NCBI GenBank assembly: GCA_028289245.1 | Contig: JAQGGT010000006.1 | Coordinates: 270,948 to 334,947 of the forward strand | DNA from: Candidatus Saccharimonadota bacterium | Lineage (GTDB): Bacteria; Patescibacteriota; Saccharimonadia; Saccharimonadales; UBA4665 | Direction of reading: 5' to 3' | Length of the DNA: 64,000 bases | Position numbers and translations under genes: made by a program | Shown: positions 1-64,000 of the stretch, piece after piece | Position numbering within the stretch: the stretch's first letter is position 1 | How the letters are laid out: every line of letters begins with the position of its first letter | Notes under the pieces: generated by a model | What the model was told of the DNA's origin: nothing | What the model saw: the letters and a program-made list of their open reading frames with translations, nothing else | Database searches by the model: none

Positions 1-1259
1 GTGATCTTAGTGGAGTCGTGGTTGCCAGCAATAAATACCGCTTTAGCTCCAGTCGGATAGAGCGTAGTTGGTTTTAGTGACTCGACAAAGTCTGATACGC
101 ACAGCGACTCAAACGGTAAGATACCGGTGCTGACGTCGTTGTCGCCGAGGTTGACTACGGTTTGGGCGCCAAAGCGGTGAATCACTGTCGGTAAAACTTT
201 TTGTATCAGCGGTAAGTTGCAGTGGAAGTCGGAAACAACCAAGACGTCTTCGAATTCTTCATCGCTTTTGTAATGCAGTGGATTGGTAGCTTCTTGCTGG
301 TCGAAGGCGACGTTAATGTTTTGAGCAATGGCTTCCATAGAGCTGTCGACGACATCTTTTTTGGATAAAATCTGCTGCAAGCCTTCGTTGATGGCTTGCT
401 GGTTGCCAATGCTGAGGCCATCATGCACCGTGGCGCCCTTCAGAATGTCAGGGCCGAGAGCTACAACGCTCGAGTCCAGCGGTGTGCCCATCTCAACGGG
501 GCCGCCCTTGTTGAGCTTGTCGTAGGAGTAAGCCACGGAAGTACCGACGGTTGCCAAGGCTAGGCCGAAGGCAGCCAGCCGACGTTGTCGAGAATGTCGA
601 TACGGCGCGCGGCCGCTCCTGGCCACCTCTCTAAAGGATGGTTCGCTAGCTGGGTCACGACCCTCCGACAGTAAGTGCTCCTCGTGATTTTTGAGTGCTA
701 GTTCAAGCTTTTTGGCTTGGCTTTTGCGGCGGCGCTGGGTTCCAAAACCGATAACAAAGGCCGCGTCGACAGCCGCGCCTTCGCCGAGGCCTTCCAGTAG
801 GTTATGCTCTACTTTCTTGAGGACCGGTTTGATGATCGCACCTTGCGGATTGCTGGCGACAGCTTCGCCAACGCCGGTAATCGGCTCCAAGTTACTGACA
901 TTGATCCGGGCTTTGCGGAGGGCGACGTCGGCTGTAACCGCTCGGCCAAAGGGTAGCGAGTAGCGGGCGTTGGGGACCGATAGACTGCCTACGAGTGGCC
1001 CGAAGTCAAGCTGACTGGCCCGCTCGGGGCTATCACTGCCCAACCTGGCATCTGATTCGATGACAACGCCCGGCGCCAGTTCAGTAGTAACCGGTTTGGA
1101 TGCGCCGTGTAGCGTACCAGCAATCAGTGGTAAAGCCAATGCCACGCCAGTCAGGGCGGCCTGACCTGCAAACCGTAGCACCTGTAGGGCGCGGTTCTGA
1201 TGGTCAAATTCGGCCATGACGGCACTAGCCGGCAAAGCTGGGTCTGGTCCAGTTTCCAT
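1..1259 (-). CDS. Membrane-anchored metallophosphoesterase, C-terminus cut by the window edge
   Basis: The reading frame is open from the ATG at 1259 to base 1 without a stop, giving 419 visible residues. Three calcineurin-like phosphoesterase motifs appear in order near the visible end: SDFHCN (about residue 341), GDND (about 373) and GNHDS (about 411), which normally supply metal ligands. Two hydrophobic stretches (about 28-46 and 223-241) suggest a membrane anchor, with the catalytic domain after the second. Substrate is unknown; such domains cleave phosphomonoesters or phosphodiesters. A TATAAT box on the minus strand (1269-1274) lies 9 bases before the start. It is divergent from the HD gene at 1333. 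The missing C-terminus would be needed to assign a subfamily. Confidence 0.8.
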   Translation of the reverse strand, partial: METGPDPALPASAVMAEFDHQNRALQVLRFAGQAALTGVALALPLIAGTLHGASKPVTTELAPGVVIESDARLGSDSPERASQLDFGPLVGSLSVPNARYSLPFGRAVTADVALRKARINVSNLEPITGVGEAVASNPQGAIIKPVLKKVEHNLLEGLGEGAAVDAAFVIGFGTQRRRKSQAKKLELALKNHEEHLLSEGRDPASEPSFREVARSGRAPYRHSRQRRLAAFGLALATVGTSVAYSYDKLNKGGPVEMGTPLDSSVVALGPDILKGATVHDGLSIGNQQAINEGLQQILSKKDVVDSSMEAIAQNINVAFDQQEATNPLHYKSDEEFEDVLVVSDFHCNLPLIQKVLPTVIHRFGAQTVVNLGDNDVSTGILPFESLCVSDFVESLKPTTLYPTGAKAVFIAGNHDSTKI

Positions 1260-1332
1260 ATTGACTATATTATACAATTTTATTTCTATAAAAACAATCC
1301 AGACTGAAGAGGGTATTTGCTACAATAAACCC

Positions 1333-1923
1333 ATGATTCCTAACGCTGACGCTATCGAGGCACTCCATCACCGCTATGCTCGCAATGAGGCAGTGTTTGA
1401 CCTGGTATATACCCATTGCGGTATCGTAACTGAAATCGCGCTCTGGTGTGCCGACCGTATAGCGGCGCCGGTGGACCGCGAATTGCTCATTGCCGGCTGC
1501 ATGCTCCACGATATCGGTACGTACGCCCTCTTCGACGACAGCGGTCATATCGAAAATCAACATACCTACCGTCAGCACGCCGTATTTGGCGCAGCATTGG
1601 TGGCAGAGGAGGGCTATGACCCCCGCATTGTGGCCATGATTCGTAACCACGTCCAGATGGGACTGAGTAAGCAAGAGATTATTGATAACCAGCTGGCGTT
1701 GCCGCATAACGATTTTCAACCGCAGACGTTGGAAGAGCGGTTGGTTTGCTACGCTGACCGTTTCCATACTAAACTGCCAGTCTTCTCGAGTTACGAGACC
1801 CTACTCGCAACTATGCGTGAAAGGCTATCGGAGCAAGCGGTTAAGTTCGAAGCGGCCTCCAAAGAATTCGGCATTCCGGACGTACCGGCTTTGGCCAAAA
1901 AATACGGTCACCCAATTCGCTAG
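1333..1923 (+). CDS. HD-domain phosphohydrolase
   Basis: A 196-residue soluble protein with the signature HD motif in CMLHDIGTYALF (about residues 57-68), an upstream His in YTHCG, and a later RNH followed by CYADRF, the usual metal-binding order of HD hydrolases. These act on nucleotides or phosphorylated metabolites; the substrate cannot be read from sequence. The start at 1333 is preferred over an upstream in-frame ATG at 1216 because TACAAT (1321-1326, extended by TGC) ends 6 bases before it, so the mRNA would be leaderless. The stop codon overlaps the convergent neighbour's stop within a shared CTAG. Confidence 0.85.
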   Translation: MIPNADAIEALHHRYARNEAVFDLVYTHCGIVTEIALWCADRIAAPVDRELLIAGCMLHDIGTYALFDDSGHIENQHTYRQHAVFGAALVAEEGYDPRIVAMIRNHVQMGLSKQEIIDNQLALPHNDFQPQTLEERLVCYADRFHTKLPVFSSYETLLATMRERLSEQAVKFEAASKEFGIPDVPALAKKYGHPIR

Positions 1924-3002
1924 TTAGTAGGCGGCTCGAGCTCGTCGAGGCGTAGCTCGAGGTGCTCACTGGCGGCGCCGGCGACTTCTTTGATGGTATC
2001 AACAAACATTTTCAACTGGTCGGTGTCGGGTAAAACCGGACTGGCTAAGCCATTGATGACGTTTTCGCAGTCTACCAGTTCGATGTGATACACCGCCGGG
2101 CTAGCCACAACTTTTTCGAGGGCGATGGCCGCCGGCGTGCGGTCGTTGTCGGGGTTACGCAATGATTCGCAGGAGTAATGGACTTTCATGCGCCACACGA
2201 CGTCGGCGTCGAGGTCGGCGTAGCGTTGCTGGCGTTCGACTACGAATGAGCGCACCGAATCGGTGGTATTTTCTTGCTCGGTGTAGAGAATGGCGCCAAA
2301 AATCGCGGCGCCGTTGTCGGCTGGCAGCGGCTCGAGCTCGCTGGTGATACGGTATTCGCGCTGCAAAAGGCCATGGCAGTTGCCCAGCTCTTCGAATAAA
2401 ACGTCGAGTGCTTTGTCGCTGTGCTCTTCGGGATACTGATCGGCTGAACGATCGAGGAGGCTACACAGTATTTGCACTACTTCGCGCGGCTGGATGCGGC
2501 CGATCGGCTTGCCAGCCTCGTCAAAAATCTCAAAGCTATCCTTTTGGCGAGTATTGTCCTTGCGAAGGGTGATGGCGATGCCGCTGGAATCTTCGTGTAG
2601 GCGGATGAGCGCAAACGACGGTTGGCCGGGGGCCTGGCTCAGGCCAACGTCGAAGCCAATGTGGTAGGCCGGGATGGCCGCGGCCGCATCATCACTCTCG
2701 GCGAGCAGGTGTTCAATCAACGGTGTTTCGTCGTCGAGCTCGACGCTCGGGAAAACGTAGCGGCTGCGGTTCCACCTGGCGACGATGTCGCCAGGCAGGC
2801 CGTAGATACCCGGAACGTCAGCGTGTCCGTGGGCCAATGTCCGGTGCTCTTCGTAGAAGACCTCCAGTAGTTCGGTGAGTGATTCATCATCCGGTAAGCT
2901 GGCAATGGTGTCGTAAACCTCGAGGACTTCATCCTCTATGAGCAGTTCGTCCGACGTTGTAGCGAGGGTTTCGGGAGAGGGCTGGTAGTCGTCATACGCC
3001 AT
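1920..3002 (-). CDS. Conserved-looking hypothetical protein
   Basis: A 360-residue acidic soluble protein with no signal peptide or membrane segment and no motif I recognise. Codon use and length make it a real gene. I place the start at the ATG at 3002 rather than the in-frame TTG at 3011: a minus-strand TACTAT box (3012-3017) lies 9 bases before that ATG, and no correctly spaced ribosome binding site supports either. Its 3' end overlaps the stop of the HD gene by four bases. Confidence 0.7.
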   Translation of the reverse strand: MAYDDYQPSPETLATTSDELLIEDEVLEVYDTIASLPDDESLTELLEVFYEEHRTLAHGHADVPGIYGLPGDIVARWNRSRYVFPSVELDDETPLIEHLLAESDDAAAAIPAYHIGFDVGLSQAPGQPSFALIRLHEDSSGIAITLRKDNTRQKDSFEIFDEAGKPIGRIQPREVVQILCSLLDRSADQYPEEHSDKALDVLFEELGNCHGLLQREYRITSELEPLPADNGAAIFGAILYTEQENTTDSVRSFVVERQQRYADLDADVVWRMKVHYSCESLRNPDNDRTPAAIALEKVVASPAVYHIELVDCENVINGLASPVLPDTDQLKMFVDTIKEVAGAASEHLELRLDELEPPTN

Positions 3003-3112
3003 AATCTCCAAATAGTAAAATAATTCCCTTTATTATGCAAGGTCCCGGCAGCGCTGGATTGTGGGCAGAAACGCAAAATGCTATCATATATTCACTACAA
3101 ACTAAACCAAAA

Positions 3113-4258
3113 ATGCCAAAACAAATTAAGAAGCGCACCTCGCCCACAAAGCAGGCCAAGCTGTATGCGTATCCGCGGTTGAAGATCAGCCACCATCGCC
3201 ATAGTTGGCGGCTCTTGCCGCGCGCCCAAACATCCTACCCGATGCTCACTATGATACTACTGCTAACAGGGGTATTCTTGGGTGGCATGTCGTACTGGGC
3301 CTCGGCGCTTAACGCGAGCAGCGGTAAGGTTATCAGCGCGACTATTTATGGCCCACCACCAACCGTGGCCGCCACTATCGACAACCCAAGCAGCGGCCAA
3401 CACTTCGCTGGCAAACCAGTCACCATCAGCGGTAGCTGCCCGACGACCACCTATGTCATCGTCCAACGTAACGGCTTGGATAGCGGCTCAGCACTGTGCG
3501 CCGATAACGGTACCTATAGCCTGCAAACTGATCTATTTAGCGGTGCCAATAACCTGGTTGCCAAAGTCTTTAATAATACCAATTTGCCAGGCCCGGATAG
3601 CGGTGCCGTCAAAGTCTATTACGATCCGCCCGCCGCCACGCCATCTATTAGCACTACTTCTAGTAGTTCGGATAGCAGTACTGGGACGGTGTCGCCGTCA
3701 CAAGCCAACGATTACATACCGCTGGCGCTCAGTTCGGATTACCGTTACTCATATCAATACGTCAATGAAGGCTCGGATTACCAGTTTAACCTTATGGGCG
3801 GCAAGGCGCCCTACGACGTGCTAATCGACTGGGGCGATAAAACTAATTCTCAACTGAAAGTTGCCCAACCAGGTCTGGTAACGGCCAGCCATACCTATGA
3901 CCGCATCGGCGGCTTCCAGGGCAGTTTTGTAATTACGTATGCCGTTACTGACAGTATTGGTACCAAAACGATTTTGCAGAGTCTCGCACTGGTTAGCAAA
4001 CTGCCGGCTGCCGCTACGGCGACGCCCGGCGGCAGTGCGGCCGGGGGCGGCATAAAAGGTCTGCACATTAGCTTCGGCCGGGCTATCTCCACTGGTAATG
4101 TCTCGGCATTACTGCACTACATACTGCCTACTTACGGAGTCGTGGTATTGATGGTAGCTTCGTTTTGGCTTGGCGAGCGCCGTGAGCTAGGCGTGGTGCA
4201 CCACTTCCGCCAGCTACATGCTCCCAAGCCGGCACCGCGGCCTAAGCGCCGCCGCTAA
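3113..4258 (+). CDS. Membrane-anchored surface protein with PKD-like domain
   Basis: The protein has a basic N-terminal segment, a membrane helix at about residues 44-64, a long Ser/Thr-rich extracellular part and a second membrane helix near the C-terminus (about 350-368) followed by a basic tail. A PKD-type repeat is visible in VLIDWGDKTNSQ...SHTYDRIGGF...ITYAVTDS (about residues 243-296), a fold common in surface proteins. The part before it (GQHFAGKPVTISGSC) resembles an Ig-like bacterial surface domain. The ATG at 3113 is chosen over 3035 because the extended -10 TGCTATCAT (3079-3087) lies between them. Ligand and role are unknown. Confidence 0.7.
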   Translation: MPKQIKKRTSPTKQAKLYAYPRLKISHHRHSWRLLPRAQTSYPMLTMILLLTGVFLGGMSYWASALNASSGKVISATIYGPPPTVAATIDNPSSGQHFAGKPVTISGSCPTTTYVIVQRNGLDSGSALCADNGTYSLQTDLFSGANNLVAKVFNNTNLPGPDSGAVKVYYDPPAATPSISTTSSSSDSSTGTVSPSQANDYIPLALSSDYRYSYQYVNEGSDYQFNLMGGKAPYDVLIDWGDKTNSQLKVAQPGLVTASHTYDRIGGFQGSFVITYAVTDSIGTKTILQSLALVSKLPAAATATPGGSAAGGGIKGLHISFGRAISTGNVSALLHYILPTYGVVVLMVASFWLGERRELGVVHHFRQLHAPKPAPRPKRRR

Positions 4259-4286
4259 GTCGCAGTAGATGGCTCATTGTCTCTGT

Positions 4287-4311
4287 AGCCTCGGCCACCG
4301 CCGGGGCTTTT
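4287..4311 (+). terminator. Rho-independent terminator
   Basis: A 9-bp stem (4287-4295 with 4300-4308, one G-U pair) and a CACC tetraloop are followed by a short T run. It sits 28 bases after the stop of the PKD protein and before the promoter of the FtsA-like gene. The T tract is short, so strength is uncertain. Confidence 0.5.
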
Positions 4312-4351
4312 CAGTAGTCGCCTCTCCGTGAGGTGTGATAAAATAGTGCAT

Positions 4352-5683
4352 ATGCTTGAAAAATTCAAAAGTGCCGGCTTTACCGCCGCGCAACGTGCTC
4401 TTGAAGGCGCCAGCAAAGCCTCGGCGAACGTCAAAAAGCGCACGGCCAAAACCGACGACCAGTATATTGTGGCGCTCGACATCGGTACTGAATACGTTAA
4501 GGCGCTGATTGGCAAAGTCTCCAAAGAAGACGCCACGATTGAAGTAGTCGGCGTTGGTCGGCATCACCAGGGTCTCAACGACATGCAAGCCGGCGCCATT
4601 GCCGACATTGCCGCCGTCGTCGATAACTGTGACCAAGCCCTCAACGAAGCCGAAACCCAAGCTGGCGTCAGCGTTCGGATGGCGATCATCGGCATTGCCG
4701 GTGAACTCGTGAAGGGCACTACTACCACCGTGCGCGTGGCCCGCAAGAGTCCTACCAAACCGCTCGACGTCTTAGAGATGGAAAAAATCATCAGCCTGGT
4801 GCAAGAGCGAGCCGAAAAGCGCGCCAAGCAGGAGCTGGCTTGGGAACTGGGCGGCAAATCTGTTGATGTGCGGCTGGTAAATAGCGCCTTGGTCAGCATC
4901 GAGATTGATGGCTACCCCATTACTAACCCGATCGGCTTCCAAGGTAAAGATGTCGTGGTACAGCTTTACACGGCCTTCGCACCGCTGATTCACATTGGGG
5001 CCCTTGAAAAAACCGCCCAAGAACTTGATCTTGATCTGCTGGCCGTCGCCGCCGAGCCGTTTGCCGTCGCTCGAGCAGTAATTGGCAACAACCCCAACCA
5101 AAATCTCAGTGCCATTCTAATGGACGTTGGTGGCGGTACCACCGACATTGCAGTCGTGAACGATGGTGGTGTGCAGGGTACCAAGATGTTTGGTATCGGT
5201 GGCCGGGCCTACACTCGAGCGATTGAGCGTGATATGAGCGTCGAATTTGAACAGGCCGAGGCCCTCAAAATTGGCCTGAGCACCAATAAAATCACGGCCG
5301 CTAAGCGCAAACCCGTTGAAGTCGCCCTCGGCAAAACCGCCGACACCTGGCTATCGGGCATCGAGCTAGCGTTAGCCGAGTTCACCAAGCTCGACCACTT
5401 GCCGCACCGGATGTTCCTCTGTGGGGGCGGTTCGTCCCTCGATCTGCTGATGGACCGTTTGCAGGAATCACAATGGTACAAAGGCCTGCCGTTTACCCGC
5501 AAGCCGAGCGTGCACTACATCCGCCCCGAGCAGGTTGCCGGTATCACCGACACCACTGGCAAAGTCACCGACCACACCTACATCACGGCCATGGGCCTGC
5601 TGCGCGTCGGCATGGACACGATGCAGTTCAGCGGCGGCTCCAATTCCATCCGCGACAAAATTGATAAAATGTTAAGCGTGTAA
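4352..5683 (+). CDS. FtsA/PilM-like actin-fold ATPase
   Basis: A 443-residue cytoplasmic protein with the actin/Hsp70-type nucleotide-binding motifs: phosphate-1 motif ALDIGTEYVKALIG (about residues 42-55), phosphate-2 motif MDVGGGTTDIAVV (about 255-267) and a GGGSSL adenosine motif. FtsA tethers FtsZ to the membrane and PilM organises type IV pili; the sequence fits either. The next gene is a baseplate-J-like membrane protein 13 bases downstream, so the pair probably works at the membrane together. The ATG at 4352 follows the -10-like TAAAAT (4339-4344) by 7 bases, which excludes the upstream in-frame ATG at 4328. Confidence 0.82.
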   Translation: MLEKFKSAGFTAAQRALEGASKASANVKKRTAKTDDQYIVALDIGTEYVKALIGKVSKEDATIEVVGVGRHHQGLNDMQAGAIADIAAVVDNCDQALNEAETQAGVSVRMAIIGIAGELVKGTTTTVRVARKSPTKPLDVLEMEKIISLVQERAEKRAKQELAWELGGKSVDVRLVNSALVSIEIDGYPITNPIGFQGKDVVVQLYTAFAPLIHIGALEKTAQELDLDLLAVAAEPFAVARAVIGNNPNQNLSAILMDVGGGTTDIAVVNDGGVQGTKMFGIGGRAYTRAIERDMSVEFEQAEALKIGLSTNKITAAKRKPVEVALGKTADTWLSGIELALAEFTKLDHLPHRMFLCGGGSSLDLLMDRLQESQWYKGLPFTRKPSVHYIRPEQVAGITDTTGKVTDHTYITAMGLLRVGMDTMQFSGGSNSIRDKIDKMLSV

Positions 5684-5696
5684 ACTAGAGAGATAT

Positions 5697-7424
5697 ATGG
5701 CAGCCTCCGCAACCAACAAAGATACGATTTATATCGACATCGACGAAGAGATCACCGGCATTATCGACAAGGTGCGTGCGAGTGATGGCAAAGTCGTAGC
5801 CTTGGTATTACCAAAACGGGCCAGCGTCTTGCAATCTATTGTCAACATGAAGCTACTCAAGCGTTCGGCCGACCAAGTCAAGAAAAACTTGGTGCTGATC
5901 ACTACCGAATCGAGCCTAATGCCACTCGCTGGGGCCGTTGGTCTGTACGTGGCCAAGACGCCGCAGTCCAAGCCGGAAATCCCGGTCTCGCCACACCAAG
6001 ATTTTGACGCCGAAGAAACTGTTGATGAAGAGTCGGTGGACTTATCGGACGATGCATTACCAATCGCCGCCGGTGCTGTTGCCGGCGCCGGATTAGCCAG
6101 TGCGGCTGGCAAAGACGATGTCGAAACCGTCGAACTTGATAACGATCCTCCGGCCATTGACGGCAAAAAAGCGGCGGTGGCAGCACCGGCTGCCGTCAAA
6201 ACGCCCAAAGCTAAAAAAGACAAAAAGCTGGCAGTGCCAAACTTTGAACGCTTCCGCACCTTGATTATCATCGGTGGTGTACTCCTGCTGGTACTGATTA
6301 TCGGCATTGTGTGGGCCTACAACGCCTTGCCCAAAGCTCAGATTAACATCACTACGAATGCCAGTAACGTCAACGCTAGCGCCAGCCTGACGCTCAGCAC
6401 AGCCGCCAAGTCGCTCGACCTAGATACCAGTACGGTGCCGGCCAAGGTGGTATCCCAGCTCAAGACTTCTAGCCAAACCGCCAGCGCCAGCGGCCAGCAG
6501 AATAATGGCGCCAAGGCGCAGGGTACTGTTAACTTTACGGCTTCGAGCTGTAGCAGCGAGCTGCCGGCCGACATTCCGGCCTTTACCGGTATCAGTTCGG
6601 GCGGTAAGACGTTTATTACGCAGGAAGCTGCTGAGTTTAACGTTAAAATCCAAAACAAGAAGTTTATTTGTACCACCGATGACGTCAATGTGACGGCCCA
6701 AACCGGTGGTGCTTCCTACAACCTGCCGCAGGACACCAGCTTTACGGTGGCTAACCGCGATGGTGTAACTGGTACGGCCACCGAAGACTTTAATGGCGGC
6801 ACGGATGCCATCGTTAAGACGGTCACCCAGTCTGACATCGATAGCGCAAAACAGAAGCTGGCTACCAGTGATAGTGGCATTAAAAACGCGCTGCGCCGTC
6901 AGTTGGAGGACGCTAATATGTATGCCATCACCGATACCTATGCTCCCGGCACGCCGACGCTCACCGAGAGCGTTGATGCCGGTGCCGTAGCCGACACCGT
7001 CACTGTCACCCAGACCGTTACTTACACGATGTTTGGCGTTACCCAGAGCGACCTTAACTCGGTCGTCGACAAAGACATCAAAAAGCAGATCGATACCTCT
7101 AAGCAGACAATTTTGAGTCGTGGCCTGGATAATGCCCAGTTCAATGTGACTTCTAACGATGGTAAAACGGCCCAAGTCGGCCTGACTACTGTTGCTACCG
7201 CCGGTCCGGACCTCAATGTTAATGATCTAAAGTCGCAAGTAGCCGGCAAAAAAGGTGGTGATATCAAATCGCTCCTGCAGGCCACCCCGGGTGTAACCAA
7301 TGTCAACGTCAAATTAAGCCCCTTCTTCGTTAATTCGGTGCCGAAAAAAACCAGTCGGATCACTATAACCATTGCTGACCCCACGCCGGCCACCAACGGT
7401 ACTACTGATAATGTCAGCAACTAA
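5697..7424 (+). CDS. Single-pass membrane protein with baseplate-J-like extracellular domain
   Basis: A 575-residue protein in three parts: a cytoplasmic N-terminal domain (about 1-90, IYIDIDEEITGIIDKV...VLPKRASVLQS), an acidic/alanine linker, one membrane helix (about 188-208), and an extracellular Ser/Thr/Asp-rich region. The segment GTVNFTASSC...GGKTFITQEAAEF...GGASYNLP resembles the baseplate J/gp47-like domains found in many CPR membrane proteins. GAGAG at 5688-5692 is a weak ribosome binding site. It is cotranscribed with the FtsA-like gene and overlaps ruvX by 14 bases. Role is not known; a contractile-system part is not implied by this domain alone. Confidence 0.68.
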   Translation: MAASATNKDTIYIDIDEEITGIIDKVRASDGKVVALVLPKRASVLQSIVNMKLLKRSADQVKKNLVLITTESSLMPLAGAVGLYVAKTPQSKPEIPVSPHQDFDAEETVDEESVDLSDDALPIAAGAVAGAGLASAAGKDDVETVELDNDPPAIDGKKAAVAAPAAVKTPKAKKDKKLAVPNFERFRTLIIIGGVLLLVLIIGIVWAYNALPKAQINITTNASNVNASASLTLSTAAKSLDLDTSTVPAKVVSQLKTSSQTASASGQQNNGAKAQGTVNFTASSCSSELPADIPAFTGISSGGKTFITQEAAEFNVKIQNKKFICTTDDVNVTAQTGGASYNLPQDTSFTVANRDGVTGTATEDFNGGTDAIVKTVTQSDIDSAKQKLATSDSGIKNALRRQLEDANMYAITDTYAPGTPTLTESVDAGAVADTVTVTQTVTYTMFGVTQSDLNSVVDKDIKKQIDTSKQTILSRGLDNAQFNVTSNDGKTAQVGLTTVATAGPDLNVNDLKSQVAGKKGGDIKSLLQATPGVTNVNVKLSPFFVNSVPKKTSRITITIADPTPATNGTTDNVSN

Positions 7425-7836
7425 TCCAATCCTGCTGGCGCTGGATGTGGGGACGGTGCGTATCGGTGTGGCCAGCGCCTCAACGATGGTCTTACTGCCC
7501 AACCCACTGACGACACTTAGCAATAGTGAAACGATTCACCAAGAGATTGCTAAGCTGGCCGCCGAGCAGGGTGCCGTGGCGATCATCGTCGGTCTGCCGC
7601 GCAACCTCGACGGTGACGACACGCCGCAAACTGCCTATGTCCGCGATTTTGTAGCTCGGCTGAGCCAGCTCACCGAACTGCCAATTCACCTCCAAGACGA
7701 GGCACTGACCTCTGAAAAAGCCACTGATGAGCTCGATGCCCGTGGTAAAATCTATAGTAAGGCTGACGTCGACGCACTGGCGGCGACCTATATTTTGGAG
7801 GACTATGTGCGGGATCATGGAGGCGATGTATCATGA
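7411..7836 (+). CDS. ruvX: YqgF/RuvX family, putative Holliday-junction resolvase / rRNA maturation nuclease
   Basis: A 141-residue RNase H-like protein, near the usual family size. Visible family motifs are LALDVGTVRIGVA (first acidic residue), IIVGLPRNLDG, the HLQDEALTSEKA segment with the conserved Asp-Glu, and DALAATYILEDY. The family processes the 16S rRNA 5' end in some bacteria and resolves junctions in others. The start inside the 3' end of the preceding gene (7411) gives the normal N-terminus; the longer frame from 7372 adds non-homologous residues. It overlaps mltG by ATGA, so the two are translationally coupled. Confidence 0.9.
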   Translation: MSATNPILLALDVGTVRIGVASASTMVLLPNPLTTLSNSETIHQEIAKLAAEQGAVAIIVGLPRNLDGDDTPQTAYVRDFVARLSQLTELPIHLQDEALTSEKATDELDARGKIYSKADVDALAATYILEDYVRDHGGDVS

Positions 7837-8891
7837 CGCGCTATCACCTCGGTAGAGGCACCGGTGGACGCTCCAAGCGCATTTGGTGGGTATTACTGGG
7901 GCTGGTACTGTTGATTGCCGCTAGTTCAGTGTTTATCCGCCACAGTTACACAACCAGTCTTTTGCCCGTAAGCAACAGCGAACAGACGCAAATCTTTACG
8001 GTCGCCAGCGGTAGTTCGTTTAAAACTGTCGCCGCCCAACTCGAGACCAAAAAACTGGTCCGCAGTGCCTGGGCGCTGGAGCTCTATGTGCATAGCCAGC
8101 AGCTGGGCGACAAACTCCAGGCCGGTACCTACGCGCTGTCGCCGAGCCAAGGCACCAAGACAATCGTTTCAGTACTTACCAAAGGCAAAGTGGCCACGCG
8201 CTTAGTTACGATTCTGCCTGGCCGGCGCATCGACCAAGTCCGGGCCGACCTTATCAACGACGGCTTCGCGCCGGATGCCGTCGACCGGGCGCTCAACCCG
8301 GCTACCTATAGCGATGATCCAACTTTAGCTTTTAAGCCTGAAGGCGTCACCAGTCTCGAAGGTTTGTTATGGCCGGATTCTTTCCAGCGCGATCAAGACA
8401 CCGATCCGTCAGTAATTGTCCGCCAATCGCTCGACCTCACGGCTCAAAAGGTTACGCCTGAGCTACAAGCAGCCTTCGTGGCGCAGGGCTTAACGGTCTA
8501 TCAAGGCTTGACGCTGTCGTCGATTGTCGAGCAAGAAGTTTCTAAGCCGGCCGACCGGGCTCAGGCGGCCCAGGTATTTTTGAAGCGCTTAAAGACTGAT
8601 ATGCCGCTTGGGTCGGATGTGACGGCGTTCTATGGCTCAATCGCGGCCGGCAAAACCGCCAGTCTCACCTACGATTCGCCCTACAACACACTCATCCACA
8701 AGGGCCTGCCGCCCACGCCGATTAGCAGTGTCAGCCTAAGCTCGCTCAATGCTGTCGCCAACCCGGCAAACACCGATTGGCTCTATTTTGTGGCCGGTGA
8801 CGATGGCACGACCTACTTCTCTAACACCTTAGAAGAGCACCAGGCCTTAACCCAAAAGTACTGTACGAAGCTGTGCAATGCCAGCAATTAG
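7833..8891 (+). CDS. mltG: Endolytic murein transglycosylase MltG
   Basis: A 352-residue YceG/MltG protein with one N-terminal membrane helix (about 16-36) and the extracellular catalytic domain. Visible motifs are SLEGLLWPDSF (174-184), SSIVEQEVSKP with the candidate catalytic Glu at 213, and SPYNTLIHKGLPPTPIS (282-298). MltG cuts nascent glycan strands and sets their length. It begins in the ruvX stop (ATGA). The following gene also encodes a wall enzyme but has its own promoter. Confidence 0.92.
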   Translation: MTRYHLGRGTGGRSKRIWWVLLGLVLLIAASSVFIRHSYTTSLLPVSNSEQTQIFTVASGSSFKTVAAQLETKKLVRSAWALELYVHSQQLGDKLQAGTYALSPSQGTKTIVSVLTKGKVATRLVTILPGRRIDQVRADLINDGFAPDAVDRALNPATYSDDPTLAFKPEGVTSLEGLLWPDSFQRDQDTDPSVIVRQSLDLTAQKVTPELQAAFVAQGLTVYQGLTLSSIVEQEVSKPADRAQAAQVFLKRLKTDMPLGSDVTAFYGSIAAGKTASLTYDSPYNTLIHKGLPPTPISSVSLSSLNAVANPANTDWLYFVAGDDGTTYFSNTLEEHQALTQKYCTKLCNASN

Positions 8892-8927
8892 AATTATTTA
8901 TTAACAGGGGTGGGTGTGCATAAAAAC

Positions 8928-8956
8928 TTGAACATAAGCGGTACTTTTGCTATACT
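8928..8956 (+). promoter_or_regulatory. Strong promoter of the LysM-CHAP gene
   Basis: TTGAAC (8928-8933), a 17-base spacer and TATACT (8951-8956) extended by TGC form one of the few complete -35/-10 promoters in the window. The predicted start of transcription is near 8963, about 240 bases before the annotated coding start. Confidence 0.7.
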
Positions 8957-8962
8957 AGTGCG

Positions 8963-9061
8963 GTGATTGAGCTGTGCTTCTTGTGGAGTAAGCCATTCAC
9001 CCTTACGTTGCATTCCAGGCCTTTTGGCCAGTTTACGCGCTCCGGCGCCATCACAATGTAA
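8963..9061 (+). CDS. Possible leaderless leader peptide (32 codons)
   Basis: A GTG lies exactly 6 bases after the -10 box TATACT, the spacing of the leaderless genes in this window, and opens a 32-codon frame ending TAA at 9061. The product has no known motif. It may be a leader peptide for the LysM-CHAP gene or chance; no homology supports it. Confidence 0.25.
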   Translation: MIELCFLWSKPFTLTLHSRPFGQFTRSGAITM

Positions 9062-9205
9062 TAACGACGTATTGATGCGCCTTTTGGTGCAGGAGTCTGT
9101 ATTAGCAACCATAGTTCCACTATCGCGAGCCGTTTAGCAGTCCCCCAGAGTCTGCAATCCGCTAAATGGTATCGCCATATCATCCTGAAGTCGCGTCGCA
9201 AGGCG

Positions 9206-10237
9206 GTGCGTAAGCGTGCCGTTCGGGCTACGCTGTTGGCCGGTAACTTGGCTATCCTGATCGCCGTGGCCGCCTTTATCCTGCACAACCCCAACAGTGC
9301 CGCCGGCTCTAGCTCAATTTTAAGTCAGCGCGATACCGCCAGCGACGTCTCTAACCCGCTCGACCAATTATCATCGACCGATATCGCCCTCACCGTGGCT
9401 CGCATGAACAACATGCCGGAAACCACCGCTATTACCAACCAAGCCGACTCCCAAGCGAGTGAGCTCACCATGGCTCCAACTGTCAACAACGTGGTCTCTA
9501 AGCCCCAGGTAGTTAGTACCGCTCTGAAATCACAGGCCGACATTCAGAGCTATACTACTGTTACCGGTGACACCATCAGTAGCATTGCCACTAAGTTTGG
9601 AGTTACCTCGGACAGCATCCGCTGGTCGAACAGTCTCACTGGCGATACGGTAGCGGCTGGCGTCAACCTGACCATCCCGCCGGTGAATGGCATCGTCTAC
9701 ACCGTGAAAGCCGGCGACACGGCCGACAGCCTAGCCACGAAGTTTAAGGCCAGCAAAGATCAGATTATCGCTTACAACGACGCCGAACTCAAAGGCCTAA
9801 GCGCCGGTGAAAAGATTATTATTCCCAACGGTACCCAGCCCATCGCGGCTGTCGCCGCCGTTCGTACTAGCAGCACGAGCGCTAGCGCCGCCTATCCGTG
9901 GGGTGGTACGGCTATTTACGGCTTCAATGGCTACGATTACGGCTACTGTACCTGGTATGTCGCCAACCGTATCGCAGTACCAAGCAACTGGGGCAATGCC
10001 AACACCTGGGACAACCTCGCTCCTCTCGATGGCTGGACGGTTAGTACCGTGCCTCGTGCCGGTGCCATTGGCCAAACCGACCGCGGCTCCGAAGGCCACG
10101 TCGCCTACATTGAAGCAGTCTCCGACGACGGCACGATGATCAAGTACTCCGACATGAACGGCCTGGCTGGTTGGGGCCGTGTGGGCAACTCCGATTGGAC
10201 CCCTGTCTCCAAATTCCAGCACTTCATCTATAGGTAG
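9206..10237 (+). CDS. Secreted/anchored LysM-LysM-CHAP peptidoglycan hydrolase
   Basis: From the GTG at 9206 the product has 343 residues: a basic start and membrane/signal segment (about 8-26), two LysM repeats (about 116-158 and 164-207) that bind glycan strands, and a C-terminal CHAP domain with candidate catalytic Cys248 (YGYCTWY) and His298 (EGHVAY). CHAP domains cleave peptide or amide bonds in peptidoglycan. The start is uncertain: the frame stays open upstream to 9065 with very basic residues and no ATG, and only a weak AAGG precedes the GTG. Neighbours mltG and obgE fit a role in growth or division. Confidence 0.85.
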   Translation: MRKRAVRATLLAGNLAILIAVAAFILHNPNSAAGSSSILSQRDTASDVSNPLDQLSSTDIALTVARMNNMPETTAITNQADSQASELTMAPTVNNVVSKPQVVSTALKSQADIQSYTTVTGDTISSIATKFGVTSDSIRWSNSLTGDTVAAGVNLTIPPVNGIVYTVKAGDTADSLATKFKASKDQIIAYNDAELKGLSAGEKIIIPNGTQPIAAVAAVRTSSTSASAAYPWGGTAIYGFNGYDYGYCTWYVANRIAVPSNWGNANTWDNLAPLDGWTVSTVPRAGAIGQTDRGSEGHVAYIEAVSDDGTMIKYSDMNGLAGWGRVGNSDWTPVSKFQHFIYR

Positions 10238-10365
10238 GATCTTTCAGCGTACGCCCATTGCGGCCGGTACGGTTGCGGTGCGTTCGAACAACTGCCCGAT
10301 TGATAATTCTCTCTAAAAATGTTATGATTAGTCGTTGTTAATAGAGAGATGGTGGGAATTATTTT

Positions 10366-11670
10366 ATGAGTTTTATTGATAAAGTTAAGGTGACAGTGAC
10401 CGCTGGTGACGGCGGTGACGGCAAGGTGAGCTTCCGGCATGAGAAGTTTATTGATAAAGGTGGCCCAGACGGCGGTGACGGTGGTGATGGTGGCAACGTC
10501 ATTTTGGTGGCCAGCCGTAACCAGAACACCTTAGCAGCCTTTCGCTATCAAAAAGAGATCAAGGCCGAGCATGGGCAGGGCGGCGGCCACCAAAAGATGC
10601 ATGGTCGGCGCGCTAAGAGCCTGTATGTGCCAGTGCCCGTCGGCACCGTGGCAACGATCAGTGATGGCAAAATCGTCGCGGATCTTGTAGAAGATGGTCA
10701 GGAAGTGATGATTGCTAAGGGTGGCCGCGGCGGTTTTGGCAATGCGCACTTTATCTCGTCGCGGCGGCAGACGCCAAAATTTGCCGAGAAGGGCGAGCCG
10801 GGCGAAGACTTTGAAATGACGTTTGAGATGAAGATGATCGCCGACGTTGGTTTGGTTGGCTTGCCGAACGCCGGTAAGTCGACGCTGCTCAGCAAAATCA
10901 GCAATGCCCGGCCCGAGATCGCCGATTATCCATTTACGACGTTACGTCCCAATCTAGGTGTGGTTGACATCGACAAAACCAGCAGTATCTTATTTGCCGA
11001 CATCCCCGGCCTGATTGAGGGTGCTGCCGAGGGTAAGGGCCTCGGCCATGACTTCCTGCGCCATATTGAGCGCACGGCAGTGATTGTCCACCTAATTGAT
11101 GCGTACCAGGAGGATGTGGCGACCACCTACAAGACCATTAAAGCTGAGCTCAAGGCCTATCAGCCAGCGCTGGCTAAACGCCCGGAAATTGTGGTGCTCA
11201 ACAAGATCGACGGCCTGGACGCTGAGATTATCGCTGACCTCGTTAGGCAGCTCAAAAAAGCCGTACCACGCGGTACGCAGATCTACGCTATCTCAGCCGT
11301 GGCTGGTATCGGGCTACGCGAGCTGCTCTACGCGGTGAGCCAGGCCGTAACAGCTGCACGGGCCAAGGCCGATGAGGTGGTGGAGGAAGTCCGCAAAGGT
11401 ATGCCTGTGCTGACGATTACTGATACTTCCGACCAATGGTCGGTAAGGTTCGACAAGCGTACCAAAGAAGACGAGCCGACTACCTACTTTGTGAGCGGCC
11501 CGAAGATTGAGAAATTTGCCCAGCGCACCGACTTCGACAATGAAGAAGGTGTTCAACGTTTACGTGTCATTATGCGCAAAACCGGTATTTTACAGGACAT
11601 GATCCGCAAGGGCGTGGCACCGGGTGACACGGTAGTTATTGGCAGCCCGGCGTACAGTTTTGAGTATTAA
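10366..11670 (+). CDS. obgE: GTPase Obg
   Basis: A 434-residue protein with full Obg architecture: a glycine-rich Obg fold (about 1-158, with GGDGG repeats), a G domain with P-loop GLPNAGKS (165-172), DIPGLIEGA and NKID, and a C-terminal OCT-type domain. Obg binds the 50S subunit and links ribosome assembly with the stringent response. An extended -10 TGTTATGAT (10320-10328) lies about 38 bases before the ATG, leaving room for a short leader with a weak GGTGGG site. Confidence 0.95.
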   Translation: MSFIDKVKVTVTAGDGGDGKVSFRHEKFIDKGGPDGGDGGDGGNVILVASRNQNTLAAFRYQKEIKAEHGQGGGHQKMHGRRAKSLYVPVPVGTVATISDGKIVADLVEDGQEVMIAKGGRGGFGNAHFISSRRQTPKFAEKGEPGEDFEMTFEMKMIADVGLVGLPNAGKSTLLSKISNARPEIADYPFTTLRPNLGVVDIDKTSSILFADIPGLIEGAAEGKGLGHDFLRHIERTAVIVHLIDAYQEDVATTYKTIKAELKAYQPALAKRPEIVVLNKIDGLDAEIIADLVRQLKKAVPRGTQIYAISAVAGIGLRELLYAVSQAVTAARAKADEVVEEVRKGMPVLTITDTSDQWSVRFDKRTKEDEPTTYFVSGPKIEKFAQRTDFDNEEGVQRLRVIMRKTGILQDMIRKGVAPGDTVVIGSPAYSFEY

Positions 11671-11744
11671 ATATTCCTTAACTTTTCCGAAAAAGTCGGC
11701 TGCCTAGCAGCAAATTTACAGATGAGCATGCTACACTAGGCTCC

Positions 11745-13193
11745 ATGGCGATGAGCTTTTTCTTCTATGATCTTGAGACGTCTGGATTTAACCCCAGCCA
11801 GGCCCGGATTATGCAATTTGCCGGCATTCGCACTGACGAAAACCTCCAGCCAATCGGCGAGCCGGTTAATCTGCTTATCAAAATGGCCGGTGATGTGTTG
11901 CCAAGCCCGGAGGCGATTTTTGTTACCGGTATCACCCCCCAACAAACCATCTCCGAGGGCCTCACCGAGGCGGAGTTCCTAAAGTACTTTTATGACGAAG
12001 TCGTCACGCCGGACACCGTGTTTCTGGGCTTTAACACCGTACGCTTTGACGACGAATTTATGCGCTATTTACACTACCGTAACTTCTACGACCCTTACGA
12101 ATGGCAGTGGAAGGATGGCTGTTCGCGGTGGGATATTCTCGACGCACTGCGTATGACGCGCGCGCTACGTCCGGATGGCATTGAGTGGCCCTTTACGCCT
12201 GAAGGCAAACCCACTAACCGCCTGGAGCTGATGACCAAGCTCAACGGCCTGGACCACCAGCAGGCCCACGATGCCTTGAGTGATGTCTACGCCACTATTG
12301 CCGTGGCAAAACTTATCCGCGACAAACAGCCGGGGTTATTTAAATACCTGCTCGAGGCTCGCAACAAAAAAGCCATTTCTGAGCTAGTGCTCAAGGGCCA
12401 GCCAATCGTTTACACTTCTGGGAAGTACCCGAGCGAGACGCTCCATACCACCGCGGTAGCCTACCTGGCCGATCATCCACAATCCGGAAGCGCCTTCGTG
12501 TTCGATTTGCGTTATGACCCGTTGCCGTTTGCCAAGATGAGCGTCGAAGAGTTGGCAGCGGCCTGGCGTTGGAACCCTGACAAAGAGGCGGTGCGCCTGC
12601 CTGTGAAAACCATGAAGTATAATCGCTGCCCGGCTGTGGCGCCGATCGGTGTGCTCGATGCTGCCGCCCAAGCGAGGCTGCAGCTACCTTTAGAGACGGT
12701 GCAGGCCAACTATAACAAGCTCAAGGCGGTGCAGGCCGAACTAACCGAGAAGATGATCCAGGTGCAGCAGTTGAGTGAGAAGGAACGGGCCGACGCCCCT
12801 GCCAAAGAACCAGTACCCGTGGATGGCCAGCTATACGACGGGGGTTTTATCTCGGATGCCGACAAAGATCTGATGCGCACGGTGCGTTTGGCGCCGCCGG
12901 CTGAGATGATGTCGTTTGAGTCGAAATTCCACGATGCGCGGCTTAAGCAGCTACTGCCCCTATACCTGGCTCGCAATTATCCGCAAGCGCTCACTACCGA
13001 GCAGCGGGCGGCCTGGGACGAACATCGGGCCCAAGCCTTGTTTGCTGGCGGTGGCAGTAGCCAGCTGGCCCAGTATTTTGCTCACTTGACCGAGCTTGGC
13101 AAGGATGACACGCTCGACGACACAAAAAAGTTCCTGCTAGAGGAACTTCGGTTGTACGGCGAGGCGATTATGCCTAGCGATGTAGACGGCTAG
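11745..13193 (+). CDS. sbcB: Exodeoxyribonuclease I
   Basis: A 482-residue DEDDh exonuclease. The first acidic motif is YDLETSG (Asp9, Glu11), followed by NTVRFDDEFMRY, the WDILDALRMTRALRP segment typical of SbcB, and HDALSDVYATI with the catalytic His and Asp. The SH3-like and helical C-terminal domains match the family in length. It degrades single-stranded DNA 3' to 5' in recombination and mismatch repair. The extended -10 TGCTACACT (11729-11737) ends 7 bases before the ATG, so the mRNA is probably leaderless. A second in-frame ATG follows at 11751. Confidence 0.93.
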   Translation: MAMSFFFYDLETSGFNPSQARIMQFAGIRTDENLQPIGEPVNLLIKMAGDVLPSPEAIFVTGITPQQTISEGLTEAEFLKYFYDEVVTPDTVFLGFNTVRFDDEFMRYLHYRNFYDPYEWQWKDGCSRWDILDALRMTRALRPDGIEWPFTPEGKPTNRLELMTKLNGLDHQQAHDALSDVYATIAVAKLIRDKQPGLFKYLLEARNKKAISELVLKGQPIVYTSGKYPSETLHTTAVAYLADHPQSGSAFVFDLRYDPLPFAKMSVEELAAAWRWNPDKEAVRLPVKTMKYNRCPAVAPIGVLDAAAQARLQLPLETVQANYNKLKAVQAELTEKMIQVQQLSEKERADAPAKEPVPVDGQLYDGGFISDADKDLMRTVRLAPPAEMMSFESKFHDARLKQLLPLYLARNYPQALTTEQRAAWDEHRAQALFAGGGSSQLAQYFAHLTELGKDDTLDDTKKFLLEELRLYGEAIMPSDVDG

Positions 13194-13374
13194 CTGGGCG
13201 CGACTGACGCTTGGAGTCATCGGCATGAACGACAGAGATGCGGCGCAAGAAGCTGACGGCGGTGCTGCTCAGCAGAATAAAAATAACCACACAAATGGCA
13301 GCTTCTAGCCACATAGTAAAGGTGATTTGAATGTTGGTGCCCGGGACTTGCCCTAGTACTATAAATTTTTCCAC
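13174..13374 (-). CDS. Small single-pass membrane protein
   Basis: A 66-residue protein with a membrane helix (about 21-42) and a basic C-terminus. The GTG start at 13374 is chosen because GAGG lies 5 bases before it, whereas an in-frame ATG further upstream (13398) overlaps the -10 box and would not be transcribed. Its promoter is near-consensus, unusual for this window, so the protein may be well expressed. Its 3' end overlaps that of sbcB by 20 bases. Function unknown. Confidence 0.6.
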   Translation of the reverse strand: MEKFIVLGQVPGTNIQITFTMWLEAAICVVIFILLSSTAVSFLRRISVVHADDSKRQSRPASRLHR

Positions 13375-13396
13375 TGGTGCCTCACAATTGAGATGC

Positions 13397-13424
13397 ATTA
13401 TACACCTTTTTGTGGAAAAGTCAA
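13397..13424 (-). promoter_or_regulatory. Near-consensus promoter of the small membrane protein
   Basis: On the minus strand TTGACT (13424-13419), a 16-base spacer and TATAAT (13402-13397) preceded by GTG. It drives the 66-residue membrane protein. Confidence 0.7.
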
Positions 13425-13435
13425 GTATATTCTAT

Positions 13436-13849
13436 TTAATGCTTACGCTTGGAGCGCTTGAGTCGGTGGAGGCGGTCGCGGTTCATGACTGCAATAAAGA
13501 GGGCAAAGAAGAAGATGCCGATACTCAGACTGACTTGCCAAATAGCGGCGTGCCGCCAGGCTAAGAAGGCTACAAGTACGAGTAATAGCGCAACAACAAT
13601 ATCGTACAGCCATTGAACGATAGGGTTTGGTGGAAATAGTACCTTTACCAGATCGCCGCCATGCTTAAGGAGGTAGTCTCGGAGATTGGCGGCCCAGACA
13701 TTATTGATCGATAGCAAGCCGAGACCGGCCACGATCAATGGGATGCCGCCCGGGCCCGGGAGCCAGCCGAGCGCCACGCCCAAAATTATCAGGCCATAGC
13801 CACCGGCATCGGTGGCAATTCGCTTGGCGTGTTTAGTGATATAACTCAT
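13436..13849 (-). CDS. PGPGW-type integral membrane protein
   Basis: A 137-residue protein with about three membrane helices. The segment WLPGPGGIPLIVAGLGLLS (about residues 28-46) matches the PGPGW signature of putative transmembrane proteins, although Gly replaces the usual Trp. Of three nearby ATGs, the one at 13849 is chosen because TACAAT (minus, 13862-13857) ends 7 bases before it. Function of the family is unknown. Confidence 0.7.
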   Translation of the reverse strand: MSYITKHAKRIATDAGGYGLIILGVALGWLPGPGGIPLIVAGLGLLSINNVWAANLRDYLLKHGGDLVKVLFPPNPIVQWLYDIVVALLLVLVAFLAWRHAAIWQVSLSIGIFFFALFIAVMNRDRLHRLKRSKRKH

Positions 13850-14003
13850 GTGCATCATTGTACCCTACTCAAGATAAAAGCGAACTGTAAGGAGTTAAAT
13901 TATAGATAATAATACAACTATTTTGGCAGACGCCCGCTATGGTGTGCCAGCCTGCAGAGCGGTACACTAAACCCAGAGTTCAAAACATAAATTGGGGGTT
14001 TGT

Positions 14004-14996
14004 ATGAACACAGAGCTATGGGGTCGATCGCAAGTCGGCTTTGCTCAGCATATGAAAAATTCGGGTGGGGCTGGTCCGCAACGAAGGGCGATTCAGGGGC
14101 CGAAATCGCCACATATGCAGGCTATGGAGCGCGCCGGCTTCGGCTATGATGAGACGGGCAATATAGTAGAGCTGTCGCCGCCCAAACCGACCCGGCCAAA
14201 GTCCGCACCACCGGAAGGCCCACATCCTTCTGATGTGAGCGCCGTGGCCACCGAGGCTAAGCCAAATCGTAAACATAAACCAGAGATTCGCCGGGCGCCG
14301 CGATATGAATTTGCAGCGGCTGATATAGGTCGGGAAATTGTCCGGGGCAGCATCGATGCCGGCTTCCGTCGCTTCCACAGTACGCTTGAGGCCAGAGCGG
14401 CCAAAGTTGGCCGGGTGATTGCCGCACCGGCACTGTGCCTGGTGTTGGTAGCTGCCGATGAAATCAACGCTGCCTTTATGGACGGCTACACTAAAATGGC
14501 GAGCGATGCTGACGAGGGGCGTCGTAACGGGCTAATGTTGGAAGTCAATCACGAAGCGGAGGCGATCATCCGCAACGGTCGCAATGCCCAGACTTGGGCC
14601 ATGAAGGGCGCGATTGCCCTCCGCAACGAGCAAGCCCTGCGCGGTGATTGGTCGGAAGACAGGCACCACGAAAGTCTTCAGAAAGTATTTGCCGAGGAGG
14701 AGAGTCAACTCTGGACGCCTCGAACATTTGCGGTAGACCTAAACACTGAGATTACCGGTCCCACGACCTTTGGGCTAATCCTCGAAGATAAAAACGATAT
14801 TTTACGACAGGAGCGCGAAGCGGTCGTAGCTGGTCTTTGTAGCACCTTCGATTTAAAGGCGCACCACTTTAAGGCCGACTGGGAAGCACATATTGACCTT
14901 GTCGACACGGCACCGGTTAGGGCGAATGAGGCCGATTTACTGTTGCCACCGGCGGTCTATGATGTGACACTCGGTATTCCGCGCGTACTGAGCTAG
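14004..14996 (+). CDS. Hypothetical protein
   Basis: A 330-residue protein with a proline/charged N-terminal third and a predicted globular C-terminal half. No membrane segment is clear apart from a weak hydrophobic patch (VIAAPALCLVLVAA, about 137-150). A G-rich ribosome binding site (GGGGG, 13994-13998) supports the ATG at 14004. The C-terminal part (SQLWTPRTFAVDL...FGLILEDKNDILRQ...WEAHIDLV) shares a loose pattern with the next gene, so the two may be diverged relatives, possibly 2H-phosphoesterase-like; this is speculative. Confidence 0.6.
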   Translation: MNTELWGRSQVGFAQHMKNSGGAGPQRRAIQGPKSPHMQAMERAGFGYDETGNIVELSPPKPTRPKSAPPEGPHPSDVSAVATEAKPNRKHKPEIRRAPRYEFAAADIGREIVRGSIDAGFRRFHSTLEARAAKVGRVIAAPALCLVLVAADEINAAFMDGYTKMASDADEGRRNGLMLEVNHEAEAIIRNGRNAQTWAMKGAIALRNEQALRGDWSEDRHHESLQKVFAEEESQLWTPRTFAVDLNTEITGPTTFGLILEDKNDILRQEREAVVAGLCSTFDLKAHHFKADWEAHIDLVDTAPVRANEADLLLPPAVYDVTLGIPRVLS

Positions 14997-15051
14997 ACAA
15001 CCCGTCAAAGGTGTTATAAGCTCCTTATACGAATGAGATCTATGAGACTGC

Positions 15052-15762
15052 ATGGTTAGTGAATCAAAGAGCGACTATCCGTTTGTGCGCGCTAGCCGCG
15101 ATGTTATCGCTTCCCGTGAGGTGAAGCGTTTTCATGGTCGGGTCGGGCAGATTTGTCTGCGGATCTTTGAGGATGGGATCGGCGCATTTTTGCGGCAACC
15201 ACATAGCCTCGATACGGTAGATTTTGCCTCGGGCCAACCAATCGAAACAGTCAACCAGGGCATCGATATCGAAGAAGTTGACCTGGATGTGCGACCGGTG
15301 AGCGATTATCGTTTGGTACTGTTCGAACGGCGCGCTCGTCCTGGTGACGCAGCTGTCAAAAATATGCGCAAACTTTATTTACAAGCCGATCGGACAAAGC
15401 GGCCGGAGGATGAAACCCAACTTTGGGTGCGGCTGAACGCGATTGCGCCGTCAGTCAGGCAGCCGCCTAATGGGCAGGGCTGTGAGTATTCGCTCCGTCT
15501 AGCCGACGATGCCGTTGCCGAAGAATTGGTGGCCCGTCAGCGGTCACTGCTCGATAATGTGCGTAGTACCGTGCCTGGCAATAAATTGCTGCAACAGGTT
15601 TTGCAAGCTGGCGGTTTACCACCACTGGAAATCCCGTTCGTTCAGTTGCCGGGCACAGCCACCAGAGATCAGATTGATGATTTTGAATACTCCGTGAACG
15701 AAGCCGCGCTGCCGCTGCGGCGGGTTCAGCTCGGTCGTTTGCACTGGGAATCCAGTAGTTAA
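15052..15762 (+). CDS. Hypothetical protein
   Basis: A 236-residue soluble protein without a recognised motif. The pattern TQLWVRLNAIAPS...YSLRLADDAVAEELV...LEIPFVQLPG loosely parallels the C-terminal half of the preceding gene, which lies 55 bases upstream on the same strand. The start ATG at 15052 has no good ribosome binding site. A TATAAG-like box is present at 15015-15020. Confidence 0.6.
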   Translation: MVSESKSDYPFVRASRDVIASREVKRFHGRVGQICLRIFEDGIGAFLRQPHSLDTVDFASGQPIETVNQGIDIEEVDLDVRPVSDYRLVLFERRARPGDAAVKNMRKLYLQADRTKRPEDETQLWVRLNAIAPSVRQPPNGQGCEYSLRLADDAVAEELVARQRSLLDNVRSTVPGNKLLQQVLQAGGLPPLEIPFVQLPGTATRDQIDDFEYSVNEAALPLRRVQLGRLHWESSS

Positions 15763-15809
15763 ACAATTCCGCAGTAACCTACCTAGTAGATAAAAACCTG
15801 AATTTTCTG

Positions 15810-15838
15810 TATAATGCTGTCTCTGATGGAGGATAACT
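15810..15838 (+). promoter_or_regulatory. uvrA promoter and ribosome binding site
   Basis: TATAAT (15810-15815) and GGAGG (15828-15832) six bases before the GTG start. An ATG at 15826 opens a 6-codon frame that overlaps the uvrA start. No LexA-type operator is evident. Confidence 0.6.
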
Positions 15839-18655
15839 GTGGCTGAAGAGATTGTCGTTAAAGGGGCCCGCGAACACAACTTACAGAACATCGATATCAC
15901 GATCCCGCGTAATCAGCTGGTAGTGATAACTGGTTTGAGTGGTTCCGGCAAGTCGAGCTTAGCATTTGATACTATTTATGCCGAAGGCCAACGCCGCTAC
16001 GTTGAGTCACTGAGCAGTTATGCCCGCCAGTTCCTGGGCCTCATGGAAAAGCCCGATGTCGACCAAATTGATGGTCTCAGCCCGGCAATTAGCATCGACC
16101 AAAAATCGACTAGCCGTAACCCGCGCAGTACCGTGGCGACGGTCACGGAAATTTATGACTATCTGCGCCTGCTGTTTGCCCGTGTTGGTATCCCGCACTG
16201 TCCCGTCGACGGTGAACCGGTTATGCGCCAAACCTCGACGGCAATTATCGACCAGGTGGAGGCCACCACTACCGGCAAACGGTTGCTGGTGTTGGCACCG
16301 GTGGTAATAGATAAAAAAGGCGCCTTTGAACACATCCCGGAGCAGTATCAGCGGGCCGGTTTTGCTCGCGCCCGCGTTGACGGGGTGGTCTACGCTCTCG
16401 ACGAGTTCCCAACGCTCGACAAAGCCTACCGCCACCGTATTGAGATTGTCGTTGACCGCTTAGTCAACGACGAAGACAGCCGCAGCCGCTTGGTGCAGTC
16501 GGTCGAACAGGCGCTTGACGTCGCCGAAGGTAAGCTGGTGGTGCTCGACGCCGACAGCGATGAAACCTGGACCTATAGCCTAATGTACGCCTGTCCCAAC
16601 CACCCCGAGATTACCATTCCCGAGCTCGAGCCGCGGACGTTCAGCTTTAACAGTCCGCATGGTGCCTGCCCGGTTTGTACCGGCCTCGGTAACCGCCTAG
16701 AAGTCGACCCGGAACTGGTGATTCCTAACGGTAAGCTCACTATTGCCGAGGGCGCCATCCGCCCGTACAACCGTATCAACGTCGACAATTGGTACATGAA
16801 GAAACTACAGGCCGTGGCCGAACGTTACAAGTTTAGTTTGCACGTGCCTACCAGCCAGCTGACGCCGCAGCAACTCAACCTCGTGCTCTATGGTACCGGT
16901 AACGAGAAGTTCCGGGTGTCGCTTGGGCTTGGCCGGTCGTTTGAGACCACCTATGAAGGGGTTATCCCGAATTTGGAACGCCGCCATAAAGAAACCGATA
17001 GCGATTTTATTCGCCGCGACATCGAGCGTTTTATGCAAGAGCGGCCGTGCCACAAGTGTAATGGCATGCGCCTGAAGCCCGAGGTACTGGCGATTACCGT
17101 TGGCGGCGCTTCAATTATGGAAGTTTGTTCGCTGTCTATCGACGAAGCTTTGAACTGGTTTAATAACCTTACTTTAAATGCTACCGAGAAGCAGATTGCT
17201 CAGCTGATCCTTAAAGAAATCTGTGCTCGCCTGCAGTTCCTGCAAGACGTCGGCCTTAATTACCTGAACTTGCTACGGAGTGCTGCCACGCTCAGTGGTG
17301 GTGAGGCCCAGCGCATTCGCCTGGCAACCCAAATTGGCTCCGGCCTAATGGGTGTACTGTACGTCCTCGATGAGCCAAGCATTGGCTTGCACCAGCGCGA
17401 CAACGAGCGCCTGATCAAGACGCTCAAACACCTTAAAGAACTCGGTAACACGGTAATCGTGGTGGAGCACGACGAAGATACCATCCGGACAGCTGATTTC
17501 TTGGTTGATATTGGTCCGGGTGCCGGTATTCACGGCGGCAAAGTGGTGGCTGCGGGCACACCGGAAGAAGTTGGCAAGGTCAAAGACAGCGTTACGGCCC
17601 AGTATTTAACTGGTCGCAAAGAAATCGCTACGCCCAAAAAACGCCGGGCCGGTAACGGCAAAGAGCTGATCATCCGGGGGGCCCGCGAGAACAATCTCAA
17701 AAACGTCGATGTCAGCATCCCGCTCGGTAAGCTGGTGGTGGTCAGCGGTGTTTCCGGTTCTGGTAAGTCCAGCCTGATCAATGACATCCTGGCTAAAGAA
17801 TTATTGGCTCGGCTCCATCGTGCCAATACGGTGCCCGGTCGTCATGACGAGATTGAGGGCATTAAGGAGTTGGATAAAGCCATCATTATCGACCAAAGCC
17901 CCATTGGTCGCACGCCGCGCTCCAATCCGGCTACCTACACCGGTTTGTTTACGCCCATACGTGAACTCTTCGCCAGTATGCCGGAAGCCAAGTTGCGCGG
18001 CTACGGTGCGGGGCGCTTTAGCTTTAACGTTAAGGGTGGTCGCTGCGAAAACTGTGCCGGCGACGGCATTATTAAAATTGAAATGCACTTTTTGCCGGAC
18101 GTCTACGTGCCGTGTGAAGTTTGTCACGGCAAACGCTATAACCGCGAAGCCTTGGAGATTCACTTTAAGGGCAAGACAATTAGCGATGTGCTCGACATGA
18201 CCTGCGAACAGGCACTCGATTTCTTTAGCAACCTGCCGAGCATTGCCCGCAAACTGCAAACTTTGGTCGATGTCGGTATCGGCTATATTACGCTTGGCCA
18301 GCCGGCTACTACATTGAGTGGTGGCGAGGCGCAGCGCATCAAACTCTCCACTGAGCTCAGCCGCCGCCCCACCGGACGCACCTTGTACATCCTCGATGAA
18401 CCAACCACCGGTCTGCATATGGCTGACGTCGATAAACTATTACAAATGCTCCATGCCCTTGTCGACACCGGCAACAGTATGGTGGTGATTGAGCACAACC
18501 TGGACGTCATCAAAAACGCCGACTGGCTGATCGACATGGGTCCCGAAGGCGGGAGTGCGGGAGGCATGGTCGTGGCCGAAGGCACACCCGAGCAGGTCGC
18601 TAACGTTGACGCCAGCTACACCGGCCAATTTCTCAAAAAGATGCTTAAGAGCTAG
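15839..18655 (+). CDS. uvrA: UvrABC system protein A
   Basis: A 938-residue ABC-type damage sensor with the duplicated ATPase layout. The first Walker A is GLSGSGKS (about 31-38), the second GVSGSGKSS in the C-terminal half, and both halves have LSGGEAQRI signatures. The second zinc finger is clear (CENCAGDG...CEVCHGKRY); the region [19 protein letters not shown]...CPVCTGLG provides the first. UvrA loads UvrB at bulky lesions in nucleotide excision repair. The GTG start is fixed by GGAGG. The 3' end overlaps the convergent DedA gene by 11 bases. Confidence 0.97.
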
Positions 18656-19283
18656 TTTTGTCGCTCTTGGCAGCGGCGGCTTGCTTGCGGCGGCGTTGCC
18701 GAAGCTTGATGCGCACAATATGAAAGATAGTGGGAGTGATGGTAGCGACGATAGCAAACAGCAGAACCAGCAAAATGTACTGGTCGATGTTTGGTATGCG
18801 GCTGCCAACGTAGTAACCAAGTAACGGCACGACGATGCTCCAGACCGCATCACCCACGGCGTTGAAGACAAAGAATCGACGGTGCGGCATGCGAGCGACG
18901 CCAGCCAACATGGGTGTAAACGAGCGTACTACTGGTAGAAAATGCGAGACAAGTAAGGTTTTGGCGCCGAAGCGGGCGAAAAACTTCTCGGACGTATCAA
19001 TGTGATCTTTGCGGAAAATAATGCCATCGGGTTTGCTAAAAACTTTTGGCCCGAGCTGCTTGCCGATGAAGTAGGATAAGTTGTCGCCAGCGATCGCCGC
19101 CACCAGGCAGACAGCGATGACGGCCAGAATGGAAAGGTGCCCCTCGTGGGCGTAGATGCCGGCAGTAATCAGTAAGGTGTCGCCTGGTAGAAAAAAGCCT
19201 AAAAACAGGCCGACTTCGGCAAACACGATCACAAACAGCAGTAGTAAACCGCCGGACTGAATAATGTGGGTAACGTCGAGCAT
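18645..19283 (-). CDS. DedA/SNARE-associated family membrane protein
   Basis: A 212-residue polytopic protein with the DedA signatures [13 protein letters not shown] (about 31-43) and [20 protein letters not shown] (about 115-134), including the conserved Arg and Pro residues, and a basic C-terminal tail. DedA proteins translocate undecaprenyl phosphate or phospholipids, which would complement uppP at 50.4 kb. A TATAAG/TTATAG region lies just upstream of the ATG at 19283. Confidence 0.88.
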
Positions 19284-19348
19284 ATGCCTATAAGCTTATA
19301 TGTTTTTAGGCCTGACGTCCAACCGGCTGCCAATTTCTGCCCGTATCT

Positions 19349-19385
19349 GTTATAATAGGAAGAACACAGAATTTGACAGGAGTTT
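19349..19385 (+). promoter_or_regulatory. L25 gene promoter and ribosome binding site
   Basis: Extended -10 (TGT plus TATAAT, 19351-19356) and AGGAG seven bases before the ATG. Confidence 0.6.
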
Positions 19386-19389
19386 TTAA

Positions 19390-20091
19390 ATGTCTCAAGA
19401 CAAGATTTCATTGCAGTTAGAGCCACGTACCGTGCTCGGTAAAACCGTTAAGCATTTACGCAAGAGTGGCACCATACCGGCTGTTATCCACGACCACGGC
19501 AAGCCATCGCTAAACGTGCAAGGTGACTTTGTGGCCATACTTAAGGTCTGGCGCCAGGCTGGTAAGCACCACCCTATCAGCGTTACCTCCGATGGCAAAA
19601 CCTACACTACCATTATCAAGTCTGCCACCTTTGATCCTCGTCGCCACTTGTTGACACATGTCGTTTTTAACGCCGTTTCCGCCACCGAAAAAGTCGAAGC
19701 CGAAATACCAGTCCATCCTCGCTACGACGAAGGCAATGATGGCTCTCCTGCCGAACGGGCCGGCTTGTTAGTCCTGTCCCAGATTGAAGCCGTCAACGTC
19801 TCGGCTATTGCCAGTAAGCTTCCTGATTTCATCGAATACAATGCTGAAGTCCTCGTTGAAGTGGGTGATAAAGTCACCGTGGCCGACTTGATCGTACCGG
19901 AAGGTGTTGAAATCAAGTCCGACCTCGACCACAGTGTCGCTACAGTGTTTGAACCGAGCGCTCTCCAGGCAGCTAACGACGCCGCCGGTGGTGACGCCGA
20001 GCCTGACGATGCCGCTGCTGTCGCCGCTGAGCAGGGTGAGTCTGCTGAGGCAGCTTCTGGTGATACTGCTGACGACGCCAAAACTGAATAA
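19390..20091 (+). CDS. rplY: 50S ribosomal protein L25/Ctc
   Basis: A 233-residue long-form L25 (CTC type): N-terminal 5S rRNA-binding domain (about 1-92, LEPRTVLGKTVKHLRKSGTIPAV) and the C-terminal TL5 beta domain (about 93-190). It ends with about 40 Ala/Asp/Glu-rich residues that look disordered. The ribosome binding site AGGAG lies seven bases before the ATG, so this highly expressed gene uses a normal leader. Confidence 0.93.
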   Translation: MSQDKISLQLEPRTVLGKTVKHLRKSGTIPAVIHDHGKPSLNVQGDFVAILKVWRQAGKHHPISVTSDGKTYTTIIKSATFDPRRHLLTHVVFNAVSATEKVEAEIPVHPRYDEGNDGSPAERAGLLVLSQIEAVNVSAIASKLPDFIEYNAEVLVEVGDKVTVADLIVPEGVEIKSDLDHSVATVFEPSALQAANDAAGGDAEPDDAAAVAAEQGESAEAASGDTADDAKTE

Positions 20092-20146
20092 ATAGCGCCA
20101 CAAACTGTTTGGTATCCGCTAGTGGTAGCGTATAGTAATAAGTACC

Positions 20147-20929
20147 ATGCGCGCGATAAACAAAAACAGTTTTAACGGTGCGGCCGCAATTTTTGCGGAA
20201 CACGCTAAAACTGTTCGGGGTTTTGTGCGCTACGAAGTCTCTCAACAAAATCTCCTGCCATTCCTGAAGCGGAAGCACTTGCGCGTACTAGATGTAGGTG
20301 GTGGTAGCGGTCTCGACGCTGCCTGGATTGCTGATCTCGGCCATCAGATAACCGTCGTTGAGCCATCGCCTAAACAGTTCAACTATGCCGAGCGGCGCTT
20401 TAATTTTTTCTTAGACGACAAACAACGCAGCCGGCTCACACTCATCCATGGGACGCTCGAGGACCTACCGCCTGAGACCGAATTTGACTTGGTCATGATG
20501 CACGGGGTAGCAATGTATCAAGAAGATCCGGCAGCTTTTATTGCTACCGTTGTGCCGTATATCGCACCGGGTGGAATGTTATCGCTACTCGAAAAAGGCT
20601 ACTATGGTGCCGAAGCCCGCTTCCTATCGCACCAATCGTTCGATAAGTATGCATCACTCCGGAATACCGGGCGCTATATGAGCCGCTTTAAGCTCAGCGT
20701 CTACGCATTCAAGCCCGAAGAGCTGGAGGCAATTGTAAAGCAAGCAGGCCTAAAAACTGTGCAATGGACGGGTGTGCGGGTTATTAGCGATACTAACGAC
20801 GAGCTGATCGACAATATACCGCAGGAAGAGCTGGAACTGATCGTCGACGCCGAGATGCGCCAGGGCGCTGAACCGACAATTCGTGGCCAGGGGCAAATGC
20901 TGCACTTTATTGCCCGCCGCCCTAAGTGA
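20147..20929 (+). CDS. CmoM-like SAM-dependent methyltransferase
   Basis: A 260-residue class I methyltransferase. Motif I is LRVLDVGGGSGLDAAWIADLGH (starting about residue 44). The GTLEDL, MMHGVAMYQEDPAAF and GGMLSLLEKG segments and the C-terminal TGVRVISD follow the order I know from E. coli CmoM, which methylates cmo5U34 of tRNA. Exact substrate is inferred from this resemblance only. A TATAGT box (20131-20136) lies 10 bases before the ATG and there is no ribosome binding site. A small hairpin (CGCTA/TAGCG, 20117-20130) precedes it. Confidence 0.72.
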   Translation: MRAINKNSFNGAAAIFAEHAKTVRGFVRYEVSQQNLLPFLKRKHLRVLDVGGGSGLDAAWIADLGHQITVVEPSPKQFNYAERRFNFFLDDKQRSRLTLIHGTLEDLPPETEFDLVMMHGVAMYQEDPAAFIATVVPYIAPGGMLSLLEKGYYGAEARFLSHQSFDKYASLRNTGRYMSRFKLSVYAFKPEELEAIVKQAGLKTVQWTGVRVISDTNDELIDNIPQEELELIVDAEMRQGAEPTIRGQGQMLHFIARRPK

Positions 20930-21007
20930 ACCCATTGCATAGCGTATCTCAAGCGTGAGGAGTGGCCGTAATGGGGATGGGAAAACGATATAAAACAGAG
21001 TTCAAAA

Positions 21008-22774
21008 TTAATCTTCGATAAAGCCACCCGATTGGCGCTTCCAGAGCCGCGAGTATAACTTGTTGGTGGCAAGCAGCTCGAGGTGCGAGCCGTCTTCGAC
21101 GATCCGACCGTTATCGAGCACGATAATCCGGTCTAAGCTTTGGATGGTGCTCAAGCGGTGGGCGATGACGATAGTCGTGCGGCCTTTCATGAGCTCGGCC
21201 AGGGCCTTTTGAATGGCGGCCTCACTTTCGCTATCGAGGGCGCTGGTGGCCTCGTCTAGGATGAGCAGTGGAGCGTCTTTGAGGATGGCCCGGGCAATGG
21301 CGATACGCTGGCGTTGACCGCCGGATAGCTTGACGCCGCGCTCGCCGACAACCGTATCAAAGCCTTTGGGCAAGGCCTCGATAAATTCCAAAGCGTAGGC
21401 TTGCTGGGCGGCCCGCACGACTTTTTCGTGACTGGCTTTAGGTGCGCCGTAGGCAATGTTCTCGGCGATGGTGCGGTGGAAGAGCAGCGGCTCCTGAGGT
21501 ACGTAGGCGATGGCTTGGCGCAAGCTTTGTTGGGTGACTTCGGCGATCGACTGGCCGTCGATGCTGATGGTGCCGGCCTGGATATCTTCAAAACGAAGCA
21601 ATAGGCGCGATAAAGTCGATTTGCCCCCACCGCTTGGACCAACTAAACCAACCTTCTGGCCACTGGCAATTGTCAGCGACAGGCCGTCAAAGACAGTGTC
21701 GTGCTGAGCGGCATCTTGGTAGTGAAAACGAATATTGTCGAGCACGATTTCGCCGGCCGTCACGGTAAGTTGCGGGGCGCCTGGCACATCAACAACCTCA
21801 GGCGCTTCGTGATAGTAGCGTGTCATATCGCTAGCATCGAGCAGAGCATCTTCGACGGTCCGAAAAATTGTGCCGATATCAAACAAGCGGTTAGCCAAGT
21901 TGATGGCGTAGCTAAAGGTAAAGATACCGATAGCGAGCAGCCCCGGATCGCGTTTGACGAGGTGAATAATCAGCGCAATCATGGCAATCTCGAAAGCTAG
22001 CAGGACGCTAATGCGGCGCGAGCCCTGCTCGGCCACGCGCGTCCAATCCCGGCGGCGAAAAACAGCTAAGGCGTCACTCAGTTTTTGGCCTTGGTGGAGT
22101 TCCATCTGTTCGCGGGCGAAGGTTTTTACGGTTTGGCTATTGGTAATTGTGTCGGCCATGTGGGCCACCATTTTCTTACGGGCCTGGTGCCGCTCCTCGC
22201 GGAAGTCAGAGTTGTGAATGGTCTGCCACAAGGCCACGACGAGCACCGAAATAGTCATACCGCCAACCAGTAATCCCAGCAGGATGGAATGAACCACTAC
22301 AATCGCCGTGCCGACCACGATCGAGACCAAAAATGGCGCCACGTTAATAAACAGGTTGTTACTGAGTTGCAAGAAGGCTTGTGGGTACAGGGTGGCATCG
22401 GTGACTAACTTGCCGGCCACGCGGTTATTGTGAAACCCGACGCTGCGGTTGAGCATCGTTTCCAAGGCTTCTTTCTCGAGCGCGACCGCCGCCTTTACCT
22501 GCAAGCTAAATAGCGACCGGAAACCAATCCAGTTGAGCGTGACGCCGATAATCGCGCAAATCACCAAGTCGGGGATGTAATGCTCGGCGCGATCGATGTG
22601 GGTGCCGAGCGTACCGAGAATTTTGCCGATAAAGAAGGGAATCAACGTCGTTATAAATATAGCCTGGATCGGAATAAAGAAACTTAGCAAAGCCTCACTT
22701 CTGAAGCGCCACATGACGCTCCAGAAGTGCTTGATCGTTAGCTTATCGATGCTTTCGGTTTGCGCTTTACTCAT
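21008..22774 (-). CDS. ABC exporter, fused permease-ATPase (second subunit)
   Basis: A 588-residue half-transporter: six membrane helices in the first 320 residues and a C-terminal ATPase with Walker A GPSGGGKS, signature LSGGQRQR and Walker B LLILDEATSALDSE. The start overlaps the stop of the upstream ABC gene by 8 bases, so the two products probably form a heterodimer. Both ATPase sites keep the Walker B Glu. Substrate (lipid, peptide or drug) is unknown. Confidence 0.9.
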   Translation of the reverse strand: MSKAQTESIDKLTIKHFWSVMWRFRSEALLSFFIPIQAIFITTLIPFFIGKILGTLGTHIDRAEHYIPDLVICAIIGVTLNWIGFRSLFSLQVKAAVALEKEALETMLNRSVGFHNNRVAGKLVTDATLYPQAFLQLSNNLFINVAPFLVSIVVGTAIVVVHSILLGLLVGGMTISVLVVALWQTIHNSDFREERHQARKKMVAHMADTITNSQTVKTFAREQMELHQGQKLSDALAVFRRRDWTRVAEQGSRRISVLLAFEIAMIALIIHLVKRDPGLLAIGIFTFSYAINLANRLFDIGTIFRTVEDALLDASDMTRYYHEAPEVVDVPGAPQLTVTAGEIVLDNIRFHYQDAAQHDTVFDGLSLTIASGQKVGLVGPSGGGKSTLSRLLLRFEDIQAGTISIDGQSIAEVTQQSLRQAIAYVPQEPLLFHRTIAENIAYGAPKASHEKVVRAAQQAYALEFIEALPKGFDTVVGERGVKLSGGQRQRIAIARAILKDAPLLILDEATSALDSESEAAIQKALAELMKGRTTIVIAHRLSTIQSLDRIIVLDNGRIVEDGSHLELLATNKLYSRLWKRQSGGFIED

Positions 22775-24575
22775 CTATGAATCCACCTGATTGATGCGTC
22801 CATAGTTTAGCATAGGTGCCGGCAAGTTCGAGCAGCTCTTGATGGGTGCCTTGCTCAATGACGGCGCCAGCTTCCATAACGACAATACTGTCCATGTGCC
22901 AGAGGGTGCTGAGGCGATGGGCGATAGCAATGACCGTTTTGTGTTCCCACAGATTCTCGAGGCCTTCCTGGACCAGGAGCTCGCTCTCACTATCGAGGGC
23001 GCTGGTGGCTTCGTCGAGAATCAGGATTGGTTTGTCGTCGAGCATGGCCCGCGCAATGGCGATACGCTGGCGTTGGCCGCCGGATAGCTTGACGCCGCGC
23101 TCGCCAACGAGGGCGTCGTAACCGCCATCTACTTGCATGATGAACTCATGGGCGTGGGCCTGCTTGGCGGCTTCGATGATCTCCTCGCGGCTGACTTTGC
23201 GGTCTATGGCATAGGCAATGTTGTCGGCGATACTGCGGTGAAATAGGCTAGTGTCCTGCGGAACGTAGGACACAATACTGGCCACATCCTGGCTGTCGAC
23301 GGCCACGCCATCAACGGTGATAGCGCCCGGCGTGATCGGGTAGTAGCCCAACAGTAGTTTGGTAAGTGTAGTCTTGCCGCTACCGCTACGCCCAACGACG
23401 CCAACCTTCTCGCCCTTTTTTAACTCTAGTTTGATACCATCCAGCACCGCCGTGTCCGGCTTATCGGGATACGCAAAATCGAGTTCATTAAATGCCAACG
23501 CAGTCTCGAAAACCGGCTTTTGCCGCAGCGCTTCTCGGCGGGCGGCAATTTCACGGATGATGTTTACCGGGCCGAATAGGTAGGTGTGGGCTTCGTCGAT
23601 GCGAGCCAATTTGAGATTGAACTGAGACACATGCCATACCAGGTCCCATATGCTGGCAGTGAACAGCAGCACGGCCGTCATGACGGTGGTGAGATCGGCC
23701 AGCGATAGCTCTCCATGCAGAAACAGGTAGACGTTGAAGGCAATAGTCGCTGGCCAAATAACGTCCCGGACAAAAAATGACATGACCGACCAAAACACGA
23801 TGCTCCAAATGAATGAACGGGTATTGCTGGCAACTACTTTGTGCTGCTCGAGCTCAATAGTGTGGCCCTCATTGGCTTCCTTACGAAATGACTTAACATT
23901 CACAAAGTTAGCGATGACGTCTACCAGCTTACCGTTCTTGGTCGACTGGATGTCGGCAGCAGCTTTTTCGTATTTGGCACTGTTGCGAATGGCGTAACGA
24001 CCGGTGATGAACATCAACACTAAGCCAGCTATGAAGATGCCGCCAGTTTGCCAGTTGATGCTGGCAAAAATGAAGCCGGTAATTATGAGACTTACAAATG
24101 AACCGACATAGTCGTAAAGCGCATTGTCGAAAAATTGGCGCATTTCTTGGCCGATAGTCGTGATGTAGGATGAGATCTTACCGGTAAACTTGTCGACGAA
24201 GTATGGATAGGGCTTGCGGATAGTTTCGCGGAACAAAATTGTTTCGTATAGCGGAGCTAGGGGCATGATGAGCTTCATGTAGAGCACTTCACTGAAGCGC
24301 CAAAGGAAGTTATGGCCAGTACTGCAGGCAATCAGTACCCAGACCCAGATGACGGCATGGTGGCCCTGCATGGGGTGAGCCGACAGCGCGCCAATCAGCT
24401 TACCGATGAACAACGGTATGATGCCGAGCAGGATGTTGGCGATGACGAAAAAGAACGTCACGATAGCAAAGCGCCATTTGTATTGGCGCATAAAACTGAA
24501 AAATGACCGTAGCGAATAGTATTTCTTATCGCCGGGCTGCCGCTGGGGCTTAGGGGTAATTGTATGTGATGTCAT
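22767..24575 (-). CDS. ABC exporter, fused permease-ATPase (first subunit)
   Basis: A 602-residue half-transporter with the same layout as its downstream partner: membrane domain to about residue 330, Walker A GRSGSGKTT, signature LSGGQRQR and Walker B ILILDEATSALDSE. It is the first gene of the pair. An AGGAG ribosome binding site lies in the loop of an 8-bp hairpin directly before the ATG, which may set translation of the operon. Confidence 0.9.
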   Translation of the reverse strand: MTSHTITPKPQRQPGDKKYYSLRSFFSFMRQYKWRFAIVTFFFVIANILLGIIPLFIGKLIGALSAHPMQGHHAVIWVWVLIACSTGHNFLWRFSEVLYMKLIMPLAPLYETILFRETIRKPYPYFVDKFTGKISSYITTIGQEMRQFFDNALYDYVGSFVSLIITGFIFASINWQTGGIFIAGLVLMFITGRYAIRNSAKYEKAAADIQSTKNGKLVDVIANFVNVKSFRKEANEGHTIELEQHKVVASNTRSFIWSIVFWSVMSFFVRDVIWPATIAFNVYLFLHGELSLADLTTVMTAVLLFTASIWDLVWHVSQFNLKLARIDEAHTYLFGPVNIIREIAARREALRQKPVFETALAFNELDFAYPDKPDTAVLDGIKLELKKGEKVGVVGRSGSGKTTLTKLLLGYYPITPGAITVDGVAVDSQDVASIVSYVPQDTSLFHRSIADNIAYAIDRKVSREEIIEAAKQAHAHEFIMQVDGGYDALVGERGVKLSGGQRQRIAIARAMLDDKPILILDEATSALDSESELLVQEGLENLWEHKTVIAIAHRLSTLWHMDSIVVMEAGAVIEQGTHQELLELAGTYAKLWTHQSGGFIDE

Positions 24576-24577
24576 AG

Positions 24578-24598
24578 TACACCGCCTCCTGCGGTGTA
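24578..24598 (-). promoter_or_regulatory. Hairpin with ribosome binding site in its loop
   Basis: TACACCGC (24578-24585) and GCGGTGTA (24591-24598) form a perfect 8-bp stem around the 5-base loop CTCCT, which reads AGGAG on the transcribed minus strand, 10 bases before the ABC exporter ATG. It could present or hide the site, or be a protein-binding operator. Confidence 0.55.
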
Positions 24599-24769
24599 AG
24601 GGTTTGGTAGCTTAATTTTAAAAAGTTGTTTTGAGAGAGACTAGCTAACCGAAAGGACGGCTGTAGTCACAGGATACTTGTTGTTGCTGGTGTACATTTT
24701 GTGCCGCTCCGGGTTAAACGATGAGTAAATCACATCGTAATTGCTAAATGGTAATAGTTATAATATACT

Positions 24770-24847
24770 ATGAGTTTGCCCATAGCAAATAAAATCTTTC
24801 AAAATTATGGAATCGTCTCCTTCTTCTACAGAATCTTCTATCGGTGA
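24770..24847 (+). CDS. Possible leaderless leader peptide (25 codons)
   Basis: TATAAT (24759-24764) ends 5 bases before an ATG that opens a 25-codon frame running into the next gene in another frame. With this -10 box the transcript would begin at or next to this ATG. There is no homology support. Confidence 0.25.
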   Translation: MSLPIANKIFQNYGIVSFFYRIFYR

Positions 24848-26474
24848 AAAAACCGATAAGTCTAAGAGTAAAAAGAAAAGCGCCGAGGCCATCGGCAGCT
24901 TTGCGGTTCAACCGGAAGAAGTTGCGGCGCCGATTGCCGAGAAGCCGGAGCGCAGTATGTTCTTGGGCGGCGAGAAAAAATCAGTGCCCAAAACTGAGGC
25001 TGAACCCCTGGCGGCATTACCCGAGCTGAAACCTGGCGAACCGGTAGAAAAATTATCTGAGCAAGAAGCTACCGAGACAGTTCGGGCGTTGGCTGAAGCC
25101 CGGCGCCAAGAGCTGACCAGCGAAATCGAACCCGGCGACGACACGCAAGTCGCCGCCGACAGTGCCGCCGAAGCGTTTATCAAAAAGGCACAAACCAGTG
25201 GCGACCCAGAGGCAGCGGCGGCCGAAATTGCCGAGGAACTCGACCTAGACTTGGAGGCGATCGAACTACCGGATGATTCGGAAGAAGCTGAGCCGGACGC
25301 CGCCGCTGAAGTAGCCGATGACGACGAGGAAGAAGCCGAAGATGATCCCGCTCCAATCCCGGTGGCAGGATCGACAGGAGGTTCGGGTAGCGCAAGTGGC
25401 TCGGGTGGGACGAGGCCGCCCACACCGCCTTCACCGCCTTCACCGCCCACACCACCAACACCGCCGGTTGGACCACCACCTAGTGGCGCTGGTCGACCTC
25501 CCTATGTTCCGCTTGGCCGACTGCCGACCTTTGGCGGTTATGCGCCATCACCAGCCATTGCGCCAGCTAGCGCCTATCGTCCAGCGAATCCGGCTGAGTT
25601 GGCGGCTGCCGTGCGCCACGGCGAGGGTACTGGCCTAATTGTTGGGGGGATTGTTGGCTATCTGCTGGGCCGTCGCCGCGGCCGTATCAAAACCGAGAAG
25701 CGCCTCCTGCCTGTGCAGCATAAACTCGAAAAGCAAGTGCACAGCCTGGATAAACAACTGCGCGACAAAGAGTATCAAATCCGTCAGGCGGCGCAGGTCA
25801 AGTATAGCCGCGACCCGGCTGCCAGTGCTCAGGTCGCCGCCGAACGCCGCCAGGCCCGTCAAGCTGAACTTTTGGCTGCACCGCTGGCTGCCGTGGCGCC
25901 CGAACGCATCGGCCACGTCCTAGTGGCAGCCGAAACGCCGCTGCGTGCAGTAGCCCGTCGTCCAGAAACGGTGGTCGCCAAGCCCGTAGCGGCTGAGATA
26001 ACTCCGCAGCGCCGCGCCGAGAGTATGGATCGGTCGGAGCTCCTAGAAATGAGCGATAAAATTATTATCGAAGGAGCCAGCTTACGCCAGATCTATGAGA
26101 CGCACCTGGTAAGTGAAAAGGGTCTACGACGCTTGGTAGCCGAGCATTTAGCCGGTAAAGACGTTGTACGGGCTTTGCGCCGTGAACTTGTCGAGCGCGA
26201 AATTGATTTTGAACGTGACCCAATGCTTCGCGACCGCGCTCGCCGCAGCCTCAGCGGTGGCGGCAAGGGTGCCGTCAATAATCTGGTGCAGCAAGCGGCT
26301 GTGTTTGGTGACCCGGATGATGATGCGGCGATTATGGCGGGCCGCTCAAGCAGCCGTGCCAAAGCCGAAGCCGTCAAACAGGCTGCCCGTAAAAATATCG
26401 TGGCTGACGTCTCGCTGCTCACCGTCATCGCTATACTCACGGCGGTTATTATTCTTATTGCCGTCAACCGCTAA
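24807..26474 (+). CDS. Tail-anchored membrane protein with acidic and proline-rich regions
   Basis: A 555-residue protein. Residues 1-190 are acidic and probably disordered, about 205-225 is a Pro-Thr/Ser repeat tract, about 274-290 is a glycine-rich hydrophobic segment (GLIVGGIVGYLLG) followed by basic coiled coil (about 295-350), about 410-470 is a helical domain (SLRQIYETHLVSEKGLRRLV) that looks conserved, and a C-terminal membrane helix (533-552) ends the chain. I believe the helical domain recurs in Saccharibacteria, but cannot search. No ribosome binding site precedes the ATG. Function unknown. Confidence 0.65.
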   Translation: MESSPSSTESSIGEKTDKSKSKKKSAEAIGSFAVQPEEVAAPIAEKPERSMFLGGEKKSVPKTEAEPLAALPELKPGEPVEKLSEQEATETVRALAEARRQELTSEIEPGDDTQVAADSAAEAFIKKAQTSGDPEAAAAEIAEELDLDLEAIELPDDSEEAEPDAAAEVADDDEEEAEDDPAPIPVAGSTGGSGSASGSGGTRPPTPPSPPSPPTPPTPPVGPPPSGAGRPPYVPLGRLPTFGGYAPSPAIAPASAYRPANPAELAAAVRHGEGTGLIVGGIVGYLLGRRRGRIKTEKRLLPVQHKLEKQVHSLDKQLRDKEYQIRQAAQVKYSRDPAASAQVAAERRQARQAELLAAPLAAVAPERIGHVLVAAETPLRAVARRPETVVAKPVAAEITPQRRAESMDRSELLEMSDKIIIEGASLRQIYETHLVSEKGLRRLVAEHLAGKDVVRALRRELVEREIDFERDPMLRDRARRSLSGGGKGAVNNLVQQAAVFGDPDDDAAIMAGRSSSRAKAEAVKQAARKNIVADVSLLTVIAILTAVIILIAVNR

Positions 26475-26486
26475 ACTCGAAGCTGC

Positions 26487-26549
26487 TACAATAGGAGCAT
26501 GATTTAGCATTCTTCTCTCAAGCAAAGTATTACCAAACAACATGAGGGG
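26487..26549 (+). promoter_or_regulatory. glyA promoter, start-stop mini-ORF and ribosome binding site
   Basis: Extended -10 TGCTACAAT ends at 26492. Exactly 6 bases later ATG-ATT-TAG (26499-26507) forms a two-codon ORF at the predicted transcript start. GAGGGG (26543-26548) then serves glyA. Confidence 0.5.
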
Positions 26550-26555
26550 TTAGAG

Positions 26556-27833
<1,278 letters not shown>

Positions 27834-27835
27834 AT

Positions 27836-28867
27836 TTACAGAGGTAGTAATTCGGGCTCTTGCTGGAGGGTAATGCCGAACTTGGCCTGGACTGCGGTGA
27901 TGATCTTTTGCTTGAACGCGAGCAGGGCAGTAGTATTTGCTGCTGCTTCGTTGACCAGTACCAGTGGTTGGGTTGGCCAGGTGGCTACACCAGTTTCGCT
28001 ATCGTGGTAGTCTTTGAAGCCTGTTTGCTCGATGAGCCATGCCGCCGAAACTTTGATGTCGGCATCGTGCTTCCAGTGCGGGATCTCAGTGTCCAAATCG
28101 GCGCTCAGCTGGTTAAATTGGCCGGAGCTGATAATTGGATTGGCAAAAAATGAGCCGCAGTTGGCTACCACGGCCGGATCGGGTAGCTTGGCACTGCGAA
28201 TTGCGATTACTGCCTGGCGCAAGGTGGCCGGTGTAACTTCAGTGATGTTGTGCTCGCGTAAATAGTTGCCCACGGCTGGATAGTAGGGGCCTTCCGGATT
28301 GCCAATGGTGAGATGAAAGGTAACGGCTGTAATAAAAAAGCGGCCGCGGTCGGTAGCCTTGAAGCGGCTCGTACGGTAACCAAAACCGCAGTCGTAGGCC
28401 GGGAGGGTAATAAAATCGCGGGCCGCCGTGTCGTAAGCTTCGATGGTGGTTAGTGTTTGCGATACATCTTGGCCATAGGCACCGACATTTTGAATCGGTG
28501 TGGCACCAGCCGTGCCCGGTACCAGGCTAAGCGCTTCGATGCCCGTTAGACCGGCCTGGACGCTGCGCTCGACTACTGAATCCCACGGCTCGCCGGCCCC
28601 GACAGTCAAATAGACGTTCGTCTCATCCTCTTTAAACAATTCGTAGCGCAAAATTTTGTTGACGATTAGCAGGCCAGAGAAGCCTTCATCCTTCCAAACA
28701 ATGTTGCTGCCACTGCCAATCATCTGGACGGGCAGGTTGCGTTGCTGGGCCCAGCTGAGGGCCTCGAGGACTTCCATACGGTCGGTAGCTTCACAGTAAT
28801 AGCGGGTCGTGCCGCCCAGGCGCATGGTAGAGTGGGCCCGCAAGTCGACGTTTTCAAGAATATTCAT
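27836..28867 (-). CDS. murB: UDP-N-acetylenolpyruvoylglucosamine reductase
   Basis: A 343-residue FAD enzyme with the type I MurB layout: NTM-like start HSTMRLGG, FAD-binding MIGSGSNIVWKDEGFSGLLI (about 49-68), the GIEALSLVPGTAGATPIQNVGAYGQ segment, and the C-terminal NCGSFFANPI and AAWLIEQTGFK motifs. It makes UDP-MurNAc for peptidoglycan. TATAAT (minus, 28879-28874) ends 6 bases before the ATG, so it is probably leaderless. It is divergent from the HTH gene at 28929. Confidence 0.95.
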   Translation of the reverse strand: MNILENVDLRAHSTMRLGGTTRYYCEATDRMEVLEALSWAQQRNLPVQMIGSGSNIVWKDEGFSGLLIVNKILRYELFKEDETNVYLTVGAGEPWDSVVERSVQAGLTGIEALSLVPGTAGATPIQNVGAYGQDVSQTLTTIEAYDTAARDFITLPAYDCGFGYRTSRFKATDRGRFFITAVTFHLTIGNPEGPYYPAVGNYLREHNITEVTPATLRQAVIAIRSAKLPDPAVVANCGSFFANPIISSGQFNQLSADLDTEIPHWKHDADIKVSAAWLIEQTGFKDYHDSETGVATWPTQPLVLVNEAAANTTALLAFKQKIITAVQAKFGITLQQEPELLPL

Positions 28868-28928
28868 CTCATCATTATAGCGCCTGCTTACGCTTGCACC
28901 ACCACCTGCCTCGCGGTACTATTGTGGT

Positions 28929-29489
28929 ATGAGAGAGCCAGCAGATAATATTCCATTTAAACCTTTGGGCGTCCACCTCAAATATTTGCGTGAGCAGGCC
29001 CACCAAAGCCTATCCGAGGTCTCCGGTGCCGTGGAGATTGATGAGGTGGCTTTGGCGCGGATCGAGGACGGGCTGGAACGCCCGGCCGAAGAAGTGCTGT
29101 TGTTATTGATTAGCTACTTCGGTATGAAAGACCAAGAAGCAGTGCAGCTATGGGAATTAGCCGGCTACAACGGCGATGTGCCGGAGCAACTGCGGCCCAC
29201 CGATGAACTAATTGCTGGTAAGAACATTGTCATGCTGCTGGCCATGGATATGCGCACCGTCTACACCGACAATCTCGAAGTAACCACCAACAATGCCGGC
29301 GTCACCCTTAACTTTGCGCAAACTACCGGCCCCGACAAAACTTCGCCAGTTGCCCGCCTCGGAATGAGTTACGAACAGGCCAATGCGGTGATTAAAACCT
29401 TGCAACAGGCGCTGCTTCGCGCCAAGTATCAAGACGGCCCGTCGCTGCTACCACCCAATATCTCGCCCGATAGCCAAGGCGACGCCTAG
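28929..29489 (+). CDS. XRE-type HTH protein with DUF3467-like domain
   Basis: A 186-residue protein. Residues about 12-65 form an XRE helix-turn-helix (LKYLREQAHQSLSEVSGAVEIDEVALARIEDG). The C-terminal part (VYTDNLEVTTNNAGVTLNFAQ...PVARLGMSYEQANAVIKTLQQAL, about 108-160) follows the pattern of DUF3467 proteins. This combination is unusual. TACTAT (28917-28922) ends 6 bases before the ATG, so translation is probably leaderless. It is likely cotranscribed with the YdjM-like gene 26 bases downstream. Confidence 0.68.
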   Translation: MREPADNIPFKPLGVHLKYLREQAHQSLSEVSGAVEIDEVALARIEDGLERPAEEVLLLLISYFGMKDQEAVQLWELAGYNGDVPEQLRPTDELIAGKNIVMLLAMDMRTVYTDNLEVTTNNAGVTLNFAQTTGPDKTSPVARLGMSYEQANAVIKTLQQALLRAKYQDGPSLLPPNISPDSQGDA

Positions 29490-29515
29490 CACGTGAAAAC
29501 CAGGGTGGCTGCCGG

Positions 29516-30094
29516 ATGACCGGTCGTACGCATGATGCGGCGGCTTTTGTGGCACTCAGTGTAGTGGCACTTAGCCAGCCGTTAGTGCCAGTGACACTAC
29601 CAACTTTACTGCTGGCATTGCTGGCCAACCAAATTGGTGGTATAGCCCCAGACATCGACCAGCCGACGGCGCCATTTTGGCGGAACTTACCGGTGGGCCG
29701 GGTGTTTGGCCGGGCTTTTGGATTACTCAGCGGCGGCCACCGCTTCATCACCCACTCGCTGCTCGGGTTGGCGCTGGCGGGAGTAGCGGTCGATGCCTTA
29801 TTACACGCCTTACACCCGATTATGCCCAATGTTAATCTCGGCTACGTCTGGTGGTCCTTTATGATTGGCATGCTATCGCACCTGGTAATGGATAGTATTA
29901 CGCGCGAAGGAGTGCCCTGGTTGCTACCGATTCCGATAAAGTTTGGTTTCCCACCCGTTAAGCGCTTGCGGGTGGTTACCGGTAAAAAGTTTGAGATTTT
30001 TATCATTTTCCCTGGGATTATACTGATTGGTGCTCTGTTTTATGCCACCCATTACGCTGCGGCTGTTCACTTTCTGCACCATTCGGTGGTGTGA
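29516..30094 (+). CDS. YdjM-like (DUF457) metal-dependent membrane hydrolase
   Basis: A 192-residue integral membrane protein with the family's conserved His/Asp pattern: MTGRTHDAAAF at the start, GGIAPDIDQP (about 41-50), GHRFITHSLLG (about 74-84) and SHLVMDSITREGVPWLLP (about 120-137). These are possible metal ligands near the membrane; E. coli YdjM is a LexA-regulated member. Substrate unknown. There is no ribosome binding site, so it may be translated by coupling to the preceding gene. Confidence 0.82.
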   Translation: MTGRTHDAAAFVALSVVALSQPLVPVTLPTLLLALLANQIGGIAPDIDQPTAPFWRNLPVGRVFGRAFGLLSGGHRFITHSLLGLALAGVAVDALLHALHPIMPNVNLGYVWWSFMIGMLSHLVMDSITREGVPWLLPIPIKFGFPPVKRLRVVTGKKFEIFIIFPGIILIGALFYATHYAAAVHFLHHSVV

Positions 30095-30111
30095 CGAAAG
30101 CTACAACCATT

Positions 30112-30156
30112 GTGTAAGAATTCTTACACCATCTCTCTGTTGAGAAGCATATGCTT
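30112..30156. promoter_or_regulatory. Two perfect palindromes before the mini-protein genes
   Basis: An 18-bp perfect palindrome without a loop, GTGTAAGAATTCTTACAC (30112-30129), and a 12-bp one, AAGCATATGCTT (30145-30156). Their centres are 30 bp apart, about three helical turns. They suit a dimeric DNA-binding regulator better than an RNA hairpin. TATGCT within the second could be the -10 box. Confidence 0.55.
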
Positions 30157-30194
30157 AATGGTAGCCCCGTGATTTAACAAAAAGGAGAAACAAA

Positions 30195-30278
30195 ATGACA
30201 ATCGAACAGATGTTTAGCGGAATGAATGCGCTGGCAATTAAAACCACACCACCCAAAAAAGATAGTAAAAAAGCGTAG
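30195..30278 (+). CDS. Mini-protein, 27 residues
   Basis: ATG to TAG, with AAGGAG (30182-30187) seven bases before the ATG, one of the best ribosome binding sites in the window. The product starts MTIEQMFSGM and ends with a Lys-rich tail (PPKKDSKKA). Too short for homology; could be a secreted or regulatory peptide, or a modified-peptide precursor. The palindromes at 30112-30156 probably control it. Confidence 0.5.
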   Translation: MTIEQMFSGMNALAIKTTPPKKDSKKA

Positions 30279-30349
30279 CCACTATAAGATATTTCATATA
30301 AGCGATTCGCAAAAGGCGCCATAATGGTACACATAGTAGGAGGATTACT

Positions 30350-30454
30350 ATGAGCAAGACCATTAACTGGAACAAAGTAGCCGACGATCAGTACAATTCA
30401 TTAGACGAAGCCACCCAAGATGATTGGAGTGATCTCCGCAGGTTAACCCGATAA
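30350..30454 (+). CDS. Mini-protein, 34 residues
   Basis: AGGAGG (30338-30343) lies six bases before the ATG. The acidic product begins MSKTINWNKV and holds three Trp/Asp-rich clusters. CATAAT (30319-30324) could be its -10 box. It may share a transcript with the 27-residue mini-protein. No function can be assigned. Confidence 0.5.
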   Translation: MSKTINWNKVADDQYNSLDEATQDDWSDLRRLTR

Positions 30455-30544
30455 AGCTTTAAAAGTATGCAAAATCACAAAATATTTGCATCTATATAAG
30501 TTTGATTTCAGAAAAATTTAATTTTTGTACTATACAATATCTTC

Positions 30545-31759
30545 ATGAGCATTGCAGCAGGGGCCTTTGAATCTCGCCTCCCACCTGGTTCAGCAGCCTT
30601 ATTTGCTGAATTTGGTGCCCAAGCCGAAGCTCCACCTAACGGTGACCCAACCATTGGAAGCTTTCATGCCGCGGCCCAAGAAAGTTATGCCACTAACCAG
30701 GGTTTTCGTAATCTTATAAACCGTTATGTGTCACTGGAAACAGTTGATAACGCTTCGTATCAGGCAAATAAGGTTTTTAAAGCTGCTCATAGCCTCTACA
30801 TGCCCTTTAAGGTTCGCACCGCCACCGGCTATCCATATGGCTATGACGAACTAACCTGGATGCACGATATCACCGCCAACCTCTCGGATGCGCGTAGCCC
30901 ACAATCTATCGAAATGCGCGCAAATTTACGCCGCCCGTTGCAGACCAGTCGAGATAAACGGGCGATCGTGCTATCGTTCCTGGCAGGCGCTTTATCGCAG
31001 GAACGGGAGTTTGAAGGCGGCTTAACAGTGCACGATTATGGCTCGTCGAGTAACCATGTGCTGAAGTCGCTCGCCTTACGGCACCCCAACTACGCAAAAA
31101 TTGTTGATGCCCAGGGACATTACGATAAGTCGGCGACCAGAATATTTAATATGTTTAGCGGTTTTTATAAGAGCGGGCGGGGCTTGATGCGCGGTTACGG
31201 TATTGAGGCTCAGCCGCCAACCAATAATCCACGGGCCCAGAACTGGCTCAAAAGTTGTTCGCTCGATCCATCGCAGCTCGACCCACCGCGTGAGCAGGTG
31301 GCTGGCGTGAAGGAGTTTAATGATGAAGATACCTATGAGTTACTTACCGAAGCTCGGCCGCCCCAAGTCCACACTATCCGTGGCAATTTCCTAAATCTGA
31401 GTCCCGAGCATCATCATAAGCTGGCCAGCAATAAAGCTGACCTGGCCTTTTTCTCACATGTTTTATCGCAGAACGCGCCACACATCAGCACTATTAGTAA
31501 AAATACAATGCCATTGCTCAAGCGGCGGGGCATGATCGTGGTTAACGAGTACGCCGAAGTTCCGCCCGATAACCCGCAGACGTTGAATATTTTGGACGAC
31601 TGGTATGCCTCCAAATGGCTTTGCCAGACGTTTGTTCTCAGTAAGGCCTCACCTGAACTGGGCTTTTTACCGATCATCCGCTGGGAATCGTCACACTGTG
31701 AGGTCGGACAGATCGTTGAAGAAAACATCAGCCATATCGCGCCTGATCTTGCCGCCTAG
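30545..31759 (+). CDS. Divergent methyltransferase-like protein, paralogue A
   Basis: A 404-residue soluble protein. The segment LTVHDYGSSSNHVLKSLALRHP (160-181) sits like a class I methyltransferase motif I, followed by WLKSCSLDPSQL (234-245), a strand HTIRGNFLNL, then LAFFSHVLSQ and RRGMIVVNEYAE, the order of later Rossmann strands. Both marked segments recur in the protein at 34174, so they are homologues. Glycines of motif I are mostly replaced by Ser, so SAM binding is uncertain. TACAAT (30533-30538) ends 6 bases before the ATG (leaderless). Confidence 0.6.
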   Translation: MSIAAGAFESRLPPGSAALFAEFGAQAEAPPNGDPTIGSFHAAAQESYATNQGFRNLINRYVSLETVDNASYQANKVFKAAHSLYMPFKVRTATGYPYGYDELTWMHDITANLSDARSPQSIEMRANLRRPLQTSRDKRAIVLSFLAGALSQEREFEGGLTVHDYGSSSNHVLKSLALRHPNYAKIVDAQGHYDKSATRIFNMFSGFYKSGRGLMRGYGIEAQPPTNNPRAQNWLKSCSLDPSQLDPPREQVAGVKEFNDEDTYELLTEARPPQVHTIRGNFLNLSPEHHHKLASNKADLAFFSHVLSQNAPHISTISKNTMPLLKRRGMIVVNEYAEVPPDNPQTLNILDDWYASKWLCQTFVLSKASPELGFLPIIRWESSHCEVGQIVEENISHIAPDLAA

Positions 31760-31792
31760 GTTCAGGCCCTAATCTGTAATACAATAAGGCTA

Positions 31793-32467
31793 ATGAAGCT
31801 AAACCGATTATTGGCCCTCTTACAAAATGGTGATACCGAAAAATACACGGCCGGCCAGGTATTTTATGCTCTCGACTTCAAAGAAGAACTCTACATCGTC
31901 CAGTCTGGCTACGTAAAGCGCTACTCGGTGAATGAAGACAATATTAAAGTTATCGAATCAATTTACGGCCCAGGTTACTTCTTCCCGCTGTCGACGGTCT
32001 ACAAAAAGTTGCTTAATTTTGACCTCAGCCAGGAGAGTAGCACCTACGTGTATCAGGCCATGACTGACTTAGAGATTCAAGGTGTGAGCAGCGATAAGCT
32101 AAAGGTAGCGGTTGATAAGGATCCGGGACTCTACGCCGACCTGTTTTTTGAAGCCGGCCGGCGGCTAGAAGCCAACATTAACCGGTTGGCTAGTAATGCG
32201 CTGCGCAGTGATTATAAAAAGGTGGCTCACCAGCTGGTATATCTCGGCGAGGAATTTGGCCAGGTCGGCCACCGGAATGTTAAAACCGGGCTAAAAATAC
32301 TAGTGCCGCTAGAGCCGGTTGACATGGCCGAACAGCTAAATATCGATATTGATACGGTTGATTCAATTATGGCAAAACTCGAGCAGCAAAAACTGATTGT
32401 TAGCAAACAAAACACTATCTATATTCCGGACATGGACCTACTCAAAGACGCCTATTTGCGGGGCTAG
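31793..32467 (+). CDS. Crp/Fnr-family transcription regulator
   Basis: A 224-residue protein with an N-terminal cyclic-nucleotide-type beta-barrel (about 15-110, FYALDFKEELYIVQSGYVKRYSV) and a C-terminal winged helix (about 150-220, PVDMAEQLNIDIDTVDSIMAKLEQQKLIV). No cysteine cluster is present, so an Fnr iron-sulphur sensor is unlikely; the cAMP-contact residues are not conserved. TACAAT (31780-31785) ends 7 bases before the ATG. The ligand and targets are unknown. Confidence 0.82.
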   Translation: MKLNRLLALLQNGDTEKYTAGQVFYALDFKEELYIVQSGYVKRYSVNEDNIKVIESIYGPGYFFPLSTVYKKLLNFDLSQESSTYVYQAMTDLEIQGVSSDKLKVAVDKDPGLYADLFFEAGRRLEANINRLASNALRSDYKKVAHQLVYLGEEFGQVGHRNVKTGLKILVPLEPVDMAEQLNIDIDTVDSIMAKLEQQKLIVSKQNTIYIPDMDLLKDAYLRG

Positions 32468-33222
32468 CGGCGGCGCTGCACTCGAGCTAAATTTGCCAGA
32501 TAGAGTAGCAGCTGTCCCAGCTCAGCCGGCTTGGCCAGCTGCGGTGTGTGACCGGTAGGAAACTCCAGCAGGGCGTTTGGGCCGAGCCACTCTTCCGAAA
32601 CCAACCGAGCGCGATCTAGATTAAGCGCCCGGTCTTGGGTGCCCAGCATGAACCAGGTCGGTATTTCTTGCGGCATTGGCGGCAGCTCGGCTTCGCGCTG
32701 GCAGGGAATGCGTTGTTTGCGTAAGCCGCGCACGGCCAGCTCGGTGAGCGTTTGACTGACGTCGGCGTAGAACACCTTACGGGCAGTTTGCGGATCATAA
32801 ATTTGGAAGAGACCATCAGCGGTAGTAGTAATGCCAGAGCGGAATTCATCAGTATTCCGCTGTAGTTTACCGTACTGAGATGGTATGTTGAGCTCAAAAT
32901 CGCGCGGACCGCCGCTGCAGAGTACTAGCGCGCCGACCACGCGCGCTAAATCGAGTTGGTCGAGCACTCGCGGCAGTGTTTCTACTCCCCGAGAGTGAAC
33001 TACTAGGAATAGGTTTTCGCGGTCAGCAATTGAGTCCCTGACGGCGGCCGTGTCGTCATCAAAGGTGGCTCCGGGGTCTTCGGCGGGAAGTTCCGGAGCA
33101 ATAGTTTTTTGACCGGCTGTAGTGAGCTCGGCTTGCAGTGGCTGCCAGTGACTACTGCCATGCCAGGCGCCATGAATTAACACAAATGTGTAGGTCTCCT
33201 CGACGGAGGTAAATTGTTCCAT
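32464..33222 (-). CDS. Alpha/beta hydrolase
   Basis: About 252 residues. FVLIHGAWHGSSHWQPL carries the oxyanion HG motif, VVHSRGVETLP the nucleophile elbow with Ser, and the C-terminus FPTGHTPQLAKPAEL the catalytic His. This resembles the salicylate-esterase/YdeN-like branch. I prefer the ATG at 33222; an in-frame GTG at 33231 is possible. A perfect extended -10 TGCTATAAT lies at 33282-33274 on the minus strand, about 52 bases upstream. It overlaps the Crp-like gene's stop by four bases. Confidence 0.83.
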   Translation of the reverse strand: MEQFTSVEETYTFVLIHGAWHGSSHWQPLQAELTTAGQKTIAPELPAEDPGATFDDDTAAVRDSIADRENLFLVVHSRGVETLPRVLDQLDLARVVGALVLCSGGPRDFELNIPSQYGKLQRNTDEFRSGITTTADGLFQIYDPQTARKVFYADVSQTLTELAVRGLRKQRIPCQREAELPPMPQEIPTWFMLGTQDRALNLDRARLVSEEWLGPNALLEFPTGHTPQLAKPAELGQLLLYLANLARVQRRR

Positions 33223-33359
33223 TGCGGTCACTCGCCATTCCGTATTTGTGAAGTTTTATGAATCTACCGCATTATTATAGCAATCTTACAAGATGAACTA
33301 TATGCAAAATTTGGGTAGGTCTGATACAACACTCTTGAAGGTGTATACTGCAAGTATCT

Positions 33360-34001
33360 ATGAAGCGCACGCATGCTGCTATTACGGCTCGATCTCGTCT
33401 CGGATTCTGTGTGCTGTTTGGGGCGGTAGTCGCAGTTGTGTTGGTGGCGCTGGGTCAGCACGAGCTCGCGCCGCTCGTTGGTTGGGATGTAGCAGCCAGC
33501 TTATTTGTGCTGTCCGTGATGACGGGTGTTACGCCATTTACGCCAGCCCAAACCAAAGACCACGCCTTAGGCGAAAATCCGGGGCGTAAAACCGGTGACA
33601 TTTTGCTATTGTTTGCCAGCTTTGCGAGCTTACTGGCCGTCGGCTTGTTGGTTTTGCGGGCTGGGAACGCGCAGGGTGGCCAGAAGCTGCTCGATATTGC
33701 CCTCGGCCTAGTGAGCGTGATTGCTTCCTGGTGCGTGGTGCATACCATGTACATGCTAACCTACGCCCGGTTGTACTATGGGACGCCGGAAGGCGGCATT
33801 GATTTTAACGGGGACAAGCCTAGCTACAGCGATTTTGCCTATGTAGCATTTACGCTTGGTATGACCTTTCAGGTCTCCGATACGGCGCTGCAGAGCCGTC
33901 AGGTCCGCAGCACGGTTTTACGCCACACGCTACTGTCCTACGTCTTTAGTACAGTGATTATTGCCAGTACGATTAACTTCGTGGTCAGCCTTAGCCAATA
34001 G
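33360..34001 (+). CDS. DUF1345 integral membrane protein
   Basis: A 213-residue protein with about five membrane helices. The C-terminal half has the family pattern YARLYYGTPEGGIDF...DFAYVAFTLGMTFQVSDTALQSRQVR and a final SYVFSTVIIASTINF. The family is widespread and uncharacterised. TATACT (33344-33349) lies 10 bases before the ATG without a ribosome binding site. Confidence 0.85.
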   Translation: MKRTHAAITARSRLGFCVLFGAVVAVVLVALGQHELAPLVGWDVAASLFVLSVMTGVTPFTPAQTKDHALGENPGRKTGDILLLFASFASLLAVGLLVLRAGNAQGGQKLLDIALGLVSVIASWCVVHTMYMLTYARLYYGTPEGGIDFNGDKPSYSDFAYVAFTLGMTFQVSDTALQSRQVRSTVLRHTLLSYVFSTVIIASTINFVVSLSQ

Positions 34002-34173
34002 TTACCAATACTATGCCCATGCTTGCACCTGGCTGTCGCGTTGCGATAATTCGCAGTCATGGAAACGCCTCAAGGCGGTAAACGCTTACAGGCTGTCTCG
34101 CCGCAGTCTGTGTTATGTGCATGTGCTGGCGCGTGCCTTCAATCACAAAGCTACGTAGCCGTATGCTCAACTC

Positions 34174-35262
34174 ATGGAGCAATCATTACGGAGTGAGCTG
34201 ACCAGCCAGATATTACAACCACCTGGTGAGGATCGTCGTATTGCGGCCTTTTGCCAAGCACTGCTTACGACTCTCCAGGCGCCGAATGAAAATGCCGAGT
34301 TGCTCGATGTGATCTATCGCATATCCGGTCACTCGCCATCATATGTCGTAAATCACGTACTGCGGGCCTTGCAACGGCAACTGCTTACCTACCAGCCGGA
34401 CTATCCGCGTGCCTTTATATCCGCCGCCGTATGGTTGGAAGCCTTACACGAGGTTGTGCAAACTCCTGCTAAATGGCGGCTGTTTAAAAGTGATCTCTGT
34501 GACAGGTCTGTACAAAGTAATGTAGTCGAGCGGTATAAAGCGATAAAACTAGCAGTTAACCTGTTGCGACCGCAGCAAGGCAGCTCGCTGGCACTGCTGG
34601 ATATTGGCTGTAGCCGCAATCATGGACTTAAAAAATTACGCCTCAACTTACCGTTTACCGAGGTAACATGTGCTGTCCAAAGCTTCGGCACCATGCCGAG
34701 CATAGTTCTCGACCGCCTGCTGAACGAAGCTCTCCAGGTGCCGCTGCAACTCAGCGCTTGCCTCGGCATGGATGTGGTACCGCTGACCTTGGGCCAAGAT
34801 GCCGCCTGGGCGAAAAGCTGTTCATTCTATCCTTCGGAGCTGCTGCAGTCGAGGGCGGTCGCTGAGTATGATTACCTCGATAGTCTACGCCTCAATGGCG
34901 TTGATTTTATCGAGGCAGATATTGCAGTGGCCGTACCACCGATTGGTACCTTTGACGTGGTGATACTCTCGACCTTTTTATACCAGCTCGAACCGGCTGC
35001 TCGCCACCGGGCCCGACAACAGGTTGCCGGCTTGTTGGCCGAGGATGGGCTCATCATCTACCAAGACTTTAGCCATACTAATGCCAGCGATAGCCAACTC
35101 GAATTTGAGGCAAATTGGTTTTCCCAATTATTTCCCTACCGCACGATTATCGAATTCGCCAGCGACCCCGGCCGGCTTTACGAACTATTTCGCTGGAATA
35201 ATGGCCGGTGCGCCGAGTGGATCCCTGGCAAGGACCTGGCGGCAGCACTGCAGAAACGCTAG
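34174..35262 (+). CDS. Divergent methyltransferase-like protein, paralogue B
   Basis: A 362-residue protein. LALLDIGCSRNHGLKKLRLNLP (139-160) is a motif-I-like segment, WAKSCSFYPSEL (212-223) a shared insert, then VDFIEADI, FDVVILSTFLYQLEP and DGLIIYQDFSH, the usual post-I, IV and V strands of class I methyltransferases. It is a clear relative of the protein at 30545. The first 130 residues are helical and of unknown role. A TATGCT box (34162-34167) ends 6 bases before the ATG. Confidence 0.62.
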   Translation: MEQSLRSELTSQILQPPGEDRRIAAFCQALLTTLQAPNENAELLDVIYRISGHSPSYVVNHVLRALQRQLLTYQPDYPRAFISAAVWLEALHEVVQTPAKWRLFKSDLCDRSVQSNVVERYKAIKLAVNLLRPQQGSSLALLDIGCSRNHGLKKLRLNLPFTEVTCAVQSFGTMPSIVLDRLLNEALQVPLQLSACLGMDVVPLTLGQDAAWAKSCSFYPSELLQSRAVAEYDYLDSLRLNGVDFIEADIAVAVPPIGTFDVVILSTFLYQLEPAARHRARQQVAGLLAEDGLIIYQDFSHTNASDSQLEFEANWFSQLFPYRTIIEFASDPGRLYELFRWNNGRCAEWIPGKDLAAALQKR

Positions 35263-35284
35263 CAATTTACGTGGCGTATACATT

Positions 35285-35301
35285 TGTGCATAATGTGCAT
35301 A
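35285..35301 (+). promoter_or_regulatory. Direct repeat over promoter and start of the XRE gene
   Basis: TGTGCATA occurs twice (35285-35292 and 35294-35301), 9 bp apart, covering the CATAAT -10 box (35289-35294) and reaching the ATG at 35303. It is a plausible autoregulatory operator. Confidence 0.4.
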
Positions 35302-35302
35302 T

Positions 35303-36211
35303 ATGGAAGACACGTTTGCACACATGAGCGAGAATCCGGCCTATGCGCTCGGGCAGATCTTACGGCGGGCCCGTAAACAAAAGGGCTGGACTATGGCCCG
35401 GCTGGCTGAGCATGTCGACAGACCACGCGAGTGGCTCAACCGGATCGAACTGGGTTATAGCACCTTCGGAGAGTATAAACCGCCTTCGGCAAGTGACTTG
35501 CAGGCTATGATTTCAGCACTCAACGACGTGCTAGACGTACCGGTCGAAACAATTTTTGAACTAGGTGAGCAAGCAGTCAAAGAATTCCAAATTAGCCGGG
35601 CTAAGTCCGACAAAGCACCGCGCCAAGGTTTCGGTAAACTAACCCAAACGGAAGTTATTCTCGGTGAGAAGCAAATCGTGCAAGCTATTGTGGCGCTGGT
35701 AAATGAACAGTACTCCGACGCTATAATTCGGAATACTGGCATTAAAGGCGCCGGTGGCTACATCGCCGTCGATGAAGAGTGGCGTAAGTATCGCTTGGCG
35801 CTCGGAGAGTTTTTATCCAAGAACCCTAACGCTATGTTTAAACGTCTAGAATATGTCGATAGTGCCAAGCATCTGGATGAGGCTAAGGCAGCCGACATCA
35901 AACTGGCTGGCAATCGTAAACTCGAGGCCGTACACAATGCCAAGATTAAGTTTAAACAGCGCAATCCGCTGCAAATGCATGTGCTGATCGGTCAACGCGA
36001 AGCTATCTTGGCCCTGCCGCACACGTCAGGCCAAGCCGGTTCAAATATTGCGCTGCTGATCAAAGATAAAATTTTTGTTGAGGCGCTGCGTGTCTGGTAT
36101 GACGAAGTGTTGTGGGATTCGCCCGGTCCATATGAAATTGTGGATTTTGCAAAATTTGAGGCGAGTTTCGACGCCATTCGCGATATTTACGGTTTTGCGG
36201 ACGAGTCGTAG
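35303..36211 (+). CDS. XRE-family HTH protein with large C-terminal domain
   Basis: A 302-residue protein: helix-turn-helix at about residues 14-75 (LGQILRRARKQKGWTMARLAEHVDRPREWLNRIE) and a 200-residue C-terminal domain of unknown family. The latter contains a possible effector-sensing core (IGQREAILALPHTSGQAGSNIALLIKD, about 230-256). An in-frame internal ATG (residue 8) is an alternative start, but the -10 spacing (8 bases) favours 35303. Confidence 0.75.
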   Translation: MEDTFAHMSENPAYALGQILRRARKQKGWTMARLAEHVDRPREWLNRIELGYSTFGEYKPPSASDLQAMISALNDVLDVPVETIFELGEQAVKEFQISRAKSDKAPRQGFGKLTQTEVILGEKQIVQAIVALVNEQYSDAIIRNTGIKGAGGYIAVDEEWRKYRLALGEFLSKNPNAMFKRLEYVDSAKHLDEAKAADIKLAGNRKLEAVHNAKIKFKQRNPLQMHVLIGQREAILALPHTSGQAGSNIALLIKDKIFVEALRVWYDEVLWDSPGPYEIVDFAKFEASFDAIRDIYGFADES

Positions 36212-36223
36212 CTGGCTACTTGG

Positions 36224-37048
36224 CTACCGCAGAACGACGGCATCCTGAATCCAGGGGTAGGCTTGGCCCAGATTCTGCAGCGTTTCGCCGACTGAGTGAG
36301 CCTCGAGCTTGGTAAAGGCTAGCGGCTGATCCCTATCAACGAGATAGTTTTTGAGACTAGCTTGTTTCACGGCGCGGAAACCATTTTCGCCTAGTTTATT
36401 GATAAGAGTGTGAGCGGCTGTCGGCACGTAGGTGGTGACGATGTGGTCGCGATCTTGCAGGCTGAGTACCGCGCCGAGCAGGGCGGCGCCAAGCTTTTTG
36501 CCTTGTTCTTCGGGCCGGACGTTCAAATGCATAATTGGTCGTTCGGCGCGGTGTGGCCGAAAGGTCTCTAGGAAGGCTGCTTTAAAGCTCGAGCCCAGAC
36601 TTAGCTCACTGGTGGCGAAACCGGCAACTTGGCTGTATGAAATAAAACCGTCAGCTAAGGGGCCGATCAGGGCTTCTAGCTCATCATCTTCGGCGGATAC
36701 GCTGGGACGCACGGCATAGGCACCGTGTCGGCCAAAGCGGCCGGCCATAGCCACCGCCACAGAGGCTTCTACGCTAACGCCGAGGGGCATGACGTCATCA
36801 ATTTCTACGGAGTCGTCTGCTAGCTCGGCCCGTAGCCAGTCGGTATTGCTCCAGGCATGGCTGGCAATCGCACCGGCGGTGACCGTCAGCGAAGTACGAT
36901 TAAATGAACCAAACATGCCATCCGGTGACCCCTCTGGCAAGGGTTTGTTCACCAAAATGCTCAGCTCGCCAAACGGTGCCACACCTGGTCCGTAATACAG
37001 ATGGTGAAACTCATCAAGGAGCGATGGGCCAGTGAGGGGGTCTAACAT
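36224..37048 (-). CDS. GNAT-family acetyltransferase-like protein
   Basis: A 274-residue protein. The C-terminal half has the acetyl-CoA loop pattern LNVRPEEQGKKLGAALLGAVL (about 174-194) and the following NKLGENGFRAV, typical of GNAT enzymes. The N-terminal half may be a second, degenerate GNAT domain. Acceptor unknown. A 7-bp inverted repeat overlaps the start codon and the GATAAT -10-like box. Convergent with the XRE gene. Confidence 0.7.
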   Translation of the reverse strand: MLDPLTGPSLLDEFHHLYYGPGVAPFGELSILVNKPLPEGSPDGMFGSFNRTSLTVTAGAIASHAWSNTDWLRAELADDSVEIDDVMPLGVSVEASVAVAMAGRFGRHGAYAVRPSVSAEDDELEALIGPLADGFISYSQVAGFATSELSLGSSFKAAFLETFRPHRAERPIMHLNVRPEEQGKKLGAALLGAVLSLQDRDHIVTTYVPTAAHTLINKLGENGFRAVKQASLKNYLVDRDQPLAFTKLEAHSVGETLQNLGQAYPWIQDAVVLR

Positions 37049-37064
37049 GAGATTATTATCTCAT
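37047..37064. promoter_or_regulatory. Inverted repeat over the GNAT gene start
   Basis: ATGAGAT (37047-37053), TATT, ATCTCAT (37058-37064): a perfect 7-bp inverted repeat covering the start codon and the -10 region of the minus-strand gene. It may be an operator or a start-sequestering hairpin. Confidence 0.4.
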
Positions 37065-37130
37065 AAAAATAATACATTACAACTCTAGCCGTTGATTACC
37101 ACGCTCCTGCGCAGGCGAGCTGGCGTATAG

Positions 37131-37158
37131 TTGACAAATCAAATATAATTATCATAAT
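37131..37158 (+). promoter_or_regulatory. Promoter of the hypothetical gene at 37168
   Basis: TTGACA (37131-37136), a 16-base spacer and CATAAT (37153-37158), which ends 9 bases before the ATG. Confidence 0.6.
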
Positions 37159-37167
37159 ATAGTAATT

Positions 37168-38301
37168 ATGTCAGGTGAACCAAATCCTTCTGCGCATCCC
37201 GGTGTAACCCAAGAAATGCTCTTGGGTTACATCGACGATAGTGGTGCAGTCGAAGCGCGCTATGAAGCGCTGCGTTCAGCGGCGGCTACCAATATTATTG
37301 GCGCACTCCAGGCCGAAGATATAGAGTATGGCCGCCGCCAGGGTGAAAATAACTGGGCCTTCTTGCAAACCGTGCGCGAGCAGCTACCCGCCGCTTCGAT
37401 GTCGGCGAGAGTTGAGACTAAGAAGAACGATAATTTCAATGAGACTATGCAAAAGAAGATTTTCAATGTTGGACACATTCATGATGTTCGCTTAGGGTTC
37501 GACGTGCAGACCAATGGGCTGCCGCTGGAAGCCCTCGGGCCGCAAACCTATTTGGCCTTAGCCGCCCTCCGTGCCACCACCATTTGGCAACGTCTCCCGA
37601 TCGGCGATGCCTTGACATGTCGTGTGGCCGAATATACTAAGGCAACTTTTGAGCAGACAACACTTGCCGTACCGCATGTGCTCGCAGGAGCCCACACGCC
37701 AACTGATAGTAGTCGGAAAACTGACATTTTATTGATGCCACTGCTGCCAGCCACAAAAGCCGGTGAAGGAAGTTACTACGCTAACCGCAATTCTAAGGCT
37801 CTGCTAACGCGGCATATCGCCAAGGACTCTCTCCTCGGCGGTGCTATGCATATCTGGGGCAAACCGTACCTACTGCGAGCCCAGCTGCCGACTAGCCAGT
37901 ATACTCGCCTACTGGCCGCCCAAGACTCTTTGTTGGAGGATGGCTTGACTCCCGAAGAGATACAAGCCACTCATGATGTTACGAACGGCGGCTTCAGAAT
38001 TAATGAGAATGTACTGCCACTGGTGGGTATAGGCGGGAATAGAATTATAGCCTCGGGCCGCCGGCTTTTTACTAACCCGTTGCGGGTAGAACGACATGCA
38101 GCCTTTGATAGCTACGGCATTACCCGGATAGGTTACCAAGAAAACAGCATTGATCCTAAGCTATTCGTGGCCTATAGCGTACTGGAGCACCTGCAACGTG
38201 CGGCAGCCATGCTGGGCGCGAGCGCGCAGTTTCATGTGGCCAAAGAGGTGCTAGTTCGTACAGCTTACGCCGACCCGGCACTCAAATTACTCGAGAGCTA
38301 G
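37168..38301 (+). CDS. Hypothetical protein
   Basis: A 377-residue soluble protein with no recognised motif or membrane segment. The last two thirds look globular with regular alternation of hydrophobic and charged residues. It has a -35/-10 promoter, unlike most neighbours, and no ribosome binding site. It converges on the MMPL gene (2-base gap). Confidence 0.62.
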   Translation: MSGEPNPSAHPGVTQEMLLGYIDDSGAVEARYEALRSAAATNIIGALQAEDIEYGRRQGENNWAFLQTVREQLPAASMSARVETKKNDNFNETMQKKIFNVGHIHDVRLGFDVQTNGLPLEALGPQTYLALAALRATTIWQRLPIGDALTCRVAEYTKATFEQTTLAVPHVLAGAHTPTDSSRKTDILLMPLLPATKAGEGSYYANRNSKALLTRHIAKDSLLGGAMHIWGKPYLLRAQLPTSQYTRLLAAQDSLLEDGLTPEEIQATHDVTNGGFRINENVLPLVGIGGNRIIASGRRLFTNPLRVERHAAFDSYGITRIGYQENSIDPKLFVAYSVLEHLQRAAAMLGASAQFHVAKEVLVRTAYADPALKLLES

Positions 38302-38303
38302 AC

Positions 38304-40418
38304 TTATTTAATGTCGTGCTTTTTGGCGGTGGGACGGTGGCCCGGCCACCATATGACGTAGCCCAGGATGGCTGAGATGCCGGGGATGAGGAAAGGCGCA
38401 ATCACAAAAGCCGACAGCGCCACACCAATGGCGATCGAGGCACCCATTTGCGACAGGAAGCTAATCCCACCGAGCATCAACGAACCAAAAGTGGCAGCCA
38501 GGATAAAACCAGCCGATACTACGGTGGCACTACTATGTTCCACGGTTAACTCGGCAGACCTACGGGGGTTATTTCCTAGCCCGACTTCTTCGCGCAGACG
38601 GGTGATGGTTAAGATGTTGTAGTCTGTACCGATAGCCACCACGAAGATATACATGAACAGCGGAATGAACGATATCAGGCCAACGGCATTACCGAACGTC
38701 TGGAATATGAGCGTGGTTGCACCGAGTGTTGCTACGTAGCCTAAGCTGACGAAGAGCAACAAGAAAATCGGCGCCACTAAGCTGCGCAACAACACTGCCA
38801 GAATGATGAAGATGAAGACGGCAGCGATAGGGAATATGACGCGCAGGTCCCGGTCGGTAACGGCTTGGACATCGGCAATAGCGCCGGTGGCACCACCGAC
38901 GTACACCTTAGTGTTCCCCCTATCGTAGCCGTGGGCTACCGTGCGGATCGGGCCGCTGATGTTATTGATGGCGGCGGCGCTATATGGATCATCCTTGAGT
39001 ACAATCGAGACAGTGGCAATCTTTTTGTCGGCAGTAAAAATGGTTGGGAAGACGGTCGAAACGCCAGCGGTTTGCTTAAGCTGGTTGCGGAGTGGCGCCA
39101 GTTGCGCCTCGCTAATGGGCTGATCGCTGGTGACGTAGATTGGTGTGGGGTTGACGGTACCGGCCGGGAAGGCAGAGGTCAGATCATTGTAAGCGCCGGC
39201 TGAGGCAGTGCCTTTGGGCGGCTGGCTAAACGAGCTAAAGTCGGCCTTGAAGTTGAGCGCAAAGATACCGAGTACGGCTAAGATAACCACCACGATTGCG
39301 GTAACTGCTCCGGGCCGTCGGCCAATCAGGCGGCCAATCTTTTTGGAAATGGTCGGTTTTTCGGAGGCTATCATCCACGCTTTGCTGGGCCAAAATACCT
39401 TTTGGCCGATGATTGCCACCAAAGCCGGCACCAAGGTAAGGGCAGCGAGCATCATAACAACAACGCTGATCACCAGGCCAGGCGCGAGCGATGAGAAGAT
39501 GCCGAAATCTGCAAAGAACAGCGCTGCAAACGAGGCAATGACGACCAAGGCAGCCGAAAGAATTGCTTCACCAGCTCGCCCTAAGGCGTACGCTACGGCA
39601 GCACGTGTGTGGTCGCCGGTGCGCAGGCGCTCGCGGTAACGGAAGAGCAGAAACAGGATGTAGTCGGTGCCAATGCCAAACAATACAACCGTGAAGAGCA
39701 CACTTAATTGCTGGCTGAGGTGGAAGTGGAACAGGTGGCCAGCGTCTGAAATCAGCGAATTGGCAATCGTATAAACGATGCCGACCGCCAGCACTGGCAA
39801 AATACCTGCCAACGGACTCTTAAAGATGAAAGCCGGTAAGAAGAGCACGAGTAAAATGGTGCCAATACCGACGATTGCAAGGGCTTTTTCAGCGGAATCC
39901 TGGGTGTCATAGGCAATGGCGTTGCCGCCGGTGACGCCAGCCGTTAAGCCAGTTCCGGCAAGCTGTGTACTGACCGCATCGCGCACATCTTTAACGGCGT
40001 TGATCGTGTCTTTGTCGTTAGCCGTACCTTGATACGTCACGGTGGCAAGCTGGACTTTCTTGTTCGGCGACAATTGCTGGTCGCTGGTGGTAATGCTGTC
40101 GACCCGCTTAATTTTCTTGGCTGAGAGAGCCGAAACTTTAGCAGTAATCGTGGCTTGTTCGGAAGCGCTGAGGGCACTCCCGGAAGTCGTTTTAAAGACG
40201 ATGATATCGGTGGGCGCCTCGCTTTGCTTAGAGACTTTTTTGGCGATATTGCCAGCTTGCACAGATTCGTAGCTGTCCGGCAAAAAACTGCTTTGGTCGT
40301 TACTCTGAATGGTGCTGATGGCCGGCGAGAGCCCAACAATTAAGATGGCGGCAATCACCCACGTGCTGACAATCCACCATCGGCGTTTTACGATGAAATC
40401 ACTAAATTTCTGAATCAT
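38304..40418 (-). CDS. MMPL/RND-family exporter
   Basis: A 704-residue membrane protein with two similar halves, each one membrane helix, a large extracellular loop and a bundle of about five helices. FGIGTDYILFLLFRYRERL and VAIGTDYNILTITRLREEV are the paired MMPL signature segments, with the Asp-Tyr pair thought to carry protons. Such proteins export lipids, drugs or toxins. The start overlaps the marR stop by ATGA, so the exporter is the MarR target. Confidence 0.9.
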   Translation of the reverse strand: MIQKFSDFIVKRRWWIVSTWVIAAILIVGLSPAISTIQSNDQSSFLPDSYESVQAGNIAKKVSKQSEAPTDIIVFKTTSGSALSASEQATITAKVSALSAKKIKRVDSITTSDQQLSPNKKVQLATVTYQGTANDKDTINAVKDVRDAVSTQLAGTGLTAGVTGGNAIAYDTQDSAEKALAIVGIGTILLVLFLPAFIFKSPLAGILPVLAVGIVYTIANSLISDAGHLFHFHLSQQLSVLFTVVLFGIGTDYILFLLFRYRERLRTGDHTRAAVAYALGRAGEAILSAALVVIASFAALFFADFGIFSSLAPGLVISVVVMMLAALTLVPALVAIIGQKVFWPSKAWMIASEKPTISKKIGRLIGRRPGAVTAIVVVILAVLGIFALNFKADFSSFSQPPKGTASAGAYNDLTSAFPAGTVNPTPIYVTSDQPISEAQLAPLRNQLKQTAGVSTVFPTIFTADKKIATVSIVLKDDPYSAAAINNISGPIRTVAHGYDRGNTKVYVGGATGAIADVQAVTDRDLRVIFPIAAVFIFIILAVLLRSLVAPIFLLLFVSLGYVATLGATTLIFQTFGNAVGLISFIPLFMYIFVVAIGTDYNILTITRLREEVGLGNNPRRSAELTVEHSSATVVSAGFILAATFGSLMLGGISFLSQMGASIAIGVALSAFVIAPFLIPGISAILGYVIWWPGHRPTAKKHDIK

Positions 40419-40867
40419 TGTTGCTTCTCCTTACGGCTTGTTTCTTTGGCCTTTGCCATTAATTTAACCATTATTTGTAATTCGTCGTCATTTAATCCAC
40501 CAAATATTTCTTGTAACAGTTTGTGGTTATTATGGTTGATTTGATGATAAATTTCTTCACCCCTGGGAGTCAAGCGCACAATAATTTCACGCCGGTCGTT
40601 CTCGTTTACAATCCGGCTCACGGCATCGATTTTTTCGAGTGCAGCAATGTGCTGCGTCGCAGCCCCTGAAGTGATAAGTAACAGCTTGGCAATCTGCTTG
40701 ACGTTCACTGTTTCTTGGGCGCCGATTATACTTATAACTTGATCCAGGGCTGCCGTAATACAGGTGAAATCACTGCCATGCTGCAGCCGAATTTCTTTAC
40801 CAATAGCCATAAAGCTTTGGCCCAGCTGCCTAAGCAGCGCATCGTGTGTGGAAGTAGTGGTATTCAT
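40415..40867 (-). CDS. MarR-family regulator
   Basis: A 150-residue winged-helix protein: VNVKQIAKLLLITSGAATQHIAALEKIDAVSRIVNENDRREIIVRLTPRGEEI (about 53-105) has the recognition helix and the wing DRRE motif. It is the first gene of a two-gene operon with the MMPL exporter. Palindromes at its promoter indicate autorepression relieved by a ligand, probably an exporter substrate. TATAAT (minus, 40882-40877) ends 9 bases before the ATG. Confidence 0.9.
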   Translation of the reverse strand: MNTTTSTHDALLRQLGQSFMAIGKEIRLQHGSDFTCITAALDQVISIIGAQETVNVKQIAKLLLITSGAATQHIAALEKIDAVSRIVNENDRREIIVRLTPRGEEIYHQINHNNHKLLQEIFGGLNDDELQIMVKLMAKAKETSRKEKQQ

Positions 40868-40936
40868 TAGTTACTAATTATATTAGCTACTAATGCAATA
40901 ATGCGCAAGTTTGTTTAGCTACTACATGTTAGTTAC
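40866..40936. promoter_or_regulatory. Probable MarR operator array
   Basis: ATTAGTTACTAAT (40866-40878) and ATTAGCTACTAAT (40882-40894) are near-identical palindromes with centres 16 bp apart, flanking the TATAAT box of marR. Partial copies follow at 40915-40924 (TTAGCTACTA, 32 bp further) and 40929-40936 (TTAGTTAC), next to the TACACT box of the divergent NUDIX gene. One regulator could control both directions. Confidence 0.7.
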
Positions 40937-40945
40937 ACTGTTGAA

Positions 40946-41356
40946 ATGATCCCACCAAATTTTTACCGCATCAGTATAAAGGGCATTGCCATCGACGATA
41001 CCGGCCGGTTTTTGTTGTCCAAAGAAGATAACGGCAAATGGGAAATGCTCGGCGGTGGCCTGGACTACGGCGAAGACCCAATCGACGGCCTCAAACGAGA
41101 GATCAAAGAGGAAACCGGGCTGACCGTCACCTATGTTTCTCCTTCGCCGAAGTACTTCATTACCTGCCCGCGGCATGACAATGATACCTTTATTGCCAAT
41201 GTAATCTACGAGATCAAGCTGGAAAACCTCGATTTTACACCGTCTGACGAATGCCAGGAGCTCAAGCACTTCAACGTCGAAGAGGCCAAGCAGCTCGACC
41301 TATTTCCAAATGTCGAGGCACTTCTCAAAATCTATAACGTCAATTTTCACTTATAA
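40946..41356 (+). CDS. NUDIX hydrolase
   Basis: A 136-residue protein with a complete NUDIX box, GGGLDYGEDPIDGLKREIKE followed by ETGL (about 32-55), including REIKEE that binds Mg. These hydrolyse nucleoside diphosphates linked to another group; the substrate is not readable. TACACT (40934-40939) ends 6 bases before the ATG (leaderless). It is divergent from marR and next to the NADAR gene. Confidence 0.92.
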   Translation: MIPPNFYRISIKGIAIDDTGRFLLSKEDNGKWEMLGGGLDYGEDPIDGLKREIKEETGLTVTYVSPSPKYFITCPRHDNDTFIANVIYEIKLENLDFTPSDECQELKHFNVEEAKQLDLFPNVEALLKIYNVNFHL

Positions 41357-41361
41357 CTACC

Positions 41362-41892
41362 TTACCAGTCTGCTTGGTCGACGGTAATTTCGCCGCTACG
41401 TAGTTGGGCGCGTAACTTCATCCAGATCTTACCAAGTTCATTGCGGCCGTCTCGATTTGGTCCCCAACCCCAAAAAGTATCTTTGGGAGAATCTTCTATT
41501 ATATCCAGGTCACCACTCAATAATAATTTCTCGTGCACGTAGGGATTTTGAAGCATTTTAAGTTTACAGATTTCGTACATAATATCGACTTTAACTTCGT
41601 CCCAATTCTCCGGGATTTTATCACTGTTAGCCTTTGCCAACTTATAGGCGTCGTGCGCTGAGCGAGCTTCATATATCGCCGCTGCTAATTCAGGCGCAGT
41701 TTCAAAAAAATGCGCTGCCTGATAGGCGTGCTCAGAAGTCGGCCAGCGCCGCCCTTGCCAGTCAACTTGAAACGAAGCAAAGTTATCAAACACAAAAAAT
41801 TCGCGGGGATAGAAACCGATGATATCGCCTGAAGTTTCTAGTTCTGGGTCTCGAAATTGCGCTGGACGTTCCATAACTAAAGCATGGCGCAT
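41362..41892 (-). CDS. NADAR (YbiA/DUF1768) domain protein
   Basis: A 176-residue protein. FYPREFFVFDNFASFQVDWQGRRWPTSEHAYQAAHF (about 27-62) and the C-terminal DTFWGWGPNRDGRNELGKIWMKLR are family hallmarks. Known members hydrolyse riboflavin intermediates or remove ADP-ribose from guanine in DNA. Which applies here is open. It is convergent with the NUDIX gene, 5 bases apart; an in-frame ATG at residue 7 is an alternative start. Confidence 0.88.
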   Translation of the reverse strand: MRHALVMERPAQFRDPELETSGDIIGFYPREFFVFDNFASFQVDWQGRRWPTSEHAYQAAHFFETAPELAAAIYEARSAHDAYKLAKANSDKIPENWDEVKVDIMYEICKLKMLQNPYVHEKLLLSGDLDIIEDSPKDTFWGWGPNRDGRNELGKIWMKLRAQLRSGEITVDQADW

Positions 41893-41923
41893 TGAGGTAT
41901 CTTACGCAAGCACTACTATTAAA

Positions 41924-42544
41924 TTAGCGCGGGGTACCAAGTATGCCTTCTTCGTAGAGCGCGTTCACTAGCTCATTCATATCCGCCTGGTGTGCCAGCA
42001 ATTTGGCCTTAATCTCTTCTTCGGTAGACAAACCGGCCGAGTTGGGACGGTGGGCGGCATCATAGTAGTCTGCTAAGGCTATCATACGGGCACATTGTTC
42101 AAAGCTGCCGGCCATATACGGCGGTGCATCGGGTAATTGCTCGGGGTAAGCATTTGGTTGGAAGCTGTGGTGCCGAACGATCAGCCCAGCCGTTACTACC
42201 ATGCCTTCATTAAGTGTTTCCTCATAGCCGTCACTTGGATGATCCCGGAGAGCCTGGGCATCTTCAGCGGTCCACTCTCCGGTCTTGTCGAGGAGTGCGC
42301 GCGTGACCTTCAGTTTGCCGCGATCATGCAAACTGGCGCCGTAGAATAGCGGCTTAAGCGGCAGCTCGGCATATTGGCCGATACGAACGGCCAAGATACC
42401 AACACGCTTGCAGTGCTCGGCCGTTGGCCGGTGGTAAGCTTCTAGCTGGGACATTGAGCCTTGGACTAAGCGCATGGTTGCAGCTGGAACCTCGAGCGCT
42501 TCGGCTACCGACTGCCATTCATGTTCAAGAGTATTCGTCGCCAT
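41924..42544 (-). CDS. HD-domain phosphohydrolase
   Basis: A 206-residue protein. HCKRVGILAVRIGQ...FYGASLHDRGKLKV (about 44-80) contains the HD pair, and HPSDGYEETL with RHHSF and ALADYYDA follow HD-GYP order, though the GYP motif is degenerate. Probably acts on a nucleotide; cyclic-di-GMP activity is not supported. TATACT (minus, 42556-42551) ends 6 bases before the ATG. The 275 bases upstream to 42819 hold no gene I can support. Confidence 0.8.
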   Translation of the reverse strand: MATNTLEHEWQSVAEALEVPAATMRLVQGSMSQLEAYHRPTAEHCKRVGILAVRIGQYAELPLKPLFYGASLHDRGKLKVTRALLDKTGEWTAEDAQALRDHPSDGYEETLNEGMVVTAGLIVRHHSFQPNAYPEQLPDAPPYMAGSFEQCARMIALADYYDAAHRPNSAGLSTEEEIKAKLLAHQADMNELVNALYEEGILGTPR

Positions 42545-42819
42545 AGTTTTAGTATACCCCTACATGCGAAGCAATCCTGCGAAGGACTTCGTAAGAAGAT
42601 GCTTATGCCCCGCACTGAGCAGCCCAGAAACGATTATCAGTTGCACGGAATAATTTTCGTATTACGTAGAGATGGTGCACGTTTAGGGTTCCTAATTGGA
42701 ACCAACTCAAGTCCGAGCTGCTGCGATGGGATGAGCTGGCGAATCCGTCACTACTGATGACGTCACCAATATAGTAACGCATGGTATTGAAACCTCAGCT
42801 AACTAGTATAGTAAGAGTT

Positions 42820-43434
42820 ATGAAATACCCTCAGTATGCCCAAGAGCTATCTCAACTCTTAGACGCAGATCAAAAAGAAAAGAAAGATTTTGCCCGACGG
42901 TTCTTTACTGCCAAGGATAATGCGCAACTTGAAGCAGACAGGCAGCGCTTGATAGCTAACACTAAGAACCGCACAGCGAGAATGTTACAAATACTCGATG
43001 AAATAAAGGAGCCATCACTGTCTAACGTTGGTGATGAAGGTGCACTAGCAATTTCGGTGTTAGCATCGCATGATGAGCCAGCAGCACTGGATATTGTATT
43101 AGCGTCATTTCAGGTGGTATACGACCGTGACAAAAATGATTGTAGATATCAATCCATACCTCCAATGGTTGATGCTTCAAGGCTGGCAAAACGTCAGCCA
43201 CAGTGTTTTGGAACTCAATGGTTCTTCGATAAAAATAAATACCCGTTTTTACCAATTGTAGAAGACTTTGAGCATGTCAATGAACGTAGGGGTGAGTATG
43301 GCATAGAACCATTGCGCTGGCCGAAGTCACTGGCAATCCCTGAAAGTGAACAGCCCTGGCTCGCCAAGCCTCTCAAAGAACTTGTGATGCGTGAGCCGAC
43401 AGCCGAAGAATATACTGCAAATTTAGGCTACTGA
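42820..43434 (+). CDS. DUF6624-like protein
   Basis: A 204-residue protein. RTARMLQILDEIKEPSLSNVGDEGALAISVLASHD...DASRLAKRQPQCFGTQWFF (about 48-134) fits the DUF6624 pattern, whose function is unknown. TATAGT (42807-42812) ends 7 bases before the ATG at 42820, which excludes the upstream in-frame start at 42781. Base composition is lower in GC than neighbours, a possible sign of transfer. Confidence 0.7.
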   Translation: MKYPQYAQELSQLLDADQKEKKDFARRFFTAKDNAQLEADRQRLIANTKNRTARMLQILDEIKEPSLSNVGDEGALAISVLASHDEPAALDIVLASFQVVYDRDKNDCRYQSIPPMVDASRLAKRQPQCFGTQWFFDKNKYPFLPIVEDFEHVNERRGEYGIEPLRWPKSLAIPESEQPWLAKPLKELVMREPTAEEYTANLGY

Positions 43435-43485
43435 TCATATCAAAACTAAAAGACCTATGATAGAGGCCTCATTGAGGATTACTGT

Positions 43486-43716
43486 CTATACAGGTGAACT
43501 ATCGCTCTTCCTAAAATAATGACCCTCTGGATTCTGCGTTGCTGGTACCATTTCTGCTACACGCCCTGCGTATGGACCACTCTGCATTGTTACTGTCGAT
43601 ACCCCAGTACTGGCATCGAATTCCAAGCCTTCTCTAAAATAGGCAGCCGCAGTATCTCGTATCTGTTGCAAGCGTTCTTTATCAGAATCATGATAAACAT
43701 TTTCAATACTATTCAT
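43486..43716 (-). CDS. Small hypothetical protein
   Basis: A 76-residue soluble protein without a recognised motif. The start at 43716 is set by the extended -10 TGTTATAAT (minus, ending at 43724) 7 bases upstream; the longer frame from 43752 would start before the promoter. It lies downstream of tRNA-Arg(CCG) on the same strand. Confidence 0.55.
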   Translation of the reverse strand: MNSIENVYHDSDKERLQQIRDTAAAYFREGLEFDASTGVSTVTMQSGPYAGRVAEMVPATQNPEGHYFRKSDSSPV

Positions 43717-43757
43717 AATAACTATTATAACAAATAATGATATAGAAGTCAATATCG

Positions 43758-43834
43758 TGGTACACCCGATAGGATTCGAACCTACGACCTTTGGTACCGG
43801 AAACCAACGCTCTATCCAGCTGAGCTACGGGTGC
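43758..43834 (-). tRNA. tRNA-Arg (anticodon CCG)
   Basis: A complete 77-nt cloverleaf including encoded CCA. Acceptor GCACCCG pairs with CGGGTGT (G-U at the end), D-arm GCTC/GAGC, anticodon stem TTGGT/ACCAA with loop TTCCGGT (anticodon CCG, reads CGG), T-arm GTAGG/CCTAT with TTCGAAT loop. It follows an 89-90 base leader that copies its first 18 bases. Confidence 0.95.
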
Positions 43835-43924
43835 GTATTGTTTTGTTAAAACCATCACTCAGCGGGGTAGAGCCATTTGTCTACGACGATGTCGGCTCCG
43901 CCAACGCAGCTAAGCTACGGGTGC
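43835..43924 (-). ncRNA. tRNA-Arg leader element, copy 1
   Basis: In transcription order: an 18-base near copy of the tRNA 5' end (43924-43907, one mismatch at base 13), the core GCGTTGGCGGAGCCGACATC (43907-43888, sharing one base with the copy), a variable part, GGCTCT (43874-43869), and GCTGAG (43863-43858), which pairs with CTTAGC of the copy or CTCAGC of the tRNA D-arm. GGAGCC of the core can pair with GGCTCT, or the core can fold as GTTGGC-GGA-GCCGAC. An extended -10 TGCTACACT (ending 43938) would start the transcript just before the copy. Confidence 0.7.
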
Positions 43925-43986
43925 ATAACTAGGCTCTAGTGTAGCACGACCGGAGTTAATCGGTGCTAGCGTGCTAAGCTACACGT

Positions 43987-44760
43987 ATGAACAATGACGG
44001 CATTGTGTATGACGGGGACACGGCGTTTGGGCACTTTCGGGTGGCGGATACCGTCTATGGTGGCCGGCCGGCGCGGGTGTTGTACAGCGGCAACAACGCG
44101 GCAGCGCAGTCTGGCGTGGCGACCGATGACAACACCGACCTGCTATTCGATTACAACCAGCGTTTTCTGGAGCTAATCGAAACCCTGCAACCGCAGCGGA
44201 TTTTGCTAATTGGCGGCGGGGCTTTTACGCTACCCAAAGTCGTGGTTGATGACTACCCCGACATTCGGATGGACGTAGTGGAGCTCGACGCCGGCTTGCC
44301 GGAAATCGCTCAGCAATATTTTGATTTCACGCCTACTGCACGGGTGCAGGTACACATCCAAGACGGCCGCGAATTTCTAGAAACGGTGGAGCGGCAGTAC
44401 GACCTGATTCTGCTCGACGCTTTTTTTGACGCCACTACGCCGCGGGCCTTCCAGACGCTCGAAGCAGCACTGGCTTACCGGCGTTGTTTGCAACCGGAGG
44501 GCGTTTTGGCAATCAACACCATTGCCGCTTATTATGGGGTGCGGTCGGCACTGCTACGGCGTCAGATTGCCGCTTTGCAGACGCAGTTCCAGACCGTCGA
44601 AGTGTTCCCGGCGGGGAACGGTTACAGTTTGTGGTTGCCGCAAAACTTTATCCTAATGGCTCAAAACGGCACAGCGGATATAGAATCGGCCCTGCGACAT
44701 AGCATGGTGGCTTTGCCGGCGGTCGACAAGAGCGAAGCCGTGCATGACGGTACGACTTAG
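43987..44760 (+). CDS. Spermidine-synthase-like protein
   Basis: A 257-residue Rossmann protein. RILLIGGGAFTLPKVVVDDYP...MDVVELDAGLPEIAQQYF (about 70-111) matches the spermine/spermidine synthase SAM-binding region, then VQIHIQDGREFLE-like and YDLILLDAFFD segments carry the expected Asp residues. Polyamine acceptor residues are not clear, so it may be another aminopropyl- or methyltransferase. TAAGCT (43975-43980, extended by TGC) ends 6 bases before the ATG. Divergent from the tRNA leader. Confidence 0.8.
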   Translation: MNNDGIVYDGDTAFGHFRVADTVYGGRPARVLYSGNNAAAQSGVATDDNTDLLFDYNQRFLELIETLQPQRILLIGGGAFTLPKVVVDDYPDIRMDVVELDAGLPEIAQQYFDFTPTARVQVHIQDGREFLETVERQYDLILLDAFFDATTPRAFQTLEAALAYRRCLQPEGVLAINTIAAYYGVRSALLRRQIAALQTQFQTVEVFPAGNGYSLWLPQNFILMAQNGTADIESALRHSMVALPAVDKSEAVHDGTT

Positions 44761-46457
44761 CTGTCGTAGCTATCGTCGAGGGTGGCTTGAACCAGTTTTT
44801 CGATCAGGCCGAGGGCAACTTTGCGCTTGGTGGGATTTTCGAAGATCGGCTTATAGGGGTTCTGCAGCGCCAACGCTACAAATTTGTAGACGGGTAATTC
44901 GAGATCGAGATCGCTTTCGTTGCGGTTAAGGATTCGATAGGTTACACCGCGGCGGACCATTTCATTTGAGCCTTGGCTCGTAGAGTTTGACTTTATGGAG
45001 TACAAGCGGCGGCTGATGGTTGGCTTATCGAGAATGCCGAGCTCCTCGAGCTCCAAGATGGTTCTGCGGATGGCGGCGTCAAACTCGGGGAGCCATTCAG
45101 GATTGCGACTGTCTACTGGCTCAACGGTTGCTTGCTGCTCAGGAGTGGTTTCAGCTGCGATTTCTTCGAGTTCAAGTTGGCCGAGGGGCTCAGCGGCTGG
45201 CACGACTTCTACGGTCGCAATTTCCTTGGCGGCTGCTTCAACAGCGGCGCGGCGAGCAGCTGCGGCAGCGAAAACTTGGGCCGGGGTAGGGACGGGCGGC
45301 TTGGGCTCGGCAACAATCGGAGCGCCGAGGGCCGGCATGGTGTCGGCTGGCGCGGCAATAATTGGTCGACGAGGGGTGGCGGCTCGCGGTTCGGTGGTGT
45401 AGATAATGGTGCTCCAACTACCGTGAACTTTGCGTGTGTCGTCTTCGGTAAAGGCAACGGGGATTTGTTCGGCAGCACGAGCAAACGGTACGGCCCGCAT
45501 TACGCGAGTCGAAGGGCCGACTTTCTCGCCATTGGCTACATCGTAGGTCGTGCGCACGCCGCGTTGATAGACTAGGCCATAGCCTGCCAGGACGCGACCA
45601 ATGACCGAAATTTTCTGGGTTTCGAAGTTCGAAATAAGGGCGGCGGCCCGGGCGCTACGCGTCTTGGCCGAGGGGGTAGTATCGGCGTAGAGGATGTCGC
45701 CCAACTCTAGGACAGTAAAAATGTGACCCGGTTCTTCAGCCAGGATTTCAGCAATAAATTCGCTAGCGTCGCTGAGTCGGCTTTCTGGCTGCTTGCGGCG
45801 GACGGCCTCGGCAATGTCTCGGCTGGAAGTTTGAGGCCTGCCGATATCGGAGAAATCATCAACAACTACCACGCTTGACGGTTCATCGGCTTCGAGCTCA
45901 ATGCTTTCGATGGTTAATGTTAAGAGCTGCGGTACAGCCCACGGCTTGCCGGCGACTTCGTAGAGTCCGTTAATGGCAATGTACTGGGCTTCGAGCGTGG
46001 CTTTTTCAACTTCTAAGTTGGCACGCTCTTTTTCGACCAGCTTATCCTGAAGCACTTTTGAGACTTCGTCGAGCTGTTTTGATAATTCGGGTAGCCGGGC
46101 CACTAGCATGGCTTGTTCGGCTTGAATTCGCGTCGCCTCTTCGCTTGAGATGGACGAAAGCCCGTCGATGCGCGCCACTAACTGGCTAATAGTATGACGG
46201 ACTTCGGCCTCCCGGGCAGCCAGTTCGGCGTAGGGAGCGGCCTCCTCAGCTTCGGCGAGCGCCTGGAAAGTCGTGGTCTGCTCGTTGGTCAGGTGCTCGA
46301 CGACAACTTCTTGGAAGGGTGCAATAGTGACTTGTCCGGCTTCGATTAAATCTTCGTGGGCTTTGTTTTGGGCGTGAATGTTAGCAGCCAAAGTGTTAGC
46401 AACCACGAATTGGTCGTAGCTTTCTTCCAGCCATTGTTTGTCGGTCGGGTTTTCCAT
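44757..46457 (-). CDS. Coiled-coil hypothetical protein
   Basis: A 566-residue soluble acidic protein. Residues about 60-165 are coiled coil, about 235-300 and 455-545 look like helical domains (the latter possibly winged helix), and about 345-440 is an Ala/Pro-rich linker. There is no recognised motif. Its 3' end overlaps the spermidine-synthase-like gene by four bases. No clear promoter is seen. Confidence 0.6.
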   Translation of the reverse strand: MENPTDKQWLEESYDQFVVANTLAANIHAQNKAHEDLIEAGQVTIAPFQEVVVEHLTNEQTTTFQALAEAEEAAPYAELAAREAEVRHTISQLVARIDGLSSISSEEATRIQAEQAMLVARLPELSKQLDEVSKVLQDKLVEKERANLEVEKATLEAQYIAINGLYEVAGKPWAVPQLLTLTIESIELEADEPSSVVVVDDFSDIGRPQTSSRDIAEAVRRKQPESRLSDASEFIAEILAEEPGHIFTVLELGDILYADTTPSAKTRSARAAALISNFETQKISVIGRVLAGYGLVYQRGVRTTYDVANGEKVGPSTRVMRAVPFARAAEQIPVAFTEDDTRKVHGSWSTIIYTTEPRAATPRRPIIAAPADTMPALGAPIVAEPKPPVPTPAQVFAAAAARRAAVEAAAKEIATVEVVPAAEPLGQLELEEIAAETTPEQQATVEPVDSRNPEWLPEFDAAIRRTILELEELGILDKPTISRRLYSIKSNSTSQGSNEMVRRGVTYRILNRNESDLDLELPVYKFVALALQNPYKPIFENPTKRKVALGLIEKLVQATLDDSYDS

Positions 46458-46562
46458 AGCGGTCCAGTTAGTGAATTACAAACTCTTATATTACGATATT
46501 TAAGTAGTAATGTCAATGTAAAGACTATTTGCTCACCAGCCGCATAAGCTCTCACGGTCAGC

Positions 46563-46590
46563 CAAATAAAAATACCAGCCTGGCTGGTAT
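46563..46590 (-). terminator. Terminator of tRNA-Arg(TCG)
   Basis: On the minus strand ATACCAG (46590-46584), loop CCAGG, CTGGTAT (46578-46572), then a run of Ts. It lies 8 bases after the tRNA CCA end. Confidence 0.75.
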
Positions 46591-46597
46591 GTCTATG

Positions 46598-46674
46598 TGG
46601 TGCGCCCGGCAGGACTCGAACCTGCGACTTTCTGTTCCGAAGACAGACGCTCTAATCCACTGAGCTACGGGCGC
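46598..46674 (-). tRNA. tRNA-Arg (anticodon TCG)
   Basis: A complete 77-nt tRNA with encoded CCA. Acceptor GCGCCCG/CGGGCGC, D-arm GCTC/GAGC, anticodon stem TCTGT/ACAGA with loop CTTCGGA (anticodon TCG, reads CGA), T-arm GCAGG/CCTGC. It has its own leader and terminator, so it forms a single-gene unit. Confidence 0.95.
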
Positions 46675-46763
46675 ATATTACTTCTAAATACTATCACTCA
46701 GTGGATGAGAGCCATACACCTTTGATGATGTCGGCTCCGCCAACGCCACTGAGCTACGGGCGC
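46675..46763 (-). ncRNA. tRNA-Arg leader element, copy 2
   Basis: It has the same layout as the leader at 43835-43924: an exact copy of tRNA bases 1-18 (46763-46746), the identical 20-base core GCGTTGGCGGAGCCGACATC (ending at 46727), GGCTCT (46713-46708), and CCACTGAG (46704-46697), which pairs perfectly with CTCAGTGG of either the copy or the tRNA D-arm. Compared with copy 1 the stem keeps pairing through a T-A to C-G change. A GATAGT/TATACG -10 region lies just upstream. Confidence 0.7.
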
Positions 46764-46805
46764 ATATCGTATACTATCGTAACAGAGAAGGAGTTTTTAC
46801 GGTAG

Positions 46806-48062
46806 ATGAAGCCTTTGCGCAATTTTAATGATGTCCATGCCGCACTGCAGCTATTTGTGCAGCAAACGCCCGCGGTGGCTGCGGCCTACACGCTCGACCG
46901 CATCCGTGAGCTGCTGCACCGGCTCGGCGATCCGCAGGATCAGCTGCGGGTCATTCACGTGGCTGGGACTTCCGGCAAGACCTCCACGGCATACTATATT
47001 GCCACCATGCTCACCGAAGCTGGCCAGCAGGTAGGGTTGAGTGTCTCGCCGCACCTCGATGAAGTAAACGAGCGCTTGCAAATCAACCTTGAGCCATTGG
47101 CAGAAGCCGCGTACTGTCGGGCCCTGGGCGAATTCCTCGAGCTAGTCGAGGCCCATGACATACCGCTCACTTACTTCGAACTGTTAGTAGCATTCGCCTA
47201 TTGGTACTTTGCAAAAACGGGGGTAGATTACGCCGTGATTGAAGTTGGCCTTGGTGGCTTACTGGATGGCACAAATGTGGTGAGCCGGACCGATAAAGTC
47301 TGTGTGATTACCGACATTGGTATTGATCATGCGCATATCCTCGGCAATACCTTAGCGGAAATCGCCGCTCAAAAAGCCGGCATTATGCAATCCGGAAACA
47401 TAGCTTTTTGTTTTGAACAATCGCCTGAAGTCTTGACCGCCTTTCGGCGCATAGCAGCTCAACGCCGGGCCGAACTGCGCATCCAGACCTTTGATCCCGA
47501 TAACCCCATGTTGATCGACATGCCAGTATATCAGCGCCGCAACTGGCAGTTGGCGGCCCGGGTTTACGAACACCTCGCGGCCCGCGATGGCCTGGCGAGC
47601 TTATCGTTAGAAGGCTGGCAGCGCAGTACCACTATCCATATCCCTGGTCGCATGGAGACCATACGGCTCGATACTAAAACTATTATTATGGACGGCGCAC
47701 ATAATTTTCAAAAAATGGAAGCCTTGGTGGCTAGCATCCGCGAACGCTACGCCGACCAACCGCTCGCGGTACTCGTTAGCTTTGCTGCCGGTAAAGACGT
47801 CGGACAAACGCTAGCTGCCTTGAGTGGCCTGGCTGAAGCGGTTGTTATAACGGAATTTAAAACTAATCAAGATATGGTACATAAACCTATGGCCGCCACA
47901 GAAGTTGCGCTACTCTCCAGAGGGGTGGCACCGGATATCCAAACGATACCTGACGTAGCTAAAGCCCTACAGACTTTAGTAGCAATGCCACAACCGATTA
48001 TTGTAATAACGGGTTCGTTCTATTTGCTGCACCAGGTGAGAGCACTTATCAGGCGGCTCTAA
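46806..48062 (+). CDS. folC: Folylpolyglutamate synthase / dihydrofolate synthase
   Basis: A 418-residue Mur-ligase-family enzyme. VIHVAGTSGKTSTAYYIATML (P-loop, about 47-67), SVSPHLDEVNERLQIN, and VIEVGLGGLLDGTNVV with DIGIDHAHILG match FolC. It adds glutamates to folates, supporting glyA. The C-terminal VITGSFYLLHQVR is also typical. AAGGAG (46788-46793) is 12 bases before the ATG, longer than ideal; a TAG directly upstream excludes an earlier start. Confidence 0.93.
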   Translation: MKPLRNFNDVHAALQLFVQQTPAVAAAYTLDRIRELLHRLGDPQDQLRVIHVAGTSGKTSTAYYIATMLTEAGQQVGLSVSPHLDEVNERLQINLEPLAEAAYCRALGEFLELVEAHDIPLTYFELLVAFAYWYFAKTGVDYAVIEVGLGGLLDGTNVVSRTDKVCVITDIGIDHAHILGNTLAEIAAQKAGIMQSGNIAFCFEQSPEVLTAFRRIAAQRRAELRIQTFDPDNPMLIDMPVYQRRNWQLAARVYEHLAARDGLASLSLEGWQRSTTIHIPGRMETIRLDTKTIIMDGAHNFQKMEALVASIRERYADQPLAVLVSFAAGKDVGQTLAALSGLAEAVVITEFKTNQDMVHKPMAATEVALLSRGVAPDIQTIPDVAKALQTLVAMPQPIIVITGSFYLLHQVRALIRRL

Positions 48063-48220
48063 ACGACGTCTGCTTCTTCGCGCTCGTAGCGACCGTGTCT
48101 GCTCCGAAGTGCCATAAGTAAGCGGCGATTATTGAGTACAGATCGCCGTACTTTAAGCGAGTTCATATGAAGAGGGTTAACAATTGGTGAGCCCATAGGT
48201 GGATATTGGTTATCGCTCAT
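48059..48220 (-). CDS. Small basic hypothetical protein
   Basis: A 53-residue Arg-rich protein. The ATG at 48220 is supported by AGGAGG about 9 bases upstream; the longer frame from 48301 has no such support. It overlaps the folC stop by four bases. Function unknown, possibly nucleic-acid binding because of its charge. Confidence 0.5.
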   Translation of the reverse strand: MSDNQYPPMGSPIVNPLHMNSLKVRRSVLNNRRLLMALRSRHGRYEREEADVV

Positions 48221-48378
48221 ATTGATGGCCCTCCTAGTGCAAAATAATGTTAAACCTAGCATATACCCTATAGTAACTGGGGTCAGTGAGATAACTAACA
48301 TGTTAAATAATTCATAGTCGACTGAGTGAACAAAGCTTAGGATGAGTAAGTAATCTAATCTAAACGAAAGGATCGATT

Positions 48379-48648
48379 ATGGGCATTATTGCAATTATTA
48401 TTTTAGGCGGAATTGTAGGCTGGATCGCCAGTCGGCTGCTAGATCGCGACAGTAGCATCGTAGGCAGTATTGTCATCGGTATCGTCGGTTCCTTTATCGG
48501 CGGTTTTGTATCAACTATCTTTACCGGCGCAGACCGCTCAATCACTGAGTTGTCATGGGGCGGTACGTTCTGGGCCTTTATCGGTGCCCTAATTCTTACG
48601 GCCATTCTCAACGCAATGAGCTCATCGCGCCGTCACCACACTGTCTAG
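48379..48648 (+). CDS. GlsB/YeaQ/YmgE-family membrane protein
   Basis: An 89-residue protein with three membrane helices and the family pattern IILGGIVGWIASRLL at the start and WGGTFWAFIGALILTAILNAM at the end. Members are linked to general or envelope stress. AAAGGA lies 7 bases before the ATG. A strong terminator follows. Confidence 0.88.
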   Translation: MGIIAIIILGGIVGWIASRLLDRDSSIVGSIVIGIVGSFIGGFVSTIFTGADRSITELSWGGTFWAFIGALILTAILNAMSSSRRHHTV

Positions 48649-48673
48649 TTTGTAAACTCGCCACTATTTACTA

Positions 48674-48700
48674 AAAACCCCTGCCGCGTGCAGGGGTTTT
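48674..48700. terminator. Strong intrinsic terminator
   Basis: A perfect 11-bp stem AAAACCCCTGC / GCAGGGGTTTT with a 5-base loop. It is symmetric, so it can work in both directions. It ends the GlsB-like gene. Confidence 0.9.
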
Positions 48701-48755
48701 AGTTTGTGGCAGCAATTATAGGCGTGACTGGCAAAAAAGCAGTATAATAATGCTA

Positions 48756-50195
48756 ATGGCTATGGGGGTATCAACATTTGACGCACCACTGGTGTTTGTC
48801 GACATCGAAACAAACGGCTTGAACCATGTTCGTGGCCGGGTGATCGAAGTTGCCGCGATTCGAGTGGAAGCCGGTCAAGTTGTGCGTTCTTTCCGCTCGC
48901 TGATAGATCCGGAATCGGAATTGCCACAATTTATTACGCGGCTGACCGGCATTACTGCCAATGATTTGAAGGGGGCGCCCACCTTTGACCAAATTGCCGA
49001 AGAATTGCAGTCGGTACTGGAGGGTGCGATTTTTGTGGCCCACAATGTTCGATTTGATTACTCGTTTCTGAAGCAAGAATTTGGCCGGTTAGGGCTAAGC
49101 TTCTTACCAAGGCAACTCTGTACGGTGAAGCTGTCACGAGCACTCTATCCCCACGAACGTAGCCACAAGCTTGAAGCCGTGATTTCGCGCCACGGTTTTA
49201 GCTATTCGGCGCGCCACCGTGCCTATGACGATGCGGCAGTCCTATGGCAGTTTGTGCAGTACATTCGCAAACACTTTCCGCCCGAGCAGGTCGAGACGGC
49301 CGTCGCCAAGCAATTACGGCAGCCAGCGCTGCCCAAGAACCTCGAACCAGAGTTAGTACGCAATTTGCCGGAAGGACCGGGCGTGTATATTTTTGAGGAT
49401 GCCGACGGTCGGCCACTATATGTCGGCAAGAGTATTACCATCAAAAAGCGCGTCTTGAGCCATTTTGGCCGCGATCATGCCGAGAGTAAAGAATTTAAAA
49501 TCTCACAGAATATCGACAACATTCGAACTATCGAAACCGAAGGTGAATTGAGCGCGCTGTTACTAGAGTCCAAGCTAGTGAAAGAGCTGCAGCCGATGTA
49601 CAACCGGCAACTTCGGCGCATCAGTAAACTTACGTTGGCTAAGCAGTCGGTGGATGAAAACGGCTACATCACGGTAGTGCTCGAGGAGGCCAATCAGATA
49701 GAGCCCGATGAGGCCACGGACGTACTGGCCGTCTATGACCGCCGTTCCAAAGCCCGCGACTCATTTTTAATGCTCGCCCGTGACCAACTGTTATGCCCGA
49801 AGCTATTGGGACTGGAGAAGTCGAGTGGCGCCTGCTTCTGGAAGCAGCTCCATAAGTGTAACGGTGCCTGTGTGGGCGAAGAATCGCCTGCATCGTATAA
49901 CGCCCGGTTGCTCACGGCCTTTGAGCGACAACGCATCCAATCATGGCCCTACAGTGGACCAATTCTGCTCGAAGAAAAATCCGGGTCCAAAACTGCTCGA
50001 GCGATTGTGGTCGATCAGTGGTGTGTGCTTGGCGAAGTGGTCCAGGAAGAGTACTGCGACCCGGTCATTGCGACGCGCCCAAAGCATTTCGATCTAGATA
50101 CCTACAAAATTTTGCAAACCTTTCTTACCAGTAAACTGGATTCGCTACGGATTCAGAAGCTGACACACGCACAGCTCAGCGCCATGGCCGCCTAA
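48756..50195 (+). CDS. DnaQ-type 3'-5' exonuclease fused to UvrC-type GIY-YIG nuclease
   Basis: A 479-residue two-domain protein. The N-terminal DEDDh exonuclease has VFVDIETNG, VAHNVRFDYSFL and HRAYDDAAV (about 10-165). A GIY-YIG domain follows (GPGVYIFEDADGRPLYVGKS and the TEGELSALLLESKLVKELQP segment, about 205-285), then a UvrC-like C-terminal part with Cys-containing SSGACFWKQLHKCNGAC. Similar fusions are known in Actinobacteria, probably for excision repair. TATAAT (48743-48748) ends 7 bases before the ATG at 48756, so the earlier ATG at 48750 is excluded. Confidence 0.88.
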   Translation: MAMGVSTFDAPLVFVDIETNGLNHVRGRVIEVAAIRVEAGQVVRSFRSLIDPESELPQFITRLTGITANDLKGAPTFDQIAEELQSVLEGAIFVAHNVRFDYSFLKQEFGRLGLSFLPRQLCTVKLSRALYPHERSHKLEAVISRHGFSYSARHRAYDDAAVLWQFVQYIRKHFPPEQVETAVAKQLRQPALPKNLEPELVRNLPEGPGVYIFEDADGRPLYVGKSITIKKRVLSHFGRDHAESKEFKISQNIDNIRTIETEGELSALLLESKLVKELQPMYNRQLRRISKLTLAKQSVDENGYITVVLEEANQIEPDEATDVLAVYDRRSKARDSFLMLARDQLLCPKLLGLEKSSGACFWKQLHKCNGACVGEESPASYNARLLTAFERQRIQSWPYSGPILLEEKSGSKTARAIVVDQWCVLGEVVQEEYCDPVIATRPKHFDLDTYKILQTFLTSKLDSLRIQKLTHAQLSAMAA

Positions 50196-50270
50196 GCAAG
50201 AGTAAAAATTTTAGCTGTCTGGTTACTAGGATTTCGCTATGGTATGGGTAGTCTAAAGAGGAGATTTACG

Positions 50271-50429
50271 ATGGCAAAATATGGTAAAAAAGCCCAAGAA
50301 GAAGTCGGTAAAATGTTACATGAGCAAAAGCATGACCACCGTTTTAAAAACCGCAAGCAGGCGATAGCTGTTGGCCTTAGTAAAGCCCGGCGCGAAGGTG
50401 GCAAGGCGCCTGAAAAGCCCAACGACTAG
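50271..50429 (+). CDS. DUF6496-like small basic protein
   Basis: A 52-residue Lys-rich protein. MAKYGKKAQEEVGKMLHEQK and the RKQAIAVGLSKARREGGK segment match the DUF6496 pattern, of unknown function. GAGGAG (50257-50262 region) supports the ATG at 50271. Confidence 0.72.
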   Translation: MAKYGKKAQEEVGKMLHEQKHDHRFKNRKQAIAVGLSKARREGGKAPEKPND

Positions 50430-50440
50430 CTATTACCCCG

Positions 50441-51241
50441 TTAGTGAACGAATAGTAGGATCAAAATTCCAACGATGATCCGGTAATAGGCAAAAGGCCG
50501 GAAGTTGTGCCGCGATACGTAGCGCAGCAATAAGGAAATACTGACGAGCGCCGTAATAAAAGCCGCCACGATCCCAAGTAATAGGATTCCGGGACCACCA
50601 TCGAGCTGGCTGACGGCGTGCGGGTGTTTGACAAGGGAGTACGCGCTGGCCAAGAAGAGCACCGGCAAGCTGAGGTAGAACGAGAGCGCAGTAGCGGTTG
50701 GACGGTCGATGCCGAGGGTCAGGCCGCTGACGATGGTGGCACCCGAACGGGAAACGCCCGGGATAATAGCCAAGCATTGGCCGAGACCAACGAGTAGTGC
50801 CTGTTTAGTACTGATTTTTTCGACCACTGGCTTCACATTGCGTTGGACGACCGGCTGGCGATCGGCTAGCCATAAGATGACACCACCAATAATTAAGGCC
50901 CAACCGACCACCGAGGGCTTGCTCAGATTATCCAAACTGCTGCCGACGGCCGCACCCACTACACAAGCCGGAATAGTACCAATAATAATTAATTTCCAGA
51001 AGCGTAGCGCATCAGCTCTTTTAGCAAATAGGCCACGGACTTTATCGATCAGATCAAGCCGGTAAAACCAGAGTACGGCTGCAATTGCACCCAGCTGGAC
51101 AACCACGGTAAAAATATCCTTAACATCGGTAAAATTCAGAATCCGCTCGGCCACGATTAAGTGACCGGTACTGCTGATCGGCAGAAACTCGGTAATTCCC
51201 TCGATTAGACCCAGTATGATGACGGTGAGAAATAACGGCAT
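50441..51241 (-). CDS. uppP: Undecaprenyl-diphosphatase
   Basis: A 266-residue polytopic membrane enzyme. LGLIEGITEFLPISSTGHLIV (about 10-30) and PGVSRSGATIVSGLTLGIDR (about 160-179) are the two catalytic BacA motifs. It recycles the wall lipid carrier and gives bacitracin resistance. The start at 51241 is preferred over 51265 because TACACT (minus, 51254-51249) ends 7 bases before it. It is divergent from the response regulator, which suggests a shared envelope-stress theme. Confidence 0.95.
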   Translation of the reverse strand: MPLFLTVIILGLIEGITEFLPISSTGHLIVAERILNFTDVKDIFTVVVQLGAIAAVLWFYRLDLIDKVRGLFAKRADALRFWKLIIIGTIPACVVGAAVGSSLDNLSKPSVVGWALIIGGVILWLADRQPVVQRNVKPVVEKISTKQALLVGLGQCLAIIPGVSRSGATIVSGLTLGIDRPTATALSFYLSLPVLFLASAYSLVKHPHAVSQLDGGPGILLLGIVAAFITALVSISLLLRYVSRHNFRPFAYYRIIVGILILLFVH

Positions 51242-51293
51242 TGCCTCTAGTGTATCGCAAAACATGAGCGAAACCGAAATGGTCTGTCGAAAT

Positions 51294-51327
51294 TTTAAGG
51301 TAACTTTAAGACAAGAGTTTGTATCAT
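51294..51327 (+). promoter_or_regulatory. Response-regulator box and promoter, two-component operon
   Basis: TTTAAG at 51294-51299 and 51305-51310 (11-base period), then 11 bases, then TATCAT (51322-51327). The repeat covers the -35 position. Confidence 0.7.
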
Positions 51328-51333
51328 AGGGGT

Positions 51334-52005
51334 ATGAAAATACTAGTTGTCGAAGATGAGCACCGGATTGCCCAGGCCATTAAGCAAGGTTTGGAGCAAG
51401 AATCCTACGCAGTCGACGTCTGTTATGACGGCGAGGATGGCTATAATACGGCTGCCAACGACGAATATGATGTGATCATTCTTGATGTCATGATGCCGGT
51501 AATGAACGGCTTTGAAGTCTGTAAAAAATTGCGGGCCGACGGCAATCACACCCCGATCTTACTACTGACCGCCAAGGACCAAAACCGTGATATCGTCCAG
51601 GGACTCGATACTGGCGCTGACGATTATTTGGCTAAGCCATTTTCGTTTGAAGTCTTGTTAGCGCGGATTCGGGCATTACTGCGCCGACCGCAAGACGTCT
51701 TTGGCGAGCTACTCCAAGTCGGTGACCTAACGATGAACCCCAATAGCCATGAAGTGCGGCGCGGCGAAAAAGTCGTTGCGCTGTCTACGAAAGAGTATGC
51801 CATCTTAGAGTATCTGCTACGTAACCGAGGCCGGGTTTTAAGCAAAAACAATATCATGACCCATGTGTGGGATTTTGACGCCGAAATACTACCCAATAAT
51901 ATTGAAGTTTTTATTGCCTACTTACGTGCCAAAATCGATAAGCCATTTAAGGGGGCAAACCTAATTCAGACCGTACGCGGATTCGGATACAAAATCGATG
52001 CCTAA
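51334..52005 (+). CDS. OmpR/PhoB-family response regulator
   Basis: A 223-residue regulator: receiver domain with acidic pocket VVEDE and phosphoacceptor Asp51 (IILDVMMP), conserved Thr (LLTAKD) and Lys (YLAKPF), then a winged-helix DNA-binding domain (about 125-222, ending IQTVRGFGYKID). TATCAT ends 6 bases before the ATG, so it is leaderless, and the in-frame start at 51319 is excluded. It overlaps the histidine kinase by 8 bases. Confidence 0.95.
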   Translation: MKILVVEDEHRIAQAIKQGLEQESYAVDVCYDGEDGYNTAANDEYDVIILDVMMPVMNGFEVCKKLRADGNHTPILLLTAKDQNRDIVQGLDTGADDYLAKPFSFEVLLARIRALLRRPQDVFGELLQVGDLTMNPNSHEVRRGEKVVALSTKEYAILEYLLRNRGRVLSKNNIMTHVWDFDAEILPNNIEVFIAYLRAKIDKPFKGANLIQTVRGFGYKIDA

Positions 52006-53038
52006 ACTACTGCGCGAGATGCAAGAAATAGCGGTTACGACCACCGCGCGATTGAGCGCGTCGTATTTGCTAATTATCATGGTAATGAGCATTGGCTTTA
52101 GCGTGGTTTTTTATAATACGTCTTCGCACGAGCTCGGTCGGCAAATTCCGCCGCCCTCGATATTCGGTACTCAGCGCTTCAGTGCTGGTACTAGCTTTGG
52201 AAACGAGGGACCGGGCATTAATGATTTTTTTGCAAAACGAGTAGTCGAAGGCCGACAAGCGCTGCTGCGTAAACTTATTATTCTTAATATAGTCGCCCTG
52301 ACTGCTGGCGGGGTAGTCAGCTATTACTTGGCGCGCCGAACACTTGAGCCGATTGAGGCCAATATGGAAGCTCAGTCGCAATTTGTGAGTGACGCTTCAC
52401 ACGAGCTACGAACGCCCTTAACGGCACTGCAAACTACCAATGAAGTTGCACTCCGTAACGCAAAATTATCCCCCAAAGCAACCAAAGAATTACTGCGCTA
52501 CAACGTGGCAGAAGTCGAGAAATTGCGGCAGCTTACTGATGCGTTGCTGCGGCTCGCCAAACAAGATGCCGGTCAGACCATACTGCAGGATGTGACCCTC
52601 GAGGACATTACCACCGATGCGCTGAATTCGGTAGTGTCTTCAGCAGTCGCCAAGCACATAGTGGTTGAGGATACGATTGCTAAAGCAGCCGTCATTGCTG
52701 ACCGACATTCCATATCGCAAGCTCTCGCGATTATGCTCGACAACGCCATAAAGTACAGTCCGGCGGGGGCTACGATTCACCTCGAGGCTGGCCAGGCTGG
52801 GAAGCGGGGCTATATTCGGGTGCGAGATGAAGGGCCCGGTATAGCTGCGAGTGACCTGCCGCACATTTTTGATCGTTTTTATCGCGCAGACCAATCACGC
52901 AACAAGCAACAGACTGAAGGCTATGGTATTGGGTTAGCACTTGCGAAAAAAATTGTCGATCAACATCATGGTGAAATCCAAGCCGCCAGTGCCGAGGGGC
53001 AGGGTACAACGTTTACGATGTTTCTGCCGCTTGCCTAG
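51998..53038 (+). CDS. Sensor histidine kinase
   Basis: A 346-residue kinase: membrane helices at about 19-41 and 92-112 with a short (about 50-residue) extracellular loop, H-box SDASHELRTPLTAL (His135), N-box QALAIMLDNAIKYSP, G-boxes RDEGPGI and GYGIGLALAKKI. The small loop suits intramembrane sensing or sensing through a transporter, as in Bce-type systems. It is cotranscribed with the response regulator. Confidence 0.94.
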   Translation: MPKLLREMQEIAVTTTARLSASYLLIIMVMSIGFSVVFYNTSSHELGRQIPPPSIFGTQRFSAGTSFGNEGPGINDFFAKRVVEGRQALLRKLIILNIVALTAGGVVSYYLARRTLEPIEANMEAQSQFVSDASHELRTPLTALQTTNEVALRNAKLSPKATKELLRYNVAEVEKLRQLTDALLRLAKQDAGQTILQDVTLEDITTDALNSVVSSAVAKHIVVEDTIAKAAVIADRHSISQALAIMLDNAIKYSPAGATIHLEAGQAGKRGYIRVRDEGPGIAASDLPHIFDRFYRADQSRNKQQTEGYGIGLALAKKIVDQHHGEIQAASAEGQGTTFTMFLPLA

Positions 53039-53069
53039 CGTCGGTATGTTTCTTACGCTTTGAGCGATC

Positions 53070-53103
53070 TTTAAGGAAACTTTAAAGAACTACTTGCTAC
53101 ATT
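53070..53103 (+). promoter_or_regulatory. Response-regulator box and promoter, ABC operon
   Basis: TTTAAG (53070-53075) and TTTAAA (53081-53086), 11-base period, then 11 bases, then extended -10 TGC-TACATT (53098-53103). It has the same geometry as the box at 51294. Confidence 0.7.
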
Positions 53104-53130
53104 GGGATATAACGTAAAAAAGGAAGTCTC

Positions 53131-54528
53131 ATGAATGTAGTAACCCGTGGCATTCGAAATGCGTTCCGGAACCAAATCCGAACTTTTTCGATTGTCGTTA
53201 TTCTCGGTCTCAGTGTCGGACTGGCTTTGGCAATGCTGGTGGCGCGCCAGGCCGTCACCGACAAAATTAGCAGTGTAAAAAGCTCAGTCGGCAACACCGT
53301 ATCTGTATCTCCGGCAGGCGCCCGCGGCTTTGAGGGCGGTGGTACTGCACTGACCACAGCCCAAATCGCCAAGCTGGCTACGCTCGCCAATGTCACCTCC
53401 GTTGACTCAACTTTGAGTGACCGCCTCACAACTAGTAATTCCAATTTGGCATCTGCCGTCGACGCTGGCTCACTTGGCCAACGCTTTGCGCAGAACAACG
53501 GCACCAGCTTTAGTGGTGGCGAGTTCCAGGGCCAACGGCCGAGCGGGGCTACTAGCGGTACAAGTGATAGCGAAACCCCAGTAATGCGTACCTTTACGCC
53601 GCCCGTCACGGTTGTGGGCACGACGAGCCCAACTAAGCTTAGTTCAAGCGTCGGTGGCGGCAGCTTTACGCTCAAGAGCGGCAAAACGTTTAGTGCCACC
53701 AGCACCGAGAACGTTGCTGTCATTGGCAGTAGTTTAGCTACTAAGAACAACCTAAAAGTTGGTTCGACATTTACAGCCTACAATACGTCGATCACCGTCA
53801 TCGGTACCTTTGATGCCGGGAACAGCTTCTCTAACAATCAAGTCCTAATGCCGCTGGCGACCGTGCAGAAGCTATCGGATCAAGCCGGCGCAGTCACCAG
53901 TGCCACGATACATGTAAACTCAATCGATAATGTCGCAACCGTCACCACGGCCGCCACCTCGAGCCTTGGCTCGGCAGCCGACGTCACGAACGATTCGGCG
54001 GCAGCCGAATCGTCGGTTGCACCACTCGAAAACATTCAGACCATATCGCTTTACAGCCTTATTGGTGCCGTCACGGCGGGTGCGGTCATCATCTTGCTGA
54101 CGATGATCATGATCGTTCGTGAACGACGGCGCGAAATCGGTGTCATTAAAGCGATTGGTGCCTCAAATATCAAAGTCATGCTGCAGTTTGCCAGCGAAGC
54201 CGTTACCTTTACCATCCTGGGCGCTGTTATCGGCATTATCTTTGGTCTGGTTGCCGGTAACCCGATTACCAAGTTACTCGTTAACAACTCAACCAGTGCC
54301 GCTACCACCGCAACTACCATGGGTGGTCCAGGCGGCTTCGGCGGCCGAGGGGGTGGCCGAGCCTTACGATCCCTCGGCAGCAACTTCTCGACAATTAGTG
54401 CCTCGGTAGGCTGGGACATCATTTTATATGGACTTGGTGTCGCCATCATCATCGCCATCATCGGCAGTGGTCTAGCCTCGTTCTTTATTGCCAAAATCCG
54501 TCCTGCGGAAGTAATGCGCGCCGAATAG
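53131..54528 (+). CDS. MacB/FtsX-type ABC transporter permease
   Basis: A 465-residue permease: one helix near the N-terminus (about 19-40), a large extracellular domain (about 45-300), then three helices. The cytoplasmic REIGVIKAIGAS motif (about 333-344) contacts the ATPase. Between the third and last helix is an unusual Gly/Arg/Thr-rich loop (about 390-415). AGGAAG precedes the ATG. Likely handles envelope-active compounds or lipoproteins under two-component control. Confidence 0.9.
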   Translation: MNVVTRGIRNAFRNQIRTFSIVVILGLSVGLALAMLVARQAVTDKISSVKSSVGNTVSVSPAGARGFEGGGTALTTAQIAKLATLANVTSVDSTLSDRLTTSNSNLASAVDAGSLGQRFAQNNGTSFSGGEFQGQRPSGATSGTSDSETPVMRTFTPPVTVVGTTSPTKLSSSVGGGSFTLKSGKTFSATSTENVAVIGSSLATKNNLKVGSTFTAYNTSITVIGTFDAGNSFSNNQVLMPLATVQKLSDQAGAVTSATIHVNSIDNVATVTTAATSSLGSAADVTNDSAAAESSVAPLENIQTISLYSLIGAVTAGAVIILLTMIMIVRERRREIGVIKAIGASNIKVMLQFASEAVTFTILGAVIGIIFGLVAGNPITKLLVNNSTSAATTATTMGGPGGFGGRGGGRALRSLGSNFSTISASVGWDIILYGLGVAIIIAIIGSGLASFFIAKIRPAEVMRAE

Positions 54529-54545
54529 GCCGCAAAGGAGACACC

Positions 54546-55223
54546 ATGTTAGAAGTAAAAAATGTAAAACGCAGTTTTAAATCCGGGGACGTCACCGTTA
54601 ATGCCGTCGACGATGTTAGCTTCAAAGTGCCAGAGGGCCAGTTCGCCTCGATCATCGGCAAAAGCGGTTCAGGTAAGAGTACGCTGCTCAGTCTGTTGGG
54701 CGCGCTTGATAAACCATCGAGCGGTAGCATCGAAGTTGACGGCAAAGACATTGCCAAAATGCATGATCACGCGCTCATTAGCTATCGCTGCCAAAAAATT
54801 GGCTTCGTGTTTCAGAGTTACAATTTAGTACCGAACTTAACCGCTCTAGAGAATGTGATTTTGCCTATGGAGTTTGCCGGACTTGGTAAAAAGGAACGGC
54901 TTGAACGCGGTAAAAAATTGCTAGCTCAGGTCGGACTTACCGAGGATCAAATGGATCGCAAACCCGGCAAGTTGAGCGGTGGCCAACAGCAGCGGGTTTC
55001 GATTGCCCGGGCCCTCGCTAACAAGCCCAAAGTGATACTGGCCGACGAACCGACCGGTAACCTTGATAGCCAAACCGGTAAGATGGTCTTTGACCTGTTG
55101 CACGACTTAGCTCGTAGCGAAAACACCACTATCATTACCGTAACCCACGACTTATCGATTGCCGGTAAAACCGATAGAACGTTCCAACTGATAGATGGAA
55201 AACTGACTGAATATAAGAAGTAG
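54546..55223 (+). CDS. ABC transporter ATP-binding protein, LolD/MacB type
   Basis: A 225-residue ATPase with Walker A GKSGSGKST (about 39-47), Q-loop FVFQSYNLVP, signature LSGGQQQR, Walker B ILADEPTGNLDS and switch His (VTHD). It pairs with the preceding permease, 17 bases upstream. AAAGGAG lies 6 bases before the ATG. Confidence 0.94.
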   Translation: MLEVKNVKRSFKSGDVTVNAVDDVSFKVPEGQFASIIGKSGSGKSTLLSLLGALDKPSSGSIEVDGKDIAKMHDHALISYRCQKIGFVFQSYNLVPNLTALENVILPMEFAGLGKKERLERGKKLLAQVGLTEDQMDRKPGKLSGGQQQRVSIARALANKPKVILADEPTGNLDSQTGKMVFDLLHDLARSENTTIITVTHDLSIAGKTDRTFQLIDGKLTEYKK

Positions 55224-55268
55224 ATTGGCTGTAAGCCGGCTTTAATACGGCGCCGGTACTATGGGGGT

Positions 55269-55301
55269 ATGAAATCACCTATAAAGCGACTGCGTCTGTG
55301 A
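55269..55301 (+). CDS. Possible leaderless leader peptide MKSPIKRLRL
   Basis: TACTAT (55257-55262) ends exactly 6 bases before an ATG opening a 10-codon frame that ends TGA. It contains two Arg codons (CGA, CGT). If real, it is a leader peptide of the surface-protein gene 90-120 bases downstream. Confidence 0.3.
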   Translation: MKSPIKRLRL

Positions 55302-55388
55302 GCCGCGGCACCCTGCTCAAATAGTTGACTGTGCCAACCATTTTTGGTTTGATATAGATAAGCGTTAGCAAAATAAAAAGTGGAAGTT

Positions 55389-57185
55389 ATGGAATTTGGC
55401 CTACAGCTAAAGCAAAAATTTAATGCCTTCAAGCCGTTGCAGGTCCTGGTAGTGGGCATCGTCGTCATGCTCGGTTTTGTCACCTTGCACTTTTCGGGGG
55501 CAATTTCTAAAACCACGTTCTATCCAACCCAGCGCTATGACGTCGGCGTGGCCCAAGACGGCACCCAATTGCAGACCGCCAAAGACGCCGTCTGGCAATC
55601 GACTGGCTATGCTGTTTATGGCGGTACTAATGTCAAGTATACCGACGACATTTTGAATATCACCGGCAGCCCGCAGCTGCTCTACCAAACCCAGCGCAAA
55701 AGCCTCAATACACTGAAGGTGCCCAATATCAAAAACGGCAGCTACCGAGTAGGATTATATTTTGCCGACACTGAGTCCAACGGCAATGGCCAGCGGGTTA
55801 TGGACATTTACGCTGAAGCCCACCGCGTTGTTCAGGACCTTGATGTTCACCGAGCGGCCGGCGGAGCCGACAAAATTTACGGTACTCACTTCGACGTGAT
55901 CGTAAAAGACGGCACGCTAACGATTGGTTTTAAGGCAATTAAGGGTGCAACGATGCTTTCGGCCTTTGAAGTGACGCCACTCAAACTTGACGGCCAGACG
56001 GGTACGGTACCGGTAACACCACTGCCAGCACCGACCTGTCCCGGTGGCCAAACCGGTACGCCGCCAAACTGTGTGACGCCGATTTCGCCTGCCTGTACAG
56101 CTACTGCCGGCTATGCCTGGAATAACCTGGAGGCCTGCGGTTGGCCGGGTGCCGCCAATACCGGCGTACCAGCAAGCGTGTCGCTGGTTAATGGCCAGAA
56201 CGGCGACCGCGTACTTGGTGACAACGCGGTACTTAGTGGCGAAAACTTTACCGGCCGCATCATCATCAATGGCAGTAATGTTGTCATCCGCAATCTGAAG
56301 CTCACGTACGACGGCACCGGTAACGCTGGCTATCCCGCCATTATGATGGCTGCTACTTCACGCAATGTGACTATTGAAAACGTTGAGATCAACGGTGACG
56401 GCAAAGTCCATATCTGCGTCAAAGCTAATGGCATTGGCCTAACGATTAAGAAGCTCAACTGTTATGGTGTCGAAGATGGAATTTCGGCTGCCGATAATGC
56501 TGCTCGCGTGTCTGTAAACGGCCAACCGCCGAGCTGCGCCGACTGCGGTAGCAACATCACTGTCACTGACAGCTACTTCCATGATTTCATTCCCAAGGAG
56601 TTTAATAACCCCAAAGTTACTGACCAGTGCAGCCGGTCTAATGGCCATGTCGACGGCTTCCAACTGCATGGCGGCAATAACCTTAACGTCAGCCATAACA
56701 CCTTCAAAATGGTGTTGGCTAAAGGCAAGTACAAGGTAGTAACCAAGCCAGCCGGCTTCCAGCCTTATAATGCTACGCAGCCCTGTCCCACAGACGATCG
56801 CAATCCCTTTGTCGACGGCTTTGCCAATAGTGCCTTCTTCATTAACGACAGCCAAGGTGATGTGCTCAACGGTACCATCAGTGACAATTTAGTTGGCGGT
56901 GGTGGTTTTGCGGCCTACGCCCAAGACCGCAGTCCCTCGGTCGAAAATCCGGTTGGTGGTTTCTCTGTCAAAAACGTCGTCTATAGCGATAACAAATTCA
57001 GTACTGCCTTCGGCGAGTGTGTGGGCGCCTATGGCATTTGGTACCGGCTAGCGAGCGGTTCACGCCCGCCTTACTACGAAGGGCCCACCGATGGCTGGCA
57101 CCGTACGGGTAATGTCATTCTGGAGACAGGCGCCAACGTCGACAATGCTAACCCGAGCCACGCCAACGGCTCGGTGTGCCGCTAG
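55389..57185 (+). CDS. Malectin-like / beta-helix surface protein
   Basis: A protein of about 598 residues: membrane anchor (about 18-37), a malectin-like carbohydrate-binding domain (about 45-205, RYDVGVAQDG...YRVGLYFADTE...FDVIVKDGTLTIGFKAIKG), a Pro/Thr linker, and a right-handed beta-helix (about 270-570, repeats such as VVIRNLKLTYDGT, VTIENVEINGD, ITVTDSYFHDF). It probably binds or cleaves polysaccharide outside the cell. Start may be this ATG or the in-frame GTG at 55380; neither has a clear signal. Confidence 0.78.
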   Translation: MEFGLQLKQKFNAFKPLQVLVVGIVVMLGFVTLHFSGAISKTTFYPTQRYDVGVAQDGTQLQTAKDAVWQSTGYAVYGGTNVKYTDDILNITGSPQLLYQTQRKSLNTLKVPNIKNGSYRVGLYFADTESNGNGQRVMDIYAEAHRVVQDLDVHRAAGGADKIYGTHFDVIVKDGTLTIGFKAIKGATMLSAFEVTPLKLDGQTGTVPVTPLPAPTCPGGQTGTPPNCVTPISPACTATAGYAWNNLEACGWPGAANTGVPASVSLVNGQNGDRVLGDNAVLSGENFTGRIIINGSNVVIRNLKLTYDGTGNAGYPAIMMAATSRNVTIENVEINGDGKVHICVKANGIGLTIKKLNCYGVEDGISAADNAARVSVNGQPPSCADCGSNITVTDSYFHDFIPKEFNNPKVTDQCSRSNGHVDGFQLHGGNNLNVSHNTFKMVLAKGKYKVVTKPAGFQPYNATQPCPTDDRNPFVDGFANSAFFINDSQGDVLNGTISDNLVGGGGFAAYAQDRSPSVENPVGGFSVKNVVYSDNKFSTAFGECVGAYGIWYRLASGSRPPYYEGPTDGWHRTGNVILETGANVDNANPSHANGSVCR

Positions 57186-57186
57186 G

Positions 57187-58032
57187 TTATGGTACGTAGT
57201 CGAATACGTCCGGGTTTGGCCCGGTGCGGCCGGCTTCACCTTTATCGAGCGAGTCAATGGCACTCATCTGGCTGCTATCGAGTGTAAAGTCGAAGATAGC
57301 AAAGTTCTCTTCGATACGAGCCGGTGTCGCGGACTTCGGGAAGATTACAAAACCATGCTGGATATGCCAACGTAGTACTATTTGAGCGGCCGTCTTGTGA
57401 TGCGCCTGAGCGATTCTGTTGATAGTCTGATCTTCGAGCACGCCGCCTTGGGCAATCGGCGACCAAGCTTCGGTGATGATACCATGGTCGCAGTCGTGCT
57501 GGGCAACTACGGCATTTTGAAAGTATGGATGTAGTTCGATCTGGTTTATAGCCGGTATCGTAGCCGTCTCGGCAACCAGGCGATTGAGGTGGTCGACCTG
57601 AAAGTTGGAGACGCCGATCGATTTTGCTCGGCCATCTTTCTTAAACTCTTCGAGTACCCGCCAGGTAGCCGCAAAGTCACCATCATATTTGGTGGGCAGG
57701 GGCCAGTGAATGAGGAATAAGTCGATGTAATCGACGCTTAACTTGCGAAGTGTTTCGGCGAAGGCTTGCCGCGCGTCATCGGGTTTGTGAAAACCATTAT
57801 TTAGTTTACTGGTAATGAATACGTCGGCACGATTAAGACCAGAAGCCTTGATAGCATCACCAACTTGCTGCTCGTTACGATACATTTCGGCGGTGTCGAT
57901 ATGGCGGTAACCGACTTCTAGGGCTTTCGTGACCATCTCGATGGTTTCTTCTGGCTTCACTTGATAGACCCCAAAGCCAAGCTGCGGGATTTCATTACCA
58001 TCATTGAGTTTTAGCATAGGAACAGATGACAT
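57187..58032 (-). CDS. Aldo/keto reductase
   Basis: A 281-residue NADPH-dependent oxidoreductase of the 2,5-diketo-gluconate reductase type. The catalytic tetrad is complete: Asp46, Tyr51, Lys76, His109 (HIDTAEMY, TSKLNNG, LIHWP). The IGVSNFQ and RWHIQHGFVIFPKS segments bind cofactor. AAGGAGG precedes the ATG, the strongest ribosome binding site on this strand. Convergent with the surface-protein gene. Confidence 0.93.
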   Translation of the reverse strand: MSSVPMLKLNDGNEIPQLGFGVYQVKPEETIEMVTKALEVGYRHIDTAEMYRNEQQVGDAIKASGLNRADVFITSKLNNGFHKPDDARQAFAETLRKLSVDYIDLFLIHWPLPTKYDGDFAATWRVLEEFKKDGRAKSIGVSNFQVDHLNRLVAETATIPAINQIELHPYFQNAVVAQHDCDHGIITEAWSPIAQGGVLEDQTINRIAQAHHKTAAQIVLRWHIQHGFVIFPKSATPARIEENFAIFDFTLDSSQMSAIDSLDKGEAGRTGPNPDVFDYVP

Positions 58033-58140
58033 AGACGCCTCCTTGGATTACTGCGATAATTACGAATTGTATCTGTTAATACTATAGACATCAGCCTCCA
58101 GGGTGTAAGTTAATAATCTCACCGGGCAAAGCCCAACTGC

Positions 58141-58157
58141 GCTATACTATGTATAGC
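58141..58157. promoter_or_regulatory. Inverted repeat over the FMN reductase promoter
   Basis: GCTATAC-TAT-GTATAGC, a perfect 7-bp inverted repeat that contains the TATACT -10 box. It is a plausible repressor site. Confidence 0.45.
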
Positions 58158-58183
58158 AATTACCAACCCAAAACGGAGACTGT

Positions 58184-58747
58184 ATGAAACTAGAAATTAT
58201 TATTGCCAGCACGCGCCCTGAACGGCTCGGCGACCAAGTCGGCACCTGGATCGCCGACTTTGCGAAGCAACATAGTGATTTCGAGGTTGAGATCTGCGAC
58301 CTAGCCGAGATTAATCTACCGCCACTCGACGAACCGTTGCCACCAGCCATGAACCAGTACACCAAAGACCACACCAAGGCCTGGGCGACGCGCATTGAAG
58401 CCGCCGACGCCTTTATAGTCGTAACGCCAGAATATAATTTGAGCATGCCACCATCGCTGGCTAATGCCGTGGACTATTTGAGCCGCGAGTGGAAGCGCAA
58501 GCCGATCGGCTTTGTGGGCTACGGTATTACCGGTGCCATCCGAGCCATCCAGACCGAAAAGCTGTTTTTCACGACACTCAACATGATGCCTATCCCATAC
58601 ATTGTCGCCCTAAATGGTGTCTACAAGCCAGCCGTTCAGAACGTGGTCATCGAAGCACAACACGAAAAGGACGCCACCCGCCTCCTGACTGAGCTGCAGA
58701 TCTGGGCTGAAGCGCTCAAGGCAGTCCGCGACAAACATCCGCTTTAG
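58184..58747 (+). CDS. NADPH-dependent FMN reductase family protein
   Basis: A 187-residue flavodoxin-fold enzyme. IIIASTRPERLGDQVG (about 4-19) binds the FMN phosphate and TPEYNLSMPPSLANAVDYL (about 85-103) is the family signature. It probably reduces quinones or other electrophiles, perhaps with the neighbouring aldo/keto reductase in a redox defence role. GGAG precedes the ATG. Confidence 0.9.
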   Translation: MKLEIIIASTRPERLGDQVGTWIADFAKQHSDFEVEICDLAEINLPPLDEPLPPAMNQYTKDHTKAWATRIEAADAFIVVTPEYNLSMPPSLANAVDYLSREWKRKPIGFVGYGITGAIRAIQTEKLFFTTLNMMPIPYIVALNGVYKPAVQNVVIEAQHEKDATRLLTELQIWAEALKAVRDKHPL

Positions 58748-58824
58748 CGCCTATGCCACCCGTCCTCTCGCCGGCCAACTAGGTACACATTGACCATTAC
58801 AGAATATGATTATATTATATAAAT

Positions 58825-59304
58825 ATGACTACCCCTGATTACTTACAGTTTGAGCAGCCAGCAGCAGACAGCGTTGAGGTAGCGCCGCTTTCACGAGCAT
58901 CGGGCTCATTTATCCTCGACACTAGCAGCAACGAGTATTTATTTATCCGCCGCGATAACTTACCCGGTCTACCTTCTCCTAATATGATCGGCTTGGTGGG
59001 CGGTTTTATCGAAGCTGATGAATCAGTAGAAGCCGCCTGTCGTCGCGAAATTGGTGAAGAACTCGTAGTGGCCGCTACAGGTAAGCCATTTGAGGTCGAT
59101 GAACTTAAGCCGTTCGCGCAATTTGCTAATAGCGCAGGCACGCGCCTGTACATTCATATGACAGAGGTTGCTTCAACCGAAGGCCTTGAACTCGGCAGCG
59201 AGGGCAGCGAGATCGTTCGGCTTAGTCGAGAAGCTATGCTGCGTGCCGCTGCGGCACACGAGTTCGCCGGCTCATACAATGAGCTGATCTTAGCTCGCTT
59301 TTAA
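58825..59304 (+). CDS. NUDIX hydrolase
   Basis: A 159-residue protein with a NUDIX box GGFIEADESVEAACRREIGE followed by EL (about 59-80). The REIGEE core is intact. Substrate unknown; the N-terminal half resembles NAD- or sugar-nucleotide-type members only vaguely. A TATATT/TATTAT region lies directly before the ATG with no ribosome binding site. Confidence 0.88.
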   Translation: MTTPDYLQFEQPAADSVEVAPLSRASGSFILDTSSNEYLFIRRDNLPGLPSPNMIGLVGGFIEADESVEAACRREIGEELVVAATGKPFEVDELKPFAQFANSAGTRLYIHMTEVASTEGLELGSEGSEIVRLSREAMLRAAAAHEFAGSYNELILARF

Positions 59305-59622
59305 TTAAGCGGTTTCGCTGAGCGCGCGAGGGGGTGGATAGCTATAGCCGAGTCCCAGCAGTCTGGCTCGTAGTACATTCTCGGTTGCGTAGAGCTCGCT
59401 TTGGTACGAGGTAAGGCCCGGTGGCCGCGTAGTGTCGTAAATACCAGAGTCGCCACGTAAGCTTGCCAGCGTTTCGACATTCTGGGCAATTCGATCGAGT
59501 GCGCTGAGAGTAATCGGCGGGGTACGTTCTACAAAATCCATAGCCGCCGCCGTAATCGCTGCCAGCTGACGAAAACAAGTCATGTACTCATCGATAGTTT
59601 GGGGCGGAAGTGGGTTATCCAT
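59305..59622 (-). CDS. Small hypothetical protein
   Basis: A 105-residue helical protein without recognised motif. The minus-strand TATCCT box (59634-59629) ends 6 bases before the ATG, the leaderless spacing. It abuts the convergent NUDIX gene with no gap. Confidence 0.5.
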   Translation of the reverse strand: MDNPLPPQTIDEYMTCFRQLAAITAAAMDFVERTPPITLSALDRIAQNVETLASLRGDSGIYDTTRPPGLTSYQSELYATENVLRARLLGLGYSYPPPRALSETA

Positions 59623-59652
59623 ACTTTTAGGATACCAAATCTGACAAAAGTT

Positions 59653-60576
59653 TCAGCCAAGAATCGTTACATAATGCTGGTACTTGGCGTCATCACCATG
59701 GAGGATTTTAAAATAACGGTCACTAAGCTGCTTGGTGACGGGGCCGATGGTTTTGTCGCCCACTCGACGGGCGTCGATCTCGAAAATCGGTGCCAGGTAG
59801 GCTGAGGTGCCGCAGGCAAAAATCTCATCAGCGATATAGAGTTCTGTCAGGTCGACATCGCGCTCGACGACCTTTAAGCCGATGTCGCTAGCTAGTTCCA
59901 AAATCGTCCGACGGTTGATGCCTTCCAGTAGATCACTGGTAGCGCCGGGTGTGATGAGCGTGTTGTTGCGCACCAAGAAAATGTTGGCAGCACTAAGCTC
60001 GCAAACGTGGCCGGCAGCATCCAGGAACACGCAATCGTCGTAGCCGCTGTCGATGGCATCTTGTTTGGCCAGTACTGAGTTAACGTAGGCGCCGTTAACT
60101 TTGGCGCGCGACGGAATGGCGTAATCTGGAATGCGGCGCCAGACGCTGGTTTTGAGCCGCGCGCCGGTCTGTGGCAAGATTGGCACGGCTTCGTAGATAA
60201 AAATGCTCAGTACCGTGTTCAGGCCGCGCGAACGTGTGCCGGGAACTAGTTCGTCGACGTGCACGGTGACACGCACAAAAGCTTTATCTTTGACGTCGTT
60301 AGCCGTTACCACTAGTTTGATGGCCTCCAGGAATTTTTTGGCCGTCCAATTTTGCTCAAACGTATCGATACCAATAATCCGGGCTGAGTTGATCAAGCGC
60401 TCAAAATGTTCTGGCAGCCGAAAGGCCACCAACTGGCCAGCTTTATTTGTGTGGACGGGGAAGACGGTATAGACGCTCAGCCCATACAGTACGGCCGAGC
60501 TGGCAATACTGAGCTGGGCTTCGCCGATCGGCCGCAGTCCGTTGTCAAAATACGCTTGTTCGTACAAATGAGCCAT
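59653..60576 (-). CDS. ilvE: Branched-chain amino acid aminotransferase
   Basis: A 307-residue fold-type IV PLP enzyme. The PLP Lys lies in SRAKVNGAYVNSVLAKQ (about 156-172) and ELSAANIFLVRN (about 194-205) is the class signature. In an organism with few amino-acid pathways it may salvage or interconvert branched-chain amino acids; a D-amino-acid transaminase role is an alternative. TAGACT lies 9 bases before the ATG. Confidence 0.88.
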   Translation of the reverse strand: MAHLYEQAYFDNGLRPIGEAQLSIASSAVLYGLSVYTVFPVHTNKAGQLVAFRLPEHFERLINSARIIGIDTFEQNWTAKKFLEAIKLVVTANDVKDKAFVRVTVHVDELVPGTRSRGLNTVLSIFIYEAVPILPQTGARLKTSVWRRIPDYAIPSRAKVNGAYVNSVLAKQDAIDSGYDDCVFLDAAGHVCELSAANIFLVRNNTLITPGATSDLLEGINRRTILELASDIGLKVVERDVDLTELYIADEIFACGTSAYLAPIFEIDARRVGDKTIGPVTKQLSDRYFKILHGDDAKYQHYVTILG

Positions 60577-60691
60577 ATGATACGTAGTCTACCATGGAAC
60601 AGAGGTCAACTAGCTTGAAAACGCAGCAGCCATTCGCCGAGTTTGCTGCGCGCAAAGTCGCGGGCCATCTGAGTACGGCGACGATTGCTGG

Positions 60692-62491
60692 CTAGCGGTA
60701 GCCCTCAGCTTGCAGGGTGAACATGTCGTAGTAGCGACTTTTTTGGGCCATTAATGCTTCGTGGGTGCCATATTCTACCAACTTACCGTGATGCATGTAG
60801 GCGATCATCTCAGCCCGGCGGACGGTACTAAAGCGGTGCGAAATAAAGATGGTCGTTTTGCCTTTTCGGGCAGCCATTAATTTATTAAAAATCTTTTCTT
60901 CGGCGTTGGCGTCAATAGCCGAAGTTGGTTCGTCGAGGATCAAAATATCTGGGTTACGAAAGGCGGCGCGGGCGATCGCCAGGCGCTGTAGCTGGCCACC
61001 AGAGAGTTCGGTACCTTTGTCTTCGTCGATCCACTTGCCGAGATAGGTGTCCAGGCCATGAGGCAGTTCTTTGATGATTTCCGTTAATCCGGCTAAGTCG
61101 ACGGCTGGCCGTAATGCTTCGTCGCTATCGGGCTTGGTGATGTCGCCGAACCAAATCGCTTCACGCAGGGTGATGTCTTCGTTGAGCCCAAAATCCTGGA
61201 GTAGCACGCCAATGTGGCTGAGCCAGACATTTTCATCGATGTTGTAGAGCTCATGACCATTCACGCGCATCGTGCCGTTGGCTGGACGATAAAGTCCCAG
61301 TAGAAGCTTGGTAAGGGTGGTTTTACCGGCGCCATTTTCGCCGACGATGGCCAGCGTGCTGCCAAATGGAATCTCCAGCGACACAGTATGTAGTACATTT
61401 TTGCCGCTCTGCGGATAACGAAAGCTAACGTCCTCAAGCGCAATATTCGGCTGATCAATGCTGTTTATAAGATTGTCACGTGACGCGGCTTGTAGCGTTT
61501 CGGTAATGTAGCGGTATTCGGCGAAGCCGTAAAGATCTTGGTCAAAACTACTGAGCTGCGAAAAGAGGCTGTTGACGGCAGTTCCGGCCCGGCTAGTCAG
61601 TTGCTGGGCCAGTACAAACACGCCCAGCGGCGAACCTTGATAGGCAATCCGGTAGATGGCCACCAGTGAAGCCACCAGGCTACTAAATTGCACTAAACCA
61701 TCTTGTTGCAGTGTCATGCGGTCGCGCCGAGTTTCTACCTTGAGGTCACGTGTCTGAGTTCGCAACGAGGCCTCACGGCGGGTTTGTAGCAGATGGCCCA
61801 CTAGTCCGTACAAGCGAGTTTCTTTGATGGTGCGTGGGAAAAACAAAGCTTCGATTGCCCAAACCCGTCGTTCGTCGGTCCGGTTGTCGTAGTAGGCTTT
61901 GGCTTGGTCGCGGTTGAGTCGGAAAACCGCCCGGATCAAGAAAGGGAGAAGTGCCAAGAAGAATAAAGGAACATACCAGGCGACAGCCGCCAAGGCGATG
62001 GTGGCAAAAATTAAGTCTAGGACACTGCTCGTCGATTCGAGTAATTGCCGCAGTCCAAAGCGCCCAAAATTTGTCATAAATAGCTCGGCGTAGTTGCTAG
62101 CATCGATGGTGGCCTTGTCTTCGTATAGGTAATACGGAAGGCGGGCATAAGCTATGTAGAATTGTTCGCGCATGATAATGGCCACCCGGGCTTCGGCTCG
62201 GCGAGACTGATTGCGAATAAAGGTATCCGAAACCCGGCTAAACACTTCGACGGCCGCGGCGGCAATCACCAGCCAAATCACCGTGGTTAGACCTTGGTGA
62301 TGGTCGAGCAACTTCGGCAAACGGCTGGTAACACTCGCCGCAATAAAGAGTGTAACGTACGGCAACACCAGATCTTGCAGCTGAATGGCGACACTGCCAA
62401 TTACGTAGCCCGGTGAGATACGCCAGATGATAGTAATGGCGTATTTGAGAGCGTGCGGAACTTCTTTGTATTTGATTTTTTTCTCGGCCAT
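60692..62491 (-). CDS. ABC exporter, fused permease-ATPase
   Basis: A 599-residue half-transporter that would act as a homodimer. The membrane domain spans to about residue 320; the ATPase has Walker A GENGAGKTT, signature LSGGQLQR and Walker B ILILDEPTSAIDA. A start at 62491 is chosen because TATACT (minus, 62503-62498) ends 6 bases before it; the frame from 62530 would begin upstream of the promoter. Substrate unknown. Confidence 0.9.
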   Translation of the reverse strand: MAEKKIKYKEVPHALKYAITIIWRISPGYVIGSVAIQLQDLVLPYVTLFIAASVTSRLPKLLDHHQGLTTVIWLVIAAAAVEVFSRVSDTFIRNQSRRAEARVAIIMREQFYIAYARLPYYLYEDKATIDASNYAELFMTNFGRFGLRQLLESTSSVLDLIFATIALAAVAWYVPLFFLALLPFLIRAVFRLNRDQAKAYYDNRTDERRVWAIEALFFPRTIKETRLYGLVGHLLQTRREASLRTQTRDLKVETRRDRMTLQQDGLVQFSSLVASLVAIYRIAYQGSPLGVFVLAQQLTSRAGTAVNSLFSQLSSFDQDLYGFAEYRYITETLQAASRDNLINSIDQPNIALEDVSFRYPQSGKNVLHTVSLEIPFGSTLAIVGENGAGKTTLTKLLLGLYRPANGTMRVNGHELYNIDENVWLSHIGVLLQDFGLNEDITLREAIWFGDITKPDSDEALRPAVDLAGLTEIIKELPHGLDTYLGKWIDEDKGTELSGGQLQRLAIARAAFRNPDILILDEPTSAIDANAEEKIFNKLMAARKGKTTIFISHRFSTVRRAEMIAYMHHGKLVEYGTHEALMAQKSRYYDMFTLQAEGYR

Positions 62492-62557
62492 AAAGTTAGT
62501 ATAGCCACTCAACGTAAAAACGAGTAGCACAGGATTAATTTATCAAAGTAGCCAGTT

Positions 62558-63457
62558 CTATAACGCGCGGACGGACGCCAGTATTTGCTCGGCCGTTGCG
62601 GCCTCACTACCGTTTAGCCATTGCCGCGCCGCCGCCTCGTCAAAGCCCTTGCCTGGTGATATTTGCAATAGAACTTTCGAGCCGTGCCCTAACGCCACGC
62701 CGTAGTTGAAACTAGTGAAAGTACTACTTTTGCCAACATTTAGTCCGGCACGAGTCACATCTTGATCGGAAAGTAGCTGGATGAATGGCCGGAAACCAGT
62801 GATAGTATTTGTATCGGACGGTTGCGATGCAAAAATACCGGCGACCATAGCTATGTTGTCCCGAAATCTCGTTACGTTCACCGTGTCAACTGTGCAGCTA
62901 TACTCGTAGGGGCATTTGTTGCTTGTATCGCTGCCTATCGCCTCAAGGCGTAAAATACTGCCGGATGGCGGATTGATCTCGATGTCATTCTGCTTGGCCA
63001 GCCCGGCATGTAAGATGGTGCTTCGGGTCCAGTTCGCCGGGCGCGTGAAGCACAGGCCGGCGTAGTCAGAACAGAGTTCAAGTTTGCCGCTAGTTGGTAT
63101 CAGCTGATCTGGCCGGGCAAACTGATGGGCGTTGCGATTGTGTACCACCAAGAGCATAACAGTTACCAGTAGTGCCGTAATCAGGGCGGCTGGAATTATG
63201 AAATAGATAATGGCTTGTTTAACCTTACGCGCCCACATGTGGGCCGTAGAAATACCGGCAGCTTGCGCCTCCTCTCGAACGGTTTGCATGATATCTTCAC
63301 CGACCCATATGTAGCGGACTATAGTAAAAGCAAAGAGGATTATCGAAAGAAGTACCGTCCAAAAGTTTTTCAGCGATAGGGCGTGCATACGCCATTCGAT
63401 GGCTAAAATAATAGCGGTGATAATCGCCGCCAGTTGCAGAAAGCGCCTAGAACTCAT
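62558..63457 (-). CDS. Three-helix membrane protein with extracellular C-terminal domain
   Basis: A 299-residue protein. Membrane helices lie at about 7-22, 32-52 and 84-106, and the rest is an extracellular domain with four cysteines (CSDYAGLC and CPYEYSC, about 134-189), likely disulphide-bonded. No family recognised. TATGAT (minus, 63469-63464, extended by TGT) ends 6 bases before the ATG. Confidence 0.68.
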   Translation of the reverse strand: MSSRRFLQLAAIITAIILAIEWRMHALSLKNFWTVLLSIILFAFTIVRYIWVGEDIMQTVREEAQAAGISTAHMWARKVKQAIIYFIIPAALITALLVTVMLLVVHNRNAHQFARPDQLIPTSGKLELCSDYAGLCFTRPANWTRSTILHAGLAKQNDIEINPPSGSILRLEAIGSDTSNKCPYEYSCTVDTVNVTRFRDNIAMVAGIFASQPSDTNTITGFRPFIQLLSDQDVTRAGLNVGKSSTFTSFNYGVALGHGSKVLLQISPGKGFDEAAARQWLNGSEAATAEQILASVRAL

Positions 63458-63535
63458 TCCCTCATCATAACAAAGTTATAAAGTATTTTGCCCTGGCTCC
63501 GATTGTTCGCACGCTGTTAGGCCGGTTGAGTACAT

Positions 63536-64000
63536 CTAATTGAGCAGGCGGGCGCGCATTTCCTGGAAGCGGGCTTGGTCGGCGGCGGCTTTAATGGCTG
63601 GTGACACCGGCTGGGCAGCGGGCGCCGTCCGGGCTCGTGGCTTACCGCCAACGATGTTGACCACCGGGATAACAATCGGACTGCGGCCAGTTTGCTCGTA
63701 CAAAAAGTGCAGCATAAAGTCGCGCATTTCTTGCTTAAAGCGGTCGAGGTCGACGCGCCCAAAGCGCTGCTGCACGGCCCGCTTTAGTTCGCTACGGAAT
63801 AGGCTCATCAGCTCTTCGGAATCGCGCATGGCGATAAAACCGCGGCTGATCACGTCCGGGCTGGTCAGCAGCTGACCAGACTTTTTGTCGATCGTCAGGA
63901 TGACGGCCAGAATACCTTCTTCGCTGAGCATCAGCCGATCCTTGACGACGATACCGCTCACCACCGAACCGTTCTGGTCGACCAGCAGGCTGCCGTGCGG
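63536..64000 (-). CDS. rnj: Ribonuclease J, C-terminal part, cut by the window edge
   Basis: The frame runs off the right edge (no stop to base 64000). The 154 visible residues match the end of RNase J: VVKDRLMLSEEGILAVILTIDKKSGQLLTSPDVISRGFIAM (core C-terminus) and the ARG-like C-terminal domain with FLYEQTGRSPIVIPVV. RNase J is a 5'-3' exo/endonuclease in rRNA maturation and mRNA decay. A start at 63964 would be artificial. Confidence 0.87.
   Translation of the reverse strand, partial: PHGSLLVDQNGSVVSGIVVKDRLMLSEEGILAVILTIDKKSGQLLTSPDVISRGFIAMRDSEELMSLFRSELKRAVQQRFGRVDLDRFKQEMRDFMLHFLYEQTGRSPIVIPVVNIVGGKPRARTAPAAQPVSPAIKAAADQARFQEMRARLLN

Follow-up and report, generated by a model that had tools for sequence, protein, structure and literature searches.

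In the present study, two proteins encoded in the window (the whole stretch of 64,000 nucleotides of Saccharimonadota DNA that was analysed), P0001 and P0002, are found to be homologues of one methyltransferase family, and we propose, with a probability of about 0.6, that they are regulator-coupled DUF2332-like class I SAM-dependent methyltransferases, of which P0001 is paired with a CRP-type regulator and has an altered pocket, and P0002 is unpaired and intact-looking. The proposal draws on homology, fold class, gene linkage, partners that alternate and do not occur together, and the substitutions seen in CRP-paired members. The family adjoins a sensor or transcription-factor gene in related genomes, and a role in regulation is therefore suggested.

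30545..31759, forward strand: P0001, 404 aa, divergent DUF2332-like class I methyltransferase, the CRP-paired copy
34174..35262, forward strand: P0002, 362 aa, DUF2332-like class I methyltransferase with complete conserved positions and no detected conserved partner

Homology and family assignment

Both reading frames exist as described in an earlier sequence-only reading, and its view that they are paralogues of one methyltransferase-like family is confirmed by BLASTP, which aligned the two proteins over nearly their full length (39 bits, E=1e-7, ~21% identity), and by a profile search. A family profile built from 24 relatives, from which P0001 was left out and in which P0002 was included, matched P0001 over its full length with 149 bits (E=8e-45). 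Among the window ORFs this profile matched P0001 and P0002 alone, and it reported nothing for 500 shuffled versions of P0001; thus, the similarity of the two proteins is above chance.

P0002 exceeds the Pfam gathering score of PF10094 (DUF2332), with 29.2 bits against a cut-off of 25, and also weakly matches several methyltransferase domains. The family is not wholly new, as both the fold and the nearest family are already known. P0001 has no Pfam match at E<=1, does not reach the DUF2332 gathering score, and is tied to DUF2332 solely via the family profile. Across 14 relatives, the commonest Pfam matches are DUF2332 (9 members) and Methyltransf_23 (6). Nothing relevant on DUF2332, and no assigned function, was found in the open-licence literature.

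The host genome has a size of 1.22 Mb. Searches of 149 related genomes revealed relatives in 11 genomes with P0002 and in four with P0001. A search of a collection of genome contigs with P0001 found no relative, a tblastn search of plasmids and phages with P0002 found none either, and a PF10094 search of three megaplasmids gave no match. A loose plasmid search with one relative gave chance hits. A phage or defence origin of either protein was rejected, as PADLOC and PHROGs returned no meaningful match and a viral fold search gave just generic methyltransferases and similar proteins.

Predicted structure

The AlphaFold models, each computed from a 25-row alignment, are confident for P0001 (pLDDT 86, pTM 0.87) and P0002 (pLDDT 93, pTM 0.90), and the core elements follow the same order in both: an N-terminal helical domain, strand 1, the motif I helix, an inserted helix, strand 2, the helix bearing WxKSCS, and strands 3 to 7. 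Taken with the Foldseek hits, these models indicate a predicted seven-strand Rossmann-like fold. Nearly all Foldseek matches in the PDB were class I methyltransferases, with CheR1 among the best by TM-score; the TM-scores are low (~0.2-0.35 by query length) because of the extra N-terminal domain and the insert. The acidic residue of motif I, the first Gly, and the acidic residue after strand 2, which are typical of class I enzymes, are present in both proteins (D143, G145 and D200 in P0002; D164, G166 and E221 in P0001). P0001 and P0002 are thus predicted to consist of a helical N-terminal domain followed by a class I methyltransferase core, in which SAM would be bound where the strands of the sheet have their C-terminal ends.

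Genomic setting and partner genes

26556..30094: conserved flank of GlyA (+), MurB (-), HTH (+) and YdjM (+); the slot 3' of this flank was compared across genomes
31793..32467, forward strand: CRP/FNR-type regulator, 33 bp downstream of P0001
35303-36211: XRE-type HTH protein, 302 aa, whose C-terminal part is long; it lies 41 bp downstream of P0002

GlyA, MurB and the HTH gene of the flank are conserved, joined within the genus by YdjM. The slot directly after the flank is occupied by a GAF gene and a methyltransferase in three genomes (G003, G007 and G013), by P0001 here, and by unrelated genes elsewhere; P0001 therefore sits where relatives keep a GAF-paired enzyme. The HTH protein of the flank (28929-29489) has a weak DUF3467 match and is present in 83 of 99 relatives, so that it is apparently a core gene of the order. 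P0001 and the CRP gene are each preceded, about 10 bases ahead of the start codon, by a TACAAT box, TATACAAT (30530-30545) and TAATACAAT (31775-31793); this is the position expected for a -10 element when a transcript is leaderless. Neither a GAF nor a CRP gene adjoins P0002 or its relatives L007 and L008, and the XRE-type protein, a candidate partner of P0002, has no relative in the 149 genomes. Further downstream, a 377-aa protein (37168-38301) has no Pfam match.

The neighbourhoods of 21 family loci were compared. The most recurrent neighbour of the methyltransferase is a GAF-like protein of ~185 residues, and most family members of the order adjoin this stand-alone gene. It is adjacent in 14 loci, 12 of them tail-to-tail (nine with overlapping ends), one co-directional and one divergent; most pairs are convergent and therefore do not form one operon. 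In the 149 relatives, in which methyltransferases were counted by profile search inside the family and by single-sequence search outside it, the GAF gene was found in 12 of the 15 genomes with the methyltransferase versus 7 of the 134 others (p=1e-10). In the latter seven (L166-L172), the GAF-like gene has no detected methyltransferase of the P0001/P0002 family beside it. By Pfam, none of five stand-alone proteins scanned reached the GAF cut-off (best GAF_2 score 18 bits versus 28.6); the homologous kinase L083 exceeds it with 35.3 bits.

In four more distant relatives, a GAF histidine kinase takes the place of the stand-alone gene in the cluster. These methyltransferase clusters (L083, L086, L087 and L088) also contain a gene of the HbpS-like haem-binding family, and three of the four a Sua5/YrdC-like gene; a Sua5-like gene divergently adjoins the methyltransferase in three loci of the Saccharibacteria order as well (L073, L079 and L080).

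The GAF-like gene is absent from the window's genome; this genome, G046 and G056 are the only methyltransferase-positive ones of the 149 that lack it, and exactly these three carry a CRP gene beside the methyltransferase. A GAF or a CRP partner, never both, was observed across 17 loci. The regulator at 31793 exceeds the HTH_Crp_2 cut-off (34.1 bits versus 27), and its cNMP-binding match stays below the cut-off (21.7 bits versus 27.5). Its two closest homologues in the 149 genomes (50% and 45% identity) both adjoin a methyltransferase of the P0001/P0002 family, in G046 and G056, and the three methyltransferase-adjacent CRPs form a clade with 100/100 support.

The wider CRP clade has 12 members in 375 genomes of the order, and 10 of these adjoin some SAM-methyltransferase, nine divergently; seven of the 10 methyltransferases are of another type, with three or more types overall. 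Among 21 CRPs more distant than the clade members, which served as controls, one adjoins a methyltransferase-domain protein (a CheB/CheR fusion). The difference (Fisher p=7e-6) is to be read as indicative, because the limits of the clade were set by score once the results of the first search were in. Pfam was run on most of the larger control neighbours; of the five others with at least 150 aa, four look like an amylase, a PNPOx, a SOD and a MarR protein, and the fifth is a 187-aa protein of unknown type. A fairer test is given by the CRP members from the second search, four of five of which lie beside a methyltransferase. Within the clade (L160-L163, L206-L210), the exceptions L162 and L210 form one sub-clade; L210 adjoins a DUF308 gene, and L162 lies near HSP20 and a similar DUF308-like gene.

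These observations might also be explained if P0001 and P0002 were plain accessory methyltransferases, e.g. for a secondary metabolite or a surface glycan, in a variable slot, with regulators that control their expression or co-travel in small cassettes and do not sense the methylated product. The patchy occurrence of the family, the unrelated genes found in the slot of other genomes, and the pairing of the CRP clade with unrelated methyltransferase types are consistent with this explanation. However, the link to GAF holds across methyltransferases that are ~16-35% identical and belong to different families and genomic places, and the conserved positions vary with the type of partner. We regard the accessory explanation as possible, although we rather doubt it.

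Conserved positions and partner-specific substitutions

31034..31078, forward strand: motif I block of P0001, DYGSSSNHVLKSLAL (residues 164-178); D164 and G166 are the conserved Asp and Gly of the family
31244..31279, forward strand: P0001 WLKSCSLDPSQL (residues 234-245); Gln replaces the near-invariant Glu
34600..34644, forward strand: motif I block of P0002, DIGCSRNHGLKKLRL (residues 143-157)
34807..34842, forward strand: P0002 WAKSCSFYPSEL (residues 212-223), in the helix between strands 2 and 3; E222 is near-invariant and C216 is not

The motif-I-like block shared by P0001 and P0002 is real, and 8 of the 12 residues of the WxKSCSxxPSxL block are indeed identical; the distance between the two blocks, given before as 62-64 residues, is 70 residues from start to start in P0001 and 69 in P0002. 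Conservation was counted over 25 family sequences in P0002 numbering. R120 and G145 are invariant (25/25), D143 and D200 are found in 24, E222 and R345 in 23, and D249 in 21 of the 25. P0002 keeps all of these residues; P0001 has Glu for D200, Gln for E222, Asn for D249 and His for R345. The proposal that activity may have changed is thus in line with P0001, where many conserved positions are altered, and not with P0002. The glycine-rich loop had been considered replaced; the G-S loop (DxGCSxxxG) is in fact the family norm, with the Asp and the first Gly retained, so that this loop alone is no argument against the binding of SAM.

In class I methyltransferases, the strand ends are where SAM and the substrate bind. 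By secondary structure, D143, D200, D249, T267, D298 and Y322, all kept by P0002, are located at or near strand ends, and from the fold class they may belong to the SAM- or substrate-binding region. T267, Y270, D298, F299 and Y322 are missing from all three CRP-paired members, P0001, L061 (G056) and L063 (G046), whereas almost every member that is GAF-paired, kinase-linked or without a partner retains these residues or shows a conservative change. The grouping of the three CRP-paired methyltransferases as one clade was weakly rejected (p=0.023). The placement of P0001 in a wider group including GAF-paired members (p=0.44) and a sister relationship of P0001 and P0002 (p=0.175) were not rejected. 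These topology tests are soft because of long branches.

In P0001, the substitutions might instead reflect decay after duplication, with P0001 being a decaying or non-catalytic binding protein and P0002 carrying the activity. P0001 is alone in departing at D200, E222 and R345 together (L030 departs at E222 and R345 only), and its branch is one of the longest. Nevertheless, the frame is intact and full-length, the model is confident, the motif I Asp and Gly are kept, the change from Asp to Glu at strand 2 is conservative, and the CRP neighbour is conserved along with P0001; decay or loss of catalysis is thus unlikely.

E222 and R345 change jointly in P0001 and L030 and are retained in the other sequences; from these two cases, one of them a very diverged sequence, the two residues may act as a pair. 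The Cys-Ser of WxKSCSxxPSxL was proposed earlier as an invariant functional site, and might be taken to define the family through a catalytic or redox function. It is identical in P0001 and P0002, and 16 of the 25 members have the Cys, among them every unpaired and every GAF-kinase-linked one, but the Cys is missing or shifted in the other nine, two of the three CRP-paired members among them, so that it is not invariant and such a role is highly improbable. Within the WxKSCSxxPSEL segment, the alignment points to the Glu, probably acting with R345, as more important than the Cys.

Proposed mechanism

Herein, we describe how a regulator-coupled methyltransferase might work. In most relatives, the methyltransferase would act together with the stand-alone GAF-like protein; in the window's genome, G046 and G056, where GAF is absent, the CRP/FNR-type regulator beside the methyltransferase might take this place. 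The enzyme would bind SAM and methylate either a protein or a small molecule; the regulator would sense the methylated product or its precursor, or else control the expression of the enzyme. P0001, with a changed pocket, would be part of a CRP circuit, and P0002 would have retained the ancestral site, without a detected partner.

A broader and more tentative hypothesis, against which we judge the odds to stand, is that of modular signalling in Saccharibacteria and their kin, in which a dedicated SAM-methyltransferase is combined with an interchangeable sensor (GAF, GAF histidine kinase or CRP), the regulator reads a methylated small molecule that the enzyme makes, and the site of P0001 has been re-tuned to CRP. 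Through the GAF-or-CRP pairing, the DUF2332-like family gains a functional handle, and methyl transfer may be a signalling route in ultra-small epibiotic bacteria; the CRP-methyltransferase linkage is open to direct test.

Comparison with known systems

In the open-licence literature, searches for CRP or GAF with a methyltransferase in Saccharibacteria or Patescibacteria returned nothing relevant, and neither the partner pattern nor the CRP-methyltransferase linkage was found there. Four known systems offer points of comparison. First, residues 106-296 of P0002 align to positions 98-293 of the 334 in the DUF2332 profile, and members that exceed the cut-off are also present in two further genomes of the genus; in contrast, P0001 has no direct match, and by profile comparison the family stands at the edge of DUF2332. 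Second, the family shares with class I SAM-dependent methyltransferases the strand order, the motif I Asp and Gly, and the acidic residue after strand 2, and its Foldseek and profile hits are almost all methyltransferases, whereas its N-terminal helical domain, the insert between the motif I helix and strand 2, and the third loop residue, usually Ser, are different. CheR1 likewise has an N-terminal helical domain; Pfam CheR is weakly matched by 2 of 14 members (best E=0.0054), and by neither P0001 nor P0002. Third, BLASTP comparisons group the GAF-like partner with the N-terminal domains of GAF-HisKA-HATPase histidine kinases from the corresponding loci of distant relatives, but it stands alone, at ~185 aa, without the kinase part and with no Pfam match over cut-off. 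Fourth, the protein at 31793 carries the HTH_Crp_2 domain of CRP/FNR regulators and differs from them in its sub-threshold cNMP-binding match and in belonging to a clade that is genomically tied to SAM-methyltransferases.
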